Assembly: GCF_000236865.1 (NCBI RefSeq)
Contig: NZ_HE611015.1
Coordinates: forward strand, 151,983-215,982
Direction: 5' to 3'
Source: Senegalimassilia anaerobia JC110
Lineage (GTDB): Bacteria > Actinomycetota > Coriobacteriia > Coriobacteriales > Eggerthellaceae
DNA length: 64,000 nucleotides
Under the pieces are notes generated by a model. The model was not told where the DNA came from and searched no databases. It saw only the letters and a program-made list of their open reading frames with translations. Numbering within the stretch: the stretch's first letter is position 1; each line of letters starts with the position of its first letter. The translations under genes and the position numbers were made by a program. This document shows, one piece after another, positions 1 through 64,000 of this stretch.

Positions 1-482
1 GCCAGCTTCGTCAAAGCCATGAACTACAAGCAGGAAGGCGGCAAGCTGTGCGGTTACCTGTGCTCGTACAGCCCGCTTGAGCTGCTGGACGCCGCGGGAG
101 CGGGCGCGGTGGGCCTGTGCGGCATGAACAACGAGACCATCCCCGATGCCGAGACGGTGCTGCCGAAAAACCTCTGCCCGCTCATCAAGGGCACCTACGG
201 CTTTGCGCCATCTCCGGTCGCTATCTGCAAATCAATTGCTCGGTCACGTCGCCCAACGACGGCCGCATCGAGCATATGATGGATATGGTGGAGAAATACA
301 AGGTCGACGGCGTGGTCGAAGTGGTGCTGCAGGCGTGCCACACCTTCAGCATCGAGGCGGTGCGCGTGCAGCGCGCCTGCGAGCAGGCCGGCGTGCCCTA
401 CATGAAGCTTGAAACCGATTACTCCACCAACGATGCCGGCCAGGTGGAAACCCGCCTGGGCGCGTTCATCGAGATGCTGTAG
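1..482 (+). pseudogene. Broken double-cubane-type reductase / 2-hydroxyacyl-CoA dehydratase family gene (YjiM/HgdB-like), 5' end outside window
   Basis: The family reduces substrates at Fe-S clusters fed with electrons by an ATP-driven activase. Frame 1 reads the family's N-terminal part (GYLCSYSPLELLDAAGAGAV, then CPLIKGTYGFA) to about base 207. Frame 3 then gives the family's C-terminal part (SPNDGRIEHMMDMVEKYKVD, EVVLQACHTF, LETDYS) up to the TAG at 480-482. A full-length member has roughly 380 residues. From my knowledge of the family, about 200 central residues are missing, and the two ends are out of frame at about 202-212. The partner activase (2741-3508) is intact. This is either a true internal deletion or an assembly collapse. 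The start lies upstream of the window. Confidence 0.8.
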
Positions 483-533
483 TGGGAAGATTTGCGCAAG
501 TGCGGCGCAAAACGCCGCGGAAAGGAGATGCTC

Positions 534-1133
534 ATGGAGAAGCTCGATTGCAAGGGGCAGGCGTGCCCGTTGCCCGTGGTGAACGCGAAGAAGGCCCTTG
601 CCGGCATGGGCGAGGGCGCCCTTGAGGTTGTGGTGGACAACAAAACGGCCATGCACAACCTGGAAAACCTTGGCAAGTCGCTCAAGGTCGAAACCGCCTC
701 CGAGGAGCGCGGCGATGCCGAGTTCGCGGTGGTCTTTACCAAGGGTGCGCAGGTCGCCGATGCGGCATGCGAGGAGTGCCAGCCGCTCGTGCCGGCAGGT
801 AGCAAGGTGGTCGTGCTGTCGAGCGAGTTCATGGGCGCAGGCGACGATGAGCTTGGCGCCACGCTTATGAAGGCGTTCGTGTTCGCGCTCACCCAGCAAG
901 ACGAGCTGCCGGCGGCCATCCTGGCCTACAACGGCGGCGTGCATTTGACCGTCGAGGACAGTCCCGTGCTCGATGATCTGAAAAAGCTCGCCGAAGCAGG
1001 CGTTGAGATCTTCAGCTGCGGAACCTGCCTCAACCATTTCGGCATCGCCGACAAGCTTGCGGTGGGCGAGGTGACGAACATGTACGTCATCGTCCAAAAG
1101 CAGCTTGAGGCCGGCGTCGTCGTGCGTCCTTAG
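534..1133 (+). CDS. yedF: Sulfurtransferase-like selenium metabolism protein YedF
   Basis: This 199-residue protein has an N-terminal TusA/SirA-like domain with the CPLP motif (Cys11) and a C-terminal DsrE-like domain ending in an FSCGTCLNHFGI segment, the architecture of the selenium-associated YedF family. It probably carries persulfide or selenium between proteins in the cytoplasm; the exact role is not established. The ATG at 534 is chosen because AAAGGAG lies just upstream; an in-frame start at 492 would add 14 unconserved residues. It sits 51 bases after the reductase fragment and two bases before the DUF3343 gene. This looks like one transcription unit, with selD, activase and desulfurase nearby. 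Confidence 0.93.
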   Translation: MEKLDCKGQACPLPVVNAKKALAGMGEGALEVVVDNKTAMHNLENLGKSLKVETASEERGDAEFAVVFTKGAQVADAACEECQPLVPAGSKVVVLSSEFMGAGDDELGATLMKAFVFALTQQDELPAAILAYNGGVHLTVEDSPVLDDLKKLAEAGVEIFSCGTCLNHFGIADKLAVGEVTNMYVIVQKQLEAGVVVRP

Positions 1134-1135
1134 CC

Positions 1136-1393
1136 TTGGCGGTATGTGCGATGCAGAGATGCAAAACGCCGCATGCGGTGGTGACCTTCCATAGCACGGC
1201 CGATGCGATGGCCTTGCAGGCTGCCGCGGTCGGAGGCGTTCTGCCGGGGCGCGTCATCCCGGTGCCTTCCGAGATCTCGGCGGGGTGCGGCCTTGCCTGG
1301 AGCGTTCCCGTCGAGCAGCGCGAAACGCTCGAGCAAGCGCTTGAGCAGCGGGGGCTTGCCTTCGAAGCCATCACCGAAGTGGATTTGTACTAA
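1136..1393 (+). CDS. DUF3343 (putative Se/S carrier-like) protein
   Basis: This small protein of about 80-85 residues matches the DUF3343 family, which is repeatedly found beside selD and yedF and is thought to carry sulfur or selenium. Visible features are a central VTFHSTADAMALQ segment, a PVPSEISAGCGLAW segment with one conserved Cys, and the short C-terminal half. The reading frame opens at a TTG at 1136, two bases after the yedF stop. An ATG at 1151 is an equally good start, since neither has a strong ribosome binding site and coupling to yedF is likely. A strong terminator follows at 1398-1430. The biochemical role is inferred only from context. Confidence 0.85.
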   Translation: MAVCAMQRCKTPHAVVTFHSTADAMALQAAAVGGVLPGRVIPVPSEISAGCGLAWSVPVEQRETLEQALEQRGLAFEAITEVDLY

Positions 1394-1397
1394 ACGC

Positions 1398-1430
1398 AAG
1401 GGGAGCCGTCGTTTGACGGCTCCCCTTTGT
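1398..1430 (+). terminator. Intrinsic terminator after the yedF-DUF3343 unit
   Basis: There is a 13-bp perfect stem, AAGGGGAGCCGTC (1398-1410) with its complement at 1415-1427 around a GTTT loop, followed by a short T-rich stretch. It lies between the convergent DUF3343 gene and selD and may serve both strands. Confidence 0.85.
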
Positions 1431-1503
1431 TGTGAGGATGGCTTGTTGCGGTCACGTGCGGCGTCGGTTTGGCTGGGGCGCTGCAGGGCGTGAGCCTTCC
1501 CGT

Positions 1504-2595
1504 TTACCAGTTCACGAAGATCTTACCCGCCGGACCGGCTTCAAAGATTCCGATTCGGGAGGGTTTGCGCCCTTGGCGCTGCTCGCATTCCGCCTCGAAA
1601 AGGCTTGCATTCTCGGGCGGGATGGCCACGAGCAGACCGCCGGAGGTTTGCGGGTCGCATAGCACGCCCATGCGGTCGTCGAACTCGAAATCGTCGATGC
1701 AGCCTTGCTCCACGAACGCGTTCGCCCAGTCGATGATGCCGAACGTCTTGCCAGGGCGGCAGTAATCGCACGAAAGCTCGTACACGCCGTCGAACAGCGG
1801 CAAAGCGTCCCAGTCCAGGCGAGCAGCGCACTCCGACGCTTCGAGCATCTCGTGCAGATGGCCTGCCAGGCCGAAACCGGTGACGTCGGTGCACGCGTGC
1901 ACGTCGCATTCCAGCATGGCCTCGGCGGCCGCGCGGTTAAGCTCCATCATGCCGTCGATGACCGGGCGCAAGTCCTCGTCGGTGCGCAGCTTCGCCCGCA
2001 GCGCGGCGTTCATGATGCCCGTGCCAATCGTTTTCGTGTAGTACAGCGCGTCACCGGGCTGCGCCCCGCCGTTTCTCACCATGCGCTCAGGGTGTACGAG
2101 GCCGAACACGGAAAGGCCGTACTTGGGCTCGTCGTCCTCGATGGAATGGCCGCCCACCACGAACGCCCCGGCCTCACGCACTTTGTCCGCGCCGCCGCGC
2201 AGCACGTCTCCCACCACTTCAGTGCCCATGCAGCTGGGGAAGGCCAGGATGTTGAGCGCGGTGACGGGCTTGCCGCCCATGGCGAACACGTCGGACAGTG
2301 CGTTGGCCGCGGCAACGGCGCCGAACTCGTACGGGTCGTCCACCACGGGCGTGAAGAAGTCGAGCGTCAGCACAGCGGCGTTGTCCTTGTCCACCTGCCA
2401 AACCGCGGCGTCGTCTGCGGTGTCGAAGCCCAGCAGCAGGTTCGGGTCGGGCACGGCCGGCGCGATGTCGCGTAAAATCTCGGAGAGGTCTCCCGGACCC
2501 CATTTGGCCGCTCAACCGCCTTTGTCGGTGAGCGTGGTCAGGCGTATGCGATCGCCGTCGCACATTGCGCCGTTCGCAGGGTTGTCCGTGCTCAT
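1504..2595 (-). CDS. selD: Selenide, water dikinase SelD (selenoprotein, Sec at UGA 2514-2512)
   Basis: SelD makes selenophosphate from selenide and ATP for Sec-tRNA and other selenium uses. The frame runs from the ATG at 2595 (AAAGGA upstream) to TAA at 1504, 363 residues, with one in-frame TGA at codon 28. The TGA lies in LTTLTDKGG-U-AAKWGPGDL, exactly where other SelD proteins carry catalytic Cys or Sec followed three residues later by the catalytic Lys (K31 here). Downstream family motifs are intact (GFDTADDAAVW, TLDFFTPVVDDP, VVGGHSIEDDEP). Automatic gene calling that treats TGA as stop would start falsely at 2454 and lose the active site. It faces the DUF3343 gene and diverges from the activase gene. 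Confidence 0.95.
2485..2501 (-). promoter_or_regulatory. Putative bacterial SECIS hairpin downstream of the selD UGA
   Basis: In the selD mRNA, ten bases after the UGA, GGGGTC pairs with GACCTC (six pairs, one G-U) around a five-base CGGGA loop. Bacterial SECIS elements place their apical loop about 15-25 bases after the UGA, and this loop starts 17 bases after it. Fold and spacing fit, but bacterial SECIS sequences vary, so this is inferred from position and pairing. Confidence 0.6.
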
Positions 2596-2740
2596 GCGCG
2601 GTCCTTTCTTATGGGGTCGGGTTGGTATCATTGCCAGTATAGTATAGTCGCAAGATGGTATGCATAGTTTTGCATCAAGGTCCAAGCGTGACAACGGCGA
2701 AGCCTCATGGGCCCGAAACCTCAGACAAGGAGCAACGCAC

Positions 2741-3508
2741 ATGGCAGGTATCGGTATCGATATCGGATCGACGGCTACGAAAGCCGTCGTCGCGGACCCT
2801 TCGGGCGCTATCGCGTTCAAGCTGGTTATCCCCACCGGGTTTTCCAGCGTGGAAGTTGCCGAGCAGGTGCGCCGGGCGTTTTCCTGCGAGGGCTTCGAGA
2901 TGGACGAGATGCCGGTGGTCGCCACGGGGTATGGCCGTGTCGCCGTTCCATACGCGAACAAGGTGGTCACCGAGATCACCTGCCACGCTCGCGGCGCGGC
3001 GGCGCTCTTCGGCGAAGACGGCACCGTCATCGACATCGGCGGGCAGGACACCAAGGCTATCGGCCTTGCGGGCGGCAAGGTGCGCAAGTTCGTCATGAAC
3101 GATAAATGCTCCGCGGGAACCGGGCGCTTCTTGGAGATCATGGCCGACCGATTGGGCGTAAGCCAAGCCGAGCTCGCCCGCTTGGCGGCGGCAGGGCAGC
3201 CTACCGTCATCTCCAACATGTGCACGGTGTTCGCCGAATCCGAGGTCATCTCCTTGGTGGGCAAGGGCGAGCCGCGTGAGAACATCGCCCGCGGCGTCAT
3301 TGACTCGGTCGTGGCGCGCGTGTGCACGCTGGTGGGGCAGGTCCCCGCGGCGCGATATCACCTTACGGGCGGCTTGTGCGAAAACGATTACGTTCGCGCC
3401 CGCTTGGAGGCCGAGTTGGGCGCGCCGGTGGGCTCTTGCCCCGACGCGCGTTTCGCGGGGGCGTTGGGCGCGGCCATCATCGCCGCCGAGATGGCAGGCG
3501 AAGCGTAG
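2741..3508 (+). CDS. Acyl-CoA dehydratase activase-type ASKHA ATPase (YjiL/HgdC-like), partner of the reductase
   Basis: This 255-residue ASKHA-fold ATPase uses ATP hydrolysis to push electrons at low potential from a [4Fe-4S] cluster, bridged across the dimer, into a dehydratase or double-cubane reductase. It shows the phosphate-1 motif GIDIGSTATKAVV (residues 5-17), VIDIGGQDTKAI (97-108), and the two cluster cysteines, Cys123 (NDKCSAGTGRF) and Cys161 (SNMCTVFAESE). The ATG at 2741 follows AAGGAGCAACGCAC; longer in-frame starts upstream are not conserved. The family partner in this window is the broken gene at 1-482, so unless an intact copy exists elsewhere this activase may be orphaned. 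Confidence 0.9.
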   Translation: MAGIGIDIGSTATKAVVADPSGAIAFKLVIPTGFSSVEVAEQVRRAFSCEGFEMDEMPVVATGYGRVAVPYANKVVTEITCHARGAAALFGEDGTVIDIGGQDTKAIGLAGGKVRKFVMNDKCSAGTGRFLEIMADRLGVSQAELARLAAAGQPTVISNMCTVFAESEVISLVGKGEPRENIARGVIDSVVARVCTLVGQVPAARYHLTGGLCENDYVRARLEAELGAPVGSCPDARFAGALGAAIIAAEMAGEA

Positions 3509-3684
3509 CGTTTCGCAGCGATATTGACGTTGCTGTTCGCGGATGGCCTGCGCGGCTTTCGCCTTGCGGTTTGACTTGCGCGCTTCGCGGGCCTGCTGTT
3601 CGACTTCATCTATGTGCAGGACGCTCTCAGGATGCCGGTGAAGACCGGTAACCGTTATCTCTTTCGATCGATAGGGCACAAACC

Positions 3685-4818
3685 ATGATCTATTTGGACA
3701 ACGCAGCCACCACGATGCACAAACCCCAGGTCGTCATCGATGCGGTGTGCGGCGCCATGACGTCGTTCGGCGGCCCCGGGCGCGGTTCGCACCAGGCGGC
3801 GCTTGATGCGAGCATGGCGGTGTTCGGGGCTCGACAGGCGGTTTCCGACCTGCTCGACGCCTGGGGCGCCGGCAGCGTCTCGTTCGCCTTGAACGCCACC
3901 ATGGCACTCAACATAGCCATCGACGGGCTGTTGCCTGCGGGCGGCATCGCGGTTACCACGGCCGCTTCGCACAACTCCGTGCTTCGCCCGCTCAACCGTG
4001 CGCGCGATGAGCGCGGTTGCCAGGTGCGCGTCGCCGCTATCCTGCCCGATGGCTCGCTTGACTGGGAATCTTACGAGCGGGCGCTTGTCGGCGCCAGCCT
4101 GGTCGTGGTCACGCATGCTTCCAATGTGACCGGCGATGTGTACGACATCGAGCGCATGGCCGCTGCCGCCCATAAGGCCGGCGCGCCGTTCGTCCTCGAT
4201 GCGGCGCAGACGGCCGGCGCATGGGCGTTCTCGGCATCGGGCATCGGCGCCGACGTCGTGTGCTTCACCGGCCATAAAAGCCTGTACGGGCCGCAGGGCA
4301 CCGGCGGGCTGTGCGTGCGCCCGGGCCTTGATATCGCCCCGCTTGTGGAAGGCGGTTCGGGCGTGCACAGCTTCGACGAGCGCCATCCGCGCTTTATGCC
4401 CGAGGCGCTCGAGGCCGGAACGGCCAATGCGCATGGCTTGGCGGGTCTTGCGGCGGGGTGCTGCTGGCTTGCGGAGCGCGGGGTGGCGGATGTGCAAGCG
4501 CATATCGAAGGGCTGATTGCGCGTTTCCTGGATGGCGTGGCCGATATCGACGGTGTGAAGGTCCTCGGCGGCGGCTCCGGGCAGCGCTGCGGCATCGTCG
4601 CCGTCAACGTAGGCGATGCCGACTCCGGCGAGATCGCCGATCGGCTGGCGCAGGGATGGGGCGTGTGCGTCCGCCCGGGCGCGCACTGCGCCCCGCTCAT
4701 GCACACGGCGCTGGGAACGCAGCAGCAGGGTGTCGTGCGATTCAGCTTCGGTGCCATGAATTCGCAGTTGGATTGCGACGACGCCTTGAGCGCGTTGCGG
4801 GACATCGCCTGCCCGTAG
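3685..4818 (+). CDS. Class V aminotransferase cysteine desulfurase (selenium-cluster type)
   Basis: This 377-residue PLP enzyme releases sulfur (or selenium) from cysteine (or selenocysteine) as an enzyme-bound persulfide or selenide. It shows the N-terminal IYLDNAATT motif, the PLP-contacting VLDAAQTAGAW (Asp172, Gln175), the Schiff-base Lys198 in CFTGHKSLYGPQGTGG, and a Cys-containing CVRPGAHCAP segment near the C-terminus that fits the mobile catalytic loop. It belongs to the short desulfurase group that often accompanies selD, yedF and DUF3343, rather than to IscS or SufS. It could supply selenide to SelD; this is inferred from context. Confidence 0.88.
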   Translation: MIYLDNAATTMHKPQVVIDAVCGAMTSFGGPGRGSHQAALDASMAVFGARQAVSDLLDAWGAGSVSFALNATMALNIAIDGLLPAGGIAVTTAASHNSVLRPLNRARDERGCQVRVAAILPDGSLDWESYERALVGASLVVVTHASNVTGDVYDIERMAAAAHKAGAPFVLDAAQTAGAWAFSASGIGADVVCFTGHKSLYGPQGTGGLCVRPGLDIAPLVEGGSGVHSFDERHPRFMPEALEAGTANAHGLAGLAAGCCWLAERGVADVQAHIEGLIARFLDGVADIDGVKVLGGGSGQRCGIVAVNVGDADSGEIADRLAQGWGVCVRPGAHCAPLMHTALGTQQQGVVRFSFGAMNSQLDCDDALSALRDIACP

Positions 4819-4872
4819 CGTACTCCGCGACGCTCCCGTGCCCAATGCTCTCCCGATCTCGAAAGGACCTTC

Positions 4873-6141
4873 ATGCGCATCCTCTGCATCTCCGCCCAAA
4901 AGCCCGATAGCACCGGCAGCGGCGTTTATCTGGCCGAAACGGTGGCATCCCTGGCCGCCGCCGGGCACCAGGTGGCCGTCATCGCCGGCATCGACAAGGA
5001 CGACTCCCCGCAGCTCGCCCCTGGCGTCGAGTTCCTCCCGGTGCGCTTCCGCACTCCCGAGCTGCCGTTTCCCGTGTGCGGCATGAGCGACGTCATGCCC
5101 TACGAGGCCACGCGATACCGCGATATGACGCCGAAGATGGTCCAGGCCTTTCGCAGCGTGTTCGGGCGGCGTATCCGCGAAGCCGTGCTCGACTTCAAGC
5201 CCGATGCGGTCATCTGCCATCACCTATACCTGGCCTGCTCGGCCGCGTGCGACGTGCTTGACGATCTGGCCGGTGAATATCGGTCACCGATTGCGGAAGG
5301 TTCAGGACTCGCGAAGGGCCGCCCGTGCCCAATTTGGGGCGTTTGCCATTCAACCGACCTGCGTCAGCTGCGCAACCACGATCTGGAGAAGGACCGCATT
5401 GCGGCAGCTGTCCGCTCGCTCGACGGTGTGATGGCGCTGCACGAGGCGCAGAAGGCCGAGATCGCCGAGCTGTTCGACCTGCCCGCCGATCGCGTCCGCA
5501 TCGTGGGGACGGGCTACAACTCCCAGGAGTTCGCTCCTCGTGCCGGCTTGCGCGCTGCCCACCCGTTGCGCGTGCTGTACGTGGGCAAGATATGCCGCGC
5601 CAAGGGCGTGGAAAGCCTCATACGCGCTATGGGACTGCTTCCCCTCGATCCGCAAGCCGTGGAGCTGCGCCTGGTGGGCGGTTACAGCGACCAGGGGCAA
5701 TACGATCGCATCGTCGAGCTGGCCGGTGGCTGCCGTTTCCCGGTGGTGTTCGGCGGCCGCGTTTCTCAAGACGACCTGGTGCTTTCCTATAACGAAAGCC
5801 ACGTGTTCGCATTGCCCTCGTTTTTCGAGGGATTGCCGCTTGTGACGGTGGAGGCGCTTGCGAGCGGATGCCGCGCGGTGGTCACGAGCCTGCCAGGCGT
5901 TCGGCCGTGGCTCGATGCGTCCCTTCCGGACGCCCCCGTTTCATTCGTTGAGCCGCCGCGTATCCAGGGCGTCGACGTGCCCGTGCCCGAGGATCTGCCG
6001 GCCTTCGAGCAACGCCTTTCGGATGCGCTGCTCGAACAGCTTCAAGCGGCGGCGGAGCAGCCCCTTGGGGGAACCGGGTTCGACGCCACCGCCGTGTCTT
6101 GGGATTCGCTTGCCGCCCGCATGGTCGCGCTGGTCGGCTAG
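4873..6141 (+). CDS. GT4-type glycosyltransferase in the selenium cluster
   Basis: This is a 422-residue glycosyltransferase of the GT-B fold. The N-terminal domain starts RILCISAQKPDSTGSGVYLA, typical of the acceptor side. The C-terminal domain has VLYVGKICRAKGVESLI, VFGGRVSQDDLVLSY and the donor-binding ALPSFFEGLPLVTVEALASG segment with the two spaced Glu residues of the family. No signal peptide or membrane segment is evident, so it is cytoplasmic. The ATG at 4873 follows AAAGGA. It lies 54 bases after the desulfurase and may be co-transcribed. Sugar donor and acceptor are unknown; a cell-envelope or glycolipid role is as plausible as a selenium role. Confidence 0.8.
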   Translation: MRILCISAQKPDSTGSGVYLAETVASLAAAGHQVAVIAGIDKDDSPQLAPGVEFLPVRFRTPELPFPVCGMSDVMPYEATRYRDMTPKMVQAFRSVFGRRIREAVLDFKPDAVICHHLYLACSAACDVLDDLAGEYRSPIAEGSGLAKGRPCPIWGVCHSTDLRQLRNHDLEKDRIAAAVRSLDGVMALHEAQKAEIAELFDLPADRVRIVGTGYNSQEFAPRAGLRAAHPLRVLYVGKICRAKGVESLIRAMGLLPLDPQAVELRLVGGYSDQGQYDRIVELAGGCRFPVVFGGRVSQDDLVLSYNESHVFALPSFFEGLPLVTVEALASGCRAVVTSLPGVRPWLDASLPDAPVSFVEPPRIQGVDVPVPEDLPAFEQRLSDALLEQLQAAAEQPLGGTGFDATAVSWDSLAARMVALVG

Positions 6142-6447
6142 CGCTGACGCGAACCGCATAGGCAGGCGGGGGAGTGCGGAACTTGAGCAGGGGACAGGGA
6201 TGCTCGCGCTGCGTTGCCGAAGGCGCGGTGATCGACTGCGTGAACGCACCTCCGTCCCCCCTCGTCACCCGTTCGCCGTCCTTTCTCTCGGAAGGGCCCT
6301 TGGCCCTTGCTTCTGGAAAGAAATTCTCGAGTTTATCCGGACATGTTCGGATAAACTCGAGAAGGAAGCTCAAGCATTTGGATGGGCTTTCGGATCAATC
6401 GCTGCATAAAAACCGACCGCTAGGGTTGTGTTTTTCGATATTCGGGG
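6142..6447. other. Intergenic stretch with no gene seen; holds a 40-base palindrome
   Basis: No reading frame here looks like a gene on either strand. The only clear structure is the large palindrome at 6324-6363, listed separately. The promoter and leader of pyrR begin just after it. Confidence 0.6.
6324..6363. repeat. 40-base palindrome with 16-bp perfect arms
   Basis: The left arm TTCTCGAGTTTATCCG (6324-6339) is exactly complementary to 6348-6363. The eight central bases contain the self-complementary ACATGT, so the whole is palindromic except for one G/T position. It lies 180 bases after the glycosyltransferase and 85 bases before the pyrR promoter. There is no T-tract on the plus strand (AAGGAAG follows). 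On the minus strand the arm is followed by a short TTTCTTTCC run, so weak termination is possible. It looks more like a dispersed palindromic repeat or a protein-binding site than an ordinary terminator. Confidence 0.7.
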
Positions 6448-6476
6448 TTGTCAAACCGCTCCGGTCCGCATAAACT
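6448..6476 (+). promoter_or_regulatory. Promoter of the pyrR-pyrB-pyrC operon
   Basis: TTGTCA (6448-6453) and TAAACT (6471-6476) are separated by 17 bases, a good sigma-A-type promoter. Transcription would start near 6483, immediately before the PyrR hairpin, giving a leader of about 210 bases. Confidence 0.6.
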
Positions 6477-6485
6477 GCCAATAGT

Positions 6486-6519
6486 TCCTTTAAATGCGGT
6501 ACAGAGAGACCGACAAGGT
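6486..6519 (+). promoter_or_regulatory. PyrR-binding RNA hairpin (leader 1)
   Basis: The lower stem CCTT/AAGG, a purine-rich internal loop, and an upper stem CGGT (6497-6500) / ACCG (6509-6512) close the loop ACAGAGAG. The GAGAG loop with flanking asymmetric internal loop matches the known PyrR binding loop. The same structure recurs upstream of carA. PyrR bound with UMP should stabilise this hairpin and favour the terminator downstream. Confidence 0.82.
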
Positions 6520-6562
6520 AACACCCGAATCGCTCGCTTTCACAAGAGCGGATCTGAGATGA

Positions 6563-7282
<720 letters not shown>

Positions 7283-7285
7283 GGA

Positions 7286-8230
7286 ATGGCTTTCAACCAT
7301 AAGCATCTTATCGACATCACGGAGTATTCCGCCGATGACATCATGGCCATCCTTGAAACGGCTGTGAAGTTCAAAGAGGTCAACGAGCGCCGTATCAAGC
7401 AGGTGCCCACGCTCAAGGGCTTCACCGTGGTCAACATGTTCAACGAGCCGTCCACTCGTACGCGCTCGAGCTTCGAGATGGCCGAGAAGCGCCTGTCCGC
7501 CGCAAGCCTGAACTTCGGCGGCAGCTCCACCTCCTCGGTCAAGGGCGAGAGCCTGGTGGACACGGTGGAAACGCTGTGCTCCTACAAGATCGACATGATC
7601 GTCGTGCGCGACAAGCACGCCGGCGTGCCGCGCAAGATCGCCGATGTGTCCGGCGTCCACGTCATCGATGCAGGCGACGGCAAGCATCAGCATCCCACGC
7701 AGGCGCTGCTCGACCTGTACACCATCTGGCAGACCAAGGGCCGTCTCGACGGCCTGAAGGTCGGCGTCGTCGGCGACATCGGGCACTCCCGCGTGTGCGG
7801 CAGCCTCATCCCGGCCCTGAAGATCATGGGCTGCGAGGTCACCGCCATCGCCCCGCCCACGCTGCTGCCCGCACGTCCCGAGGTGCTTGGCGTCGACCAC
7901 ATCTCGCACAACATCGACGAGGTGCTCCCCGAGCTCGACGTCGTGTACATGCTGCGCATCCAGCGCGAGCGCCTCGAGGGTGCGCCGTACCCCAGCCTAC
8001 GCGAGTACAACATGCTCTACGGCCTCACCGAGAAGCGCAACAAGCTCATGCGCCCCGACTGCATCGTCTGCCATCCCGGCCCCATCAACCGTGGCGTCGA
8101 GCTGGATTCCTTTATGGCCGACCACCCGGAGCGTTCGGTCATCCTTGACCAGGTCTATGCCGGCATCCTGACCCGCATGGCCGCCCTGTACCTGCTGCTT
8201 GGAGGGAGCGAAGATGGCATTACTGCTTAA
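7286..8230 (+). CDS. pyrB: Aspartate carbamoyltransferase catalytic chain
   Basis: PyrB joins carbamoyl phosphate and aspartate to make carbamoyl aspartate, the committed step of pyrimidine synthesis. The 314-residue protein shows the carbamoyl phosphate loop FNEPSTRTRSSFEMAEKRL, the ADGKHQHPTQALLD-type segment (here DAGDGKHQHPTQALLDLYT) and a late HPGPINRGVEL segment. No pyrI regulatory-chain gene is next to it, so regulation is probably through PyrR. It overlaps pyrC by 17 bases, suggesting translational coupling. Confidence 0.96.
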   Translation: MAFNHKHLIDITEYSADDIMAILETAVKFKEVNERRIKQVPTLKGFTVVNMFNEPSTRTRSSFEMAEKRLSAASLNFGGSSTSSVKGESLVDTVETLCSYKIDMIVVRDKHAGVPRKIADVSGVHVIDAGDGKHQHPTQALLDLYTIWQTKGRLDGLKVGVVGDIGHSRVCGSLIPALKIMGCEVTAIAPPTLLPARPEVLGVDHISHNIDEVLPELDVVYMLRIQRERLEGAPYPSLREYNMLYGLTEKRNKLMRPDCIVCHPGPINRGVELDSFMADHPERSVILDQVYAGILTRMAALYLLLGGSEDGITA

Positions 8231-9506
8231 GAACGCGCACGTGATCGACCCGCAGGTCGGTCTGAACGAAACCGCCGACATCCTCATCCGCGACGGCAAG
8301 ATCGTCGAGGTCGGTCAGGGTCTCACCCTGGAGAAGGGCGTCGAGCGCGACCTGGCTGGCAAGATCGTCGTCCCGGGCCTGGTGGACATGCATGTGCATC
8401 TGCGCGAGCCGGGTTTCGAGCAGAAGGAAGACATCGCCAGCGGCACCCGCGCCGCAGCCCATGGCGGCTTCACGGCGGTTTGCGCCATGCCCAACACCAA
8501 CCCGGTCGTCGACAACGCCGTCGCCGTCGAGTATGTGAAATCCATCGCCGCTCAGGCCGGCAAGTGCCGCGTGCACGTGTCGGGCTCCTGCTCGCAGGGC
8601 CTGAAGGGCGAGACGCTCTCCGAGATGGGCGACATGGCCGCACACGGCGCCGTCGCGTTCACCGATGACGGCCGCGGCATCCAGGCGGCCGGCATGATGC
8701 GCCGCGTCATGGATTACGCCAGCCAGTTCGGCTGCGTGGTCATGAGCCACTGCCAGGACGAGGACCTGGTTGGCGACGGTCAGGTCAACGAGGGCGTCGC
8801 CTCCACGCGCCTGGGTCTTCTGGGCTGGCCGGCTGAAGGCGAGGAGCTGCAGATCGCTCGCGATATCGCGCTGTGCCGCCTGACCGGCTGCAAGCTGCAT
8901 ATCCAGCACATCTCCACCGCTCGCGGCCTTGACATGGTCCGTGCCGCTAAGGCCGAGGGCCTGCCGGTCACCTGTGAGGTCACCCCGCATCACCTGTTCC
9001 TTACCGAGGACAACATCGGCGACGATTACTCCACGGCGCTCAAGGTCAACCCGCCGCTGCGCACGGCTTCCGACGCTGAAGCCCTTATCGCCGGCGTGGT
9101 CGACGGCACCGTCGACGCCATCGTCACCGACCATGCCCCGCACACCGCATGGGAGAAGGACCGCGAGTTCGAGCTGGCGCCGTTCGGCATGATCGGCCTG
9201 GAAACCAGCCTGGGCCTGGTCATTACCAATCTGGTCGCCACCGGCAAGATCACCTGGGAGCGCATGACCGAGCTCATGGGAGCCAACCAGCGCGCTATCC
9301 TGGGCGTGGAGCGCGTGGCCCTCGAGGCCGGCAGCACCGCCGACCTGACGGTCATCGACCCTGAGGCCGCCTGGACCGTCGACGCTGCGGATTTCTGCAG
9401 CAAGGCGAAGAACTCCGGCTTCATTGGGGCCGAGCTCACCGGCCGTGCAACCGACGTGTACGTCGGCGGCTACGCCACCATGGAAGACGGCAAGATCGTC
9501 GAATAG
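8214..9506 (+). CDS. pyrC: Dihydroorotase
   Basis: PyrC cyclises carbamoyl aspartate to dihydroorotate. The 430-residue protein is of the long, amidohydrolase-type (type I) class. It shows the metal motif DMHVHLREPGFEQKED, KVNPPLRT and TDHAPHTAWEK. The ATG at 8214 follows GGAGGG and sits inside the end of pyrB; the TTG at 8199 would overlap the ribosome binding site. It is the last gene of this unit, with a strong terminator 28 bases later. Confidence 0.96.
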   Translation: MALLLKNAHVIDPQVGLNETADILIRDGKIVEVGQGLTLEKGVERDLAGKIVVPGLVDMHVHLREPGFEQKEDIASGTRAAAHGGFTAVCAMPNTNPVVDNAVAVEYVKSIAAQAGKCRVHVSGSCSQGLKGETLSEMGDMAAHGAVAFTDDGRGIQAAGMMRRVMDYASQFGCVVMSHCQDEDLVGDGQVNEGVASTRLGLLGWPAEGEELQIARDIALCRLTGCKLHIQHISTARGLDMVRAAKAEGLPVTCEVTPHHLFLTEDNIGDDYSTALKVNPPLRTASDAEALIAGVVDGTVDAIVTDHAPHTAWEKDREFELAPFGMIGLETSLGLVITNLVATGKITWERMTELMGANQRAILGVERVALEAGSTADLTVIDPEAAWTVDAADFCSKAKNSGFIGAELTGRATDVYVGGYATMEDGKIVE

Positions 9507-9534
9507 CGCCGGACTTTATCAGCGCATAAACGAA

Positions 9535-9570
9535 GGGACGTCCTGGACGGAATCCGGGACGTCCCTTTTT
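9535..9570 (+). terminator. Intrinsic terminator after pyrC
   Basis: GGGACGTCC (9535-9543) pairs with GGACGTCCC (9557-9565) and is followed by TTTTT. It separates pyrC from the convergent MFS gene and closes the pyrR-pyrB-pyrC unit. Confidence 0.88.
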
Positions 9571-9611
9571 GCGTTCGAATAGGTTAATTATGCTGTTGCA
9601 GGTGATTCTCG

Positions 9612-10799
9612 CTACTTGCGCAGCGCCCTCGTTGCGAAACCGGGGATCATGAAGACCATGGAGATGGCGAAACCGACCATAAGCACGGTGCTTAAGGCCA
9701 GCGTGTTGGCGATGGTGCTCATGGCGATGCTCACCACGGTGGAGCCTACATAGCCGGTGAAGTTGATGAGCGACACCACGCTTGCGCTGTCGGCGGGATC
9801 GCTATAATTGATGAGCATGTGCATGCTAGCCGACAGCAGGATGCCGGTGGAAACGCTGAACACGCCATCGGCGATCAGGAACGGCACCGTCATGCCCTTC
9901 GTCAACGTGAACCACAAGATCGCGTAGGTGACGCACAGCAATGCCGTGCCACCGTATACGGCGAAACGCGTGGTGGTGCGGGCGGACATGGGGCCTCCTA
10001 GGGCGCTCGGGGCCATGGCCAGCGCAAACATGAGCGCGGGGATCAGCGGGTCGGTTGACTGGAAGTACGCCACAGCGGCAGGGGTTGACAGCGATTGGAA
10101 AAACACACCGGTGCCCCAAGCCGCGATATAGCATCCTGCAGCAAGCGGGAATACCGGACGAAGGTTCTTCGGGATATGCACGAGCGGTTTGATGGCCTTG
10201 CGGATGGTGATCCGCTGCGTGACCGTTTCCTGTGCAAGCGGAAGCAGGATGGCATTGAGCATCATCAGCACGATGAGCACGGCGAACATGGGGATATAGT
10301 TGCGCGAGAACGTGGCGTATATGCCGATGCCCAAAGACCCGATCATCATGCCGATCAGGCATCCGGTGCTGGCGATGGTGGTGCCGAAGGTGCGATAGCG
10401 CTGCGAGGTGCAGTCGAGCATGAAAGCCGAGGTTGCACTCATGGTAAGACCGCACGATATGCCTTGCACCATACGGGCGATCTGCAAGGCGGCCCCGTTA
10501 GGCAGCCAGATATACAGCGCGCAGGCAAGCGAGCCGAATAGCAGGGCAGCGGCCACAAGCGGCCTGCGACCGAGCGCATCCGAGAGCGACCCTCCTAGGA
10601 ATAACGTGGTCAGTACTCCGGTAAGATAGGAAACCATGGTCAACGAGATGTCGGCGTCGGTCAGCCCCAGGGCTATCTTGTACTCGGCATACAGCGGCAC
10701 AGGCACCGCCACCGCGGCGAAGGTCAGCAGCATGGCGCACGCCGCGATGATGGCGCTTCTTAAGTCTTTCGCGTTCGATGCTTCGCAGTTTTCGGTCAT
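9612..10799 (-). CDS. MFS transporter, copy 1 of a paralogous pair
   Basis: This 395-residue protein has about 12 hydrophobic segments and the MFS signature between helices 2 and 3 (GGSLSDALGRRP). The start ATG at 10799 follows GAGGAGGGGAC. Compared by eye with the neighbouring gene at 10893-12089, long stretches match: MSATSAF, DCTSxRxRTFG, IASTG, FFQSLSTPA, ALAMAPSALGGP, GYVGSTVVS. The two arose by duplication. Both lie on the minus strand inside the pyrimidine region. The substrate is unknown; location alone does not justify calling it a uracil or nucleoside carrier. Confidence 0.85.
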   Translation of the reverse strand: MTENCEASNAKDLRSAIIAACAMLLTFAAVAVPVPLYAEYKIALGLTDADISLTMVSYLTGVLTTLFLGGSLSDALGRRPLVAAALLFGSLACALYIWLPNGAALQIARMVQGISCGLTMSATSAFMLDCTSQRYRTFGTTIASTGCLIGMMIGSLGIGIYATFSRNYIPMFAVLIVLMMLNAILLPLAQETVTQRITIRKAIKPLVHIPKNLRPVFPLAAGCYIAAWGTGVFFQSLSTPAAVAYFQSTDPLIPALMFALAMAPSALGGPMSARTTTRFAVYGGTALLCVTYAILWFTLTKGMTVPFLIADGVFSVSTGILLSASMHMLINYSDPADSASVVSLINFTGYVGSTVVSIAMSTIANTLALSTVLMVGFAISMVFMIPGFATRALRK

Positions 10800-10892
10800 G
10801 TCCCCTCCTCGTCATTGCCAGCCCGTCGCATTGCATGGGGGAGCGTCGAAACGCATTTCCCTATCCGGACGCGAAGGCTCTTTCGCTTACAG

Positions 10893-12089
10893 TTATCGCT
10901 TATGCTTGGCCATGGATATGCATCCCGGCACGATGGAGATGGCGGCCAGGAGCGCGATGAAGGCGTACACCGTTGCCAGGTCGAATGTGGCGGTGAGCCC
11001 TGTTTGAATGGCTGAGACCACGGTCGACCCCACATAGCCGGTCAGGTTGGCAAGTGTCACCACGCTGGCGTTTTCCTGCGGCGTCGATGCGCTGATGAGC
11101 ATATGCAGGCTCGATGACAGGATCATGCCCGTAGTGACCGCGAACACCACCTCGAGCACCAGATAGGGGACCAAAAGCCCCAAAACCATGCAAACCCCTA
11201 GAGCCACGATCGCGCCGAACATGATGATGTAGCCGACGATCATTGAGGATCGCGTGCCCATGCGTGCTGAAACAGGGCCTCCGAGCGCGCTCGGGGCCAT
11301 GGCCAAGGCAAGCACGAGGGACGGGATGAGCGGATCGGTTGCCCCGAAGTAGTCGACCGAAGCCGGCGTGGAAAGCGATTGGAAGAAGAAGCCGACCGAC
11401 CAGGTGGAGATATAGCCGCCGGCCACGATGGGAAGCAGCTTGCGAAGATGCGCCGGCACGTGCGTCATCGGTTTAACGGCCTTTTTCCAGGTGATGCGGT
11501 TGTGCACCGTTTCGGGCGTGAAGGGAAGGGCGAGCATCGTGGCAAGCATGATCACGGCCATCACAGCGAATACCTGCCAGTAGGCGGTGGAAACGGTGGC
11601 GAAAAATCCGATGCCCAGTGAACCCACGGTAAGCCCGATCAGGTACCCCGTGCTTGCGATGGTCATGCCGAACGTGCGATGGCGCTCCGAGGTGCAGTCG
11701 ATCACGAACGCAGAGGTGGCGCTCATGGACAGCGCGCAGGAAACGCCCTGCACGAAACGGGCGAATTGCAGCATGGGGCCGCTTGATAGGCCGATGAACA
11801 GCAGGCAGCCGGCAACGCCGCAGGAAAGCGCGGCGCCCACCGTGGGCCTGCGCCCGGATGCGTCCGAAAGCGATCCGGCAAAGAACAGGACGGAAAGCAC
11901 GCCGAACAGGTACATGACGATGGTCATGGAAACATCTGAGGCGGTAAGACCCAGCTGTTGCTGCCACGTGGCGTACAGCGGTATGGGCGCGGAGGCGGCC
12001 GCGAACACCGTCACCAAAGCCACCGTTCCCACGATGGCGCCGCGCATCGCACCTGGAGGTTGGCTTGCCGCCTGTTCATCGATCCCCAT
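10893..12089 (-). CDS. MFS transporter, copy 2 of a paralogous pair
   Basis: This 398-residue, 12-segment MFS protein has the helix 2-3 signature AGSLSDASGRRP. It is the upstream member of the minus-strand pair; copy 1 begins 93 bases after it, so they may be co-transcribed. The ATG at 12089 follows AGGGGAAACC. A perfect 10-base palindrome, ATTCCGGAAT, lies 17 bases upstream (12106-12115) and could be an operator. Function and substrate are unknown. The order pyrC, MFS pair, carA suggests an insertion that split an ancestral pyr operon. Confidence 0.85.
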   Translation of the reverse strand: MGIDEQAASQPPGAMRGAIVGTVALVTVFAAASAPIPLYATWQQQLGLTASDVSMTIVMYLFGVLSVLFFAGSLSDASGRRPTVGAALSCGVAGCLLFIGLSSGPMLQFARFVQGVSCALSMSATSAFVIDCTSERHRTFGMTIASTGYLIGLTVGSLGIGFFATVSTAYWQVFAVMAVIMLATMLALPFTPETVHNRITWKKAVKPMTHVPAHLRKLLPIVAGGYISTWSVGFFFQSLSTPASVDYFGATDPLIPSLVLALAMAPSALGGPVSARMGTRSSMIVGYIIMFGAIVALGVCMVLGLLVPYLVLEVVFAVTTGMILSSSLHMLISASTPQENASVVTLANLTGYVGSTVVSAIQTGLTATFDLATVYAFIALLAAISIVPGCISMAKHKR

Positions 12090-12105
12090 CGGTTTCCCCT
12101 TCCCG

Positions 12106-12115
12106 ATTCCGGAAT
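12106..12115 (-). promoter_or_regulatory. Small palindrome upstream of the MFS pair
   Basis: ATTCCGGAAT is a perfect palindrome just upstream of the ribosome binding site of the MFS gene on the minus strand. It is short and could occur by chance. Confidence 0.25.
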
Positions 12116-12456
12116 ATTTCCCCGTATAGCGAACATCCTACTACGTATGGGAGGTTCCCCTCAATGGGAAAGCGGGCCGAAATCCGCGTCCCACCAGGGG
12201 TTTATGTGCGCCTGCACAAAATCGGCAGCCAATTCCAATGCATATCACGTTAACAATAGGTAATAAAACTGCATAAGGCAAAGCAAAACAGCTATTCAGT
12301 TGTATACTCCTCCAAGTCCTTTAAGGGCGGTACGGAGAGACCGAAAAGGAATATGGCAGGCAATGGCCGGCTTTGATTACATGGTGTTCGGCCCACGACG
12401 TGGGGATTCGGCCTTGCGGAGTCGGTGCGCGCTTGCCATCACGAAAGGAGTTGCAT
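12116..12456 (+). promoter_or_regulatory. Promoter and leader region of carA-carB
   Basis: This is the divergent gap between the MFS pair and carA. A TATACT -10 element at 12303-12308 precedes the PyrR hairpin by nine bases; no clear -35 is seen. The remaining 106 bases up to the GTG start have no hairpin with a T-tract. ATGGCAGGC (12353-12361) could pair with GCTTGCCAT (12431-12439) just before the GAAAGGAG ribosome binding site, closing a large domain. No gene is seen in this stretch. Confidence 0.55.
12317..12350 (+). promoter_or_regulatory. PyrR-binding RNA hairpin (leader 2)
   Basis: Lower stem TCCTT (12317-12321) / AAGGA (12346-12350) and upper stem CGGT (12328-12331) / ACCG (12340-12343) close the loop ACGGAGAG. 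Shape, spacing and loop match leader 1 (6486-6519) almost base for base, which supports both as PyrR targets. No intrinsic terminator follows, so control may be at translation. Confidence 0.8.
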
Positions 12457-13815
12457 GTGAGCAACATCACAGAACAGCTGCTTCGCGGGACCTCGAAGGG
12501 GGTTGGCGCGAAGGCTGCGTTGGCTTTAGAAGATGGCACGGTGTTCTTCGGCACCTCGTGCGGTGCCGCGGGGGAGGCTTTTGGCGAGATATGCTTCAAC
12601 ACTTCGCTTGAGGGGTATCTCGAGGTGATCAGCGACCCCAGCTATGCAGGCCAGATCATCACGCTGACGTATCCTCAGATCGGCAACTACGGCGTGAACC
12701 TCGAGGACGCGCAATCGGGCAAGCCCGCACTGCGAGGGCTGGTGGTGCGCGATATGTGCGCAACGCCGAGCAATTGGCGCAGCGATATGGCGCTTGGCGA
12801 ATACCTTGAACGCAACGGCGTGGTGGCCATCGAGGACGTGGACACGCGCGCGCTCGTGCGCCACGTGCGCGATCATGGTGCCCAGCGCGCGATCATCTCC
12901 ACCGTAGATGATGATGCGGAAAGCCTGCTGGCGAAAGTGCGCGCGAGCGAGAGCATCGTGGGGCGAAACCTTGCTGCCACGGTGTCTTGCGAGCGTCCCT
13001 ATGCGCATACCGCCCACGATATGCCGGATAGCGTGAGGTTCGCCTTGGCCGAGGTTCCTGATGCCCGTTTCAAGGTGATCGCCTACGATTGCGGCGTGAA
13101 GCGCTCCATCCTCGATGGGCTCGTGCGCGCCGGATGCTCGGTGACGTGCGTGCCGTGGGATACGCCTGCCGAGGACGTGCTCGCGCAGCATCCCGATGGC
13201 GTGTTCTTAAGCAACGGACCCGGCGATCCAGATGCGGTCTCGGGCACGTATTCCCAGGTGGAGAAACTGCTCGGCAAGGTGCCGATGTTCGGCATCTGCC
13301 TCGGGCATCAGATGATGGGCAAAGCCGCCGGCGCCGATATCGAGAAGCTCAAGTTCGGTCATCGAGGCGGCAATCATCCCGTGATGAACCTTCTCACGCG
13401 CCGCGTGGAGATCACGGCTCAAAACCATGGGTTCGGCGTGCTGTTCCCCAGCATGGGCGAGCTTGTGCCCGAGCTATCGGGCGGGTATACCGAACATCAT
13501 GATGACCTGCGCTTTTGGGTACGCGCCGGCATCGCTCCCGTTGTGCGGAACGAGCGCTTCGGGCGCATTCGGCTGACCCACGTCAATCTCAACGACGGCA
13601 CCGTGGAGGGCGTGGCGTTTCTGGACGTTCCCGCATTCTGCGTGCAGTACCATCCCGAGGCCGCGCCGGGCCCGACCGATGCGCACTATCTGTTCACGGC
13701 GTTCGCGCGCTTGATGGAGGGACGCAAGGATTATCTGGACATCGACATCGCCGCCGATCGCTTGGCGGGATGGCGGTTCGGCGCCGAAGCAACGAAGGAG
13801 CTCGCGAATGCCTAA
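12457..13815 (+). CDS. carA: Carbamoyl phosphate synthase small (glutaminase) subunit
   Basis: CarA releases ammonia from glutamine and passes it to CarB. The N-terminal domain has [20 protein letters not shown] and the glutaminase domain has SNGPGDPD, the nucleophile Cys in [15 protein letters not shown], and His in [15 protein letters not shown]. At 452 residues it is longer than the usual 360-390. About 35 extra residues sit between the NHGFGV segment and [14 protein letters not shown] (bases about 13438-13569). The GTG at 12457 follows GAAAGGAG. It overlaps carB by eight bases. Confidence 0.95.
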
Positions 13816-16800
13816 ACGCAACGATATCGAAACCATCCTGGTCATCGGCTCGGGTCCCATCGTCATCGGTCAGGCGTGCGAATTCGATTACTCCGGCACG
13901 CAGGCGTGCAAGGTGCTCAAGGATGAGGGCTATCGCGTGGTGCTGGTCAATTCCAACCCGGCGACCATCATGACCGATCCCGCCATGGCCGACCGTACCT
14001 ATGTCGAGCCCATCACCGCCGAGTTCATCGAGCGGGTCATCGCTCGCGAGCATCCGGATGCGCTTCTGCCCACCTTGGGCGGGCAAACCGGTTTGAACGC
14101 CGCGGTTGAGCTGGCCGAATCCGGCATTCTTGAGAAATACGGCGTCGAGATGATCGGTTGCGACCTTGAAGCCATCAACCGCGGCGAGGACCGTAAGCTG
14201 TTCAACGAGTGCATGGCGGAGCTTGGCATCGAAACGGCCCGCAGCGATTATGCGTATCGCGTCGAGGATGCGCTGGCCATCGTGGAAAAGCTCGGATATC
14301 CGGTGGTTTTGCGCCCGAGCTTCACCATGGGCGGCGCTGGCGGCGGCATCGCGCACAACGAGGAGGAGCTGCGCTTGATCGTTTCGCAGGGCCTTGAGCT
14401 GTCGCCTGCCGGCGAGGTGCTCGTTGAAGAATCCATCAAAGGCTGGAAAGAATACGAGATGGAGGTCATGCGCGATAAGGCCGGAAACGGCATCATCGTC
14501 TGCTCCATCGAGAACCTAGACGCCATGGGCGTGCACACGGGCGATTCCATCACCGTTGCCCCTGCTCAAACGCTCAGCGACGTGGAATACCAGCGCATGC
14601 GCGCGGCAAGCTTGGCCATTCTCGAGAAGGTGGGCGTCGAGACGGGCGGATCGAACGTGCAGTTCGCCGTGAACCCGGAAAACGGGCGCATGGTGGTCAT
14701 CGAGATGAATCCCCGCGTATCTCGTTCTTCCGCGCTTGCATCGAAGGCGACCGGCTTCCCTATCGCCAAGGCCGCGGCGCGCCTTGCCGTCGGATACACG
14801 CTCGATGAGATCGTCAACGATATCACGAAGGCCACGCCTGCATGCTTCGAGCCTTCCATCGACTACTGCGTGGTGAAGGTTCCTCGCTTCGCGTTCGAGA
14901 AGTTCCAGGGCGCCGACGACGTGCTGTCCACGCGTATGAAGGCCGTGGGCGAGGTCATGGCGATCGGGCGTACGTTCGAGGAGGCGCTGGGCAAGGCCAT
15001 GCGCTCGCTGGAGAACGGGCGCGCCGGCTTGAACGCCGACGGCAAATGCAAGGAGATATTGGGGCAGGACGGCTTCGATGAGCTGGTCGGGCGCCCCACG
15101 CAAGACCGCATCTTCTACATGGCAGAGGCGTTGCGCCGCGGGTGGGGCGCGCAGCGCTTGCATGAGGCCACGGGCATCGACCCATGGTTCATCGACCGCA
15201 TGCGCGATATCGTCACCATCGAGGAGAACCTTCGCGGGATGTCGCTCGACCGCCTTGACGCGCAGGCCTTCCGGCTGCTCAAGCGCATGGGCCTATCCGA
15301 CGTGCAGATCGGGCATCTGACCGGGGCTGATGAGCTTGAGGTGCGTGCTCGCCGCAAGCAGCTCGGCATCGTGCCCGCGTTCAAGACGGTCGACACCTGC
15401 GCCGCCGAGTTCCCTGGCACCACGGCATACCACTACAAGACCTATGATGCCGACGAAAACGAGGCCGTGCCCACGCCGGGTCGCAAGAGCGTCATGATCT
15501 TGGGCGCCGGGCCGAACCGTATCGGGCAGGGCATCGAGTTCGATTACTGCTGCGTGCATGCCAGCTATGCGCTTCGCGATGCCGGGTACGAGACGATCAT
15601 GGTCAACTGCAACCCCGAGACCGTGTCGACCGATTACGATACCTCCGACAAGCTGTACTTCGAGCCGCTTACGTTCGAGGACGTCATGGACATCGTCGAC
15701 ATCGAGCAGCCCGAGGGCGTCGTGGTCACGCTAGGTGGGCAAACCCCGCTGAAGCTGGCGGCGGCGCTGCAGGAAGCCGGCGTCAACATCATGGGCACGA
15801 AGCCCGAGGCGATCGACCTTGCCGAGGATCGCGACCGGTTCCGCGCTGTATGCGATGAGCTTGCCATCGCATATCCGGCAGCTGGGCAGGCGACCACCAT
15901 CGATCAGGCGAGAAAGGTGGCTGCCGACATCGGATTCCCGCTGCTCGTGCGCCCGAGCTACGTGCTCGGCGGACGCGGCATGGGCATCGTTTACAACGAT
16001 GGCCAGTTGAAGCGCTATATGGCCGAGGCGGCCAAGATCACGCCGGATCATCCGGTGTATCTCGACCGCTTCCTTGAGGGAGCCGTGGAGCTGGACCTTG
16101 ACGCCCTGTGCGACGGCACCGAGACCTATGTCGGCGCGATCATGGAGCACATCGAGATGGCGGGCATCCATTCCGGCGACTCGGCGTGCTGCACGCCGCC
16201 GTTCTCGCTCTCGGACGCCATTCAGGCGCAGTTGCGTTCCATCGCGCGCCGCCTGGCGCTCCGTTTGGGCGTGGTGGGCCTGCTCAACATCCAGTTTGCC
16301 ATCAAGGACCAGGTCATCTACATGATCGAGGCCAATCCGCGCGCCAGCCGCACCGTGCCGTTCGCCTCGAAGGCAACCGGGGTTCCCTTGGCCCAGGCCG
16401 CGGCCCGCATTATGGCGGGGGAGAGCATCGCCGATCTGCACTTGCCCAGCGACGAGCGTCGCCTTGACCATTTCAGCGTCAAGGAGGCGGTCATGCCCTT
16501 CGGCCGGTTCCCGGGCGCGGATACCATCCTCGGACCTGAGATGAAGTCGACCGGCGAGGTCATGGGCATCGCGGAGAACTTCCCCTGCGCGTTCGACAAG
16601 ACGCAGCTTGCCATCAGCTACAAGCTCCCCGAAGGGGGGACGGTGTTCGTGAGCGTGTGCGATCGCGACAAGCGCGGCATCGTGCCTATCGCGCGCGATT
16701 TCGTGCGACTCGGCTTCCGCATCGTGGCAACCGAGGGCACATCGCGTGCGCTGCGGGCTGCCGGTGTAGACTGTACACCGGTTAAGAAAATCAGCGAAGG

Positions 16801-17062
16801 GGCGCCCAACGTGCTCGACATGCTGATCGCCGGCGAGATCGCGCTCATGATCAACACGCCGTTCGGGCATGCCACCCGTGACGATGGCTATGAGCTTCGA
16901 ACCGAGGCGGTCAAGCACGGCGTCACGCAGATCACCACGCTTGCGGGCGCCCAGGCCATGGCGGCGGGTTTGGAGGCCATGCGCGCCAACGGCCTGTCGG
17001 CGATCGCGCTGCAGGATCTTCCGCAGCATCCTTTGCCGCTAGAGGGGGGTTCGGCGCGGTAA
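13808..17062 (+). CDS. carB: Carbamoyl phosphate synthase large subunit
   Basis: CarB makes carbamoyl phosphate from bicarbonate, ammonia and two ATP. The 1084-residue length is normal. The two homologous ATP-grasp halves are visible: [20 protein letters not shown] at the start and [20 protein letters not shown] near residue 560, each followed by a ...NPxTxxTDxxxxD... segment. A C-terminal MGS-like allosteric domain contains [14 protein letters not shown]. It starts inside the end of carA (ATGCCTAA). A GC-rich hairpin follows 60 bases downstream. Confidence 0.97.
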
Positions 17063-17122
17063 GGCGCACGGATCTCGCCGCGCAATCCGGCGGGGAAGCG
17101 GTGTCGGGAGGCGGCTTCGCGT

Positions 17123-17160
17123 GGCGGCGCCCTGCATGCATTGCGGGGCGCCGCCGCTTT
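17123..17160 (+). terminator. GC-rich hairpin after carB
   Basis: GGCGGCGCCC (17123-17132) pairs perfectly with GGGCGCCGCC (17146-17155), followed by GCTTT. The T-tract is weak, but the stem is very stable; it probably ends or reduces transcription between carB and pyrK. Confidence 0.6.
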
Positions 17161-17333
17161 CACCGTCGTTTCGAGCCTGCAGCTTCTTGCTTTCGCGGTC
17201 GGGCGCTTCGGGCCCGCTCGTGGTGCGTTTGCGTTCGACTTGTCGGCATGTGCCCCTGCCAGCTGCTGCAATGGTACAATCGCTCCCAACGTAGCAAGGG
17301 CCGCATCGCGGCCACCGTGACGGAAGGAGCCCT

Positions 17334-18140
17334 GTGGCGCTTGTGAACGAGCGGGTCCGCATTCTGGAAAACGAATGCGTGGGTCCGAATCTGTATCTCA
17401 TGACGCTTTCCTCGCCGGCCATCGCGGCCGCGATCGAACCCGGTCAATTCGTGCATATGAAGATTCCCGGAATGGAAGGCCATGTGCTGCGCCGCCCGTT
17501 CTCGGTGTACGCGGCCGATACGGCCGGCGGCACGCTCGACGTGCTGTACCAAACGGTGGGCTTCGGCACGAACCATCTTGCCGCGCTTGCCCCCGATGTG
17601 GCTAATGAAATCGAATCCGCCGAGCTTATCGGGCCAGTCGGTCGTCGCTGGCAGGCGCCCGCCGGTACGCAGCGCGCGCTGCTCGTGGGCGGCGGCGTGG
17701 GTGCGGCCCCGCTGTTCATGCTGTGCCAGGAGCTCGTCGGCTCCGGCGTGCACGTGGACGTGGTGCTCGGCGCGCAAACCGCCGATGCGCTCGTGTGCTT
17801 GAAGCGCTACGAGCAGCTTCTGTCTCGCGATGTGCGCGTGGCAACCGACGATGGCACGCTCGGCCGTAAGGGCTTCTGCACCTCCTTGGTGCAGGAAGCG
17901 CTTGCCGCCGGCGTCGACGGCGCGCCGTATCAGTACGTGGCGTGCTGCGGCCCCGAGCCCCTTATGAAGATCGTGGCCGGTCAGGCGGCCGAGGCCGGCG
18001 TGCCGTGCCAAATCTCCCTGGAAAAGCGCATGGCCTGCGGCGTTGGCGCGTGCCTGTCGTGCGTGGTGGACACAGTCGACGGCAAGAAGCGCTCGTGCGT
18101 CGACGGCCCGGTGTTCGATGCAGAAAAGGTGGTGTGGTAG
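17334..18140 (+). CDS. pyrK: Dihydroorotate dehydrogenase B electron transfer subunit
   Basis: PyrK carries FAD and a [2Fe-2S] cluster and passes electrons from PyrD to NAD+. The 268-residue protein shows the FAD motif LRRPFSVY, the NAD motif GGGVGAAPLFML, and a C-terminal cluster-binding segment with four Cys (ACGVGACLSC, then CVDGPVFD). The GTG at 17334 follows GGAAGGAG. It abuts pyrD with no gap, fitting the class 1B heterotetramer usual in anaerobes and Gram-positive bacteria. The upstream 270-base gap has a TACAAT -10-like element at 17275-17280 but no PyrR hairpin. Confidence 0.95.
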   Translation: MALVNERVRILENECVGPNLYLMTLSSPAIAAAIEPGQFVHMKIPGMEGHVLRRPFSVYAADTAGGTLDVLYQTVGFGTNHLAALAPDVANEIESAELIGPVGRRWQAPAGTQRALLVGGGVGAAPLFMLCQELVGSGVHVDVVLGAQTADALVCLKRYEQLLSRDVRVATDDGTLGRKGFCTSLVQEALAAGVDGAPYQYVACCGPEPLMKIVAGQAAEAGVPCQISLEKRMACGVGACLSCVVDTVDGKKRSCVDGPVFDAEKVVW

Positions 18141-19091
18141 ATGACTGCAACCCCCATGCTTCCCGCAACCGCGGCCCCCACAAGCGTCAACATGGCCGTC
18201 AACCTCGGCGGGCTTTCCATGAAAAACCCTGTGACCACGGCATCCGGCACCTTCGCCGCGGGCCGCGAGTATTCCGACTTCGTGGACGTCTCCGCCCTCG
18301 GCGCCGTCACCACCAAGGGCGTCTCGCTCAACGGGTGGGAGGGCAACGCCTCCCCGCGTATCGCCGAGGTGCCTTCGGGCATGCTCAATTCCATCGGCTT
18401 GCAAAACCCCGGCGTCGAGCATCTGAAGGCCTGTGAGCTGCCGTGGCTGTCCGAGGTGGGCGCAACCGCCATCGTCAACGTGTCCGGTCACAGCTTCGAT
18501 GAGTACGTGCAGGTCATCGAGGCGCTTGAAGATGCTCCCGTGGACGCGTACGAGGTCAACATCTCGTGCCCGAACGTCGATGCCGGCGGTATGACCATCG
18601 GCACGCACGTGGAGTCCGTCGAGAAGGTGGTGGGCATGTGCCGTAAGGCCACCCGCCGTCCGCTCATCGTGAAGCTCACGCCCAACGTCACCGATATCGC
18701 TGAGATCGCCCGTGCCGCCGAGGCGGCTGGCGCCGACGCCATCTCGCTCATCAACACGCTCATGGGCATGGCCATCGACGCCGATCGCCGCTGCACGCTC
18801 ACGTCGCGTCCTTTCGCCGGCTTTTCCGGTCCCGCCATCAAGCCCGTGGCCCTGCGCTGCGTGTGGCAGTGCCATAACGCGGTGAAGGTGCCGCTTCTGG
18901 GCATGGGCGGCATCTCGAACGGCACCGATGCCGTGGAGTTCATGCTTGCCGGCGCCACCGCCGTGGCGGTGGGCACCGCGAACTTCGTCAACCCCCAGGC
19001 AACCATCGACGTCATCGACGGCATCGCCGAGTATTGCGAGCGTCATGGCGTCAAAGACGTCAACGAACTGATTGGAGCGCTGCAATGCTAA
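18141..19091 (+). CDS. pyrD: Dihydroorotate dehydrogenase catalytic subunit (class 1B)
   Basis: PyrD oxidises dihydroorotate to orotate using FMN; electrons leave through PyrK. This 316-residue TIM-barrel protein shows KNPVTTASGTFAAG, TTKGVSLNGWEGN, the class 1 catalytic Cys in YEVNISCPNVDAGG, and the FMN phosphate site GMGGISNGTDAVEFMLAGAT. The neighbouring pyrK and soluble form (no N-terminal membrane helix) mark it as class 1B. It overlaps pyrF by seven bases (ATGCTAA). Confidence 0.96.
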   Translation: MTATPMLPATAAPTSVNMAVNLGGLSMKNPVTTASGTFAAGREYSDFVDVSALGAVTTKGVSLNGWEGNASPRIAEVPSGMLNSIGLQNPGVEHLKACELPWLSEVGATAIVNVSGHSFDEYVQVIEALEDAPVDAYEVNISCPNVDAGGMTIGTHVESVEKVVGMCRKATRRPLIVKLTPNVTDIAEIARAAEAAGADAISLINTLMGMAIDADRRCTLTSRPFAGFSGPAIKPVALRCVWQCHNAVKVPLLGMGGISNGTDAVEFMLAGATAVAVGTANFVNPQATIDVIDGIAEYCERHGVKDVNELIGALQC

Positions 19092-19813
19092 CCACGTTTT
19101 CCGATATCCCCGAGCGCGACCGCGTCATCGTCGCCCTGGACTGCGACATCGAAGAGGCCTTCGAGCTGGCTGACAAGCTGCAGGGCAAGGCCACGTGGAT
19201 GAAGATCGGCATGACGCTGTTCTACGCCAACGGCCCCGCCGTCGTGTACGCACTGAAAGAGCGCGGCTTCAAGGTGTTCTTGGACCTGAAGTACCACGAC
19301 ATCCCGCATCAGGTCGAGGGCGCGGCGTATTCTGCGGCCGCTAGCGGCGCGGACATGATGACGATGCACACCATCGGCGGCGTCGCCATGATGAGCGCGG
19401 CGCAAAAGGGCGCCGAGCGCGCGGCTGCCGAATACGGCTTCGATGTGCCCATCACCTTGGGCATCACCGTGCTCACCTCCATGAGCCAGGCCGCCCTTGC
19501 CGACACCGGCGTCACCCGTCCCATGTCCGAGCAGGTCAACGTGCTTGCCGAGCAGGCCAAGCGCTCCGGCATCTCCGGCGTCGTGGCGTCCCCGCAGGAG
19601 GCGGCCATGCTTCGCGAGGTGCTCGGCCCCGAGGGCTATATCGTCACGCCGGGCGTGCGTCCCGCTGGTAGCGCCTTGGGCGATCAGTCCCGTGTCGCCA
19701 CGCCCAAGCAGGCATTCGAAAACGGCGCATCGCACATCGTCATCGGCCGCCCCATCACGCAGGCCGCCGATCCGGCTGCCGCCTTCGACGCCGTCGTGGC
19801 CGAGCTGGACTAG
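19085..19813 (+). CDS. pyrF: Orotidine 5'-phosphate decarboxylase
   Basis: PyrF decarboxylates OMP to UMP, the last step of the pathway. The 242-residue protein shows VIVALDCD at the N-terminus, the catalytic DLKYHDIPHQV segment, and the phosphate-binding VTPGVRP and IVIGRPITQAADP motifs. The ATG at 19085 overlaps the pyrD stop. pyrE, which would make its substrate, is not in the window and must be elsewhere. Confidence 0.96.
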   Translation: MLTTFSDIPERDRVIVALDCDIEEAFELADKLQGKATWMKIGMTLFYANGPAVVYALKERGFKVFLDLKYHDIPHQVEGAAYSAAASGADMMTMHTIGGVAMMSAAQKGAERAAAEYGFDVPITLGITVLTSMSQAALADTGVTRPMSEQVNVLAEQAKRSGISGVVASPQEAAMLREVLGPEGYIVTPGVRPAGSALGDQSRVATPKQAFENGASHIVIGRPITQAADPAAAFDAVVAELD

Positions 19814-19964
19814 TGGGAATTTCGCGCGTTCGTGGCATTGCTGGCATCGTTCGTGCATAATGTTTTGTCGCTGAATAAGGGCGCCTTTGCGTTAGATTCG
19901 GAAGAATCCCAGGTGCAGGGCCATTTTTCTGCGAAAACTTTTTTGTGATTTGGGTAACTGGTTG

Positions 19965-20001
19965 TTGTCGATGACGGTTGACGTGCTAGTATCTCGACAA
20001 C
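19965..20001 (+). promoter_or_regulatory. mihF promoter flanked by an inverted repeat
   Basis: TTGTCG (19965-19970) and TAGTAT (19987-19992) are 16 bases apart. The promoter is flanked by GTTGTCGA (19964-19971) and its exact complement TCGACAAC (19994-20001), so the -35 box lies in one arm and the other arm covers the likely start of transcription. Such geometry suits an operator. Confidence 0.45.
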
Positions 20002-20028
20002 GCTTGATTTACACGAAGGAGATTACTG

Positions 20029-20337
20029 ATGGCTATTCCCCAACTCAGCCCTGAAGATCGTCAGGCGGCCCTTGAAAAGGCCAAGGCTGCTCGCATCAAG
20101 CGCGCTCAGGTCCGCGATGATCTCAAGGCCGGCAAGCTCACGCTTGCCCAGGTGGTCGATATGAAAGACGACCCGGTCATCGGCCGCATGAAGGTCTCCA
20201 CGCTCATCGAAACCCTTCCCGGCTACGGCAAGGCCAAGGCCGAGAAGGTCATGAAGGAGCTGCAGATCGCCGAAAGCCGCCGCCTTCGCGGTCTTGGCGA
20301 GCGTCAGCAGGTCGCGCTTCTCGAGCGTCTGGGCTAG
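20029..20337 (+). CDS. mihF: Actinobacterial-type integration host factor (mIHF)
   Basis: mIHF is a small nucleoid protein of actinobacteria that binds and bends DNA; it is unrelated to IHF of proteobacteria. The 102-residue protein has a basic N-terminal helix (KAKAARIKRAQVRDDLKAG) and the helix-two-turn-helix region RMKVSTLIETLPGYGKAKAE. GAAGGAG precedes the ATG at 20029. The order pyrF, mihF, gmk, rpoZ is a conserved actinobacterial arrangement and one of the best taxonomic clues in the window. Confidence 0.95.
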   Translation: MAIPQLSPEDRQAALEKAKAARIKRAQVRDDLKAGKLTLAQVVDMKDDPVIGRMKVSTLIETLPGYGKAKAEKVMKELQIAESRRLRGLGERQQVALLERLG

Positions 20338-20340
20338 GCA

Positions 20341-20913
20341 GTGCGCCGCGGCAATCTGTTCGTCATCTCCGGGCCATCAGGTGCTGGCAAAGGCACGCTG
20401 GTGGCCCGACTTGTGCAGGCGGTTCCCGACGCGTGGGTCTCGGTTTCGGCCACCACGCGCAGCCCCCGCGCAGGCGAGGTCGACGGCGTTCATTACCAGT
20501 TCAAAACCAAGGAGCAGTTCCAGCAGCTCATCGATTCCGACGGCCTGCTCGAATGGGCGGTGTACGGGTCCAACCATTACGGCACGCCTAAGGCCAGCGT
20601 TCAGGAGCATATGGCCGCAGGCCAGCAGGTCATCCTTGAGATCGATGTGCAGGGGGCGTTCCAAATCAGGGAAAAGGTACCCGAGGCCCACCTGATCTTC
20701 ATCGAGCCGCCTTCCATGGAGGTGCTCGAACAGCGCCTTCGCGGCCGCGATACTGAAACCGAGGAAGTCATCCAGCAGCGTCTTGCGGCTGCGAGGGTGG
20801 AGCTTTCCCGCAAAATGGAGTATGATATACAGCTTGTGAACGATAATCTTGACGAAGCTGTTTCGCAGCTCGTCTCATACGTGAACGAACAAGCCGAGAA
20901 AACGCGAGGTTAA
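20341..20913 (+). CDS. gmk: Guanylate kinase
   Basis: Gmk phosphorylates GMP to GDP. The 190-residue protein has the P-loop GPSGAGKGTL (residues 11-20), the GMP-binding VSATTRSPRAGEVDGVHY, and ILEIDVQGA. It starts at GTG 20341, three bases after mihF, with no clear ribosome binding site, so it is probably translated by coupling. rpoZ follows after seven bases. Confidence 0.96.
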   Translation: MRRGNLFVISGPSGAGKGTLVARLVQAVPDAWVSVSATTRSPRAGEVDGVHYQFKTKEQFQQLIDSDGLLEWAVYGSNHYGTPKASVQEHMAAGQQVILEIDVQGAFQIREKVPEAHLIFIEPPSMEVLEQRLRGRDTETEEVIQQRLAAARVELSRKMEYDIQLVNDNLDEAVSQLVSYVNEQAEKTRG

Positions 20914-20920
20914 CTACCCT

Positions 20921-21181
20921 ATGAGCATCATCGAACCCAGGATCACCGACCTTCTGGACGCAACCGATAACGACCGTTTCCTGCTGTGCGCCCTGGCATC
21001 TAAGCGCGCCCACGACATCAACGACATGATGCGTGGCCAGCGCGATCGCGCCATCCAGCTGCAAACTGCCGTCGAGATCGCCAAAGCTGCAGATAAGAAG
21101 CCGCTTTCCATGGCTTTCTCCGAAATCGCCCGCGGCGACGTTTCCTACGATCCGGAAACCATCGACGCCGAGAACCACTAA
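20921..21181 (+). CDS. rpoZ: DNA-directed RNA polymerase subunit omega
   Basis: Omega helps RNA polymerase assembly. This 86-residue protein shows the N-terminal RITDLLDATDNDRFLLCALASKRAHDIN pattern in part (DNDRFLLCALASKRA) and LSMAFSEIARGDVSYDPE at the end. Length and position after gmk fit the family. Confidence 0.93.
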   Translation: MSIIEPRITDLLDATDNDRFLLCALASKRAHDINDMMRGQRDRAIQLQTAVEIAKAADKKPLSMAFSEIARGDVSYDPETIDAENH

Positions 21182-21352
21182 ACCTTACTACGCCAAGCTG
21201 TTTTCGTTTGACGTGTGAACCCTCTGGCGTCCTGCGCCTGCCTCGCTGATAATTTGCTGCGCTGCGTGCGTTGTAAATGAGGTTAGGGCTTGCAGGACGA
21301 CAGGGGGTTTGTTCCGTTTACCCGCTTAACGAATTGTTCGAAGGGCTGTTCT

Positions 21353-22570
21353 ATGACCGAATTCCAGCGCATTTGCCTGGTCCATTACCACGAAATCGGG
21401 CTGAAGGGGCACAATCGCTCCACGTTCGAGATGCGCCTGCTCAAAAACCTTGAGGCGTTGCTTTCCGATTTCGACGTGGTCACCATCCATCGAATCTCCG
21501 GTCGCCTGTGCGTGTTTTTGCGCGAGGGCACCGATTGGGAGACTGAGAAGCGCTGCGCCGACTTCATCCGCAAGGTGCCCGGCGTTGCCCGCGTATCCTC
21601 CGGCTACAAGTGCGAACGCGATCTGGCGCAAATGGAGCAAGCTGCGCTGGCGGCCATGGCCGATGTCGACGACTTCACCAGCTTCAAGGTGCAGGCTCGT
21701 CGCAACCATACCGATTTCGAGGTCGGTTCCATGGATATGAACCGCATCATCGGCGCCGCGCTGTGCGAGGCGCATCCCGAAAAACAGGTTCAGATGAAGA
21801 ATCCCGATGTGGTGGTAGGCGTCGAAGTGGTGCAGAATGCCGCTTACGTGTACGCGCGCAGCGTGCGCGGCGTCGGCGGCCTTCCGGTTGGAAGCTCGGG
21901 CAAGGTGGCCTGCCTTCTGTCCAGCGGCATCGACTCGCCGGTTGCCACGTGGCGCATGGCGCGCCGCGGCGCCGTTTGCATCGGCGTGCATTTCTCCGGC
22001 CGCCCGCAAACCAGCGACACCAGCGAGTATCTGGTCGACGACATTGCGCATGTGCTTGAGAGAACCGGGTGCATCGGCCGCGTGTATGTCGTACCGTTCG
22101 GCGATTACCAGCGCGAGATTTCGCTGACGGTGCCCCCTCAGCTGCGCGTTATCATGTATCGCCGCCTTATGTTCAAGGTTGCGCAGGAGATCGCATGTCG
22201 GGAAGGGGCGAAGGCCCTGGTAACCGGTGAGTCGCTCGGCCAGGTGGCCTCGCAAACCCTGGATAACATCCGCTGCACCGATGCGGCCGTGGATATGCCG
22301 GTGTTCCGTCCCCTCATCGGCACCGACAAGCTTGAGATCATCGATATGGCCCAGCAGGTCGGCACCTTCGAGATCTCGTCTCAGGATGCCCCCGATTGCT
22401 GCACGTTGTTCATGCCGCGCAATCCCGAGACGCATGCGCAGCTCGAGGATGTGCTCGAGGCCGAATCGGCGCTTCCCGTCGATCAATGGGTGTCCGAGCT
22501 CGCCGACGCCGCGGAGCCGCACGACTACAAGTGCCCGGGCTATAAGAAGAAAAAGCCGCGTAAGGAATAG
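21353..22570 (+). CDS. thiI: tRNA 4-thiouridine synthase / thiamine sulfur transferase ThiI
   Basis: ThiI puts sulfur on U8 of tRNA and contributes to thiamine thiazole synthesis. The 405-residue protein has an N-terminal ferredoxin-like/THUMP part (VHYHEIGLKGHNRSTFE) and a PP-loop ATPase domain (LLSSGIDSPVA), plus the late PDCCTLFMP cysteines. It lacks the C-terminal rhodanese domain of E. coli ThiI, so a partner desulfurase must hand over sulfur directly; the desulfurase at 3685-4818 is one candidate. The ATG at 21353 is chosen over 21290, where the added residues are unlike the family. Confidence 0.93.
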   Translation: MTEFQRICLVHYHEIGLKGHNRSTFEMRLLKNLEALLSDFDVVTIHRISGRLCVFLREGTDWETEKRCADFIRKVPGVARVSSGYKCERDLAQMEQAALAAMADVDDFTSFKVQARRNHTDFEVGSMDMNRIIGAALCEAHPEKQVQMKNPDVVVGVEVVQNAAYVYARSVRGVGGLPVGSSGKVACLLSSGIDSPVATWRMARRGAVCIGVHFSGRPQTSDTSEYLVDDIAHVLERTGCIGRVYVVPFGDYQREISLTVPPQLRVIMYRRLMFKVAQEIACREGAKALVTGESLGQVASQTLDNIRCTDAAVDMPVFRPLIGTDKLEIIDMAQQVGTFEISSQDAPDCCTLFMPRNPETHAQLEDVLEAESALPVDQWVSELADAAEPHDYKCPGYKKKKPRKE

Positions 22571-22636
22571 CGTTTCCGGCGAATATCGCGATGGGTTGGA
22601 CGCCTCATCTCAGGCGCAACATGAGATCCGAATGAG

Positions 22637-22665
22637 AAGGCCGCGCTTTTGCGCGGCCTTCTTGC
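22637..22665 (+). terminator. Intrinsic terminator after thiI
   Basis: AAGGCCGCGC (22637-22646) and GCGCGGCCTT (22651-22660) form a 10-bp perfect stem with a TTTT loop, followed by CTTCTTG. It separates thiI from the competence genes. Confidence 0.8.
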
Positions 22666-22991
22666 GTGTTCGGCCATACGCAAGCAAGGCTCCGCATGTT
22701 GTGCAGTCATCGAATGCGATGAAAGGTGCGTGTCGAGTGGAGCCGATTTGCGAGAGTCGATAAGTCATTCGAACTCGTTTGCCGTTGGCTTTTGACGCAA
22801 GGAAAGGTTTCTTGACGACGCTTCGAGATGCTCCCGTGCTTTCAACGACATTTGGTGGTGTTTGGAAGACGCGCTTCCCGGATTGCTTTCTACTCATCCT
22901 GCAAGGTTTATGCGACTAGTGCCGTCCTTTTCGACAAGGGTCCTGCAAGATGGCGGAGCTATGCTTTCCGAAATCAAGGAAAGGGGCTCTT
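22666..22991. other. Intergenic region upstream of comEA, no gene seen
   Basis: Reading frames here have no family resemblance and no good start sites. TTGACG occurs twice (near 22797 and 22813), but no well-spaced -10 element was found. The comEA promoter is presumably here. Confidence 0.5.
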
Positions 22992-23672
22992 ATGGATTTC
23001 ATCCGGTACGCCGATTCGGTTCGCGCCAAACTGCATATGGGCGGGGTGCGCCTTCCCGTTGTGATCGGCATCACGGCTGTTGCGATTTGCGTTTTGGTTG
23101 CAGGCGGTGTGGGCCTGACTTCGGTTGTCGCGCCGGATTCCGCCTTCACCGTAGAGAAGGCCGACGCTTCGGATGGTGAATCGGGGCAGGCGGATCCTGT
23201 GCAAAGCAAGAACGCTTCTCTGTTTGTGCATGTTGGTGGGTCGGTTGCCGATCCCGGGTTATATGAGCTTGCCGGCGATGCGCGGGTGCAGCAGGCCATC
23301 GATGCAGCAGGCGGTTTTGCCGAGGACGCTGCCATCGATGCGCTCAACCTTGCTCGTCAGGTACAGGATGGGGAACAGATCATCGTTTCCAGTATGCAAC
23401 AAGCTACTGACTCCGGGACGCCTGTTCCGGCGGATTCCGGTGCGTCTGCGGTGTCATCGGGTGGTGCTGTCGCAAATGGGAAGGTCGACATCAACACGGC
23501 AACGGTCGATCAGCTGCAGCAGCTCAACGGAGTGGGCCCAGCATTAGCGCAGCGCATCATTGCGGATAGGCAAGCTAACGGCCCGTTTAAAACCGTTGAG
23601 GACCTTAAGCGGGTATCCGGGATCGGAGACAAGAAGTTCGCATCGTTGGCGGATTCGATTTGCGTCGGGTAA
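22992..23672 (+). CDS. comEA: Competence protein ComEA (membrane-anchored DNA receptor)
   Basis: ComEA binds double-stranded DNA outside the membrane during transformation. The 226-residue protein has a membrane segment near residues 15-40 (VVIGITAVAICVLVAGGVGL), an SLBB-type domain (LFVHVGGSVADPGLYEL), a Ser/Ala linker and a C-terminal helix-hairpin-helix DNA-binding domain (VDINTATVDQLQQLNGVGPA, then VSGIGDKKFASL). The ATG at 22992 follows AAGGAAAGGGG. It overlaps comEC by 13 bases. Confidence 0.93.
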   Translation: MDFIRYADSVRAKLHMGGVRLPVVIGITAVAICVLVAGGVGLTSVVAPDSAFTVEKADASDGESGQADPVQSKNASLFVHVGGSVADPGLYELAGDARVQQAIDAAGGFAEDAAIDALNLARQVQDGEQIIVSSMQQATDSGTPVPADSGASAVSSGGAVANGKVDINTATVDQLQQLNGVGPALAQRIIADRQANGPFKTVEDLKRVSGIGDKKFASLADSICVG

Positions 23673-26062
23673 GCGCCGCACAAAGCGAGTTGCTTCGGGA
23701 TTCGATCGTTCCCGACGACCGGGCCGTTGAGGACGAGGTCTCGTTCCCCTCGCGCCCTGCGATTCCTCCTGTGCTGGCGTTTTCGTTAGGCGTTTGGGCG
23801 GGGTGCGTTGCCGCGTTGTTGTTTGCACGTTCGCTTTCGGTTGTCGTGTGCGCTATGTTATGTGCGGGTGAGCTTATCGCATGCATATGCTGTCTCTGCC
23901 TGCTTTGGCGTCGTCGAAGGCACCTGCTGGCATTGGTGCTCGTGGTGGGTTTGCTGTGCGGCGGTGTTTTGGGCTTCGCGCAAGGGGCGCTACTTCATCA
24001 AGCTCAACAGGTGGCTATCGGGTCGCAGGGCCTGCTGCGCATCACCGCGTTGTCGGATGGTGTGCAAGGAGAATTCGGCGTTTCCTGTACAGCTCGAGTG
24101 CAGTCGGAGGGGTCTGACCGATCGTTCACGGCGAAAATCTCCTTTCCCTGCGACTGCAATCTGCCTATGTATGGCCAGCGGTTTACCGGCTACGGCACGA
24201 TATCGGGGCTTTCGGAGGATCGCGCACCGCGGGGTTGGCAACGCGGCATCGTCGCAAACGTCAAATTGAGAACCTGCGAGCGTGTTGAGCTTCGGGGTCC
24301 AGGTGCTGCGCTCCTCTTGTTTCGGGAGCGCGCCGTGCGGGCGCTTACGGAGCCGTTACGTGGCGATATGGGCCTTGCAGCCGCCATCTCCTGCGGATGG
24401 AGGGCTGGCTTGCCAGAGTCGGTATACCGGCAATTCCAGGTCAGCGGGCTTGCGCATGTGGTTGCGGTCTCCGGGGCGCATCTCTCCATTGTCGCAGCGC
24501 TCATGGCCTCGATGCTTGGTGCGTTGCGCGTTCCCAAATCGATTTCGGTAGCTGCTCAAATCATGTTGCTCGCGGCATACCTGGCGCTTACCGCTATGCC
24601 GGCTTCCGCCATTCGCGCTACGCTTATGACAGTAGCTGGAATGACGTCGTGGACGGCGCGACGCCGGGCCTCATCGTTATCCGCGCTTGGGTGCTGCATC
24701 GCTGTTATGATCGCCCTTGATGCCCAAGCAGCGTTATCGACCTCGTTCGCACTGTCGGTTTTGGCCACGCTCGGGATCGTCGTGTTCGGCGGTTTGGCTA
24801 ACTCATGGTTGAAGGCTTGCTTGGGATGGTTGCCGGCTTTTGTCCGTGAGGCGTTGGCGTTGACGTTCGCCTCATCAGTGCTCGCGACGCCGTTTTCGGC
24901 GGCCTTGTTCAGCCAGCTTCCTTTAGCGGCTCCGGTTGCCAACATCGCTATCGCGCCGCTGTTCGGCCCGGTATGCGCAGCCGGCATCATAGGGGCGGTC
25001 GTATGTGCAATGCTTCCGTTGCCCGGCGTCGTCGCTTCCATTACGTGCGCAAGCGCCTCGTTGCTTTTGAAGGTGGTCCAGGCATGCGCGTCGATTCCCT
25101 ACGCGAGCATCCCGATCGTTGCCCCGGCTTTCGTCGCGTTGCTTGCAGGCTTCGTGTCGGCTTGCGTGCTATGGCTATGGTGGCCAAAGCCTGATTCCCA
25201 TTCGGCGTATCGGTTGCTGTCGGTTACCGGAATCGTCTGCGCGGTCGTGTTCGCCCTGTTGAAAGCGCCGATTCCGTATGGAGGATGCGAGATCGTCGCG
25301 CTCGATGTCGGGCAGGGCGATGCCATCCTGATCCGCAGCGGCGGACATTCGGTGCTGGTGGATACGGGCAATCAAGACGCCTTGCTCCGTCAGGCATTGG
25401 CACGGCATCATATCACTCGTCTTGATGCCCTTATCGTCACGCACCCCGACGATGATCACATGGGATCGCTGGCGTCGCTTGATGGCGTGGTGCAGGTCGA
25501 TCGCGTTCTCCTTGCCCGGGATGGCCTTGCGTGCTCTTGTGCATCGTGCGCCAAGCTTCGGCAGCATGCGGAAACGCTGGTGGGGAAGGAACGGGTCGAG
25601 GGTTTATCGCAAGGGGACATGTTCCGGTTCGGTGCTTTTGAATTCACCTGCGTGTGGCCGGTTGCGTTTCGAGACGAAGGCGGCAACGGAGATAGCCTCT
25701 GTTTTACCGTGGATACCGATATCGATGGAGACGGCAACCGGGAGTGGCGAAGCTTGTTGGTGGGGGATGCCGAGCATGAGGAGGTCTCGCAGATGCTGTC
25801 CGCCGGGTTGATCGACGGGGTCGACGTGTACAAGGTCGGCCATCATGGATCGAAAAACGCGCTGACGCAAGATCAGGCAGCTGCGCTGTCGCCGCAGGTT
25901 TCCCTCTGCTCGGTGGGGGCAAGGAACCGCTACGGGCATCCTGCCGCATCAACGGTAGAGTCCCTTGAACGTGCCGGAAGTGCGGTAATGCGCACCGACG
26001 AGCACGGGGATGTGGCATGCAGATTCGCTAAGGACCATATCAGCGTGGAAACGCTGCGGTAG
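23660..26062 (+). CDS. comEC: Competence protein ComEC (DNA channel with metallo-beta-lactamase domain)
   Basis: ComEC moves single-stranded DNA across the membrane. The 800-residue protein has a short N-terminal membrane and DUF4131-like part, the central ComEC domain with many hydrophobic segments (GLAHVVAVSGAHLSIVAAL), and a C-terminal metallo-beta-lactamase domain (VALDVGQGDAILI, VDTGNQD, THPDDDHMGSLASL, KVGHHGSKNAL) that may degrade the second strand. The start is a TTG at 23660 inside comEA; a later start is possible. comEA-comEC-holA is a common bacterial order. Confidence 0.93.
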   Translation: MRRVSAAQSELLRDSIVPDDRAVEDEVSFPSRPAIPPVLAFSLGVWAGCVAALLFARSLSVVVCAMLCAGELIACICCLCLLWRRRRHLLALVLVVGLLCGGVLGFAQGALLHQAQQVAIGSQGLLRITALSDGVQGEFGVSCTARVQSEGSDRSFTAKISFPCDCNLPMYGQRFTGYGTISGLSEDRAPRGWQRGIVANVKLRTCERVELRGPGAALLLFRERAVRALTEPLRGDMGLAAAISCGWRAGLPESVYRQFQVSGLAHVVAVSGAHLSIVAALMASMLGALRVPKSISVAAQIMLLAAYLALTAMPASAIRATLMTVAGMTSWTARRRASSLSALGCCIAVMIALDAQAALSTSFALSVLATLGIVVFGGLANSWLKACLGWLPAFVREALALTFASSVLATPFSAALFSQLPLAAPVANIAIAPLFGPVCAAGIIGAVVCAMLPLPGVVASITCASASLLLKVVQACASIPYASIPIVAPAFVALLAGFVSACVLWLWWPKPDSHSAYRLLSVTGIVCAVVFALLKAPIPYGGCEIVALDVGQGDAILIRSGGHSVLVDTGNQDALLRQALARHHITRLDALIVTHPDDDHMGSLASLDGVVQVDRVLLARDGLACSCASCAKLRQHAETLVGKERVEGLSQGDMFRFGAFEFTCVWPVAFRDEGGNGDSLCFTVDTDIDGDGNREWRSLLVGDAEHEEVSQMLSAGLIDGVDVYKVGHHGSKNALTQDQAAALSPQVSLCSVGARNRYGHPAASTVESLERAGSAVMRTDEHGDVACRFAKDHISVETLR

Positions 26063-26071
26063 AATAGGGTT

Positions 26072-27049
26072 ATGACTGATTCGAAGAACAACCAATCCCT
26101 GCTTCCCGTGTACCTCATCACCGGTGAGGATGCTTTGAAGCGCGATGCCGTTATGAAGCGGCTTCGCACGCGTCTGTCAAGCATGGGCGATTTATCGTTC
26201 AACTCCGACGTGTTCGAAGGGGCTGAATTCACCGGCGACGATGTGGTCAACGCATGCAATACCATTCCGTTTGCATCGCCCGTCCGCTTGGTGGAGGTCC
26301 GCGATGCCGATAAGCTGAAGAAGGCTGATTCGGAACCTATCGTCAGCTATTTGGATGCGCCTTGCGAGACCACCGTGCTCGCCCTCGTCGCCGAGAAGCT
26401 TGCGAAGAACACCCGCCTGTACAAAGCGGTCGCCAAGCACGGCAAAACCGCGGTGATCGACTGCGCCCCGCCGAAGGCCCGCGACCTGCCTAAACTGGTG
26501 CGCTCCATGGCGGTTGGCCACGGGGTCACGTTTTCGGAAGGCGCCGCCATCGCTCTTGTGAACCTGGTAGGCGAGGATACCGTTCACCTTGATGCCGAGA
26601 TCAAGAAGGTTGCCCTTGCCCATTCCGGCACTGCGGCAGTCGGGGAGCAAGAGGTTCGCTCGCTTGTCAGCCGTACCGCTGAAGTTAAGCCTTGGGAGTT
26701 CACGAACGCATTCGCGGCACGTGACACCGCGAAGTGCCTGCTCGACCTGCAGCGCATGAAGTCGGTATCGCCCCATGCGCTGCTCCCCATGTGCGTCACG
26801 CGCATCCGCGAGCTCATGTGCGCGCAAAGCCTTGCCGCCCGCGGGCAGGGGCGGGGGATAGCCGCTGCGCTCAAGCAGCCCGACTGGCGCGTGAAAAACC
26901 ATGCGGCATGGGCGCGGAAGTACACTCCGCAGGAGTTGCGGCAGGCGCTTATCACTGCTCGCGATACCGAGCAAGCCATGAAAAGCGGCGCGGACCCTGA
27001 TGCGGCATTCCGCGAGTGGGTGGTGAACGTCACCGCGAAGCGCGGGTAG
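26072..27049 (+). CDS. holA: DNA polymerase III delta subunit
   Basis: HolA opens the sliding clamp as part of the clamp loader. The 325-residue protein begins with PVYLITGEDALKRDAVMKRL, has the alternating AAA+-like and collar parts typical of delta, and ends with AMKSGADPDAAFREWVV. It begins nine bases after comEC. The convergent rpsT gene and its terminator follow. Confidence 0.9.
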   Translation: MTDSKNNQSLLPVYLITGEDALKRDAVMKRLRTRLSSMGDLSFNSDVFEGAEFTGDDVVNACNTIPFASPVRLVEVRDADKLKKADSEPIVSYLDAPCETTVLALVAEKLAKNTRLYKAVAKHGKTAVIDCAPPKARDLPKLVRSMAVGHGVTFSEGAAIALVNLVGEDTVHLDAEIKKVALAHSGTAAVGEQEVRSLVSRTAEVKPWEFTNAFAARDTAKCLLDLQRMKSVSPHALLPMCVTRIRELMCAQSLAARGQGRGIAAALKQPDWRVKNHAAWARKYTPQELRQALITARDTEQAMKSGADPDAAFREWVVNVTAKRG

Positions 27050-27280
27050 AGCTATGTTGCGGTATGGCTTTGCGTCACGCTTCCTCTGATTCCGGACATG
27101 GTTTTGCAACATGATGCCGATCTTTTTAAGGCGCGCATCTTCCGGCATCTGCGCTTAATGCATGTTCCGATAAAGGGCGTTGACTCTGGTTGATGTCCCG
27201 TATCCGTGCAACAAAAGAGGCATCGGCTCGCGTCGATGTCTTAAAATGAAATGCACCTTACATCTCATGAACCATATGCA
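27050..27280. other. Intergenic region after holA, nothing recognised
   Basis: No convincing gene, repeat or RNA was seen here on either strand. The rpsT terminator borders it. Confidence 0.5.
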
Positions 27281-27315
27281 AAAAAGAACGGCTCCGGGAA
27301 TCCGGAGCCGTTCTT
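27281..27315 (-). terminator. Intrinsic terminator of rpsT (minus strand)
   Basis: The arms AAGAACGGCTCCGG (27284-27297) and 27302-27315 form a 14-bp perfect stem with a GAAT loop. Read on the minus strand it ends in TTCTTTTTT, a proper U-tract; on the plus strand it is weaker but may also stop holA transcripts. Confidence 0.85.
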
Positions 27316-27336
27316 GGTTCATCAGCAGGTGAGATG

Positions 27337-27855
27337 CTATTCAGCAGCCTCTTCGCCCTCGGCGGCCTCGGCCTCAGCGGCAGCCTCGGCAGCGGCGGCC
27401 TCGGCGGCCTCCTTTGCCTTGCGCTCGGCGGCAGCGGCCTCGAGCTTCTGCTGCTCGGCAACGCGCTTGGCCTTCTCCTCGGCGGCAGCCTTGTAAGCGG
27501 CGGCCTTCTCAGCCTTGCGAGCGGCCTTCTTGGAGCCGGTGGCCTCCTGCTTCTTGGCCTCGGGCTTCACGTAAGCAGCGCGCACCTCATCGGTGACGAT
27601 GGTGTTGACGAGCGCCATCACGCCGGACTTGCGGTTAGCGGCCTGGTTCTTGTGGATAACGCCCTTGGAGACGGCCTTGTCGAGCAGACGGCAAGCGTAC
27701 AGGCCCTTGGCGTAAGCAGCGGTTGCGTCGCCGGCGGCAACGGCCTCGCGTGCAGCGCGGATGGCGGTCTTCAGCTCGGACTTGATGGCGCGGTTGCGCT
27801 GACGGGACTTCTCGTTGGTGATGTTGCGCTTCTTCTGGCTCTTGATGTTTGCCAT
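27337..27855 (-). CDS. rpsT: 30S ribosomal protein S20 with a long Ala/Glu/Lys tail
   Basis: S20 binds 16S rRNA early in small subunit assembly. The first ~85 residues are a normal S20 ([20 protein letters not shown], then [20 protein letters not shown]). Residues from about 90 to 172 form an extra tail, first Lys-rich and then Ala/Glu-rich, ending [12 protein letters not shown], predicted helical and of low complexity. S20 is usually 85-90 residues, so this is nearly double. The ATG at 27855 follows GAAGGAGT; this ribosome binding site can be masked by the leader. Confidence 0.95.
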
Positions 27856-27930
27856 TGTGAAACTCCTTCGCTTTAACGTGGTTTGCCGTTTTCGGCTTGC
27901 TCTGCGCATTCGGCGCAGCTGCGAAGGAGT
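27856..27930 (-). promoter_or_regulatory. rpsT leader that can sequester its ribosome binding site
   Basis: In the mRNA, ACTCCTTCGC (from 27930-27921) is exactly complementary to GCGAAGGAGT (from 27871-27862), which contains the Shine-Dalgarno sequence six bases before the ATG. Between them lie two further perfect hairpins: CTGCGC/GCGCAG with a CGAAT loop (27918-27902) and GCCG/CGGC with an AAAA loop (27896-27885). The whole can fold as a multibranch structure closed by the ribosome binding site. Confidence 0.65.
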
Positions 27931-28230
27931 GGGTGAGATGCACAGGTGACAGATTGGCATATGCACACAAGCGCTGAATGCGCGTGGTAAACGCATATGC
28001 GAGAATGGACAGGATTTCCCATTCAGCTAGCCAATCGGCCACCCGGCACCACGATAATCCTTCATGCAGCCTTGTCTGCGGATGCCCTGCGTAGATTGCA
28101 AGGGCGCGCATATGCCGGATACACAATGAGATAGAATAGCCGATATCGCACGGTTTTGCACCTGTTGATTTGCAGTTGTGCAGAACAATGCACAACTCGA
28201 TAGCACGTTTCATCCAAAAGGAGCTGAATA
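27931..28230. other. Divergent promoter region between rpsT and the lipoprotein gene
   Basis: A TAGAAT -10-like element at 28132-28137 could serve the plus-strand lipoprotein gene; no matching -35 was found. No gene is seen. The rpsT promoter should also lie here. Confidence 0.4.
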
Positions 28231-28656
28231 ATGGGCATTCGAAAGGCTGTCGTCTCCGCAGGCGCTGCTTTTGCACTAGCGATGGCGTTCACGCTCGTCG
28301 GCTGCGGTTCTGGCCAACATGAGGTTATCGACCAGGGGCAGGAATGCTCCAGCTGCCATTCGGGCGAGAAACAGGTTTACGACGTCGCCGCACCTTCGTC
28401 AGCCGTTCAATCAAGCGGAACCGTATTCGTCAAAACCTCTGCCGAGCAGGTTCTGGTCTGCAAACCTATCTTCGTTTCCCAGGACGGTTCAAAATTCGTC
28501 CCCGAGCAGGTCTCGTCGGCGAAGGTGGCCGACGGTTCCGCTCAGCTTCAGCTGTCCGAAGGCACATGGGCGATTTGCGTGAACGGGCAAAGCGTCAAAG
28601 CCCAGCTCGTCACGGTATCGCCGGAGGTTTCAGGGCCCGCTGACGTGGAATTGTAG
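28231..28656 (+). CDS. Putative lipoprotein with a single CxxCH motif
   Basis: This 141-residue protein of unknown function starts with a lipoprotein signal peptide (charged start, hydrophobic run, lipobox LVGC with Cys25). Soon after comes CSSCH (residues 39-43), which is the c-type haem attachment pattern, then a hydrophilic domain of about 95 residues with two more cysteines (VLVCKP, WAICVN). AAAGGAG precedes the ATG at 28231. It could be a small membrane-anchored monohaem cytochrome or simply a Cys-rich lipoprotein. No related gene is adjacent. Confidence 0.75.
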   Translation: MGIRKAVVSAGAAFALAMAFTLVGCGSGQHEVIDQGQECSSCHSGEKQVYDVAAPSSAVQSSGTVFVKTSAEQVLVCKPIFVSQDGSKFVPEQVSSAKVADGSAQLQLSEGTWAICVNGQSVKAQLVTVSPEVSGPADVEL

Positions 28657-28819
28657 TGCTATGGCGGCAGGGAATGGCCGCCAGCTGGTAGAATCCGTTT
28701 CTATGCAAACATCATGGTCGCATGCTGAAAGGCATCGTTCGCAGCGCGGGAGCTCCTGCCTGCGGGGCATCGGCATGTAACCGTCGCAATAATAAGGCGT
28801 CAAGAAAGCAAGAGGGGAC

Positions 28820-30622
28820 ATGACCGACCCATCCCATATCCGAAATTTCAGCATCATCGCCCATATCGACCATGGCAAGTCCACGCTCTCCGACCGCGTT
28901 TTGGAGATGACCGGCACCGTGGCGCATCGCGATATGCAGGCTCAGCTGCTTGACAGCATGGACATCGAGCGCGAACGCGGCATCACCATCAAAAGCCAGG
29001 CTGTTCGCGTCAACTATACCGCCGATGATGGCGAGACCTACCAGTTCAACCTCATCGACACCCCTGGTCATGTCGACTTCACTTACGAGGTCAGCCGCAG
29101 CCTGGCCGCATGCGAAGGCGCCGTGCTCGTGGTCGATGCCACCCAGGGCGTCGAGGCGCAAACGGTGGCGAACGCCATGATGGCCATGAACGCCAACCTT
29201 GAGATCATCCCGCTCATCAACAAGATCGATCTTCCCAGCGCCGAGCCCGAACGCGTCAAGGCCGAGATCGAGGACGGCCTTGCCATCCCGGCCGACGACG
29301 CGGTGCTGGCAAGCGGTAAAACCGGTGTGGGCGTCCATGACCTGCTCGAGGCCGTGGTCTACAACATCCCCGCGCCGCAGGGCGACGCGGATGCGCCTTT
29401 GCGCGCGCTCATCTTCGACAGCTACTTCGATCCATATCGCGGCGTTGTGGCGCTCGTGCGTGTGGTGGACGGCTCCATGCGCAAGGGCCAGAAACTCAAG
29501 CTCATGGCCAGCGGCAAGATTATCTTGGCCGAAGAGGTGGGCGCGCGTCATCCTGCCGAGGAGCCGCTGCCCCAGCTTGGCGTGGGCGAGGTAGGGTATC
29601 TGGTCACCGGCCTTAAGGACCTTTCCCAGGTGAAGGTGGGCGATACGCTCACCCTGGCCGAAGGCGGCGTCGACGAGCCCCTGCCGGGTTACCGCGAGGC
29701 CAAGCCCATGGTGTATACGGGCTTGTTCCCCATCGACTCCGACCAGTACGAGCCGCTCAAAGAGGCGCTCGAGAAGCTCTCGCTCAACGATCCGGCGCTT
29801 ATCTGGGAGCCGGAGAAATCCCATGCGCTCGGCTTCGGCTTCCGCGTGGGCTTTTTGGGCCTGCTGCATATGGAAGTGGTCAAGGAGCGCCTGGAGCGAG
29901 AGTTCAACCTGGACCTGCTCGCCACCGCGCCTTCCGTGGAGTATCACGTGTTCCGCCAGGGCGGCGAGATGATCAGCCTGCACTCCCCGCAGGAGATGCC
30001 CGACCCTGGCGAGATCGAGCGTATCGAGGAGCCCTATTTGAAGGCGAAAATCCTCATCCCGCCCGATTACGTCGGTGCGGTCATGGACCTTACCGTAGCC
30101 CGTCGCGGCACGTTCGTCACCATGAACTACCTGTCGCAACATACGGTGGAGATGCTGTGGGAGATCCCGCTGTCCGAGCTCATCATGGACTACTTCGACA
30201 AGCTCAAGTCCAACACCAAAGGCTACGCCAGCCTTGATTACGACTTCGACGGGTACAAGCCGTCGAACCTGGTCAAGCTTGACATCCTGCTTTCCGGTAA
30301 GCCCATCGACGCGCTCAGCTTCATCGTGCATCGCGATAAGGCCTACGATCGCGGCCGCGTGCTCACCGAAAAACTCAAGGAGATCATCCCTCGCCAGATG
30401 TTCGAGGTTCCCATCCAGGCCGCTATCGGCGGGCGCGTGCTTGCGCGTGAGACGGTGAAGGCCAAGCGCAAGGACGTGCTTGCGAAGTGCTACGGCGGCG
30501 ACATCAGCCGTAAGCGCAAGCTGCTCGAGAAGCAGAAGCAGGGCAAGAAGCGCATGAAGGCCATCGGTAACGTCGAGGTGCCGCAAGAGGCGTTCATGGC
30601 AATTCTGAAGGTTGACGATTAG
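28820..30622 (+). CDS. lepA: Elongation factor 4 (LepA), ribosome-associated GTPase
   Basis: LepA is a translational GTPase that acts on stalled or initiating ribosomes. It has 600 residues, with G1 AHIDHGKST (14-22), the [10 protein letters not shown] switch region, DTPGHVDF and [13 protein letters not shown], and the LepA-specific C-terminal domain ([40 protein letters not shown]). AAGAGGGG precedes the ATG. A TAGAAT at 28689-28694 may be its -10 element. It lies 15 bases before a small membrane protein gene. Confidence 0.96.
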
Positions 30623-30637
30623 GGGCTGTTGCGGAAT

Positions 30638-30832
30638 ATGGGCGTAAAGCGCGACGAATACAACTGGTTGGACGATGCGTTCGACGATAAGAAGGCTCGC
30701 GAAGAGCTTGAACGGGCGCAGCGGGGCGGTACGAAGGCTGCTGGTTTGGGCTGCATCGTGGTGGTAATAGCCCTTATCGTGCTGCTCGGCTTCACACTGG
30801 TCTCCGGAGTGAACATCCTGTCTGCGATGTAG
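30638..30832 (+). CDS. Small single-pass membrane protein of unknown function
   Basis: This protein of 64 residues has a charged N-terminal half (RDEYNWLDDAFDDKKAREEL) and one hydrophobic segment near residues 40-60 (LGCIVVVIALIVLLGFTLVSG). The ATG at 30638 is used; a TTG at 30629 is the alternative. It sits between lepA and dus with gaps of 15 and 9 bases and is probably co-transcribed. I do not recognise a family. Confidence 0.7.
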   Translation: MGVKRDEYNWLDDAFDDKKAREELERAQRGGTKAAGLGCIVVVIALIVLLGFTLVSGVNILSAM

Positions 30833-30841
30833 GGTGGTTGC

Positions 30842-31813
30842 ATGTACGATTTTTTCCGCCGCCATCGTCTGTTGCTTGCGCCCATGGCTGGTGTTTCGGA
30901 TATGGCGTTTCGAACGCTGTGCCGCGAGCAAGGCGCCGATCTGACGTATACCGAGATGGTTTCCGCCAAGGGGCTGTCCTACGCCAACGAGAAAACGCGT
31001 CATCTGCTCGACCTGGCGCAAGGCGAGGATATGGTTGCCGTTCAGCTGTTCGGCCACGAGCCCGACACCATGGCTTCTCAAGCCGCTTGGATCGAGCAGG
31101 TCATGGGCGAGAATCTCGCCTATATCGATATCAACATGGGATGCCCTGCGCGCAAGATCGTCACGAAAGGCGACGGCAGCGCGCTTATGCGCGATCCCGA
31201 CCTTGCCGCCTCCATCGTGGCGGCGGTAAGCCGCGCGGTTGAGCATCCCGTTACCGTGAAGTTCCGTCGTGGTTGGGCCATGGGCTGCGAAACGGCGCCC
31301 GAATTCGCGGTTCGCATGCAAGATGCCGGAGCCGCCGCAGTTGCCGTGCATGGTCGTTACGCCGAGCAGCTGTATCGCGGATGTGCCGACTGGGGCGTCG
31401 TCGCGCGCGTCAAGCAGGCGGTGGACGTGCCCGTGGTCGGCAACGGTGACGTGAAATGCGGCGCCGATGCCGTGGCCATCACGCGCGAAACCGGTTGCGA
31501 TGCCGTTATGATCGCGCGCGCAGCCGAAGGCAATCCGTGGATATTCTCCCAGGCCGCTGCGGCGCTTGCAGGCTCACCGGAGCCTTGTGCGCCCACCGTC
31601 GAGCAGCGTATCGCCATGGCCCGACGCCATGCGCGGCTGCTCGCGCAGCGTGAAGGGCGCAATATCGTGCGCATGCGCAAGCACGCCATGTGGTACATGA
31701 CGGGCCTTCCCGGCGCCGCTGCGGCGCGCGGGAAGATCAACGCGTGCGTGGGCGTCGACGATTTCGACGCCGTGTTCGACGAGCTGCTCGAGATTGCGGG
31801 AAGCCATGCATGA
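30842..31813 (+). CDS. dusB: tRNA-dihydrouridine synthase
   Basis: Dus reduces uridines in tRNA D-loops using FMN and NADPH. The 323-residue protein shows LLLAPMAGVSDMAFR at the N-terminus, the catalytic Cys in DINMGCPARKIVTKGDGSAL, VKFRRGW, AVHGRYAEQ and the FMN-phosphate segment VGNGDV with IARAAEGNPWIF. The DusB symbol follows family resemblance; exact tRNA position is not proven. It overlaps hemW by eight bases (ATGCATGA). Confidence 0.92.
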   Translation: MYDFFRRHRLLLAPMAGVSDMAFRTLCREQGADLTYTEMVSAKGLSYANEKTRHLLDLAQGEDMVAVQLFGHEPDTMASQAAWIEQVMGENLAYIDINMGCPARKIVTKGDGSALMRDPDLAASIVAAVSRAVEHPVTVKFRRGWAMGCETAPEFAVRMQDAGAAAVAVHGRYAEQLYRGCADWGVVARVKQAVDVPVVGNGDVKCGADAVAITRETGCDAVMIARAAEGNPWIFSQAAAALAGSPEPCAPTVEQRIAMARRHARLLAQREGRNIVRMRKHAMWYMTGLPGAAAARGKINACVGVDDFDAVFDELLEIAGSHA

Positions 31814-32912
31814 TCCCTATCGCGCGCTGTACCTGCATCTGCCGTTTTGCGTGAAGCGTTGCAGCTATTGCGACTTCGCCACCGCCGCCGTGCCCGCCGA
31901 AAGCCCGCAAATCGACGAATACGTGGAAGATCTATGTCTGCAGATCCGCCGCAAGTCCAAAGAAGGGGAGCTCGGCGGCATCTCGACGGTGTATCTCGGC
32001 GGCGGCACCCCATCTCATGTGGGCATGCCGCGGCTGTCCATGTTGCTTTACACCCTGGGGCTTTCCATGCGCTTGGAGCCCGATGTGGAATGCACCATGG
32101 AGGCGAATCCCGAAAGCCTGACCTCTTCCATGGTGCGCGACATCTGGGCGCTTGGCGTGAACAGGCTCTCTATCGGCGTGCAAAGCTTCGATGACCACGT
32201 GCTCGGCATCTTGGGGCGTGCCCATGATGCGCAAGGAGCGAAGCGGGCCATCGCATGTGCGCGGGAACGGTTCGAGAACGTCAGCGTCGACCTCATGTGC
32301 GGCATTCCCGGTCAAAGCACCGAGTCGTTCGAGGATAGCGTTAAGACCGCCATCGATTGCGGGGTTTCCCACGTCAGCGTGTACCCGCTCACCATCGAGC
32401 CGCATACGCCCTTCGATGCCATGGTCTTGTCCGGCCAGCTTGCAGAGCCCGACGACGATGTCGAGGCGGAGCATATGCAGGCGGCGGAGCGCATCCTCTC
32501 CCGGGTTGGATACAAGCGCTACGAAGTGGCAAGCTATGCGAAGCCCGGGTTCGAGTGTCGTCACAACATCGCGTACTGGACCGGCGTTCCTTATCTGGGT
32601 CTGGGGCGCAGCGCGGCCAGCATGACGCAGAACGCCGAGCGGCGCATGCGCATCCAAGATGGTAAGGTCACCGATGACCTTGACGCTGGGGAAATGGCTG
32701 CCGAGGACATGATGCTGAGCATGCGCATGTCGCGCGGCATCTCCGATGATCTGGTGCAGCGGGCTGCACAGCTGCTGCCGAAAACCTCTGAGACGCTCGA
32801 CGCGCTCGCCGAGCAGGGGCTGTGCGAGCACGTTGACGGGCGTTGGAGGCCGACCGAGCGTGGGTGGTTGTGCGGTAATCAGCTGTACGGCGCTCTGTTC
32901 GATCTAGCGTAA
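31806..32912 (+). CDS. hemW: Radical SAM haem chaperone HemW (coproporphyrinogen III oxidase-like)
   Basis: HemW is a haem-binding radical SAM protein related to HemN. The 368-residue protein has the N-terminal CVKRCSYCDF cluster motif (CxxxCxxC), YLGGGTPS, NRLSIGVQSFDD and VDLMCGIPGQ, then the C-terminal HemN-type domain. It lacks the extra Cys and N-terminal part of true HemN. The ATG at 31806 overlaps the dus stop. lepA-hemW-hrcA-dnaJ is a widespread gene order. Confidence 0.92.
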   Translation: MHDPYRALYLHLPFCVKRCSYCDFATAAVPAESPQIDEYVEDLCLQIRRKSKEGELGGISTVYLGGGTPSHVGMPRLSMLLYTLGLSMRLEPDVECTMEANPESLTSSMVRDIWALGVNRLSIGVQSFDDHVLGILGRAHDAQGAKRAIACARERFENVSVDLMCGIPGQSTESFEDSVKTAIDCGVSHVSVYPLTIEPHTPFDAMVLSGQLAEPDDDVEAEHMQAAERILSRVGYKRYEVASYAKPGFECRHNIAYWTGVPYLGLGRSAASMTQNAERRMRIQDGKVTDDLDAGEMAAEDMMLSMRMSRGISDDLVQRAAQLLPKTSETLDALAEQGLCEHVDGRWRPTERGWLCGNQLYGALFDLA

Positions 32913-32945
32913 GGGGTGTCCGTTTCTTACGATTCGGTGCAATAT

Positions 32946-32972
32946 TTAGCACTCACACCATCTCGCTGCTAA
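32946..32972 (+). promoter_or_regulatory. CIRCE-type operator upstream of hrcA (degenerate right arm)
   Basis: The left arm TTAGCACTC (32946-32954) matches the CIRCE consensus exactly. Nine bases later comes CGCTGCTAA (32964-32972), which differs from the consensus GAGTGCTAA at two positions. Spacing and location before hrcA make it the likely HrcA binding site. Confidence 0.78.
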
Positions 32973-33027
32973 TATTAACTGTTACGAATCAGTTATACCG
33001 TAGTGGGTGAAAGGATGGTGGGGAAGC

Positions 33028-34044
33028 GTGCTTTCGGATAGGCGTCAAAAAGTGCTTGCAGCGCTCATCGAGGAATACGTCGCGCGCGCTCTGCCGGTAG
33101 GTTCGCGCACGCTTACCGAACGTTATCAGCTCGGCGTAAGCCCTGCGACCGTGCGCAACGAGCTTTCGGTTCTCGAGGACGGGGGCTATATCGCCCAGCC
33201 GCATACCTCTGCGGGCAGGATCCCCACCGATCAAGGCTACCGCGCCTTCGTCGACGATCTGCTTTCCCAGGAAGGCGGCGAGCAAGAGGACGAACGTTGC
33301 CAGGAAGCGGCCGACAAGCTCAGGAAAAGCGCCTCGGAGCTTGATGACCTGGTCGAGCAGACCTCCGAAGCCCTGACGCGCCTAACCGACTGCCTTTCCA
33401 TCGTGCTCGCTCCGTCGGTGCTCGATCTGCACATCAAGCAGCTTTCGCTTATCTCCCTAACGCCCACCAACGCGCTTGTCGTGGTGGTCACCGAAGACGG
33501 CCAGGTGTTCAACCGCCATATGGATTTCGCCGAAGAGGTGTCCAGCGACGAGCTGGCGCGCGTGCAGCATCTGCTCAACGAGGTGTTCGGCGGCAACACG
33601 CTGCACGATATCGAGCACGGATTGGGCCGGGGCATGTCGGAGGCGTTCGCCGACCCGCTCGTGCGCATGACGCTCGACGAGGTGCTCTCATGCCTGCGGG
33701 AAGGCGAGGGGTCTCGTGCCCACAGCCTTGGGTTCAGCTCGCTTTTGTCGCAGCCCGAGTTCAGCCAATCGGAAGCGGTGCTTCCCGTCATGCAGGTGCT
33801 CGAGGACGACACGGTGTTGCTTCACATCCTTGACGACACGGCATGTCAAACCGATGGCAGGCCCACGGTGCGCATCGGCTCGGAGAATCAAGCCTCCCAG
33901 CTGTCCGGCGTTTCGGTTGTGGCCAGCCGCTACGGCCGCGGCGATTCCGCCGGCGTGGTGGCGGTCATCGGCCCTACGCGCATGGACTATTCGAAGGTAT
34001 TACGCGCGGTCCGCATCGCGGGCACCGCGCTCGGTGATTTGTAG
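33028..34044 (+). CDS. hrcA: Heat-inducible transcription repressor HrcA
   Basis: HrcA represses chaperone genes by binding CIRCE and is folded by GroE. The 338-residue protein begins [17 protein letters not shown], has the winged-helix segment [19 protein letters not shown] followed by [14 protein letters not shown], and a long GAF-like C-terminal domain. GTG 33028 is preferred with GGTGGGG upstream; GTG 33007 is the alternative. It begins 55 bases after the CIRCE and is followed 35 bases later by dnaJ, so both should be autoregulated. Confidence 0.94.
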
Positions 34045-34079
34045 GAACCCGGCAGGATAGCCCGCTGGGGAATGGAAAG

Positions 34080-35216
34080 GTGGATACGGCCAACATGGCG
34101 AAGGACTTGTACGAAGTTCTCGGCGTCTCCCGTGATGCCACGGAGGCGGATATCAAGAAGGCGTTTCGTCGCAAGGCGCGTGAACTGCACCCTGACGTGA
34201 ACAAGGCCCCCGATGCCGAGGACCAGTTCAAAGAGCTTAACGAAGCTTACGACGTGCTCAGCGACGCGAATAAGCGGGCGCAGTACGACCGGTTTGGCAC
34301 CGTTTCCGGCGCGGCTGGCGGCGGCAGCGGCTATGTCGACTTCGACGATCTGTTCGGCGGCGGGTTCGGCGATATCTTCAGCAGCTTCTTCGGCGGCGGT
34401 GGCGCTGGCGGTGCCCGTCAGCAGCGCACCGATGGACGCGATATGGGCGTCGGCCTGCGTTTGACCCTCGAAGAGGTCGCTACCGGCGCCAAGAAGGAGA
34501 TCGTCTACGATCGTTTGGCTCCGTGCGCCGATTGCGATGGTACGGGCATGGCCGAAGGCGGCAAGCAGGTCACCTGCCCCGAATGCGGCGGCAAGGGTCG
34601 TGTGGTCACCGTGCAGCATACCTTCTTGGGCGATATGCAGACGGCAACCACCTGCAGCAAGTGCAACGGCACCGGTCAAACCATCGACAACCCGTGCCCC
34701 GAATGCGACGGCCAAGGCCGAGTACCCGACCGCCAGCGCGTCACGGTGGAGGTACCCGTCGGCATTCGCGATTCCCAGCAGCTGCGCCTTACAGGTTTTG
34801 GCGAGGCGGGCCTGCGTGGAGCGGCTTCCGGCGACCTTATCGTCACGTGCCGTGTCCAACCGCATGAGTTCTTCGAGCGCGACGGCGACGACTTGCATTG
34901 CCGTGCCAACGTGTCCATCGTTCAGGCAACGCTCGGCTCCGAAATCGAGGTCGACGGCATCTTCGAAGACGAGAAGGTCAAGGTCCGCATCCCCGAAGGC
35001 CTGCAAAACGATCAGATCGTGCGCGTGAAGGGCTTCGGCATGCCGCGCTTCCGCAGCGAGGCACGTGGCGATATGTACGTCCATGTCACCGTGGCGGTTC
35101 CGAAGAAGGTCACGAAGAAGCAGCGAGAGCTGCTCGAACAGCTCGCCCATGAAATGGGCGAGGATGTGGCCGAAGCTCGCACGCCGCTGCAAAAGCTGCG
35201 CGACAAGTTCAACTAG
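34080..35216 (+). CDS. dnaJ: Chaperone protein DnaJ
   Basis: DnaJ delivers clients to DnaK and stimulates its ATPase. This is the full type I form, 378 residues: J domain with HPDVNK, a short Gly/Phe-rich part ([16 protein letters not shown]), four CxxCxGxG zinc repeats ([32 protein letters not shown]) and two client-binding domains. GTG 34080 has GGGGA eight bases upstream; ATG 34095 ([10 protein letters not shown]) is a good alternative, with AAAGG 14 bases upstream. No dnaK or grpE is nearby, so partners are encoded elsewhere. Confidence 0.96.
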
Positions 35217-35219
35217 ATC

Positions 35220-35250
35220 GCTTACCCGCTCGGCGTTCGAGCGGGTAAGC
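35220..35250 (+). terminator. Perfect hairpin after dnaJ
   Basis: A 13-bp perfect stem, GCTTACCCGCTCG (35220-35232) with 35238-35250, has a five-base loop. No T-tract follows, so it may act as an mRNA 3' stabiliser ahead of the stronger terminator just downstream. Confidence 0.6.
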
Positions 35251-35260
35251 TTGAGCTCGA

Positions 35261-35302
35261 CGCTTTGCGCAATCGCGTTCGAACGGTTGCGCAAAGCGTT
35301 TT
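35261..35302 (+). terminator. Intrinsic terminator after hrcA-dnaJ
   Basis: CGCTTTGCGCAA (35261-35272) pairs with TTGCGCAAAGCG (35287-35298) and is followed by TTTT. Inside the loop CGTTCGAACG is itself self-complementary. Confidence 0.8.
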
Positions 35303-35460
35303 CGTTCCGGTGCGCGTCCCGTTCAACCGTTCGGTCGCTCAATCGGCGGCGCTTTCGGGTGCTGATCAGTCGCGCTGCCTCTTTTGAGCGGTGTTGGGCA
35401 ACCGAACCGGAAATGCCCGTAAGTGCTCCATAAGCCCTCTGCTCTCAGATAAGGATTCCC

Positions 35461-36258
35461 GTGTCGCTCCCTCAGTTTTTCCTTGATGAACAGGTTTTGG
35501 CCGATGAGGTCCAGGAACAGTTCCCGCTGGCGCTTTCGCGCGATGATGCAAAGCATGCCAAGGTATTGCGCCTTGATCCCGGAGAGCATATCGCCGTGGT
35601 GGATGCGGCGCAGGATTATTTCGAATGCGAGATCAGGTCCTTCGATGGCGCCACTCCCATCGTCGCCATCTCGGGGCATCTTGGTGGCAAGCCGCTTGCC
35701 GCGCATGTTTGCCTGGTTCAGGGCCTTGCCAAGGGCGACAAAATGGAAACGGTCATCCGCCACGCCACCGAGCTGGGAGTTTCCGAGTTCATTCCCTTCG
35801 CCGCCTCAAGAAGCATCATGAAGGTCGATGCGAAGAAGGCCGCGTCCAAAACCGAGCGATGGCAAGCTATCGCGAAAAGCGCCGCCATGCAATCGGGGCA
35901 AACCCACCTTGCCCACGTGCATCAGCCTATGAAGCTTGCGCAGCTGAAAGAGGCGCTTGGGGCCTTCGACGCCGTCGTCGTGTGCTGGGAGGAAGCGCCC
36001 GGCACCGCGCTGCTACGCGACGCCCTCCGTCCGGCTGTCCTCAGTGCATCAGCAGGCCATCTTGCGCGAATCGCGGTCGTGGTGGGCCCTGAAGGCGGGC
36101 TTTCCCAAGAAGAGGTGGACGCAATCTTGGGATGCCATGCTAACTCGAACATGGTATCGCTCGGGTCCTCGATCCTGCGCACGGAAACCGCTGGTATCGT
36201 GGCACCCGCTTTGGTGCTGTACGAAATGGGCGGCATGGGGGCAGGTGAACGCGCATGA
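35461..36258 (+). CDS. rsmE: 16S rRNA m3U1498 methyltransferase RsmE
   Basis: RsmE methylates U1498 of 16S rRNA. The 265-residue protein has an N-terminal PUA-like domain (LPQFFLDEQVL) and a SPOUT knot domain (LVQGLAKGDKMETVIRHATE, VVGPEGGLSQEEVD, SLGSSILRTETA). GTG start at 35461. It overlaps mtaB by four bases (ATGA), and the gene pair is a common arrangement. Confidence 0.94.
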   Translation: MSLPQFFLDEQVLADEVQEQFPLALSRDDAKHAKVLRLDPGEHIAVVDAAQDYFECEIRSFDGATPIVAISGHLGGKPLAAHVCLVQGLAKGDKMETVIRHATELGVSEFIPFAASRSIMKVDAKKAASKTERWQAIAKSAAMQSGQTHLAHVHQPMKLAQLKEALGAFDAVVVCWEEAPGTALLRDALRPAVLSASAGHLARIAVVVGPEGGLSQEEVDAILGCHANSNMVSLGSSILRTETAGIVAPALVLYEMGGMGAGERA

Positions 36259-37478
36259 ACTTCGCAATCGTCAATCTCGGGTGCAAGGTAAATCGCGTGG
36301 AATCCGATTCGTTCGCCTCCGGCCTGCTTGCGCGCGGCGGAGCGGAAACGGGTCCAGATTCCGCCGATGTGGTGGTCGTCAACACGTGCACCGTCACCGG
36401 GGAGGCGGAGAAGAAAACGCGAAAAGCCGTCAGACAGGTTTTGCGCGCCAATCCCAGCTCGGATGTGGTGGTCACTGGTTGTGCGGCCGCCATCGATGCC
36501 GACGCGTTCACGTCCATGGACCCCGCACGCGTGCATTTCGCCGGAAAGGCGCAGGTCGATGACGTGCTCGATCGCCTGGTCGGCCCCATCGGACACGGGG
36601 TCGTGCCGCTTGCGGTGGGCGAGGGCTTTAGAACGCGCGTCGGCGTGAAGGTACAGGACGGATGCAACAATGCGTGCACGTATTGCATCGTGCACGTTGC
36701 CCGCGGGCGGGCTTCCAGCCGCCCCGCTCAGGCGGTCGTTTCCGAGTGCGTCGCCCTTGCGCGCGAAGGCGTTCGGGAGATCGTGCTCACCGGTATCAAC
36801 CTAGGTTCTTGGCGCGAGCTGGCCGAAAACGGCTGGGATCGCCTTGATGCGTTGCTTGAGCGCTTGCTTGCCGAAACCGCCGATATCCATGAGGCCGGCC
36901 AGCCCCCTTGCCGGTTCCGCATCTCCAGTATCGAGCCTCGCGACGTCTCCGATGATCTGATCGGCTTGATGGCGCGCTCGGAGGGCCGCATCTGCCGTCA
37001 TCTGCACCTGCCTTTGCAGTCGGGCAACTCGAAGGTGCTGCGCGAAATGCATCGTCCCTACGACGCCGAGTACTTCGAAGGCCTTGTCGAGAGGCTTTAC
37101 GCCGCAATGCCCATGCTCTCGCTTTCCACCGATATCATTTGCGGGTTCCCGGGCGAGACCGACCAGGAGTTCAACGATACCGTGGAGCTTGCTCAAAGGT
37201 GCAGGTTCACGAAGATTCACGTGTTCCCGTACTCTAAGCGTCAAGGAACGCCGGCCGCCGAACGCGCCGACCAGATAGAGCCCGAAGTCCGTTCGGCGCG
37301 TGCGAAGCATTTGCGCGAGGTCGCCGACGCCCTTCGCGCCCAGCAGCTGTCGGAACGCGCCGGGACAACGGAGCTTGCGTTGGTCGAGGAGGCCGGCCAG
37401 GCGATGACGGAAAGCTATTTCGAGGTGCCGGCTCCCCAAGGGGCGCGCATCGGGCAGTTGGTTTCCGTCACGCTCTAG
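36255..37478 (+). CDS. mtaB: tRNA t6A37 methylthiotransferase MtaB
   Basis: MtaB converts t6A37 in tRNA to ms2t6A with two Fe-S clusters and SAM. The 407-residue protein has the UPF0004 domain with three cysteines (NLGCKVNRVES, VNTCTVTGEAE, VVTGCAAAID), the radical SAM motif CNNACTYC and an RG-rich VHVARGRASSR loop. It is one of three methylthiotransferases in the window (with rimO and miaB). It lies directly after rsmE. Confidence 0.93.
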   Translation: MNFAIVNLGCKVNRVESDSFASGLLARGGAETGPDSADVVVVNTCTVTGEAEKKTRKAVRQVLRANPSSDVVVTGCAAAIDADAFTSMDPARVHFAGKAQVDDVLDRLVGPIGHGVVPLAVGEGFRTRVGVKVQDGCNNACTYCIVHVARGRASSRPAQAVVSECVALAREGVREIVLTGINLGSWRELAENGWDRLDALLERLLAETADIHEAGQPPCRFRISSIEPRDVSDDLIGLMARSEGRICRHLHLPLQSGNSKVLREMHRPYDAEYFEGLVERLYAAMPMLSLSTDIICGFPGETDQEFNDTVELAQRCRFTKIHVFPYSKRQGTPAAERADQIEPEVRSARAKHLREVADALRAQQLSERAGTTELALVEEAGQAMTESYFEVPAPQGARIGQLVSVTL

Positions 37479-37497
37479 CTTGTGCGCTACCTGTGCG

Positions 37498-37530
37498 CCC
37501 GTTCGCGTGCGCGAGGCAACCGCGAACGGG
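37498..37530 (+). terminator. GC-rich hairpin between mtaB and phoH
   Basis: CCCGTTCGCG (37498-37507) pairs exactly with CGCGAACGGG (37521-37530) around a 13-base loop. There is no T-tract. It sits immediately before the phoH -10 element. Confidence 0.5.
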
Positions 37531-37535
37531 CGTGC

Positions 37536-37548
37536 TATACTTGCTGGC
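37536..37548 (+). promoter_or_regulatory. phoH promoter, probably giving a leaderless mRNA
   Basis: TGCTATACT gives an extended -10 element (TATACT at 37536-37541) only seven bases before the ATG at 37549. Transcription should then start at or next to the A of the ATG, leaving no ribosome binding site. No -35 consensus is seen, which suits an extended -10 promoter. Confidence 0.6.
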
Positions 37549-38544
37549 ATGACAGATTCAACGCATATCACGCTCACCGCGCCGCCAACCGTGAACATGG
37601 CGCTCGTGGTGGGAGCCGGCGATTGCCTGCTCCACATAATCGAAGAGGCGTTCGATGCGCGTATCACGGTACGCGGCGATTCGGTTGTGCTCGAAGGCGA
37701 TCCCGTTGAGGTGCAATCGCTTATGGCGCTCTTCTCCGAGCTGTTCAAATTCGTGGAAGGCGGTGGAACCCCCGATCAGGGGTTTATCCAGCGCGCGCTC
37801 GATCTGCTGCGCACGGCCGAGTTCACCCCTTCCATGCTCCGCGAGGACATCTTGCTCACATATCGTGGGCGTGCCATTAGGCCGAAAACCGCCGGGCAGA
37901 AGCATTATGTGGACGCCATCCGCAAAAACACCATCACCTTCGGCATCGGGCCTGCAGGTACCGGTAAAACCTATCTCGCTATGGCCATGGCCGTTGCCGC
38001 GCTCAAGCGCAAGGAAGTCGGGCGCATCATCCTCACCCGTCCCGTGGTCGAGGCGGGGGAGAACCTGGGTTTTCTTCCCGGCTCCTTGAACGAGAAGGTC
38101 GATCCCTATATTCGTCCGCTCTACGATGCATTGTTCGACATGACCGATATGGAGCGCGCGCAGCAGCTCATCGAAAGCAACGTCATCGAGATAGCGCCGC
38201 TTGCCTTCATGCGCGGGCGAACGCTCAACGACAGCTTCGTCATCTTGGATGAAGCGCAGAACACCACGCCCGAGCAGATGAAGATGTTCCTCACGCGCCT
38301 TGGGTTCGGTTCGAAGATGGTCATCACCGGCGATATCACCCAGCTCGACCTGCCACGCGGCGTATCGGGTTTGAAGGGCATCGAAGATATCCTCGGCGAC
38401 ATCGAAGGCGTGTCGTTTTGCAGGTTTTCGGGTAAGGATGTGGTCCGCCACTCGCTCGTGGCGGCCATCGTTTCGGCGTACGACCGCGCACAGGCCGACG
38501 CCATGCAGAAGAAGGGCAGCAATGGACGTTCAAATCAATTATGA
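37549..38544 (+). CDS. phoH: PhoH-like ATPase
   Basis: PhoH-family proteins are ATPases, some with an RNA helicase-like role in RNA processing; exact function in bacteria is unsettled. The 331-residue protein has Walker A GPAGTGKTYLA, RPVVEAGENLGFLPGS and Walker B FVILDEAQNTTPEQMKMFLTR in part (VILDEAQNTTPEQ), and GDITQLDLP. The ATG at 37549 is chosen because the -10 element lies just upstream. It overlaps ybeY by 23 bases; phoH-ybeY-dgkA-era is a conserved order. Confidence 0.93.
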   Translation: MTDSTHITLTAPPTVNMALVVGAGDCLLHIIEEAFDARITVRGDSVVLEGDPVEVQSLMALFSELFKFVEGGGTPDQGFIQRALDLLRTAEFTPSMLREDILLTYRGRAIRPKTAGQKHYVDAIRKNTITFGIGPAGTGKTYLAMAMAVAALKRKEVGRIILTRPVVEAGENLGFLPGSLNEKVDPYIRPLYDALFDMTDMERAQQLIESNVIEIAPLAFMRGRTLNDSFVILDEAQNTTPEQMKMFLTRLGFGSKMVITGDITQLDLPRGVSGLKGIEDILGDIEGVSFCRFSGKDVVRHSLVAAIVSAYDRAQADAMQKKGSNGRSNQL

Positions 38545-38986
38545 TTACCGCGGCGATGACCTCAAGGACATGCCGCTTGTCGAACTCGCTCAGTTCGTGC
38601 TCGATCATCAGGAAAAGCCTCAGAACACCGAGGTGTCCTTGAACTTCGTGACCGACGAGGAGATCGCCCGCCTCAACGAGCAATATCGTGGAAAGGAAGG
38701 TCCCACCGACGTCCTGTCCTTTGAATGCGACGGCGTCGAGGATGAGCTTTCCGATATGGTCCCGGCGGGCTTCGGCGATGTCTACGAGCTTGGGGACGTC
38801 GTCATCGCGCCCGATGTGGCCGAACGTCAAACCCATGAGTTCGGCACCACGTTCGAGCAGGAGGTCAGCCTGCTGTTCGTTCACGGCCTGCTGCATCTGT
38901 GCGGTTACGATCACATCGTCGAGGAAGACGCCAAGGTCATGGAGGCCTTGGAAGATGAGATCTTGGCCGCCTGGAATGCGCGATAG
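38522..38986 (+). CDS. ybeY: Endoribonuclease YbeY (rRNA maturation)
   Basis: YbeY is a zinc endoribonuclease involved in 16S rRNA 3' maturation and ribosome quality control. The 154-residue protein carries the zinc motif HGLLHLCGYDH and the family segment TDVLSFECD. The ATG at 38522 lies inside the end of phoH; a longer start at 38438 would overlap more and lacks family resemblance. Confidence 0.95.
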   Translation: MDVQINYDYRGDDLKDMPLVELAQFVLDHQEKPQNTEVSLNFVTDEEIARLNEQYRGKEGPTDVLSFECDGVEDELSDMVPAGFGDVYELGDVVIAPDVAERQTHEFGTTFEQEVSLLFVHGLLHLCGYDHIVEEDAKVMEALEDEILAAWNAR

Positions 38987-38991
38987 CGGCC

Positions 38992-39420
38992 ATGGGCGGT
39001 ACATCCCCTGACAACAAGCCGTTCGTACGCTCCGCTGAAACGAAGGGAAAAGGGCAGCGCTACAAGCTTACATCCGCCTTCTCCAATGCCGGGCGCGGGC
39101 TTTTCGAAGCGGTTCGCAGCGAACGAAATCTACGCATCGACGCATGCATGGCCGTGGTTGCGATAGCGCTTGGCTTCGGCTTGCGTATCGATACGCCTTC
39201 ATGGCTTGCCGTCATCGTCTGCATCGGCATGATGTTCGCGCTTGAAACGGTCAACACGGCCATCGAGGCGGTGGTCGACCTTGCCAGTCCCGGGTATCAT
39301 GAACTGGCTCGACGTGCGAAGGATTGCGCAGCGGGTGCTGCGCTTGCGGGTGCCCTTGCTTCCTTTGTGGTCGGCTGCATCGTTTTCATTCCGCCGATTA
39401 TGGCCTTTTTGGCATCGTAA
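38992..39420 (+). CDS. dgkA: Diacylglycerol/undecaprenol kinase
   Basis: This 142-residue membrane kinase of the DgkA family has three hydrophobic segments and the signature FALETVNTAIEAVVDL. In Gram-positive bacteria the substrate is usually undecaprenol, so lipid carrier recycling is likely. It lies between ybeY and era, as usual. Confidence 0.9.
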   Translation: MGGTSPDNKPFVRSAETKGKGQRYKLTSAFSNAGRGLFEAVRSERNLRIDACMAVVAIALGFGLRIDTPSWLAVIVCIGMMFALETVNTAIEAVVDLASPGYHELARRAKDCAAGAALAGALASFVVGCIVFIPPIMAFLAS

Positions 39421-39445
39421 TCAACCTTTTGAACCTAGGAGTCTT

Positions 39446-40396
39446 ATGGACCTCGACGCATACTTCGGACATGCCGCGCCCCCTTCGGGCGAGGGCTTCA
39501 AATCCGGCTTCGTCACGCTGATCGGCCGACCCAACGCGGGAAAGTCGACGCTGCTCAACACTATCATGGGCAAGAAGATCGCCATCACTTCCAACACCGC
39601 CCAGACCACCCGCCATCGTTTCCGCGCGGTCTACACTCGCGAGGATATGCAAATGATCATCGTGGACACTCCTGGCCTTCACAAGCCCCACGATGCGCTT
39701 GGCGAGGAGCTGAACACCTCGGCGCTCAAGGCGCTTGAAGACGTTGACGTCATCGCCATGCTCATCGATGCTAGCAAGCCCGTCGGCCGTGGCGACGAGT
39801 GGGTGGCAGCCCAGCTTGACGGCCCGCATTGCAAGCACGCGAAGAAGATCTGCGTCCTTTCCAAGGGCGACTTGGTCACCACTGAGCAAATGCACGAACA
39901 GGCCGAGGCTGCTAAGAAGCTGGCGAACTGGGATGCCATGGTTGGGCTTTCCTCCGAATCCGGCTACAACGTGGACGCCTTCATCGAAGAGGTCCAGTGC
40001 TTCCTGCCCGAGGGTCCGGCGTGGTTCCCGGCGGATATGGAAACCGATCAGCCTATCGAGGTCATCGTCGCCGAGTTCATTCGCGAGAAGATCCTCCGAA
40101 CGTTCCGTGACGAGGTCCCTCACTCCATCGGCGTCACCATCGAGCACATGGAGTACGAAAAGAAGAAGGACCTCAACCGCATCTTGGCCCGCATTTACGT
40201 GGAGCGTGATTCCCAGAAGGGCATCATCATCGGCAAGGGCGGTAGCGCAATCAAGCGTATCGGCCAGGAGGCCCGTGAGGATCTCGAGCAGTTGCTCGGC
40301 ACGCGCGTTTACCTTGACCTTATGGTGAAGGTTAAGAAGAACTGGCGCCGCGACGCTACGCAAATCCGCCGATTCGGGTACGGCGAGGGCTTGTAG
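39446..40396 (+). CDS. era: GTPase Era
   Basis: Era binds 16S rRNA near its 3' end during 30S assembly. The 316-residue protein has G1 GRPNAGKSTLLN, the T-containing switch TRHRFRAVY, DTPGLHKPHDALG, LSKGDL and a C-terminal KH domain (IIIGKGGSAIKRIG). The ATG at 39446 follows CTAGGAGTC; the in-frame extension upstream overlaps dgkA and is not conserved. A strong terminator follows. Confidence 0.96.
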   Translation: MDLDAYFGHAAPPSGEGFKSGFVTLIGRPNAGKSTLLNTIMGKKIAITSNTAQTTRHRFRAVYTREDMQMIIVDTPGLHKPHDALGEELNTSALKALEDVDVIAMLIDASKPVGRGDEWVAAQLDGPHCKHAKKICVLSKGDLVTTEQMHEQAEAAKKLANWDAMVGLSSESGYNVDAFIEEVQCFLPEGPAWFPADMETDQPIEVIVAEFIREKILRTFRDEVPHSIGVTIEHMEYEKKKDLNRILARIYVERDSQKGIIIGKGGSAIKRIGQEAREDLEQLLGTRVYLDLMVKVKKNWRRDATQIRRFGYGEGL

Positions 40397-40429
40397 CAGG
40401 TTGTTTTCAGGTTTATAAGATATTTTGCG

Positions 40430-40464
40430 ATTGGGGTGCCAAGCGGCACCTCAATCCTGTTTTT
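40430..40464 (+). terminator. Intrinsic terminator after era
   Basis: An 11-bp stem centred on GGTGCC/GGCACC (40430-40440 with 40445-40455) has an AAGC loop and is followed by CCTGTTTTTC. It separates era from the PASTA gene, whose likely -10 element TACAAT is at 40468-40473. Confidence 0.85.
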
Positions 40465-40517
40465 CGGTACAATTTGCAGGAAACCATAATGTAAGCACGC
40501 GCAAGGGAGTTTCAAGC

Positions 40518-42413
40518 ATGATCTGTCCTTCTTGCCACACGGAAAATCGCGATGGCGCGAAGTTCTGCGACGAGTGCGGGGCCAAGCTGCCCCGTGCCGC
40601 CTTCGAGCAGATCGAAGGTGCGGAACCTGCCCAAGCGTTGAACATCATCGACAATGAAGAACCAACCGAAGACGAAGTCGTTCCCGATATGCACGAAGCT
40701 GACGCCGAAAACGCTGAAGCGGCAGATGGCGGTCAGGATGGCGAAGACGTCGATTCCGGGGCTGTTGTGCAGCTCGACGATGCGCTCGCGTCAGACGAGG
40801 ACGCTGAAGACGCGAGCGACATGGCATGCAGCAACGAAGAGTCAACAGCCGGGGATGCCGACGATGCCGACAGCTCCGATATCGCAATGCAAGATGACTT
40901 TCAGCCTCAGCAAGACGCAACCGAAAGCTCTCAGGAAGTCGAAGAGGACGCGGCGAATCAGTTTGAAGGAAGCCACGGCGACGCCGATGATGTTGCGCAT
41001 CAGCGCACGCACGTGCTCGATCTTCCCGATATCCGCAACCTTGCCTTCGAGTCCGAGAAAACCCAAACGCTCGGCCCCAAGCCTGCTTCGCCGGCGATCA
41101 AGTCGGGTTGGGAGCCTGACCTGTCCGGCTTCGACGAGTTCCTTGTGTATCCCGGGTATGTGCCCCCTAAGGCCGCATGGCATTCGGGTGACACTATGCA
41201 GATGCCGCGTATCACCGATGCCGACCTGTCGCAGCAAAAGGATTTCATCGCGCCCGATCCCAACAAGAAGACGCGCGACCGTAAGAAGAAGAAAGCCGAG
41301 AAGGCCAAGGCTTGCGAGTCCCAGCAGCACAACCTGGAGAACTCCAAGCAAACTCAGCCTGCTGCCGATCAGCCTGAGAAGGAACAGGCTAAGCACGCCG
41401 AAAAGAAGGCGAAGCCCGTCGCCCCTGAAATGAAGTCGAAAGACGACAAGAAGTCGGAATCCAAGGGCAAGCGGCTCCCCGGTTCCAGGATCGCTGCGAT
41501 TGTGGCGCTGGCGGTGCTCATCGCGGCGGGCGTCGCTGCAGGCGTCACGTATCAGATGGAGCTATGGGGCGGGAAGGTCGTTCCCGACGTCACGGGCATG
41601 ACGCAGGCCGACGCTACATATATGTTGCAGAACAAGGGCTTCACGGTTCGCTCCACAACCGTTCCCTCCGATTCCACAGAGGGCCTTGTCCTGCTCATGG
41701 ACCCGGGCGCTGGAGCACGCCAGCAGGAGGGCGCCGAGGTCGTCATCCACGTGTCCACTTCGCGCACTGTTCCCAAGGTGGTCGGTTCCAGCCAGGACAG
41801 CGCATTGAAGGCCCTTTCGGACAACGGGTTCGAAAACGTCGATGTGCAGCTTGAGCGCTCTGACGAGCCGGAGGGCACCGTCCTTTCCGTCAGCCCGGAG
41901 GAGGGGGAGAAGGCGAAGGCCTCCACCGGCATCACGCTCAAGGTGGCGCAGGCTTATACCGTGCCCGACGTTTCAGGCATGAGCTATAACCAGGCCGTGC
42001 AGGCGATCAAGGATGCGGGGCTGTCTTCTACGGCGGTATATGTGTACAGCGAAACCGCAAGCGAAGGGGCCATCATGGGCGTCGAGCCCGCAGCGGGCTC
42101 GAAGGTCCCCTCCGATACCATCGTCGTCATCTCGCTTGCGAAGTCCCGCGCCAGCGAGTTAACCGCCGCCGCGCGCTCCTATCTTACCTCGACCACGCTG
42201 ACCGCTTCGGATGGGTCGTCGTTTTCCGTGTCCTCGGTCGATAGCGTCTCCTATCAGGGTAACGACACGGTTGCCTTCACCGCATCGGGCAAGGCTTCAA
42301 AGTCGGTATCGGTTCTGGGGCAGACCATATCGGTCGCGGGGAATTCGAAACAGGTATCGGGTACCATAACCTTCGACTCCTCGAACAACGTCGCGTCGGT
42401 ATCGTTTAAGTAA
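40518..42413 (+). CDS. Zinc-ribbon membrane protein with three PASTA domains
   Basis: This is a 631-residue protein. The N-terminus is a zinc ribbon (CPSCHTENRDGAKFCDECG). Then comes a long acidic, low-complexity region, a Lys-rich segment, one membrane helix near residue 330 (IAAIVALAVLIAAGVAAGV), and three PASTA repeats (VPDVTGMTQADA, VPKVVGSSQDSA, VPDVSGMSYNQA), with a final beta-rich domain. PASTA domains bind peptidoglycan or muropeptides and usually sit on Ser/Thr kinases or PBPs. Here there is no kinase or transpeptidase domain, so it may sense the wall or act as a scaffold. Function unknown. Confidence 0.85.
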   Translation: MICPSCHTENRDGAKFCDECGAKLPRAAFEQIEGAEPAQALNIIDNEEPTEDEVVPDMHEADAENAEAADGGQDGEDVDSGAVVQLDDALASDEDAEDASDMACSNEESTAGDADDADSSDIAMQDDFQPQQDATESSQEVEEDAANQFEGSHGDADDVAHQRTHVLDLPDIRNLAFESEKTQTLGPKPASPAIKSGWEPDLSGFDEFLVYPGYVPPKAAWHSGDTMQMPRITDADLSQQKDFIAPDPNKKTRDRKKKKAEKAKACESQQHNLENSKQTQPAADQPEKEQAKHAEKKAKPVAPEMKSKDDKKSESKGKRLPGSRIAAIVALAVLIAAGVAAGVTYQMELWGGKVVPDVTGMTQADATYMLQNKGFTVRSTTVPSDSTEGLVLLMDPGAGARQQEGAEVVIHVSTSRTVPKVVGSSQDSALKALSDNGFENVDVQLERSDEPEGTVLSVSPEEGEKAKASTGITLKVAQAYTVPDVSGMSYNQAVQAIKDAGLSSTAVYVYSETASEGAIMGVEPAAGSKVPSDTIVVISLAKSRASELTAAARSYLTSTTLTASDGSSFSVSSVDSVSYQGNDTVAFTASGKASKSVSVLGQTISVAGNSKQVSGTITFDSSNNVASVSFK

Positions 42414-42416
42414 CCC

Positions 42417-43193
42417 GTGGCGCAAAGCACCTACAACGCCCGCGTGCTCGTGCTGCGAAAGACCAAGTTGGGGGAGTCGGATCTTATCCTGTCCCTGCTT
42501 GCGCAGGATGGCTCGCAGATTCGGGCGGTTGCGAAAGGAGCCCGAAAACCTAGCAGCCAGTTCAGCTCCCGACTGGAACTGTATTCGCAGGCGGATGTGC
42601 TCTTGGCCCGAGGGCGTTCGCTCGATATCGTCAAGGAAGCGCGTTTGGTCGCCGGCAATGCCGCGCTGCGTGAAAGCATAGAGCTTTCCGCCTGCGCGGC
42701 TCCCATCGTCGAGCTGCTCGATCGCATCACGCAGCCCGGTCTTGAGGTTCCGAAGCTGTTCCCGCTTACGCAAACGGCCCTCGATGTGCTTGCCTCGGCA
42801 GATTCCGCGCATGGGCCCGCCATCTGCGCAGCCTGGTTGCTCAAGGCGTTCGCGTTTCTGGGCATCCGCCCTTCGCTGGATCGCTGCTGCGTTTGCGGCG
42901 AGCCTTTGGCCTGCGAAGTGGGGAGCTCGGCCCATCGAACCATAGCGTTCTCGTGCAGCGAGGGCGGTGTGGTGTGCGATGCATGCCGCGTCTCCGACGT
43001 TGCCGGCCTTGCCCCGGAAACGCTTTCCTGGGCAAGCGCGCTGCTAGGGATGCGCTTTTCGGATATCGCTTCGATCCAGGTCGATCAGTCGTGCGTCTTC
43101 GATGCGCTTCGCCTATGCCAAACCTGGGCGCAGGTGCACGCCTCCATTCGCTTAAAGGCGCTCAATTTCCTATTCACCTGCGGATTGTTTTAG
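42417..43193 (+). CDS. recO: DNA repair protein RecO
   Basis: RecO helps load RecA on SSB-coated DNA with RecR. The 258-residue protein has the N-terminal OB fold (ARVLVLRKTKLGESDLILSL), VAKGARKPSSQFSSRLE, and a C-terminal zinc site (CCVCGEPL, then CDAC). GTG start at 42417, three bases after the PASTA gene, suggests co-transcription. Confidence 0.92.
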   Translation: MAQSTYNARVLVLRKTKLGESDLILSLLAQDGSQIRAVAKGARKPSSQFSSRLELYSQADVLLARGRSLDIVKEARLVAGNAALRESIELSACAAPIVELLDRITQPGLEVPKLFPLTQTALDVLASADSAHGPAICAAWLLKAFAFLGIRPSLDRCCVCGEPLACEVGSSAHRTIAFSCSEGGVVCDACRVSDVAGLAPETLSWASALLGMRFSDIASIQVDQSCVFDALRLCQTWAQVHASIRLKALNFLFTCGLF

Positions 43194-43268
43194 ATGCTTG
43201 TCCCCCATAGGGGCTAGCCCGTCTGTCGCTATGGCATACTTTCACCATCCAAGAGAGAGGAAACGAAT

Positions 43269-43517
43269 ATGTACACCTATCGAACCAAGGGCGTATGCTC
43301 GCGAGAGATCCACGTCGATCTCGACGGCGACACCATCAAGCACGTGGATTTCGTCGGCGGCTGCGACGGCAATCTCAAGGCCATCGGCAAGCTGGTCAAC
43401 GGCAAGAACATCGACGATGTCGCGGCCGTGCTCGAGGGCAACACCTGCGGTCGCCGTTCCACTAGCTGTGCCGACCAACTTGTCCGCGCCCTGCGCGAGG
43501 CCCGTCAAGCGCAATAA
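43269..43517 (+). CDS. TSCPD domain protein (TIGR03905 family)
   Basis: This is an 82-residue protein of the small stand-alone TSCPD family, related to the C-terminal domain of vitamin B12-dependent ribonucleotide reductases. It shows VDFVGGCDGNLKAI and TCGRRSTSCADQL. AGAGAGG precedes the ATG. The role is unknown; family members are thought to bind metal through the conserved cysteines. Confidence 0.88.
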   Translation: MYTYRTKGVCSREIHVDLDGDTIKHVDFVGGCDGNLKAIGKLVNGKNIDDVAAVLEGNTCGRRSTSCADQLVRALREARQAQ

Positions 43518-43566
43518 GCGCAGGCAGGTGATATGTGCGCAAGCTGTGCAGGTGGGTCCGTTGCAC

Positions 43567-43727
43567 TTGCGCGCAAGCGCCCGGTCATCGTATTCTAGAC
43601 AAGTTGCCGTATCGGCAGCCACTTTCAGCTTGGTCCCCATCCAGCATGGATCCCAGCGGAAAGCAAGTAGAGCGCAGCGATAGCTGCACGGAAGGCGGGC
43701 AAGGCCCGCAGGAAAGGTGGAGTTAGC
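43567..43727 (+). promoter_or_regulatory. rpsO promoter and structured leader
   Basis: TTGCGC (43567-43572) and TATTCT (43591-43596) are 18 bases apart, giving a leader of about 125 bases. The leader has at least three perfect hairpins: TGCCG/CGGCA (43605-43617), GCAGC/GCTGC with a GATA loop (43674-43687... seen at 43674-43687) and GCGGGC/GCCCGC with an AAG loop (43695-43709), the last ending eight bases before GGAAAGGTGGAG. S15 is known to regulate its own mRNA in several bacteria through unrelated leader structures. Confidence 0.55.
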
Positions 43728-44015
43728 ATGCCTAGCAAACTCAGCATCACGAAAGAGCGCACCGCAGAGCTGGTCGCCGAGTTCGGCGCCAACGAGCATG
43801 ACACCGGCAACCCGGACGTGCAGGTCGCCATCCTGTCCGAGCGTATCCGCAACCTCACCGAGCACCTGAAGACCCACAAGAAGGATAACCATTCCCGCCG
43901 TGGCCTGATGATGCTCATCGGTAAGCGTCGTGGCCTGCTCAAGTACATCAAGGAGCGCGACATCGAGCGTTACCGTGCCCTCATCAAGAAGCTCGGCATC
44001 CGCGACAACATCTAG
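43728..44015 (+). CDS. rpsO: 30S ribosomal protein S15
   Basis: S15 binds the central domain of 16S rRNA. The 95-residue protein has the family pattern [20 protein letters not shown] and [20 protein letters not shown]. It precedes pnp, as in most bacteria. A long leader with several hairpins suggests autoregulation. Confidence 0.97.
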
Positions 44016-44023
44016 TCAACGAA

Positions 44024-44050
44024 AGCCCGCGCAGCCTTGCGCGGGCTTTT
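44024..44050 (+). terminator. Hairpin terminator between rpsO and pnp
   Basis: AGCCCGCGC (44024-44032) and GCGCGGGCT (44039-44047) form a 9-bp stem with AGCCTT loop, followed by TTT. It may be a partial terminator allowing some read-through into pnp. Confidence 0.75.
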
Positions 44051-44172
44051 GCATAGCGGTCGGGTACGCAAGGGCGTGCCTGCTCGCGGCAAGCGGGAAA
44101 CGTGAGTACCCCTTGCCGAAGAAGCTTGCCCGCACTACGGCGGTCAAGGAATAGAGAAGGAAAGAACACCAC

Positions 44173-46407
44173 ATGGAAAAGATCGTCGAGTCCTTCGAGC
44201 TGTACGGCAAGACCTACCGCTTCGAAACGGGCGAGCTGGCCAAGCAGGCTACCGGCGCTGTCCTGGTCACACAGGGCGAGACCACCGTGCTCGTCACGGC
44301 CGTCATCTCCAAAGAGGAGAAGAACTACGACTTCTTCCCGCTGACCGTCGACTTCATGGAGAAGATGTACTCCGTTGGCCGCATCCCCGGCGGCTACCTC
44401 AAGCGCGAGGCGCGTCCGTCCGAGAAGGGCACGCTGACCGCCCGCATGATCGACCGCCCCATCCGCCCCGGCTTCGTCGACGGCTTCAAGCGCGAGGTGC
44501 ACATCGTTGCCACCACGCTCGTGTGCGACGGCAAGAACGCTCCCGACTGCATCTGCGTCGGCGGCGCTTCGGCAGCCCTTATGATCGGCAGCGCCCCGTT
44601 CGACGGCCCTGCGGCTTGCGTGCGCATCGCCCATAATCCCGAGACCGACGAGTTCATCGTGAACCCCACCTACGAGGAGCAGGAAACCTCCGACCTCGAG
44701 CTCACCATCGCCGGTACCGCCGATTACATCTCCATGGTCGAGGCCGGGGCCAATGAGGTTTCCGAGGATCTTATGCTGCGCGCCATGGATTTCGGCCAGC
44801 AGGCCATCGCGAAGTTCTGCGAGGCTCAGCAGCGCTTCCTCGATCGTTGCGACATCACCCCGGTCGAGTGGCCCATCCACGTCGCCGACCCGTCCATCGA
44901 TGAGCGCATCTCCCCGTTCTTCGACGAGATGTCCCAGGCTCTGAGCGATGCCGACAAGCAGGCTCGCATGGGCAAGGTCGAAGAGCTTAAGGCCCGCATC
45001 AAGGAGGAGTCCTTCAACGAGGAGGAGCTTTCCGCTTGGGGCTCCGACATCGCCGCCGCCTTGAAGGCCCTTGAGAAGAAGGCCATGCGCGCCATGGTCA
45101 TCGAGACCGGTGAGCGCGCCGACGGCCGCCGTGCCGACGAGATCCGCCCCCTGCACATCGTGCCCGGCTATCTGCCTCGCGTCCACGGCTCCGGCCTGTT
45201 CCAGCGCGGTCAGACCCAGGCGCTTTCCATCGCCACGCTCGGCATGCTCAACGAGTGGCAGCGTCTTGACACCATTGACCCGGCCGAGGGCAAGCGCTAT
45301 ATGCACCAGTACAACTTCCCGCCGTACTGCACCGGTGAAACGGGCCGTATGGGCGCTCCGAAGCGCCGCGAGGTCGGCCACGGCGCGCTCGCCGAGCGCG
45401 CCCTGCTTCCGGTGATCCCCTCCGAGGACGAGTTCCCCTACGCCATCCGCGTGGTTTCCGAGATCCTAGAGTCCAACGGCTCGTCTTCCATGGCTTCCAC
45501 CTGCGGTTCTACGCTGGCGCTGATGGATGCGGGCGTGCCCATCAAGGCCCCGGTCTCCGGCATCGCCATGGGTCTTATCAAGGAAGGCGACGACATCGTC
45601 ATCCTCTCCGACATCCAGGGCATCGAGGACTTCCTCGGCGATATGGACTTCAAGGTCTGCGGTACCGAGAAGGGCATCACCGCTTTGCAGATGGACAACA
45701 AGGCCAAGGGCCTGTCCACCGAGATCCTCGGCCGTGCGCTCAAGCAGGCCCACGAAGGCCGTGCGCACATCCTGAAGGCCATGCTCGCCGAGCTGCCCGA
45801 GCCGCGCGCAACGCTGCGCGACACCGCTCCGCGTATCGAGACCATCCATATCCCCGTCGACAAGATCCGCGACGTCATCGGCTCCGGTGGCAAGGTCGTG
45901 CGCGGCATCCAGGATGAAACCGGCGCGCAGATCGACATCCAGGAGGATGGCACCATCCACATCGCCGCCATCGAGGGCCCGGCCGGCGAAGCTGCCAAGG
46001 CCATGATCCTCGGCATCGTCAAAGAGCCCGAGGTCGGCGAGATCTTCGAGGGCGAGGTCGTCGGCATCAAGGACTTCGGCGCCTTCGTCAAGCTCACCCC
46101 CGGCAAGGACGGCCTGTTGCACATCTCCCGTGTTGCCAACGGCCGCGTCGGCTCGGTCGAGGATGTGCTGCAGCTCGGCGACACCGTCAAGGTGCAGGTC
46201 CTCGAGATCGACCCCAAGACGGGCAAGATCTCGCTCGATCGCCTAGACAAGCCGGAGGCTCCCGAAGGCAGCGCCCCCGCTCCGCGTGAGCATCGCGGTC
46301 ATGACCGTCACGAACGCCACGAGGGAGGCAAGCGTGAAGGCGGCCAGCGCGGCGTCCGCCCGGGTCGTGCCAACCGCACCCCTCGTCGCCGTCATGAGTC
46401 CCAATAA
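44173..46407 (+). CDS. pnp: Polyribonucleotide nucleotidyltransferase (PNPase)
   Basis: PNPase degrades RNA 3' to 5' using phosphate and can add tails. The 744-residue protein has two RNase PH domains (GGYLKREARPSEKGTLTARM; FPPYCTGETGRMGAPKRRE), a KH domain (VIGSGGKVVRGI) and an S1 domain (GEVVGIKDFGAFVKLTPGKD), then a basic His/Arg-rich tail. AGAAGGAAAG precedes the ATG. It lies downstream of rpsO; RNase J and RNase Y are also in this window. Confidence 0.97.
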   Translation: MEKIVESFELYGKTYRFETGELAKQATGAVLVTQGETTVLVTAVISKEEKNYDFFPLTVDFMEKMYSVGRIPGGYLKREARPSEKGTLTARMIDRPIRPGFVDGFKREVHIVATTLVCDGKNAPDCICVGGASAALMIGSAPFDGPAACVRIAHNPETDEFIVNPTYEEQETSDLELTIAGTADYISMVEAGANEVSEDLMLRAMDFGQQAIAKFCEAQQRFLDRCDITPVEWPIHVADPSIDERISPFFDEMSQALSDADKQARMGKVEELKARIKEESFNEEELSAWGSDIAAALKALEKKAMRAMVIETGERADGRRADEIRPLHIVPGYLPRVHGSGLFQRGQTQALSIATLGMLNEWQRLDTIDPAEGKRYMHQYNFPPYCTGETGRMGAPKRREVGHGALAERALLPVIPSEDEFPYAIRVVSEILESNGSSSMASTCGSTLALMDAGVPIKAPVSGIAMGLIKEGDDIVILSDIQGIEDFLGDMDFKVCGTEKGITALQMDNKAKGLSTEILGRALKQAHEGRAHILKAMLAELPEPRATLRDTAPRIETIHIPVDKIRDVIGSGGKVVRGIQDETGAQIDIQEDGTIHIAAIEGPAGEAAKAMILGIVKEPEVGEIFEGEVVGIKDFGAFVKLTPGKDGLLHISRVANGRVGSVEDVLQLGDTVKVQVLEIDPKTGKISLDRLDKPEAPEGSAPAPREHRGHDRHERHEGGKREGGQRGVRPGRANRTPRRRHESQ

Positions 46408-46428
46408 GCTGTATATAAGATAGCTAGC

Positions 46429-46458
46429 GATGGCGGCCGCCTCAGGCCGCCATCTTTT
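46429..46458 (+). terminator. Intrinsic terminator after pnp
   Basis: GATGGCGGCC (46429-46438) and GGCCGCCATC (46445-46454) form a 10-bp stem followed by TTTT, just before the dapB ribosome binding site. Confidence 0.85.
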
Positions 46459-46476
46459 CTAAGAAGGAGATCCAAC

Positions 46477-47244
46477 ATGATCAACGTTGCCGTTTCCGGT
46501 TTTGCCGGACGCATGGGTTCAGCCGTGGTCGATGCCGTCACCGCAGCCGATGACATGCAGGTGACCTGCGGAATCGACCCGCATGGCTCTTCGAAGGTGT
46601 TCGCAGTGTATGAAACGGTCGAACAAGCCGTGCATGCCGGCGGCTTCGATGTGCTCGTCGATTTCACGCAGCCTTCCGTCGTCGAGGGCAACCTGCGCGT
46701 CGCCCTTGCGGCGGGCATCGATTGCGTGGTGGGCACCACGGGTCTTGCCAACGACAAGCTCGAGGAGCTTGCCGCCCTCGCCCCCGAGGGAACGTGCCTT
46801 TTCTACGCTCCGAACTTCACCACCGGCGCCGTGCTCATGATGCAGTTCGCAAAAGCCGCCGCTCCGTTCTTCCCTGAAGCGGAAGTGCTTGAGTTCCACC
46901 ACTGCAACAAGAAGGATGCCCCCTCCGGAACCGCCGTGCGCACGGCGCAGATCATCTCCGAGGCCCGCGATGGCCGTCAAAGTGCCGCGCCTGGCAAGGA
47001 AACCGAGATCGCAGGTTGCGAGGGAGCCCGCGGCGCGTTGGTGGAAGGCGTGCCCGTGCACTCGGTCCGCTCCATGGGCTATGTGGCAAGCCAGGAAGTG
47101 GTGTTCGGCTCCATGGGCCAGACCCTTACCATCCGCCACGATTCGTGGGATCGCACTTCGTATATGCCCGGCGTGCTGCTGGGCATCCGAAGCGTCGGCG
47201 ACCGACAGGGCCTTATCGTCGGCCTTGAGAACTTCATGGAATAG
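46477..47244 (+). CDS. dapB: 4-hydroxy-tetrahydrodipicolinate reductase
   Basis: DapB reduces HTPA in the lysine and diaminopimelate pathway. The 255-residue protein has the nucleotide-binding INVAVSGFAGRMGSAV, VGTTGL, APNFTTGAV and the substrate motif EFHHCNKKDAPSGTA. AGAAGGAG precedes the ATG. A stable 11-bp hairpin (47336-47359) separates it from dapA, so the two may be transcribed separately. Confidence 0.96.
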   Translation: MINVAVSGFAGRMGSAVVDAVTAADDMQVTCGIDPHGSSKVFAVYETVEQAVHAGGFDVLVDFTQPSVVEGNLRVALAAGIDCVVGTTGLANDKLEELAALAPEGTCLFYAPNFTTGAVLMMQFAKAAAPFFPEAEVLEFHHCNKKDAPSGTAVRTAQIISEARDGRQSAAPGKETEIAGCEGARGALVEGVPVHSVRSMGYVASQEVVFGSMGQTLTIRHDSWDRTSYMPGVLLGIRSVGDRQGLIVGLENFME

Positions 47245-47335
47245 CAGTACGCAAAGCTAGCCCGTTGCCGCTTATGGCGAGAATTACCACCTTGCCGGCA
47301 ACAATTGTTTCTTGAGCGTGACAATTTAATGACTT

Positions 47336-47366
47336 CACGGCGCCCCTCGGGGTGCCGTGGCATAAT
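47336..47366 (+). promoter_or_regulatory. Hairpin and -10 element upstream of dapA
   Basis: CACGGCGCCCC (47336-47346) pairs with GGGGTGCCGTG (47349-47359), one G-T pair, directly followed by CATAAT (47361-47366), a good -10 hexamer. The hairpin may end dapB transcripts, and the -10 start dapA transcription near 47373, leaving a leader of about 60 bases. No riboswitch was recognised. Confidence 0.45.
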
Positions 47367-47435
47367 ATGGCGAAGTTGCATTATGCGATTCAGGTGCATG
47401 GTGTCGAACCGTGCTTGTACAGAAAGGTGCCAACG

Positions 47436-48326
47436 ATGGGAAATCCTCGTTTCGGCCGCATGATCCCGGCCATGGTCACGCCCATGAAGGACAATCTCGA
47501 TCTCGATCTCGATCGTGCTCAGGAGCTTGCTGACCGTTTGGTAAAGGGCGGCGCCGACTCCCTTATCATCAACGGCACCACGGGTGAATCTCCCACTGTG
47601 TTCTATCCGGACAAGATCGAGCTGTTCAAAGCCGTGGTCGCTGCAGTCGATGGCCGCATCCCGGTTATCGCCAACGTCGGCGATAACTGCACGGCGGATA
47701 CGGTCGGCTTCGCAAGCGATGTGGCAAAGCTCGGCGTCGACGGCTTCATGTGCGTGGTGCCGTACTACAACAAGCCTCCGCAAGAGGGTTTGTATCAGCA
47801 TTTCAACACCATCGCGCGTTCGGTGGAACTGCCGATCATCCTGTACAACATCCCGGGGCGTTGCGCGGTGAACATGACCGCGGAAACCTCGCTGCGTCTC
47901 GCGCATGATCTGGATAACGTGGTTGCCATCAAGGAGGCTTCCGGAAGCTTTGAACAGGTGAAAGCCATTGTGGAAGGCGCGCCTGAGGGCTTCTGCGTAT
48001 ATTCCGGTGACGATTCGGCAACCTATGACATTATGAAACTGGGTGGCGTGGGCGTCATCTCCACCATCGGAAACGTTGCTCCTGCTCGAATGAAGGAGAT
48101 CGTGGAGCTGTGCGCGGCCGGCAAGTGGGAAGAAGCCGCTGCCGCAAACGAACGCCTCATGCCCCTCATGGAAGGGCTGTTCAAGACAGCGAACCCCATC
48201 CTGGTAAAAGAAGCACTGAAATTGGCCGGTTTCCCGGTAGGCGGAGTTCGCCTGCCTCTGGTCAATGCCACTGCCGAGCAGTCCGCCGAGCTTGAGCGCA
48301 CTATGCGCGAGGTTGGCGTCCTGTAG
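47436..48326 (+). CDS. dapA: 4-hydroxy-tetrahydrodipicolinate synthase
   Basis: DapA condenses pyruvate with aspartate semialdehyde. The 296-residue TIM-barrel protein shows INGTTGESPTV, the catalytic Tyr in VVPYYNKPPQEG, ILYNIPGRCAVNM and the Schiff-base Lys in VVAIKEASGS. The ATG at 47436 follows AGAAAGGTG; the in-frame extension to 47352 covers the promoter and is rejected. dapA followed by rnj is a common actinobacterial order. Confidence 0.96.
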   Translation: MGNPRFGRMIPAMVTPMKDNLDLDLDRAQELADRLVKGGADSLIINGTTGESPTVFYPDKIELFKAVVAAVDGRIPVIANVGDNCTADTVGFASDVAKLGVDGFMCVVPYYNKPPQEGLYQHFNTIARSVELPIILYNIPGRCAVNMTAETSLRLAHDLDNVVAIKEASGSFEQVKAIVEGAPEGFCVYSGDDSATYDIMKLGGVGVISTIGNVAPARMKEIVELCAAGKWEEAAAANERLMPLMEGLFKTANPILVKEALKLAGFPVGGVRLPLVNATAEQSAELERTMREVGVL

Positions 48327-48336
48327 CCAGGATACG

Positions 48337-48370
48337 CAGCAGGGCCGCTTCAATCCATGCGGCCCTGCTG
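48337..48370 (+). terminator. Hairpin after dapA
   Basis: CAGCAGGGCCGC (48337-48348) and GCGGCCCTGCTG (48359-48370) form a 12-bp perfect stem. No T-tract follows and rnj starts 26 bases later, so it may be a processing or stabilising hairpin, not a full terminator. Confidence 0.6.
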
Positions 48371-48396
48371 TATGTTGGCAGTAAGGAAATCAATAC

Positions 48397-50244
48397 ATGG
48401 ATCAAAACGAACAGCGCTCGAAGCGCAACGGTGGTGTGCGCCCTGAGAACAGCGGCAAAAGCACGCAGACGGTCAAGCATGTCAAGCTTGACCTTGAGCG
48501 CCCTAAGCTCACGAAAGAGGGCAACGCCGATCAGGGTCGTAAGCGTCCGCGCTCTCGTAAGCGCTCCTTCGACTCCTCGAAAAAAGACCGCGGAGCAACG
48601 CTGAAGATCATCCCGCTCGGCGGCCTTGACGCCATCGGCAAGAACATGACCGTGTTCGAGTGCAAGGGCGACATGGTGCTCGACGATGCCGGCCTCATGT
48701 TTCCCGACGACAATCATCCCGGCGTGGATCTTATCCTTCCGGATTACACCTATGTGCTCCAGCACGCCGATAAGTTGCGCGGCATCGTGATCACGCACGG
48801 CCATGAGGACCATACGGGTTCCTTGCCTTATCTAATCAAGGACCTGGATCGTCAGGTGCCCATTTACGGCACGAAGATGACCTTGGGCCTGATCGAAGGC
48901 AAGTTCAAGGAGCACCGAATCAAAAACGCCAAGCTTGTGGAAATCAAACCGGGAGACAAGGTGAACCTGGGCTGCATCACGGCCGAGTTCTTCGCCGTGA
49001 ACCACTCCATCCCTGGTGCCGTGGGCGTCTTTTTCCGCAGCCCCGCAGGCAACGTGCTGCACACGGGAGACTTCAAGCTTGATCAAACCCCCATCGACGG
49101 CGTTCACACCGATTTCGGCGCTCTTGCACGCTTCGCCGAAGAGGGCGTTGACTTGATGATGTCGGATTCCACGAACGCCACCAACCCCAACTTCACGCCC
49201 AGCGAGGCGGAAGTCGGCAAGGAGCTTCAGCGCATCATCGCGCAGGCAAAGGGCCGCGTCATCATCGCGTCGTTCGCCAGCCATATCCATCGCCTGCAGC
49301 AGATCTGCGATGCCGCCGTGGCAAACGGGCGCAAGGTGGTCGTCACCGGCCGCTCCATGGTGCAGAACACCGATATCGCTCGCAAGCTGGGATATTTGAA
49401 GATCTCCGACCAGGACATCATCGATGCGTACGACCTGAAGGGCATCCCGCCTGAGCAGGTGGTCATCATGTGCACGGGTAGCCAAGGCGAGCCGCTGTCG
49501 GCATTGGCCCGTATCGCAGCAGGCGAGCATAAGACCATCGATATGGAAGCGGGAGACACCGTCATCATCTCGGCAACGCCGGTTCCCGGCAACGAAAAAG
49601 CCGTCACGAAGGTGGTCAACTCGTTGGCCAAGATCGGTGCCGATGTATACGACAAGTCTCGCGCCCGCGTGCATGTGTCCGGTCATGCATCGGCAGAGGA
49701 ACTGAAGATCATGCTGACCATCGTACAGCCCAAGGCGTTCATGCCGGTGCATGGCGAGGCCACGCATCTTCGCGCTCACGCACGTTTGGCTGAAGCCGTT
49801 GGCGTTCCTGCTGAAAACGTGTTCATCTGCGAAAACGGTGAGAGCCTGGAGCTGTCCACGAAGGGCGTCAAGCATGGCGAGTTCGTTCAGTCCGGCATCG
49901 TTTTGGTCGACGGCCTGTCGGTCGGCGATACTTCCGAGCAGGTGCTCGAAGAGCGCACGGCGCTGTCCGCTCAGGGCTTCGCTGCCATTGCGGCGGCGGT
50001 TTCCGGCCGCAAGAAGGCCGTTGCCGGCAATGTTCAGGTCGAGATGCACGGCATCACCGGCGGAGACGATGGCTATCTGGTCCAGGAGTGCGAGAAGTGC
50101 GTCAAAAACGCGTTGACCAGGGCGTTGTCAAAGGGTGCTTCGGGTAAGGAGCTCAAGAAGGCCGCCCGAGACGCTCTGCTGTCCCTGCTTTGGGAGCGCA
50201 CGAAAACCCGTCCCATGACGGTGGTGAACCTGCTGGACATCTAG
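48397..50244 (+). CDS. rnj: Ribonuclease J
   Basis: RNase J is a metallo-beta-lactamase RNase with 5' exonuclease and endonuclease activity. The 615-residue protein has a basic N-terminal extension of about 65 residues, the zinc motif HGHEDHTG (134-141), the beta-CASP domain (MSDSTNA; MCTGSQGEP; VHVSGHAS) and a C-terminal dimerisation part. The extension, rich in Lys and Arg, is longer than in B. subtilis RNase J and resembles actinobacterial forms. Confidence 0.96.
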   Translation: MDQNEQRSKRNGGVRPENSGKSTQTVKHVKLDLERPKLTKEGNADQGRKRPRSRKRSFDSSKKDRGATLKIIPLGGLDAIGKNMTVFECKGDMVLDDAGLMFPDDNHPGVDLILPDYTYVLQHADKLRGIVITHGHEDHTGSLPYLIKDLDRQVPIYGTKMTLGLIEGKFKEHRIKNAKLVEIKPGDKVNLGCITAEFFAVNHSIPGAVGVFFRSPAGNVLHTGDFKLDQTPIDGVHTDFGALARFAEEGVDLMMSDSTNATNPNFTPSEAEVGKELQRIIAQAKGRVIIASFASHIHRLQQICDAAVANGRKVVVTGRSMVQNTDIARKLGYLKISDQDIIDAYDLKGIPPEQVVIMCTGSQGEPLSALARIAAGEHKTIDMEAGDTVIISATPVPGNEKAVTKVVNSLAKIGADVYDKSRARVHVSGHASAEELKIMLTIVQPKAFMPVHGEATHLRAHARLAEAVGVPAENVFICENGESLELSTKGVKHGEFVQSGIVLVDGLSVGDTSEQVLEERTALSAQGFAAIAAAVSGRKKAVAGNVQVEMHGITGGDDGYLVQECEKCVKNALTRALSKGASGKELKKAARDALLSLLWERTKTRPMTVVNLLDI

Positions 50245-50270
50245 CATCGCCGCACACAAGAATCTGTTCA

Positions 50271-50304
50271 CGAGCACCTGCGTTGCATTGCGCGCAGGTG
50301 CTCG
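50271..50304 (+). terminator. Hairpin terminator after rnj
   Basis: CGAGCACCTGCG (50271-50282) and CGCAGGTGCTCG (50293-50304) form a 12-bp perfect stem; only CTTGCTCG follows, so the T-tract is weak. Confidence 0.6.
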
Positions 50305-50350
50305 CTTGCTCGCACAACTGCTGAAACGCTTTAGCACGAAAGGGGAGGGC

Positions 50351-52834
50351 GTGGCCCGAACTGCTTCGAACAAATCAACCTCATCTAAAAAGGCCACCGG
50401 CAAATCCAAAGCCGCAAGCCCAGCGCAGAAGCGTGCTGCCAAACAGGCGGCCCCGGCGCCTGCTAAGCCGCAGATTTTCGATGAGCGCACCAAGCGCGAT
50501 ATCACCGGCGTTGCCGTGACGCTGCTAGGTATTGTGCTGTTCGTTGCGGCCGTCGTTCCGACCGATGCGCTCATCACCTCGTTCGTGTCCCAGCTGTTGC
50601 ATCTGTGCTTGGGCATCGGCGCGTACCTCCTGCCGTTTTTCTTGGTGGCCATCGGGGCAAGTTGCCTTGTGCGCATCGACAAAGAAGGCATCCCCCTGCG
50701 AGCATCGGTGGGTTTGGCCATGCTGTTCGTCGCGGTGCTTTCCCTGTTGGCGCTGTTCACGCCTGAAACTACCCCTGATGCTACGGACAATCTTTTCTTG
50801 GCCGATCAGCTTTCCGCTCGCGGCGGCTATATCGGTGCGGGCATCGCGTGGTGCGGCCTGACGTTGTTCGGCAAGGTGATATCGGCTATCGTGCTGTTCG
50901 GCCTTGCAATCGCCGGGTTGATCGTCATCGGCTTCTCTGTATCCAGTATCGTTGACAAGTTGCGCGCGCTGGCTGCAGCTCGTGAAGAAGCAGAGGAGCG
51001 GGAGCACGGCGTGGTACCGGCACCCGCGTTCGCCAGGGTTTCCCGTCCGAAGGCGAAAGCCGTCGATGAACCCGAGCTCGCTGAGCTTGAAACCGCTAAA
51101 ACCCAAATGCTCAAGCAGCCTGCGGCTTCGAATCGCCGACATGGCAGCGCAGTCGCATCTTCCGATGATGGTGCTTCCCGCGAAGACGCAAGCAAGGCGC
51201 CTGAAACCATCACGCGTAAACTGGGCCGCCGTAAGCCTATCGAGCGCGCTGCTGCTGCTCCGGCTATGCCGAAAAAGCCCTCGAAAGCCGCTACGCCGGT
51301 TGCCACCCCGCGCCCCGAGCAGGGTTTCGAGCTTCCGCCATTCGATCTTCTTGCCACGTCCACCGATCCCGAAAAGGATCTGGCAACCGATTCGGAGCTG
51401 CAGGAAACCGGTGCTTGCCTGCAGGAAACGCTTGAAGACTTCAACATCATGGCCAAGGTGGTGGGCTGGGTTGCAGGTCCGACGGTCACCTTGTTCAAAG
51501 TAGATCTTCCGGCAGGTGTGCGCGTCAGCCGCGTTACCGCGCTTGAAGACGATATCGCGCTGGCGCTCGCCGCGCCCGGCGTGCGCATCTTCGCGCCCAT
51601 TCCCGGTACCAATTATGTCGGCATCGAGGTGCCTAATCGAACCCGCCAGACGGTATTGCTCGGCGACGTCATCAAGGATGCGGCCCCTGGTCCGTTGCAG
51701 ATCGCCATCGGCAAGGACGTCGAGGGCCACTGCATCGTTTCCGACCTCGCGAAAATGCCACATCTGCTTATCGGCGGCACCACCGGTTCGGGCAAATCTG
51801 TGTCCATCAACGCCATGATCATGTCGATCCTTATGCGGGCGACCCCGTCCGAGGTGCGCTTCATCATGATCGACCCCAAACGCGTCGAGTTCACGCCCTA
51901 CAACGGCATTCCGCACCTGTATGTTCCCGTTGTCACCGAACCCAAGGAGGCAGCAAGCGCTCTGAGCTGGGGCGTTGCGGAAATGGAACGTCGTTTGAAG
52001 GTGTTCTCGAAGGTGGGCGCGCGCAACATCGGCCAGTACAATGCCAAGGTGCAGTCGGCGCAGGCCGAAGCGAAGGCCGCGCAGGAAGCAGGGGAAGATC
52101 TACCCGAAAACGAGTTAGGCGACGAACTGCCCTATATCGTCATCATCATCGATGAGCTTGCCGACCTTATGATGAACGTCGGCAAGGAGGTGGAGTTCTC
52201 CATCAGCCGCATCGCCCAGCTGGCTCGCGCTGCCGGCATCCACTTGATCGTCGCCACCCAGCGTCCTTCGACCAACGTGGTCACGGGCCTCATCAAGGCC
52301 AACATCACCAACCGCATCGCCTTCAACGTGGCAAGCGGCATCGACAGCCGCGTCATCTTGGATACACCGGGCGCAGAAAACCTCATCGGCCTCGGCGACC
52401 TGCTCCTAAGCAAACCGGAGTATGCAAAGCCTATGCGTATCCAGGGCTGCTACGTGTCCGAAGATGAGATCAATGCGGTTGTGGAGAAGTTGCGCAGTCA
52501 GGGCGAGCCAGAGTATCATTCCGAGATCTTATCCACCAATCTAATCACGTTGGGATCATGCCCATCGGATGCCAGCGGCGGCACGTGCGCCGACGATGAT
52601 CCGCTCATCTGGGAGGCGGCCGAGTTGGTGGTGTCCAGCGGTTTGGGTTCCACGTCCAATATCCAGCGCCGCCTCAAAGTGGGATACTCCCGCGCCGGGC
52701 GTATAATGGATATGTTGGAAGATAAGGGCGTCGTCGGTCCTCCGAACGGCAGCAAGCCCAGAGAAGTGCTCGTCGATGCCATGGAGCTTGAAACGCTCAA
52801 AGCGTTCGAGCAACATGACGGCGACAATCAATAA
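50351..52834 (+). CDS. ftsK: DNA translocase FtsK/SpoIIIE
   Basis: FtsK pumps chromosome DNA at the division septum. The 827-residue protein has a basic start, four or so membrane segments between residues about 50 and 205, a charged and Ala/Pro-rich linker, and the motor: FIMIDPKRVEFTPYN, Walker A GGTTGSGKS (about 473-481), Walker B IVIIIDELADLMM. A C-terminal gamma winged-helix domain (SSGLGSTSNIQRRLKVGYSR) reads polar DNA sequences. GTG 50351 follows GGGGAGGGC. It precedes a RodZ-like gene by nine bases. Confidence 0.96.
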   Translation: MARTASNKSTSSKKATGKSKAASPAQKRAAKQAAPAPAKPQIFDERTKRDITGVAVTLLGIVLFVAAVVPTDALITSFVSQLLHLCLGIGAYLLPFFLVAIGASCLVRIDKEGIPLRASVGLAMLFVAVLSLLALFTPETTPDATDNLFLADQLSARGGYIGAGIAWCGLTLFGKVISAIVLFGLAIAGLIVIGFSVSSIVDKLRALAAAREEAEEREHGVVPAPAFARVSRPKAKAVDEPELAELETAKTQMLKQPAASNRRHGSAVASSDDGASREDASKAPETITRKLGRRKPIERAAAAPAMPKKPSKAATPVATPRPEQGFELPPFDLLATSTDPEKDLATDSELQETGACLQETLEDFNIMAKVVGWVAGPTVTLFKVDLPAGVRVSRVTALEDDIALALAAPGVRIFAPIPGTNYVGIEVPNRTRQTVLLGDVIKDAAPGPLQIAIGKDVEGHCIVSDLAKMPHLLIGGTTGSGKSVSINAMIMSILMRATPSEVRFIMIDPKRVEFTPYNGIPHLYVPVVTEPKEAASALSWGVAEMERRLKVFSKVGARNIGQYNAKVQSAQAEAKAAQEAGEDLPENELGDELPYIVIIIDELADLMMNVGKEVEFSISRIAQLARAAGIHLIVATQRPSTNVVTGLIKANITNRIAFNVASGIDSRVILDTPGAENLIGLGDLLLSKPEYAKPMRIQGCYVSEDEINAVVEKLRSQGEPEYHSEILSTNLITLGSCPSDASGGTCADDDPLIWEAAELVVSSGLGSTSNIQRRLKVGYSRAGRIMDMLEDKGVVGPPNGSKPREVLVDAMELETLKAFEQHDGDNQ

Positions 52835-52843
52835 GGAGAAGGC

Positions 52844-54208
52844 ATGGGCCAGGTTTCATTCGGCACCGTATTGCGCGAAGCGCGCGAGCGGAAGGGCTAC
52901 GACGTGCAGTCGGCCGCTCGTCGGCTGCGCATCCGCCCCGACATCCTCCGCGCCCTCGAGAACAATGATTTTTCCCGCTTGCCTGCGCGCGGCTATACGC
53001 GCAACATGGTGAACGCATATGCGAAATTGGTTGGGCTCAACCCCGCCGACATCACGCGTATGTATCTCGACGATGCATACGCCTATCAGGTTGGACGCAC
53101 CCGCGGCGAATCCGATTCGCCGGCGCATGTTTCCGGTCGTAGGTCGGTTTCGCGCGGCGACGGGCGACATGATGGTCGTGGGCAAGGTTCGCAGCGCTCA
53201 TCGCGCTATAGCGAAGATCGTTCCGGCGATGGTCGTCGTTCGCAGCGTACCCAGCGAGGTCAACGCCAGGGCACACAGCGTATGCCGCGTCGCGAGCAGC
53301 AGCCGCAACGAGAATATCGCGAGTCGCTTGCTTCGCGTGCAGCACGTGCAGAGAGCGAAAGCCGTCGTTCCAACCATTTCGGCGGCGCCGTCACCACGCA
53401 GTTCACCAATTTCTATTCCGGTTCGCAGAACAATGCCGGCAGGGGTATGCAGGCAAGGCTGCCTTATGTAGCCGTCATCGTGATAATCTTGCTGCTGCTC
53501 GTGATCATTGTGGCGCTTGCATTCGGAAACCGCGGTGCGGCCTCCACGCAGGATGTGGCGAAGGTCCCCATTACCGGCGTCACCGACACTTCGGCGGATG
53601 GCAGCGGCGTGAGCCAGGACAATTCCAATAACAACAGCAACAGCGGCGATAACGGCAACGATTCGGAATCCAAGGCATCCTCGACGACAACCGTACCCAC
53701 GAGCGTGAAAGTAGAGTATAAGCTGGCCAAGGGCCAACAGGCTTACGTCGTCATCACGCAGGATGGGCAGGCGACCGAGCAGATGCTCACCGGGCCGTGG
53801 GATGAAACGGTCGACGTCTCCGGCACGTGGAGCTTGGCAACCTGGGTTTCCTCCGGATTCACCGTGACCATGGACGGCAAACAGGTCGATTTCACCAGCG
53901 ATGCGACCACGGGAATGCCCACTGCTACGGTGAACTTCAAGGATTACCTTGCTTCTTGGGCGAAAGACCATCCTGATGTGAAGGTCGATGGGCTTGATAG
54001 CTCCAGCACCTCGTCGGGCAGCACCGGGTCTACCTCATCGAGTTCGAATTCAACATCAAGCGGTATCTCGTCGCAGTCGGTTACCGGCACGGATTCGTCC
54101 GTCGGTTCCTCGACGACATCGACGGGCACCGGTTCGACCACGACGAGCGGTACCGGGTCTAGCACGACGGGAGCCCAAAACTCGTCATCAACGTATTCAT
54201 CTTATTAG
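52844..54208 (+). CDS. RodZ-like helix-turn-helix membrane protein
   Basis: This is a 454-residue protein. An N-terminal cytoplasmic helix-turn-helix (LREARERKGYDVQSAARRLR, LPARGYTRNMVNAYAKLVGL) is followed by an Arg/Gln/Ser-rich basic linker of about 130 residues and one membrane helix near residue 210 (VAVIVIILLLLVIIVALAF). The outside part has a DUF4115-type domain and a Ser/Thr-rich tail of about 75 residues. RodZ proteins link MreB-type cell-shape machinery to the membrane. No mreB is seen here. Its place after ftsK suggests a division or envelope role. The tail may be glycosylated. Confidence 0.85.
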   Translation: MGQVSFGTVLREARERKGYDVQSAARRLRIRPDILRALENNDFSRLPARGYTRNMVNAYAKLVGLNPADITRMYLDDAYAYQVGRTRGESDSPAHVSGRRSVSRGDGRHDGRGQGSQRSSRYSEDRSGDGRRSQRTQRGQRQGTQRMPRREQQPQREYRESLASRAARAESESRRSNHFGGAVTTQFTNFYSGSQNNAGRGMQARLPYVAVIVIILLLLVIIVALAFGNRGAASTQDVAKVPITGVTDTSADGSGVSQDNSNNNSNSGDNGNDSESKASSTTTVPTSVKVEYKLAKGQQAYVVITQDGQATEQMLTGPWDETVDVSGTWSLATWVSSGFTVTMDGKQVDFTSDATTGMPTATVNFKDYLASWAKDHPDVKVDGLDSSSTSSGSTGSTSSSSNSTSSGISSQSVTGTDSSVGSSTTSTGTGSTTTSGTGSSTTGAQNSSSTYSSY

Positions 54209-54224
54209 TGGAAAGGCGAACATC

Positions 54225-54722
54225 ATGGCCAAGGAATCTAGCTTCGATGTAGTGTCCACCGTCGACATGCAGGAAATCGACAATGCATATCAGCAAGCGA
54301 AGAAAGAGCTGACGCAGCGCTACGACCTGAAAGGCTCCGGCGCCGAGCTGTCGCTCGACAAGCAGAAGAAGACCATCACAGTGGCGGCTCCCGCCGATTT
54401 CGTTGCACGCCAGGTCATCGATATCATGGGCAGCAAGCTCATCAAGCGAGGCATCGATCTGGCCGCCGTCAAATGGGGCGACCCCCAAGCGGCAACCGGT
54501 CAGAGCGTGCGTCAGACTGCAACCATCGTCGAAGGCATCGACAAGGAAACGGCCGGCAAGATCAACAAGGATATCAAGGCGCAAAAACTTAAGGTGAAGG
54601 TCACCATCGAAGGCGATAAGCTGCGTGTTTCCTCCGCCTCCCGTGACGCGCTTCAAGAGGTTATCGCTTTCTTGAAGGGCCAGGATTACGGCCAGCCGCT
54701 CCAGTACGTCAACTACCGCTAA
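54225..54722 (+). CDS. yajQ: YajQ family nucleotide-binding protein
   Basis: This 165-residue protein of the YajQ (UPF0234) family consists of two ferredoxin-like domains; some members bind cyclic di-GMP. It shows SSFDVVSTVDMQEIDNAY, RYDLKGSGAEL and the late KLKVKVTIEGDKLRVSSASR segment. GAAAGG precedes the ATG at 54225. It precedes rimO by eight bases. Confidence 0.93.
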   Translation: MAKESSFDVVSTVDMQEIDNAYQQAKKELTQRYDLKGSGAELSLDKQKKTITVAAPADFVARQVIDIMGSKLIKRGIDLAAVKWGDPQAATGQSVRQTATIVEGIDKETAGKINKDIKAQKLKVKVTIEGDKLRVSSASRDALQEVIAFLKGQDYGQPLQYVNYR

Positions 54723-54730
54723 GGATTTCC

Positions 54731-56077
54731 GTGGAAACCGAAAACGTGTTTGAAATCGAGAGCCCTCGCGTCGCGTTCGTCACCATGGGCTGCGCGAAAA
54801 ACGAGGTAGATACCCAGCGCATGCAATCGCAGCTTACCCGTTGCGGCTTCGCGATCGAACTAGACCCAGAGGCTGCCGATGCCGTGGTGGTGAACACCTG
54901 CTCGTTTATCCAAAGCGCTACCGAGGAAAGTCTTGAGGCCATCTTCGAAGTTGCCGGTATGCCCAATGTGACTGCTGGCGCTGCGCTGATCGTCGCCGGC
55001 TGCATGCCCGCCCGTTACGGGCAGGATCTGGAATCCGAGCTTTCCGAAGCTTCCGCATTCGTCCCGTGCAGCAAGGAAGACGATATCGTTCAGGTCATCG
55101 CACAAGCGCTTGGCATCGATCAGGCGCGCCTTGAGCGCATGAAGGCAGCCATGCTAGGAGCCGTGCCCGAGGGTGCGGTCGCCATCAACGGCTCGCGCGC
55201 CGTTTCAGCCTACGTGAAGATCTCGGATGGATGCGATCGCTTCTGTTCTTACTGCACCATTCCATACATTCGAGGCAGGTATCACAGTTTCGACTACGAA
55301 ACCGTTCGTGCGGATGTGGCCGATCGCGTTTCAGAAGGCGTTAAGGAAATCGTCCTCATCGCCCAGGATACAGGCCGTTGGGGTCAGGATTTCGAGGATG
55401 AGTCAAGCTTGGCATGGCTTGTGGGAACGCTTGCGGACGAATTCGCCGATACCTGGTTCCGCGTCATGTACATCCAGCCCGAGGGGATTACCGACGAGTT
55501 GTTGCATACCGCTGCCGAGCACGACAACATCTGCTCCTATTTCGACATCCCCCTTCAGCATGTTCAGCCGAGCATCCTGAAGGCCATGCATCGCAAGGGT
55601 TCGCGCGAGGAGTACGAGTCGCTGGTGGAGCGTATTCGCCGAATCGTCCCCGAGGTAACGCTGCGCACAACGCTTATCGCGGGCTTTCCCGGGGAAACGG
55701 AAGAAGATTTCGACGAGCTTTGCGATTTCGTCGAAGAGGGTTTTTTCGATTACATCGGCGTGTTCGCGTACTCGCGCGAAGAGGGAACCCGAGCATACGA
55801 TCTGCCCGACCAGGTCGACGACGACGAGAAGGCGTATCGCGCGCAACGGTTGCGTGACCTTGCGGACGATGTTTGCACGCCGCTTGTAGCTGCACGTGTC
55901 GGAAAAGCCATGAACGTGCTCATCGAGGGCAGGGAAGAGGACGGCCAGCTGTTCGGTCGCGCAATGTGCCAAGCTCCTGAGGTCGATGGCGTAACCTATG
56001 TCGACAACGGCGAACCGGGCAATATTGTCCAAGTCACCATAACCGATACGCTGCTGTACGAAATGGAAGGCGAATAG
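54731..56077 (+). CDS. rimO: Ribosomal protein S12 methylthiotransferase RimO
   Basis: RimO adds a methylthio group to an Asp of ribosomal protein S12. The 448-residue protein has the N-terminal cysteine domain (MGCAKNEVDTQ; VNTCSFIQSA; VAGCMPARYG), radical SAM CDRFCSYC with IPYIRG, AQDTGRWG and a C-terminal TRAM domain. GTG start at 54731. It is followed four bases later by the pgsA-cinA fusion. Confidence 0.95.
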   Translation: METENVFEIESPRVAFVTMGCAKNEVDTQRMQSQLTRCGFAIELDPEAADAVVVNTCSFIQSATEESLEAIFEVAGMPNVTAGAALIVAGCMPARYGQDLESELSEASAFVPCSKEDDIVQVIAQALGIDQARLERMKAAMLGAVPEGAVAINGSRAVSAYVKISDGCDRFCSYCTIPYIRGRYHSFDYETVRADVADRVSEGVKEIVLIAQDTGRWGQDFEDESSLAWLVGTLADEFADTWFRVMYIQPEGITDELLHTAAEHDNICSYFDIPLQHVQPSILKAMHRKGSREEYESLVERIRRIVPEVTLRTTLIAGFPGETEEDFDELCDFVEEGFFDYIGVFAYSREEGTRAYDLPDQVDDDEKAYRAQRLRDLADDVCTPLVAARVGKAMNVLIEGREEDGQLFGRAMCQAPEVDGVTYVDNGEPGNIVQVTITDTLLYEMEGE

Positions 56078-56080
56078 CCC

Positions 56081-57304
56081 ATGCACAAGCTGCAAGTGGA
56101 AGCCGCGCCGCAAGTTGCTGCAAAATTATGGACGCCGGCCAACATCGTCACGCTCATCCGCATATGCTTGGTCCCCGTGTTCGTCGTCGTGCTCTTGAGC
56201 CCTTGGCCGCAGTGGTTCCATCTGCCTGATTTGGCAGAACACTCCAAAAGCCTCATCGCTGCCGCCATCTTCGTGCTGATATCTTGCACGGACTGGCTTG
56301 ATGGCTATTTGGCGCGAAGCCGTGGCGAAGTCACCGACTTCGGCAAGTTCATGGATCCGCTTGCCGATAAAATCCTGGTCATGGCGGCCCTCTTGGCATT
56401 GATCGAGCTCGGATCGCTTCCCAGCTGGGTCGCGCTCATCATCGTTGCGCGTGAATTCATCGTCTCGGGCGTGCGCATGGTGGCGGCCAGCAAGGGTACC
56501 GTCATCTCCGCTAGTTGGTACGGCAAGTTCAAGACGGTTTTCCAGATGATCGCCATCGTGCTGTTCACCATCAAGGACAGCTACATGATGGGCACGCTTG
56601 TCGAGGCGTTTTCGGATGTGATGTGGGTTATCAGTTGGATCGTCATGGCGATCGCCTTGCTGCTCACGGTCGTGTCGATGCTCGATTACATTTCAAAGGC
56701 ACGCGAACTTATCGGGTTGGGGCCTTCTAAGCGAGCAAAGCGCAAGCAGAAGGCCGAAAGCGAGCAAAGCGAAAACATCGAAGAGACGAACGTCGGCGTA
56801 CGAGCCGCAGATATCGAGCATCTTGCGGCTCAGGTAATTTCGCATGCCAGCGAACGGGGCATCACCATCGGCACCGCCGAAAGCCTTACCGGCGGTATGA
56901 TTAGCGCTGCGTTGACTTCGGTTTCCGGAAGCTCCGCCGTTGTTCGCGGCGGGATCGCCAGTTACGCAACCGGAGTGAAATCAGATGTCCTCGATGTGCC
57001 TGAGTCGGTTATCAATGAATTCGGCGTAGTTAGCACGCAAGTTGCTCGCCATATGGCGCAGGGCGCGTGCAAGGGCCTGACCTGCAACGTAGCCGTTGCC
57101 GTCACCGGCATTGCGGGCCCGTCCGGGGCGGAACCGGGAAAGCCTGTCGGGACCGTCTGCTTGGCCTGCGCAAGCGACACCGGCATCACGGCTCAACGTA
57201 AACATTTCGAGGGAAATCGCAACCAGGTTCGCATGCAAACCACCTTTGAAGCCCTGCGTATGATTGATGCGGCGGTGTGCGGACGACAGCAGTCAGCAAG
57301 CTAG
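56081..57304 (+). CDS. PgsA-CinA fusion: phosphatidylglycerophosphate synthase joined to a CinA/PncC amidase domain
   Basis: This is one 407-residue frame. Residues about 15-215 are a CDP-alcohol phosphatidyltransferase with the family's catalytic motif (Asp71, Asp74-Gly75, Ala78-Arg79, Gly88, Asp92, Asp96) and several membrane helices; it makes phosphatidylglycerophosphate. After a charged linker, residues about 245-395 form a CinA C-terminal domain (TAESLTGGMIS, GGIASYATGVK, AVTGIAGPSGAEPGKPVGT), which in other bacteria is nicotinamide-nucleotide amidase. No stop or frameshift separates the two. In many Firmicutes pgsA and cinA are adjacent separate genes before recA. Confidence 0.92.
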   Translation: MHKLQVEAAPQVAAKLWTPANIVTLIRICLVPVFVVVLLSPWPQWFHLPDLAEHSKSLIAAAIFVLISCTDWLDGYLARSRGEVTDFGKFMDPLADKILVMAALLALIELGSLPSWVALIIVAREFIVSGVRMVAASKGTVISASWYGKFKTVFQMIAIVLFTIKDSYMMGTLVEAFSDVMWVISWIVMAIALLLTVVSMLDYISKARELIGLGPSKRAKRKQKAESEQSENIEETNVGVRAADIEHLAAQVISHASERGITIGTAESLTGGMISAALTSVSGSSAVVRGGIASYATGVKSDVLDVPESVINEFGVVSTQVARHMAQGACKGLTCNVAVAVTGIAGPSGAEPGKPVGTVCLACASDTGITAQRKHFEGNRNQVRMQTTFEALRMIDAAVCGRQQSAS

Positions 57305-57315
57305 GCTTAGTTCCT

Positions 57316-57346
57316 TTCCGTGCACCGGCGCAAGCCATGCACGGAA
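57316..57346 (+). terminator. Hairpin after the pgsA-cinA gene
   Basis: TTCCGTGCA (57316-57324) pairs with TGCACGGAA (57338-57346). No clear T-tract follows. Confidence 0.5.
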
Positions 57347-57367
57347 GCGTCGATAACAGTAACCAAT

Positions 57368-57415
57368 CGAACAGGTTCACCGGACAACCGTGCAAGGTTC
57401 AGGTGAACCTGTTCG
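57368..57415 (+). terminator. Large inverted repeat between cinA and recA
   Basis: CGAACAGGTTCACC (57368-57381) is exactly complementary to 57402-57415, a 14-bp stem with a 20-base loop, followed by GTATTTCG. It may end transcription before the recA promoter. Confidence 0.55.
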
Positions 57416-57490
57416 GTATTTCGGGCAAGGGTTGTGCAAAAAGCTAGAACTATGATGGTGATAAGTCGTACCGATGTTTGTATTTGGTAC

Positions 57491-57518
57491 TTGACTATGA
57501 AACAAGCGTTCGTATAAT
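57491..57518 (+). promoter_or_regulatory. recA promoter with a LexA-like box in the spacer
   Basis: TTGACT (57491-57496) and TATAAT (57513-57518) are 16 bases apart. The spacer contains GAAACAAGCGTTCG (57499-57512), whose reverse complement CGAACGCTTGTTTC fits the Gram-positive SOS consensus CGAACRNRYGTTYC at all but one position. LexA there would block RNA polymerase. Confidence 0.8.
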
Positions 57519-57560
57519 CAATAGCGTTGCAAAGCAGCGCAAAGGAAGGGTAACCAGCGC

Positions 57561-58619
57561 ATGAACGAAGAAAAAACCAAGATGCTCAAGGTCACAACCG
57601 ACCAAATCGAATCTAAGTTCGGCAAAGGCTCCATCATGAAATACGGTGATGGCGGCCATGACCTGAACATCGGCGCTATACCCACCGGCGCATTGCCACT
57701 TGATGCAGCGCTGGGGATCGGCGGCGTTCCGAGGGGTCGAATCATCGAGGTGTACGGACCTGAGTCCAGCGGCAAAACCACTTTGGCGCTGCAAATCCTT
57801 GCCGAGGCGCAAGCGCTCGGCGGTGTCGTGGCGTTCATCGACGCGGAACATGCGCTCGACCCGGTCTATGCAGCCCGTTTGGGCGTGGATATCGATGACG
57901 TGCTCATCTCCCAGCCCGACTTCGGAGAGCAAGCGCTTGAAATCTGCGATATGCTCGTCCGATCGGGGGCAATAGATTGCGTCGTCATCGACTCCGTCGC
58001 GGCATTGGTTCCCCGAGCCGAAATCGAGGGCGAAATCGGCGATACCACCGTCGGTCTGCAAGCACGGCTCATGTCCCAAGCGCTTCGAAAACTTGCGGGT
58101 TCGCTTTCCAAATCCAATACCACGTGCATCTTCATCAATCAGCTGCGCGAGAAAATCGGCGTGATGTTCGGCAACCCCGAAACCACAACCGGCGGTCGTG
58201 CTCTGAAGTTCTTCTCCAGCGTTCGAATCGACGTACGTCGCATCGACTCTATCAAACGCGATGGTGAGATCGTTGGAAACCGTGTTCGCGCCAAGGTCGT
58301 CAAGAACAAGGTTGCGCCGCCGTTTCGTCAAGCGGAGTTCGATCTTATGTACGGTGAGGGCATTTCGCGAGAGGGATGCATCGTCGATATGGCGGTTGAG
58401 GCTGGAGTCGCTAAGAAATCCGGCACTTGGTACACGTACGGCGAAGAGCGCCTAGGACAAGGACGCGAAGCAGCAAAGCATACTCTGAAAGAAAACCCCG
58501 ATCTGCGAGAGGAACTGGAAACGAAGGTTCGAGAAGCGTTCGACATTCCGATCATCACGAAAGAGCAGGAAGACTTCGACGCCGTCAATCCTGTAGCGAA
58601 ACCTAAGGGCAAGAAATAG
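57561..58619 (+). CDS. recA: Recombinase RecA
   Basis: RecA carries out homologous recombination and triggers SOS by helping LexA cleave. The 352-residue protein has Walker [29 protein letters not shown], the loop-2 [22 protein letters not shown] segment in part ([17 protein letters not shown]) and the core [15 protein letters not shown] LexA-like operator overlaps its promoter. recX follows after two bases. Confidence 0.98.
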
Positions 58620-58621
58620 CC

Positions 58622-59368
58622 ATGCATGATGCAAGGATGCAAAGCATTGCGGATTTGCGCGCACGAATCAAAGCCATCGAGGCAGGTTCGGATACGAATG
58701 GGCGGTCTGGTACTCATCCCCGTCAATGCGAAGGCAACCCATTGTGCCCCGACAAGCTGGAGTGTAGGGAAGATGCTATCAGCGAAATCCAGCAAAAGTC
58801 AGTGTCTTGGCCTGCTGGGTGTCCGATGGTTGGCGGTTCTGAAAACGATGGGCGATTCATCGAACGGTCGAAGCAATCGGATGCAGATCGCGATCAAGCA
58901 GATTCGGCATTTGCGAAGATCCAGCGATTGCTGTGCATCCGTGAACATGCTAGCGCCCTGCTGCATAAGCGGCTGTTGTCAAGCGGCTATGACGACCGTA
59001 TCGCTTCCGAGGCTGTGCAACGGGCAATCAACTGCGGGCTTGTGAGCGATGAGCGCTACGCCGATGTTTTGGTTCGAAGCAGGCTTTCTCAGGGAAAGGG
59101 GCTTCGAGGCATTGCGTTTGAGCTTGAACAGGCAGACATAGATCCCCAAACCGTGCCAGCATATCAGGAAGCGCTGTTCCGTGATTCAGGTCCTGATGAG
59201 CTAGCCCGAGCGTTGAGTCTGCTTGCCGCTAAACCGCCGAAAGCCAAACGAATTCGTGAAGCCGCATATCGAAAGCTCGTGCAGAAAGGCTATGAATCGA
59301 GTGTAGCGGCATCGGCTGCCCGAATATTCGCCGAGCAGCATGGTTGCAACACCCCCGAAACCTGTTAA
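58622..59368 (+). CDS. recX: Regulatory protein RecX with N-terminal extension
   Basis: RecX limits RecA filament growth. The last ~150 residues are the RecX helical repeat domain (LLCIREHASALLHKRLLSSG, CGLVSDERYADVLVRSRLSQ in part, KGLRGIAFELEQADI). The first ~95 residues are an unrelated hydrophilic stretch with several cysteines. Total 248 residues. ATG 58622 follows the recA stop; an internal start could exist, but none with a clear ribosome binding site was found. A strong terminator follows. Confidence 0.85.
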   Translation: MHDARMQSIADLRARIKAIEAGSDTNGRSGTHPRQCEGNPLCPDKLECREDAISEIQQKSVSWPAGCPMVGGSENDGRFIERSKQSDADRDQADSAFAKIQRLLCIREHASALLHKRLLSSGYDDRIASEAVQRAINCGLVSDERYADVLVRSRLSQGKGLRGIAFELEQADIDPQTVPAYQEALFRDSGPDELARALSLLAAKPPKAKRIREAAYRKLVQKGYESSVAASAARIFAEQHGCNTPETC

Positions 59369-59387
59369 ATTTCGATATCTTCAAATC

Positions 59388-59423
59388 AAAAAGCCGGTTC
59401 CTCCTGTAGAACCGGCTTTTTTG
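59388..59423 (+). terminator. Intrinsic terminator after recA-recX
   Basis: AAAAAGCCGGTTC (59388-59400) pairs with GAACCGGCTTTTT beginning at 59409 around an eight-base loop, ending in TTTTTT. Both strands could use it. Confidence 0.92.
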
Positions 59424-59555
59424 TTCACTTGCTCTTTTCCATTTGAAAGAGAACCTTTATCATGAAAAGCAAGCCTGAGCTATCGTGCCTTATACGGCAC
59501 TGTTGGAATATATAAACAAATGTATACGTCCAGTCGTTGCGCACGTACGCTCATG

Positions 59556-59577
59556 CCCGGTTATGCCGGGATTTTTT
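59556..59577 (+). terminator. Terminator-like hairpin in the rny leader
   Basis: CCCGG (59556-59560) and CCGGG (59566-59570) with TTATG loop are followed by ATTTTTT. The stem is only five pairs, but the U-tract is good. It lies about 58 bases before the rny ATG and could be an attenuator. Confidence 0.4.
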
Positions 59578-59634
59578 ATGCAATGGAACCTATGAAACCC
59601 ACAGTACCCGTCCAAACTCGAAAGGGGGACAAGC

Positions 59635-61188
59635 ATGGAATCCATCATTTGGCTTATCGTTGGCGCCGTCGTCGGCATCGCCGCCGGTTTCGTCATCAAT
59701 AAATTCGTTGCCAAATCCACGGCCCAGCGCGCTGCCGACGAAGCCCATACCGTTGTCGAAGACGCAAAACGCCAGGCGGAAACTTTGCGTCGCGAAGCGG
59801 TTGTCGAAGCCAAGGACGAAGCATTGCGACTTCGCCAGGAGGCCCAGGCAGAGAACAAGGAGCGCTTGAAGGAGGTGCGCGCTGCAGAGCAGCGCGTCAA
59901 TCAGCGCGAAGAGTCTCTTGATCGCCGCGTTGAGTCGCTGGACACGCGTGAGAAGTCTCTGGACTCCCGAGAGCATCAGATCTCATCCATGCAAGGCCAG
60001 CTCGACCGCCGTCAGCGCGATCTCGATGAATCCGAAGAGCAAATTGGTATTCGTTTGCAGCAAGTCGCGGGCATGACCGCCGACGAAGCAAAGACCGAAC
60101 TGCTCGATACGCTCAAAGATGAGGTTGCGCATCAGTCCGCTGCTATCATCCGCGATTCCGAAGCCCGTACCAAGGCGGAGGCGGATAAGAAAGCTCGTTC
60201 CATCCTCAGCCTTGCCATCCAGCGCGTTGCTGCGGATCATACGGCGGAAACCACCGTTTCTGCGATCCATATCCCTTCTGATGACCTGAAGGGTCGCATC
60301 ATCGGTCGCGAAGGTCGCAATATCCGTTCCTTCGAACAGCTTACCGGCACCAACCTCATCATCGATGACACGCCGGAATGCGTCACCATCTCCTGCTTCG
60401 ATCCGGTGCGTCGCGAAATCGGTCGCGTGACCATGGAAAACCTCATCGCAGATGGTCGCATCCATCCCGCGCGTATCGAGGAAATGTTCGGCAAGGCCGA
60501 GAAGCTTGTGAACCAACGCGTGCAGGAGGCCGGCGATCAGGCTGCATTCGATACCGGAATCCATGATCTACATCCCGAGCTCGTGCGTACGCTTGGACGT
60601 TTGCGCTACCGTACCTCGTATGGGCAAAACGTGCTTAACCACTCGCTGGAAGTTGCGTACCTGTCCGGAGTCATGGCGTCCGAGCTTGGCCTTGACCCTG
60701 TTCCGGCAAAGCGTGCGGGTCTCCTCCATGACCTTGGGAAGGCCGTCGACCACGAAGTCGAGGGTAGCCATGCGGTCATCGGTGCCGATCTTGCCCGTCG
60801 ATTCGGCGAAAAGCCGTCCATCGTGCATGCGATCGAGGCACATCATAACGATGTCGAGCCCAATAGCGTCCTCGACGTGCTTGTGCAAGCCGCCGATGCC
60901 GTTTCCGCGGCACGTCCCGGTGCTCGTAAGGAAACTCTGGACGCCTACATCAAGCGTCTGGAAAAGCTTGAGGAAATCGCTAACTCCTACAAGGGCGTTG
61001 AGCGCACGTACGCAATCCAGGCTGGCCGCGAGGTTCGCGTCATGGTGCAGCCTGAACTGGTCGACGAGGCTCAGACCACCGTTTTGGCTCATGATATCGC
61101 CAAGCGCATTGAAGACGAGATGCAGTATCCCGGCCAGGTGAAAGTCGTTGTCATCCGCGAAAGCCGAGCTATCGGTATCGCAAAATAA
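59635..61188 (+). CDS. rny: Ribonuclease Y
   Basis: RNase Y is a membrane-bound endoribonuclease that starts mRNA decay. The 517-residue protein has an N-terminal membrane helix ([18 protein letters not shown]), a long coiled coil rich in Glu, Arg and Gln (about residues 30-180), a KH domain ([19 protein letters not shown]) and an HD domain ([19 protein letters not shown]). GAAAGGGGGAC precedes the ATG. It precedes the GHKL ATPase gene by 15 bases. Confidence 0.96.
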
Positions 61189-61203
61189 CGAAAGGCGTCA
61201 ACT

Positions 61204-62313
61204 ATGGGCGACGGCAACCTTGCCTCGTTTATCGAAGACGTTTGCGGAGAAGGCCACCTTCGAGTCGAAACCGATCTCGGAGGTGGCTTCGTTCGTTTAC
61301 GCAGCTCGGAAGCGGAGCGTCGACAAGCGGCGCAGGACATTCGATCTTCTGAGGACATCATCATCGAAATGCTTCGAAATGCTCGCGATGCTCACGCGTC
61401 GAACATTTTCGTAGCTTGTACTCGCGAAGGGTCAACCAGGCGAATCGTCATGATCGACGACGGAGACGGCGTTCCGAAGCATCTACAGCGAACGGTGTTC
61501 GAACCGCGCGTCACCTCAAAACTTGATTCAATGCACATGGACAAGTGGGGTGTTCACGGCCGCGGCATGGCTTTGTATTCCATCGCGGTAAACGCCGAAT
61601 CTGCAACAATTTCGGCATCGGATTCGGGCCTCGGGTCGGCATTCGTCATTCAAACGGATCTTAATAAACTCCCAGAGAAAACCGACCAATCCAGCTTTCC
61701 GACGTTTGAGCTCAACGAAGCGGGGACGGTAGCGGTGCGCGGTCCGAAGAATATCCTACGAACTGCGTGTGAATTTGCCATTGAATCTCGGGCCGCAGTC
61801 AATGTGTTCATCGGATCTTCAACGGATATCGCGGCCACGTTGTATGCTTTCGGGCTTGGCAAGCTTTCCGCGGAAGACAGGCTTTCCGGTAAAAACGATT
61901 CCCGATTGCCGATATGTAAACGCTTGTCGGCATGTTCGAGTCTGTCAGCTTTTCATCAAACCGCCGAATCGCTTGGGCTGTTAATGTCCGAACGTTCTGC
62001 GCGTCGTATCCTCGATGGGCAAATCGCTCCCTTATCCCCATTGCTGGCAAAAATCAAAATCGATGGATTTCAAACGACCCACGCGCTCGAAAGGGAAGGG
62101 GCCGAATCCCAAGGAAAGACCGCCAACGCTACGTCCCGACATGCAAAAGGATTGAAGCTTGCAGACGAAGATGCCGCCCGTTTCGCTCGCCAGATTTCGC
62201 AGGCATACGCAGAACTGGCCGATGCGTATTATCTCGACGCGAACATCGAGCCTCACATCAGAGTGAGCAAGGACGCCATTCGCATTACCATACCTGTGCT
62301 CATGCAGTCTTAG
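61204..62313 (+). CDS. Uncharacterised GHKL-type ATPase between rny and spoVS
   Basis: This is a 369-residue protein. Its N-terminal half shows the GHKL nucleotide site: N-box IIIEMLRNARDAHA (Glu55, Asn59, Asp62), G1 box MIDDGDGVP (Asp85-Gly89) and G2 box GVHGRGMAL (116-124). This resembles MutL, Hsp90 and histidine kinases in fold, but no phosphoacceptor domain, MutL C-terminal domain or Hsp90 middle domain is evident. The C-terminal half is unrecognised. It is probably in one operon with rny and spoVS. Candidate roles are a DNA- or RNA-related switch ATPase; nothing proves one. Confidence 0.85.
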   Translation: MGDGNLASFIEDVCGEGHLRVETDLGGGFVRLRSSEAERRQAAQDIRSSEDIIIEMLRNARDAHASNIFVACTREGSTRRIVMIDDGDGVPKHLQRTVFEPRVTSKLDSMHMDKWGVHGRGMALYSIAVNAESATISASDSGLGSAFVIQTDLNKLPEKTDQSSFPTFELNEAGTVAVRGPKNILRTACEFAIESRAAVNVFIGSSTDIAATLYAFGLGKLSAEDRLSGKNDSRLPICKRLSACSSLSAFHQTAESLGLLMSERSARRILDGQIAPLSPLLAKIKIDGFQTTHALEREGAESQGKTANATSRHAKGLKLADEDAARFARQISQAYAELADAYYLDANIEPHIRVSKDAIRITIPVLMQS

Positions 62314-62421
62314 CGCAGGCCCTCCACATCATGTTGCGGACAGATTTCGTTATAGCTACAATTTAGCTTGCATTTAATTACGCCGAAACACACGTCAAAC
62401 AGAACACGAAAAGGTGAATGC

Positions 62422-62751
62422 ATGAATGCCGAACAACAAGCCCCGGAATCAGGGTGCCTGAAAGTTTCCTCAAAATCTTCCCCCGCATCAGTGGCAGGCG
62501 CCATTGCCGGCATGGTGAAAGACGGTGTTGGCGTTGAGATCCAAGCTGTCGGCGCCGGTGCCGTGAATCAAGCCGTGAAGGCGATTGCCATCTCTCGAGG
62601 ATTCTTGTCGCCTATCGGCATCGAAATCGCCTGCATCCCTTCATTTGCCGACATCGTGATCGATGGCGAATATCGCACGGCCATTCGCTTTGCCGTAGAG
62701 CCTCGATATACGCACGGCACGCCAATCGCCGATTCCGCTCTTGGCGAGTAA
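62422..62751 (+). CDS. spoVS: Stage V sporulation protein S (SpoVS) homologue
   Basis: SpoVS is a small Alba-like, probably nucleic acid-binding protein, required for spore development in Bacillus but also present in non-spore-formers. The 109-residue protein contains LKVSSKSSPASVAGAIAGMV, EIQAVGAGAVNQAVKAIAIS and a final IRFAVEPR. The ATG at 62422 follows AAAGGTG. It is longer than the 86-residue Bacillus protein because of short extra ends. Position between the GHKL ATPase and miaB follows the rny-spoVS-miaB order of many bacteria. Confidence 0.92.
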   Translation: MNAEQQAPESGCLKVSSKSSPASVAGAIAGMVKDGVGVEIQAVGAGAVNQAVKAIAISRGFLSPIGIEIACIPSFADIVIDGEYRTAIRFAVEPRYTHGTPIADSALGE

Positions 62752-62802
62752 CTTCATTTCACATAGCGCTGCTATTCTCGATTCGATCGGAACTGTATCC
62801 TT

Positions 62803-64000
62803 ATGCATACTCCATTCATGAATATGACTTTTTGCGTCCGCACCTTCGGATGCCAGATGAACAAGCATGACTCCGAACGTATTGCGGGCATGCTCGAAGG
62901 CCTCGGTGGCCTTATGGTCGACACCGTGGAGGAAGCCGATATCCTGATTTACATGACGTGCTGCGTGCGCGAAGCGGCAGATACTCGTTTGTACGGTCAG
63001 GTTGCATCGTTGAAGAACATCCCCGTGAGAAGCGGATCCCCGCTGAGCAAGAGAATCGTTGCAGTAGGTGGCTGCATCGGCCAGCGCGATGGCGATGAGC
63101 TGACGAAAAAGCTCCCTCATCTTGATGTGGTCTTCGGCACGCACAATCTGGCATCTCTACCGCACCTTCTTCAAGCTGCTATAGAAGAAGGCGGTCATCA
63201 GGTTGAGGTTCTCGATGCTTCTTCCTCCTTCCCGACCGAACTTCCGACAAGCCGTGAACATTCGTGGGCTGCGTGGCTGCCTATTACCATTGGATGCAAT
63301 AACTTCTGCACGTATTGCATCGTTCCTTACGTGCGCGGCCGGGAGAAATCGCGCCCAATCGAAGACATCGTCGTCGAAGCGGAACGTTATGTGGCAGCCG
63401 GTGTGAAGGAGATCACGCTGCTCGGTCAAAACGTCAACTCTTATGGTCGCGACCTGTATGGCAGCCCTCGTTTCGCTCAAATTCTCAAAGCTCTTGACGA
63501 GACGGGTGTCGAGCGCCTGCGCTTCGCCACCAGCCATCCTAAAGATCTGTCCGACGAGGTTATCGCGCAGTTCGGCTCGCTGCGTTCGCTTATGCCGGCA
63601 CTGCATCTCCCGGCGCAATCCGGCTCGGATCGTATTTTGCAGCTGATGAACCGTCGCTATACCTCGGCGCATTATCGACAGCTTGTCAGCAAATTGCGCG
63701 ATGCTTGCCCGGATATCGCCTTGTCCACCGACATTATCGTAGGATTCCCAGGCGAAACCGAAAAAGACTTCATGGACACAGCTCGTCTGGTCGATGAGAT
63801 CGGATATCATCAGGTATTCACCTTTATTTACTCCAAGCGAGAGGGGACTCCTGCTGCGAGCATGGAGGATAACACCCCTCATGAGGTGATTCAGAAACGG
63901 TTCGATTGCCTGGTCGATATCGTTCAGGCTCATGCTTTCGAGAAAAACCAGCTTGACCTGGGAGCAACCATCCCGGTTTTGGTGGAGGGCTCATCAAAGC
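62803..64000 (+). CDS. miaB: tRNA-2-methylthio-N6-dimethylallyladenosine synthase MiaB (3' end outside window)
   Basis: MiaB converts i6A37 in tRNA to ms2i6A using SAM and two Fe-S clusters. The frame runs on past the window end. It has the N-terminal domain with three cysteines (RTFGCQMNKHDSER; YMTCCVREAAD; VGGCIGQRDG), radical SAM CNNFCTYC with IVPYVRGREKSR, LLGQNVNSYG and FATSHPKDLSD, and the start of the TRAM region. The second motif reads MTCCVRE where most MiaB have NTCxxRE. Start is ATG 62803; ATG 62818 or 62824 are alternatives. Confidence 0.95.
   Translation, partial: MHTPFMNMTFCVRTFGCQMNKHDSERIAGMLEGLGGLMVDTVEEADILIYMTCCVREAADTRLYGQVASLKNIPVRSGSPLSKRIVAVGGCIGQRDGDELTKKLPHLDVVFGTHNLASLPHLLQAAIEEGGHQVEVLDASSSFPTELPTSREHSWAAWLPITIGCNNFCTYCIVPYVRGREKSRPIEDIVVEAERYVAAGVKEITLLGQNVNSYGRDLYGSPRFAQILKALDETGVERLRFATSHPKDLSDEVIAQFGSLRSLMPALHLPAQSGSDRILQLMNRRYTSAHYRQLVSKLRDACPDIALSTDIIVGFPGETEKDFMDTARLVDEIGYHQVFTFIYSKREGTPAASMEDNTPHEVIQKRFDCLVDIVQAHAFEKNQLDLGATIPVLVEGSSK

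Follow-up and report, generated by a model that had tools for sequence, protein, structure and literature searches.

The catalogue of ribosomal protein leaders (r-leaders) compiled by Eckert and Weinberg in 2020 includes an L31 Coriobacteria motif; its Table 1 contains no S20 motif and S20 is not mentioned in the text, and in one row for L20 the gene is printed as rpsT, apparently for rplT (PMC7247131). In a 2024 review S20 is presented as a "curious case", since its autogenous control is believed to exist but no conserved operator structure has been found (PMC10931766). According to the same source, no measurable affinity of E. coli S20 for its mRNA has been shown, and the post-transcriptional feedback on E. 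coli rpsT, which is believed to target the initiation of translation, depends on the UUG start codon (PMC10931766). Further text searches of openly licensed papers (main text) revealed no rpsT/S20 leader motif, and the literature searched therefore agrees with the original prediction, which had regarded an S20 leader of such form as undescribed.

In the window analysed here, a stretch of 64,000 nucleotides from Senegalimassilia anaerobia JC110, rpsT is preceded by what we consider, with a probability of roughly 0.6, to be a new S20 r-protein leader that combines a five-helix sensor, two mutually exclusive folds and, as a lineage-specific output, a fold hiding the Shine-Dalgarno (SD) sequence. 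Like the catalogued r-leaders, the rpsT RNA is structured and covarying, would belong to a 5′ leader, and is confined to one ribosomal protein gene and one lineage. It is comparable in size and complexity to the cis-regulatory families of Rfam 15, but none of these matches it: release 15 gave no match at gathering scores in the window or in 20 loci, and searches relaxed to E 10 and to E 1 yielded no credible one, the few weak ones (e.g. sucC, E 0.14) lying far under the cut-offs. The covariance model of the L31 Coriobacteria r-leader likewise gave no match above its curated cut-off in the window or the 20 loci. E. coli rpsT is the same gene but has a UUG start without conserved structure, whereas a large conserved RNA and an AUG start are found here. 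The leader resembles attenuators and riboswitches in its compact sensor, for which a downstream strand would compete, and in the terminator or hidden ribosome-binding site that would serve as output; it differs from them in that coupling was computed in one of four terminator leaders and that both computed folds of the window leader keep the SD closed.

The fold beside the rpsT start codon

27337..27855, minus strand: rpsT, ribosomal protein S20 (TIGR00029, E 2.4e-25), with a long Ala/Glu-rich C-terminal tail; start codon at 27853-27855
27862..27871, minus strand: ribosome-binding region GCGAAGGAGU, which includes the SD; pairs with 27921-27930
27885..27896, minus strand: nested hairpin GCCG-AAAA-CGGC, 4 bp (fold and congener comparison)
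27902..27918, minus strand: nested hairpin CUGCGC-CGAAU-GCGCAG, 6 bp (fold and congener comparison)
27921..27930, minus strand: anti-SD strand ACUCCUUCGC, outer stem of the three-stem fold; pairs with 27862-27871

The original prediction held that the ribosome-binding site of rpsT can be hidden by a perfect 10-base complement lying upstream, with two further perfect hairpins nested inside. The outer stem ACUCCUUCGC/GCGAAGGAGU indeed comprises 10 bp without mismatch and with the SD inside (p ~0.005 against dinucleotide shuffles), and both hairpins are found exactly where they had been placed. The three-stem fold (88 nt) has a computed energy of -32.1 kcal/mol (z -5.14), with none of 200 shuffles being equally stable, and the SD has an unpaired probability of 0.012, shuffled sequences averaging 0.39 (p 0.01). 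Among 351 ORF starts within ~464 kb of the same genome, rpsT ranks 4 in anti-SD score, 11 in SD closure and 84 in fold energy. The first two ranks place the hiding of its SD within the top 1-3%, which is unusual yet not unique.

A start whose NrdR-like protein opens with MKCPACGNLESKVVD (position 5095, plus strand, of the joined L213-L225) has an anti-SD rank above that of rpsT in the genome sample; an imperfect 13-nt anti-SD complement, TGCACTCTTTTGT/ACGAAGGAGTGCG, lies upstream of it. As for rpsT itself, S20 of the window, with 172 aa, is roughly double the normal size, and its long C-terminal tail (27337-27600, minus strand) is rich in Ala, Glu and Lys; frames of comparable length are seen throughout the family. 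Immediately 3′ of the gene there is a strong intrinsic terminator (27284-27315, minus strand; 14-bp stem, T run), hence rpsT is probably monocistronic.

The rpsT leaders of 123 family genomes were compared, the genus of the window being represented by three species. One congener (G096/L003) has the same three-stem architecture, with an 8-bp outer stem and inner stems of 5 and 4 bp, the latter carrying one true compensatory change, and the junction ACCACGU is common to two of the three congeners, G096 included. In the congener G097/L002 the SD is hidden through a different inner fold. The SD is hidden in all three (p 0.01, 0.03 and 0.08), whereas in the family as a whole its closure stays at the chance level, p<0.05 being obtained in 5.7% of the 123 leaders; a family-wide anti-SD element, being no better than chance, was rejected. 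Three species of another genus (g33) possess a similar anti-SD and inner hairpins in a differing layout. Since conservation is so narrow (two of three congeners, the family at chance), the three-stem fold has to be viewed as a local and not a family-wide arrangement; covariation and a conserved complement, proposed earlier as the check on the three stems, proved largely absent beyond the genus of the window.

The stability of the fold (z -5.1), the hidden SD of the congeners and their common junction might be taken to mean that the 75-nt three-stem fold alone is the S20-controlled autoregulatory element and that the RNA upstream is unrelated to it. Such an explanation appears very improbable to us, because the same stems occur in two of three congeners with the family at chance level, because the anti-SD of other genera (g33) is laid out differently, and because conservation is far higher in the RNA upstream. 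The segment 27856-27930 makes up only the last third of the probable rpsT leader.

The conserved RNA upstream of rpsT

28156..28161, minus strand: candidate -35 GTGCAA of the leader promoter, with a 17-bp spacer to the -10 (sequence and congener alignment)
28133..28138, minus strand: candidate -10 TATTCT of the leader promoter (aligned leaders; putative start site)
27996..28119, minus strand: conserved five-helix leader RNA, sensor-like domain, ~124 nt (model R1, E 7.7e-15)
28113..28118, minus strand: helix P1, 5′ strand CCGGCA, pairing with UGCCGG; CCAGCG/CGCUGG in other genera
28084..28105, minus strand: helix P2, GCCC...GGGC hairpin, variable in sequence with strong covariation
28057..28083, minus strand: helix P3, AUCC-GCAG-ACAAGG-CUGC-AUGAA-GGAU, GCAG/CUGC nearly invariant
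28043..28048, minus strand: helix P1, 3′ strand UGCCGG, pairing with 28113-28118
28029..28040, minus strand: helix P4, GGCC-GAUU-GGCU (alignment and covariation)
28003..28024, minus strand: helix P5, GAAUGG-GAAAUCCUGU-CCAUUC, loop (G/A)AAAUCCYG conserved

In the alignment of the three congeners, the region 5′ of the SD-hiding fold is far better conserved than the fold, and the signature of a -10-like TATTCT followed by P1-P5 is present in most genera. In the aligned leaders, the candidate -10 position is occupied in most of the other genera by TGGTATTCT or TGCTATTCT. The candidate -35 is of weak consensus, and the sigma-70 scan made no call there.

A seed alignment of 27 leaders, built from sequence only, has 86.4% of its cells paired and a covariation of 0.290, compared with 0.176 after shuffling and at most 0.122 when slid. 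In the 71 distinct matches of the covariance model R1, 91.0% of the cells pair, compensatory changes on both sides are seen in 29 of the 33 pairs and the covariation reaches 0.449 (0.182 shuffled, 0/500; at most 0.103 when slid), values which lean towards the structure because this alignment was fitted to R1. The excess of G-U over A-C cells in the pairs (157 vs 55) favours the rpsT-sense strand as the structured one.

A search of 138 family genomes from 48 genera with R1 led to matches in 73 genomes and 32 genera, with exactly one copy per genome. All matches immediately precede rpsT and share its strand, apart from G041, in which a contig break leaves the two on separate contigs and prevents the check. 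Outside the family, no match was found in a class sample of 396 genomes or a phylum sample of 296. The family is taken to be Eggerthellaceae from the named loci that carry the RNA, namely Adlercreutzia sp. ZJ304 (L033), an Eggerthellaceae MAG (L035) and Candidatus Aveggerthella (L036). The absence of the RNA from about one third of the genera shows that it is dispensable. Both the existence of the RNA and its linkage to rpsT are well supported. The idea of an autoregulatory rpsT leader RNA thus stands in part: there is strong support for a structured regulatory leader, but the conserved RNA lies upstream of the fold for which it had been claimed, at 27996-28119.

The RNA might instead be a separate small RNA with its own terminator, situated between lepA and rpsT, the latter being transcribed from its own promoter. 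The strong promoter-like element that precedes the RNA, the terminators behind it in a few genera and lepA, which is usually the divergent neighbour of rpsT across the RNA, would all fit. In g15 and g16 (L135, L167, L203), however, the 3′ end of the RNA, which has the conserved -10-like element in front of it, is just some tens of nucleotides away from the start codon, and in L015 and L126 the terminator is located 40-70 nt 5′ of the rpsT start. Both arrangements leave scant or no space for another promoter, and in the latter two leaders rpsT is probably transcribed through the terminator. Furthermore, the RNA keeps its place in front of rpsT in g13 and g40, where lepA lies downstream of rpsT, no copy of R1 occurs away from rpsT in any genome searched, and the pairing P6 (below) ties the RNA to the region downstream of it. 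On these grounds a separate small RNA is judged quite improbable.

At positions 28171-28200 the window also contains an inverted repeat, GTTGTGCA-gaacaa-TGCACAAC, before a divergent lipoprotein-like gene (28231-28656); it is largely kept in the three congeners and is a possible operator.

Alternative pairing and the putative output end of the leader

28030..28049, minus strand: P6 sensor strand GUGCCGGGUGGCCGAUUGGC, overlapping the P1 3′ strand and P4; near-complete complement downstream
27938..27958, minus strand: P6 downstream strand GCCAAUCUGUCACCUGUGCAU, conserved in the three congeners

The sensor strand can pair either within P1/P4 or with the downstream P6 block, hence two mutually exclusive folds are predicted. 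An equivalent block complementary to the sensor strand is present in most genera, although it is poorly preserved in some (g22). In 15 sequences, the pairing (p 0.005) and the double changes (p 0.004) exceed those of random pairing of the same strands; the block was left-justified and aligned by sequence alone from hand-copied strings, the whole-leader MAFFT alignment having partly misaligned it. By duplex energy alone, P6 is better than shuffles in 15 of 70 leaders. For the window leader without ligand, the P6 fold was computed to exceed the sensor fold in stability by ~10 kcal/mol (-118.8 vs -108.7), and it is likewise the more stable of the two in the four terminator leaders examined (computed, without ligand).

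The genome contains the P6 downstream pattern twice, each time at the rpsT leader. Having only two genome copies, the inverted GCCAATCNGNCANC pair was considered as a promoter or operator. RNA pairing was preferred, because the pair matches P6 and P6 is present in other genera; a role as a DNA site is nevertheless possible. In g22 (L127, L128, L141, L146) part of the sensor strand is repeated 3′ of the P6 block and may pair with that block (CUAUCG:CGAUAG and CUGUC:GACAG, with a G-U intermediate), which suggests a three-way strand exchange. A corresponding helix P7 (downstream sensor-strand copy with the P6 block) is not claimed; it was seen in g22, with G-U intermediates, and is not general.

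The part of the leader 3′ of the conserved RNA varies between lineages. A hairpin followed by a U tract is clear in g9 (L126), g36 (L015) and g39 (3/3), weak in g7, and absent from the window and most genera; in the genus of the window the SD-hiding fold sits where other genera place this terminator. In L015, folding of the sensor raises the computed terminator from 46% to 99%, whereas in the other three leaders tested the terminator is essentially unchanged, so that it responds in one of four. For the window leader, the computed P6 and sensor folds both bury the SD, and the only computed alternatives in which it is free have much poorer energies (-101.0 and -97.6). A pairing between 27938-27945 and 27902-27909, which would open the SD, was rejected, its energy being poorer by ~11 kcal/mol than that of the sensor fold by itself.

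A non-regulatory SD-hiding fold, which lowers or protects rpsT expression and owes its stability to chance in a G+C-rich genome, would be compatible with the ranks within the genome (4 for the anti-SD, 84 for the fold energy) and with the narrow conservation. This explanation nevertheless seems unlikely, as the anti-SD is retained in G096 despite a fast-changing leader and the fold occupies the position of the terminators of other genera.

The preferred reading, an S20 leader with a lineage-specific output, would operate as follows. The gene would be transcribed with a leader of ~260-270 nt, of which the first ~124 nt would form the conserved sensor-like RNA with its five helices. In this sensor, the 3′ half (P1 3′ strand and P4) would pair internally or, through P6, with the downstream block, and the lineage-variable end of the leader would be the output, namely a terminator in some genera and the SD-burying fold in the genus of the window. 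Free S20 is the putative ligand and would repress by stabilising the sensor fold; if it does so, the result for L015 and the closed SD of the window both point towards repression. The sensor would also be coupled to the buried SD.

The putative ligand and the lineages without the RNA

S20 is a primary 16S binder, and mimicry of the rRNA site of the protein is common, although not required, in r-leaders. An rRNA-like element had been named, beside free S20, as a candidate for controlling the opening of the fold; it was sought by comparing the leader and the motif cores with the rRNA of the same organism, and no meaningful match was found. One 11-mer is shared by the leader and this rRNA; it is not conserved, and it presumably lies outside the S20 binding site. 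As no resemblance of the leader to 16S rRNA was found, it is solely the linkage to the gene that points to S20 as the ligand, and S20 is a plausible regulator of the leader.

The same lack of 16S resemblance would suit a cis-regulatory rpsT leader that senses a signal other than S20, such as a metabolite, another protein or the state of translation or assembly, and the five-helix core with near-invariant loops (GCAGAC..GGCUGC, AAAUCCYG) and two exclusive folds is riboswitch-like. However, throughout the family, class and phylum samples the RNA was found solely before rpsT and before no metabolic gene, and exclusive linkage to one gene is typical of ribosomal protein leaders; a non-S20 signal is therefore regarded as rather doubtful. 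The presence, in a family of gut bacteria, of a large and strongly covarying RNA attached only to rpsT gives the question of S20 autocontrol a concrete, testable RNA. The family also provides a natural series of one sensor with different putative outputs, and a comparison with relatives that lost the RNA.

The start codon of rpsT is ATG in 71 of the 73 RNA-bearing leaders of the family and GTG in 44 of the 50 leaders without the RNA (raw counts, phylogeny ignored). A weak start codon is thought to be important for the control of S20 in E. coli (PMC10931766). Hence the conserved RNA and a weak start codon may be alternative means to tune S20. The chances are about even, in our estimate, that the RNA is the first conserved S20 leader, a bistable switch of most Eggerthellaceae-type genera with terminator or SD hiding as output, whose loss tracks the change from ATG to GTG.

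In the RNA-less lineages g4, g8, g10, g11, g21, g28, g44 and g46, which have a GTG start, a short GUUUCGUCUGGAAAC-like hairpin was observed just 3′ of an extended -10, with variants such as GCUUU/AGAGC. It is located ~30-60 nt before the rpsT start in L006, L140, L165, L168, L182 and others, and may represent a different, 5′-terminal rpsT leader motif.
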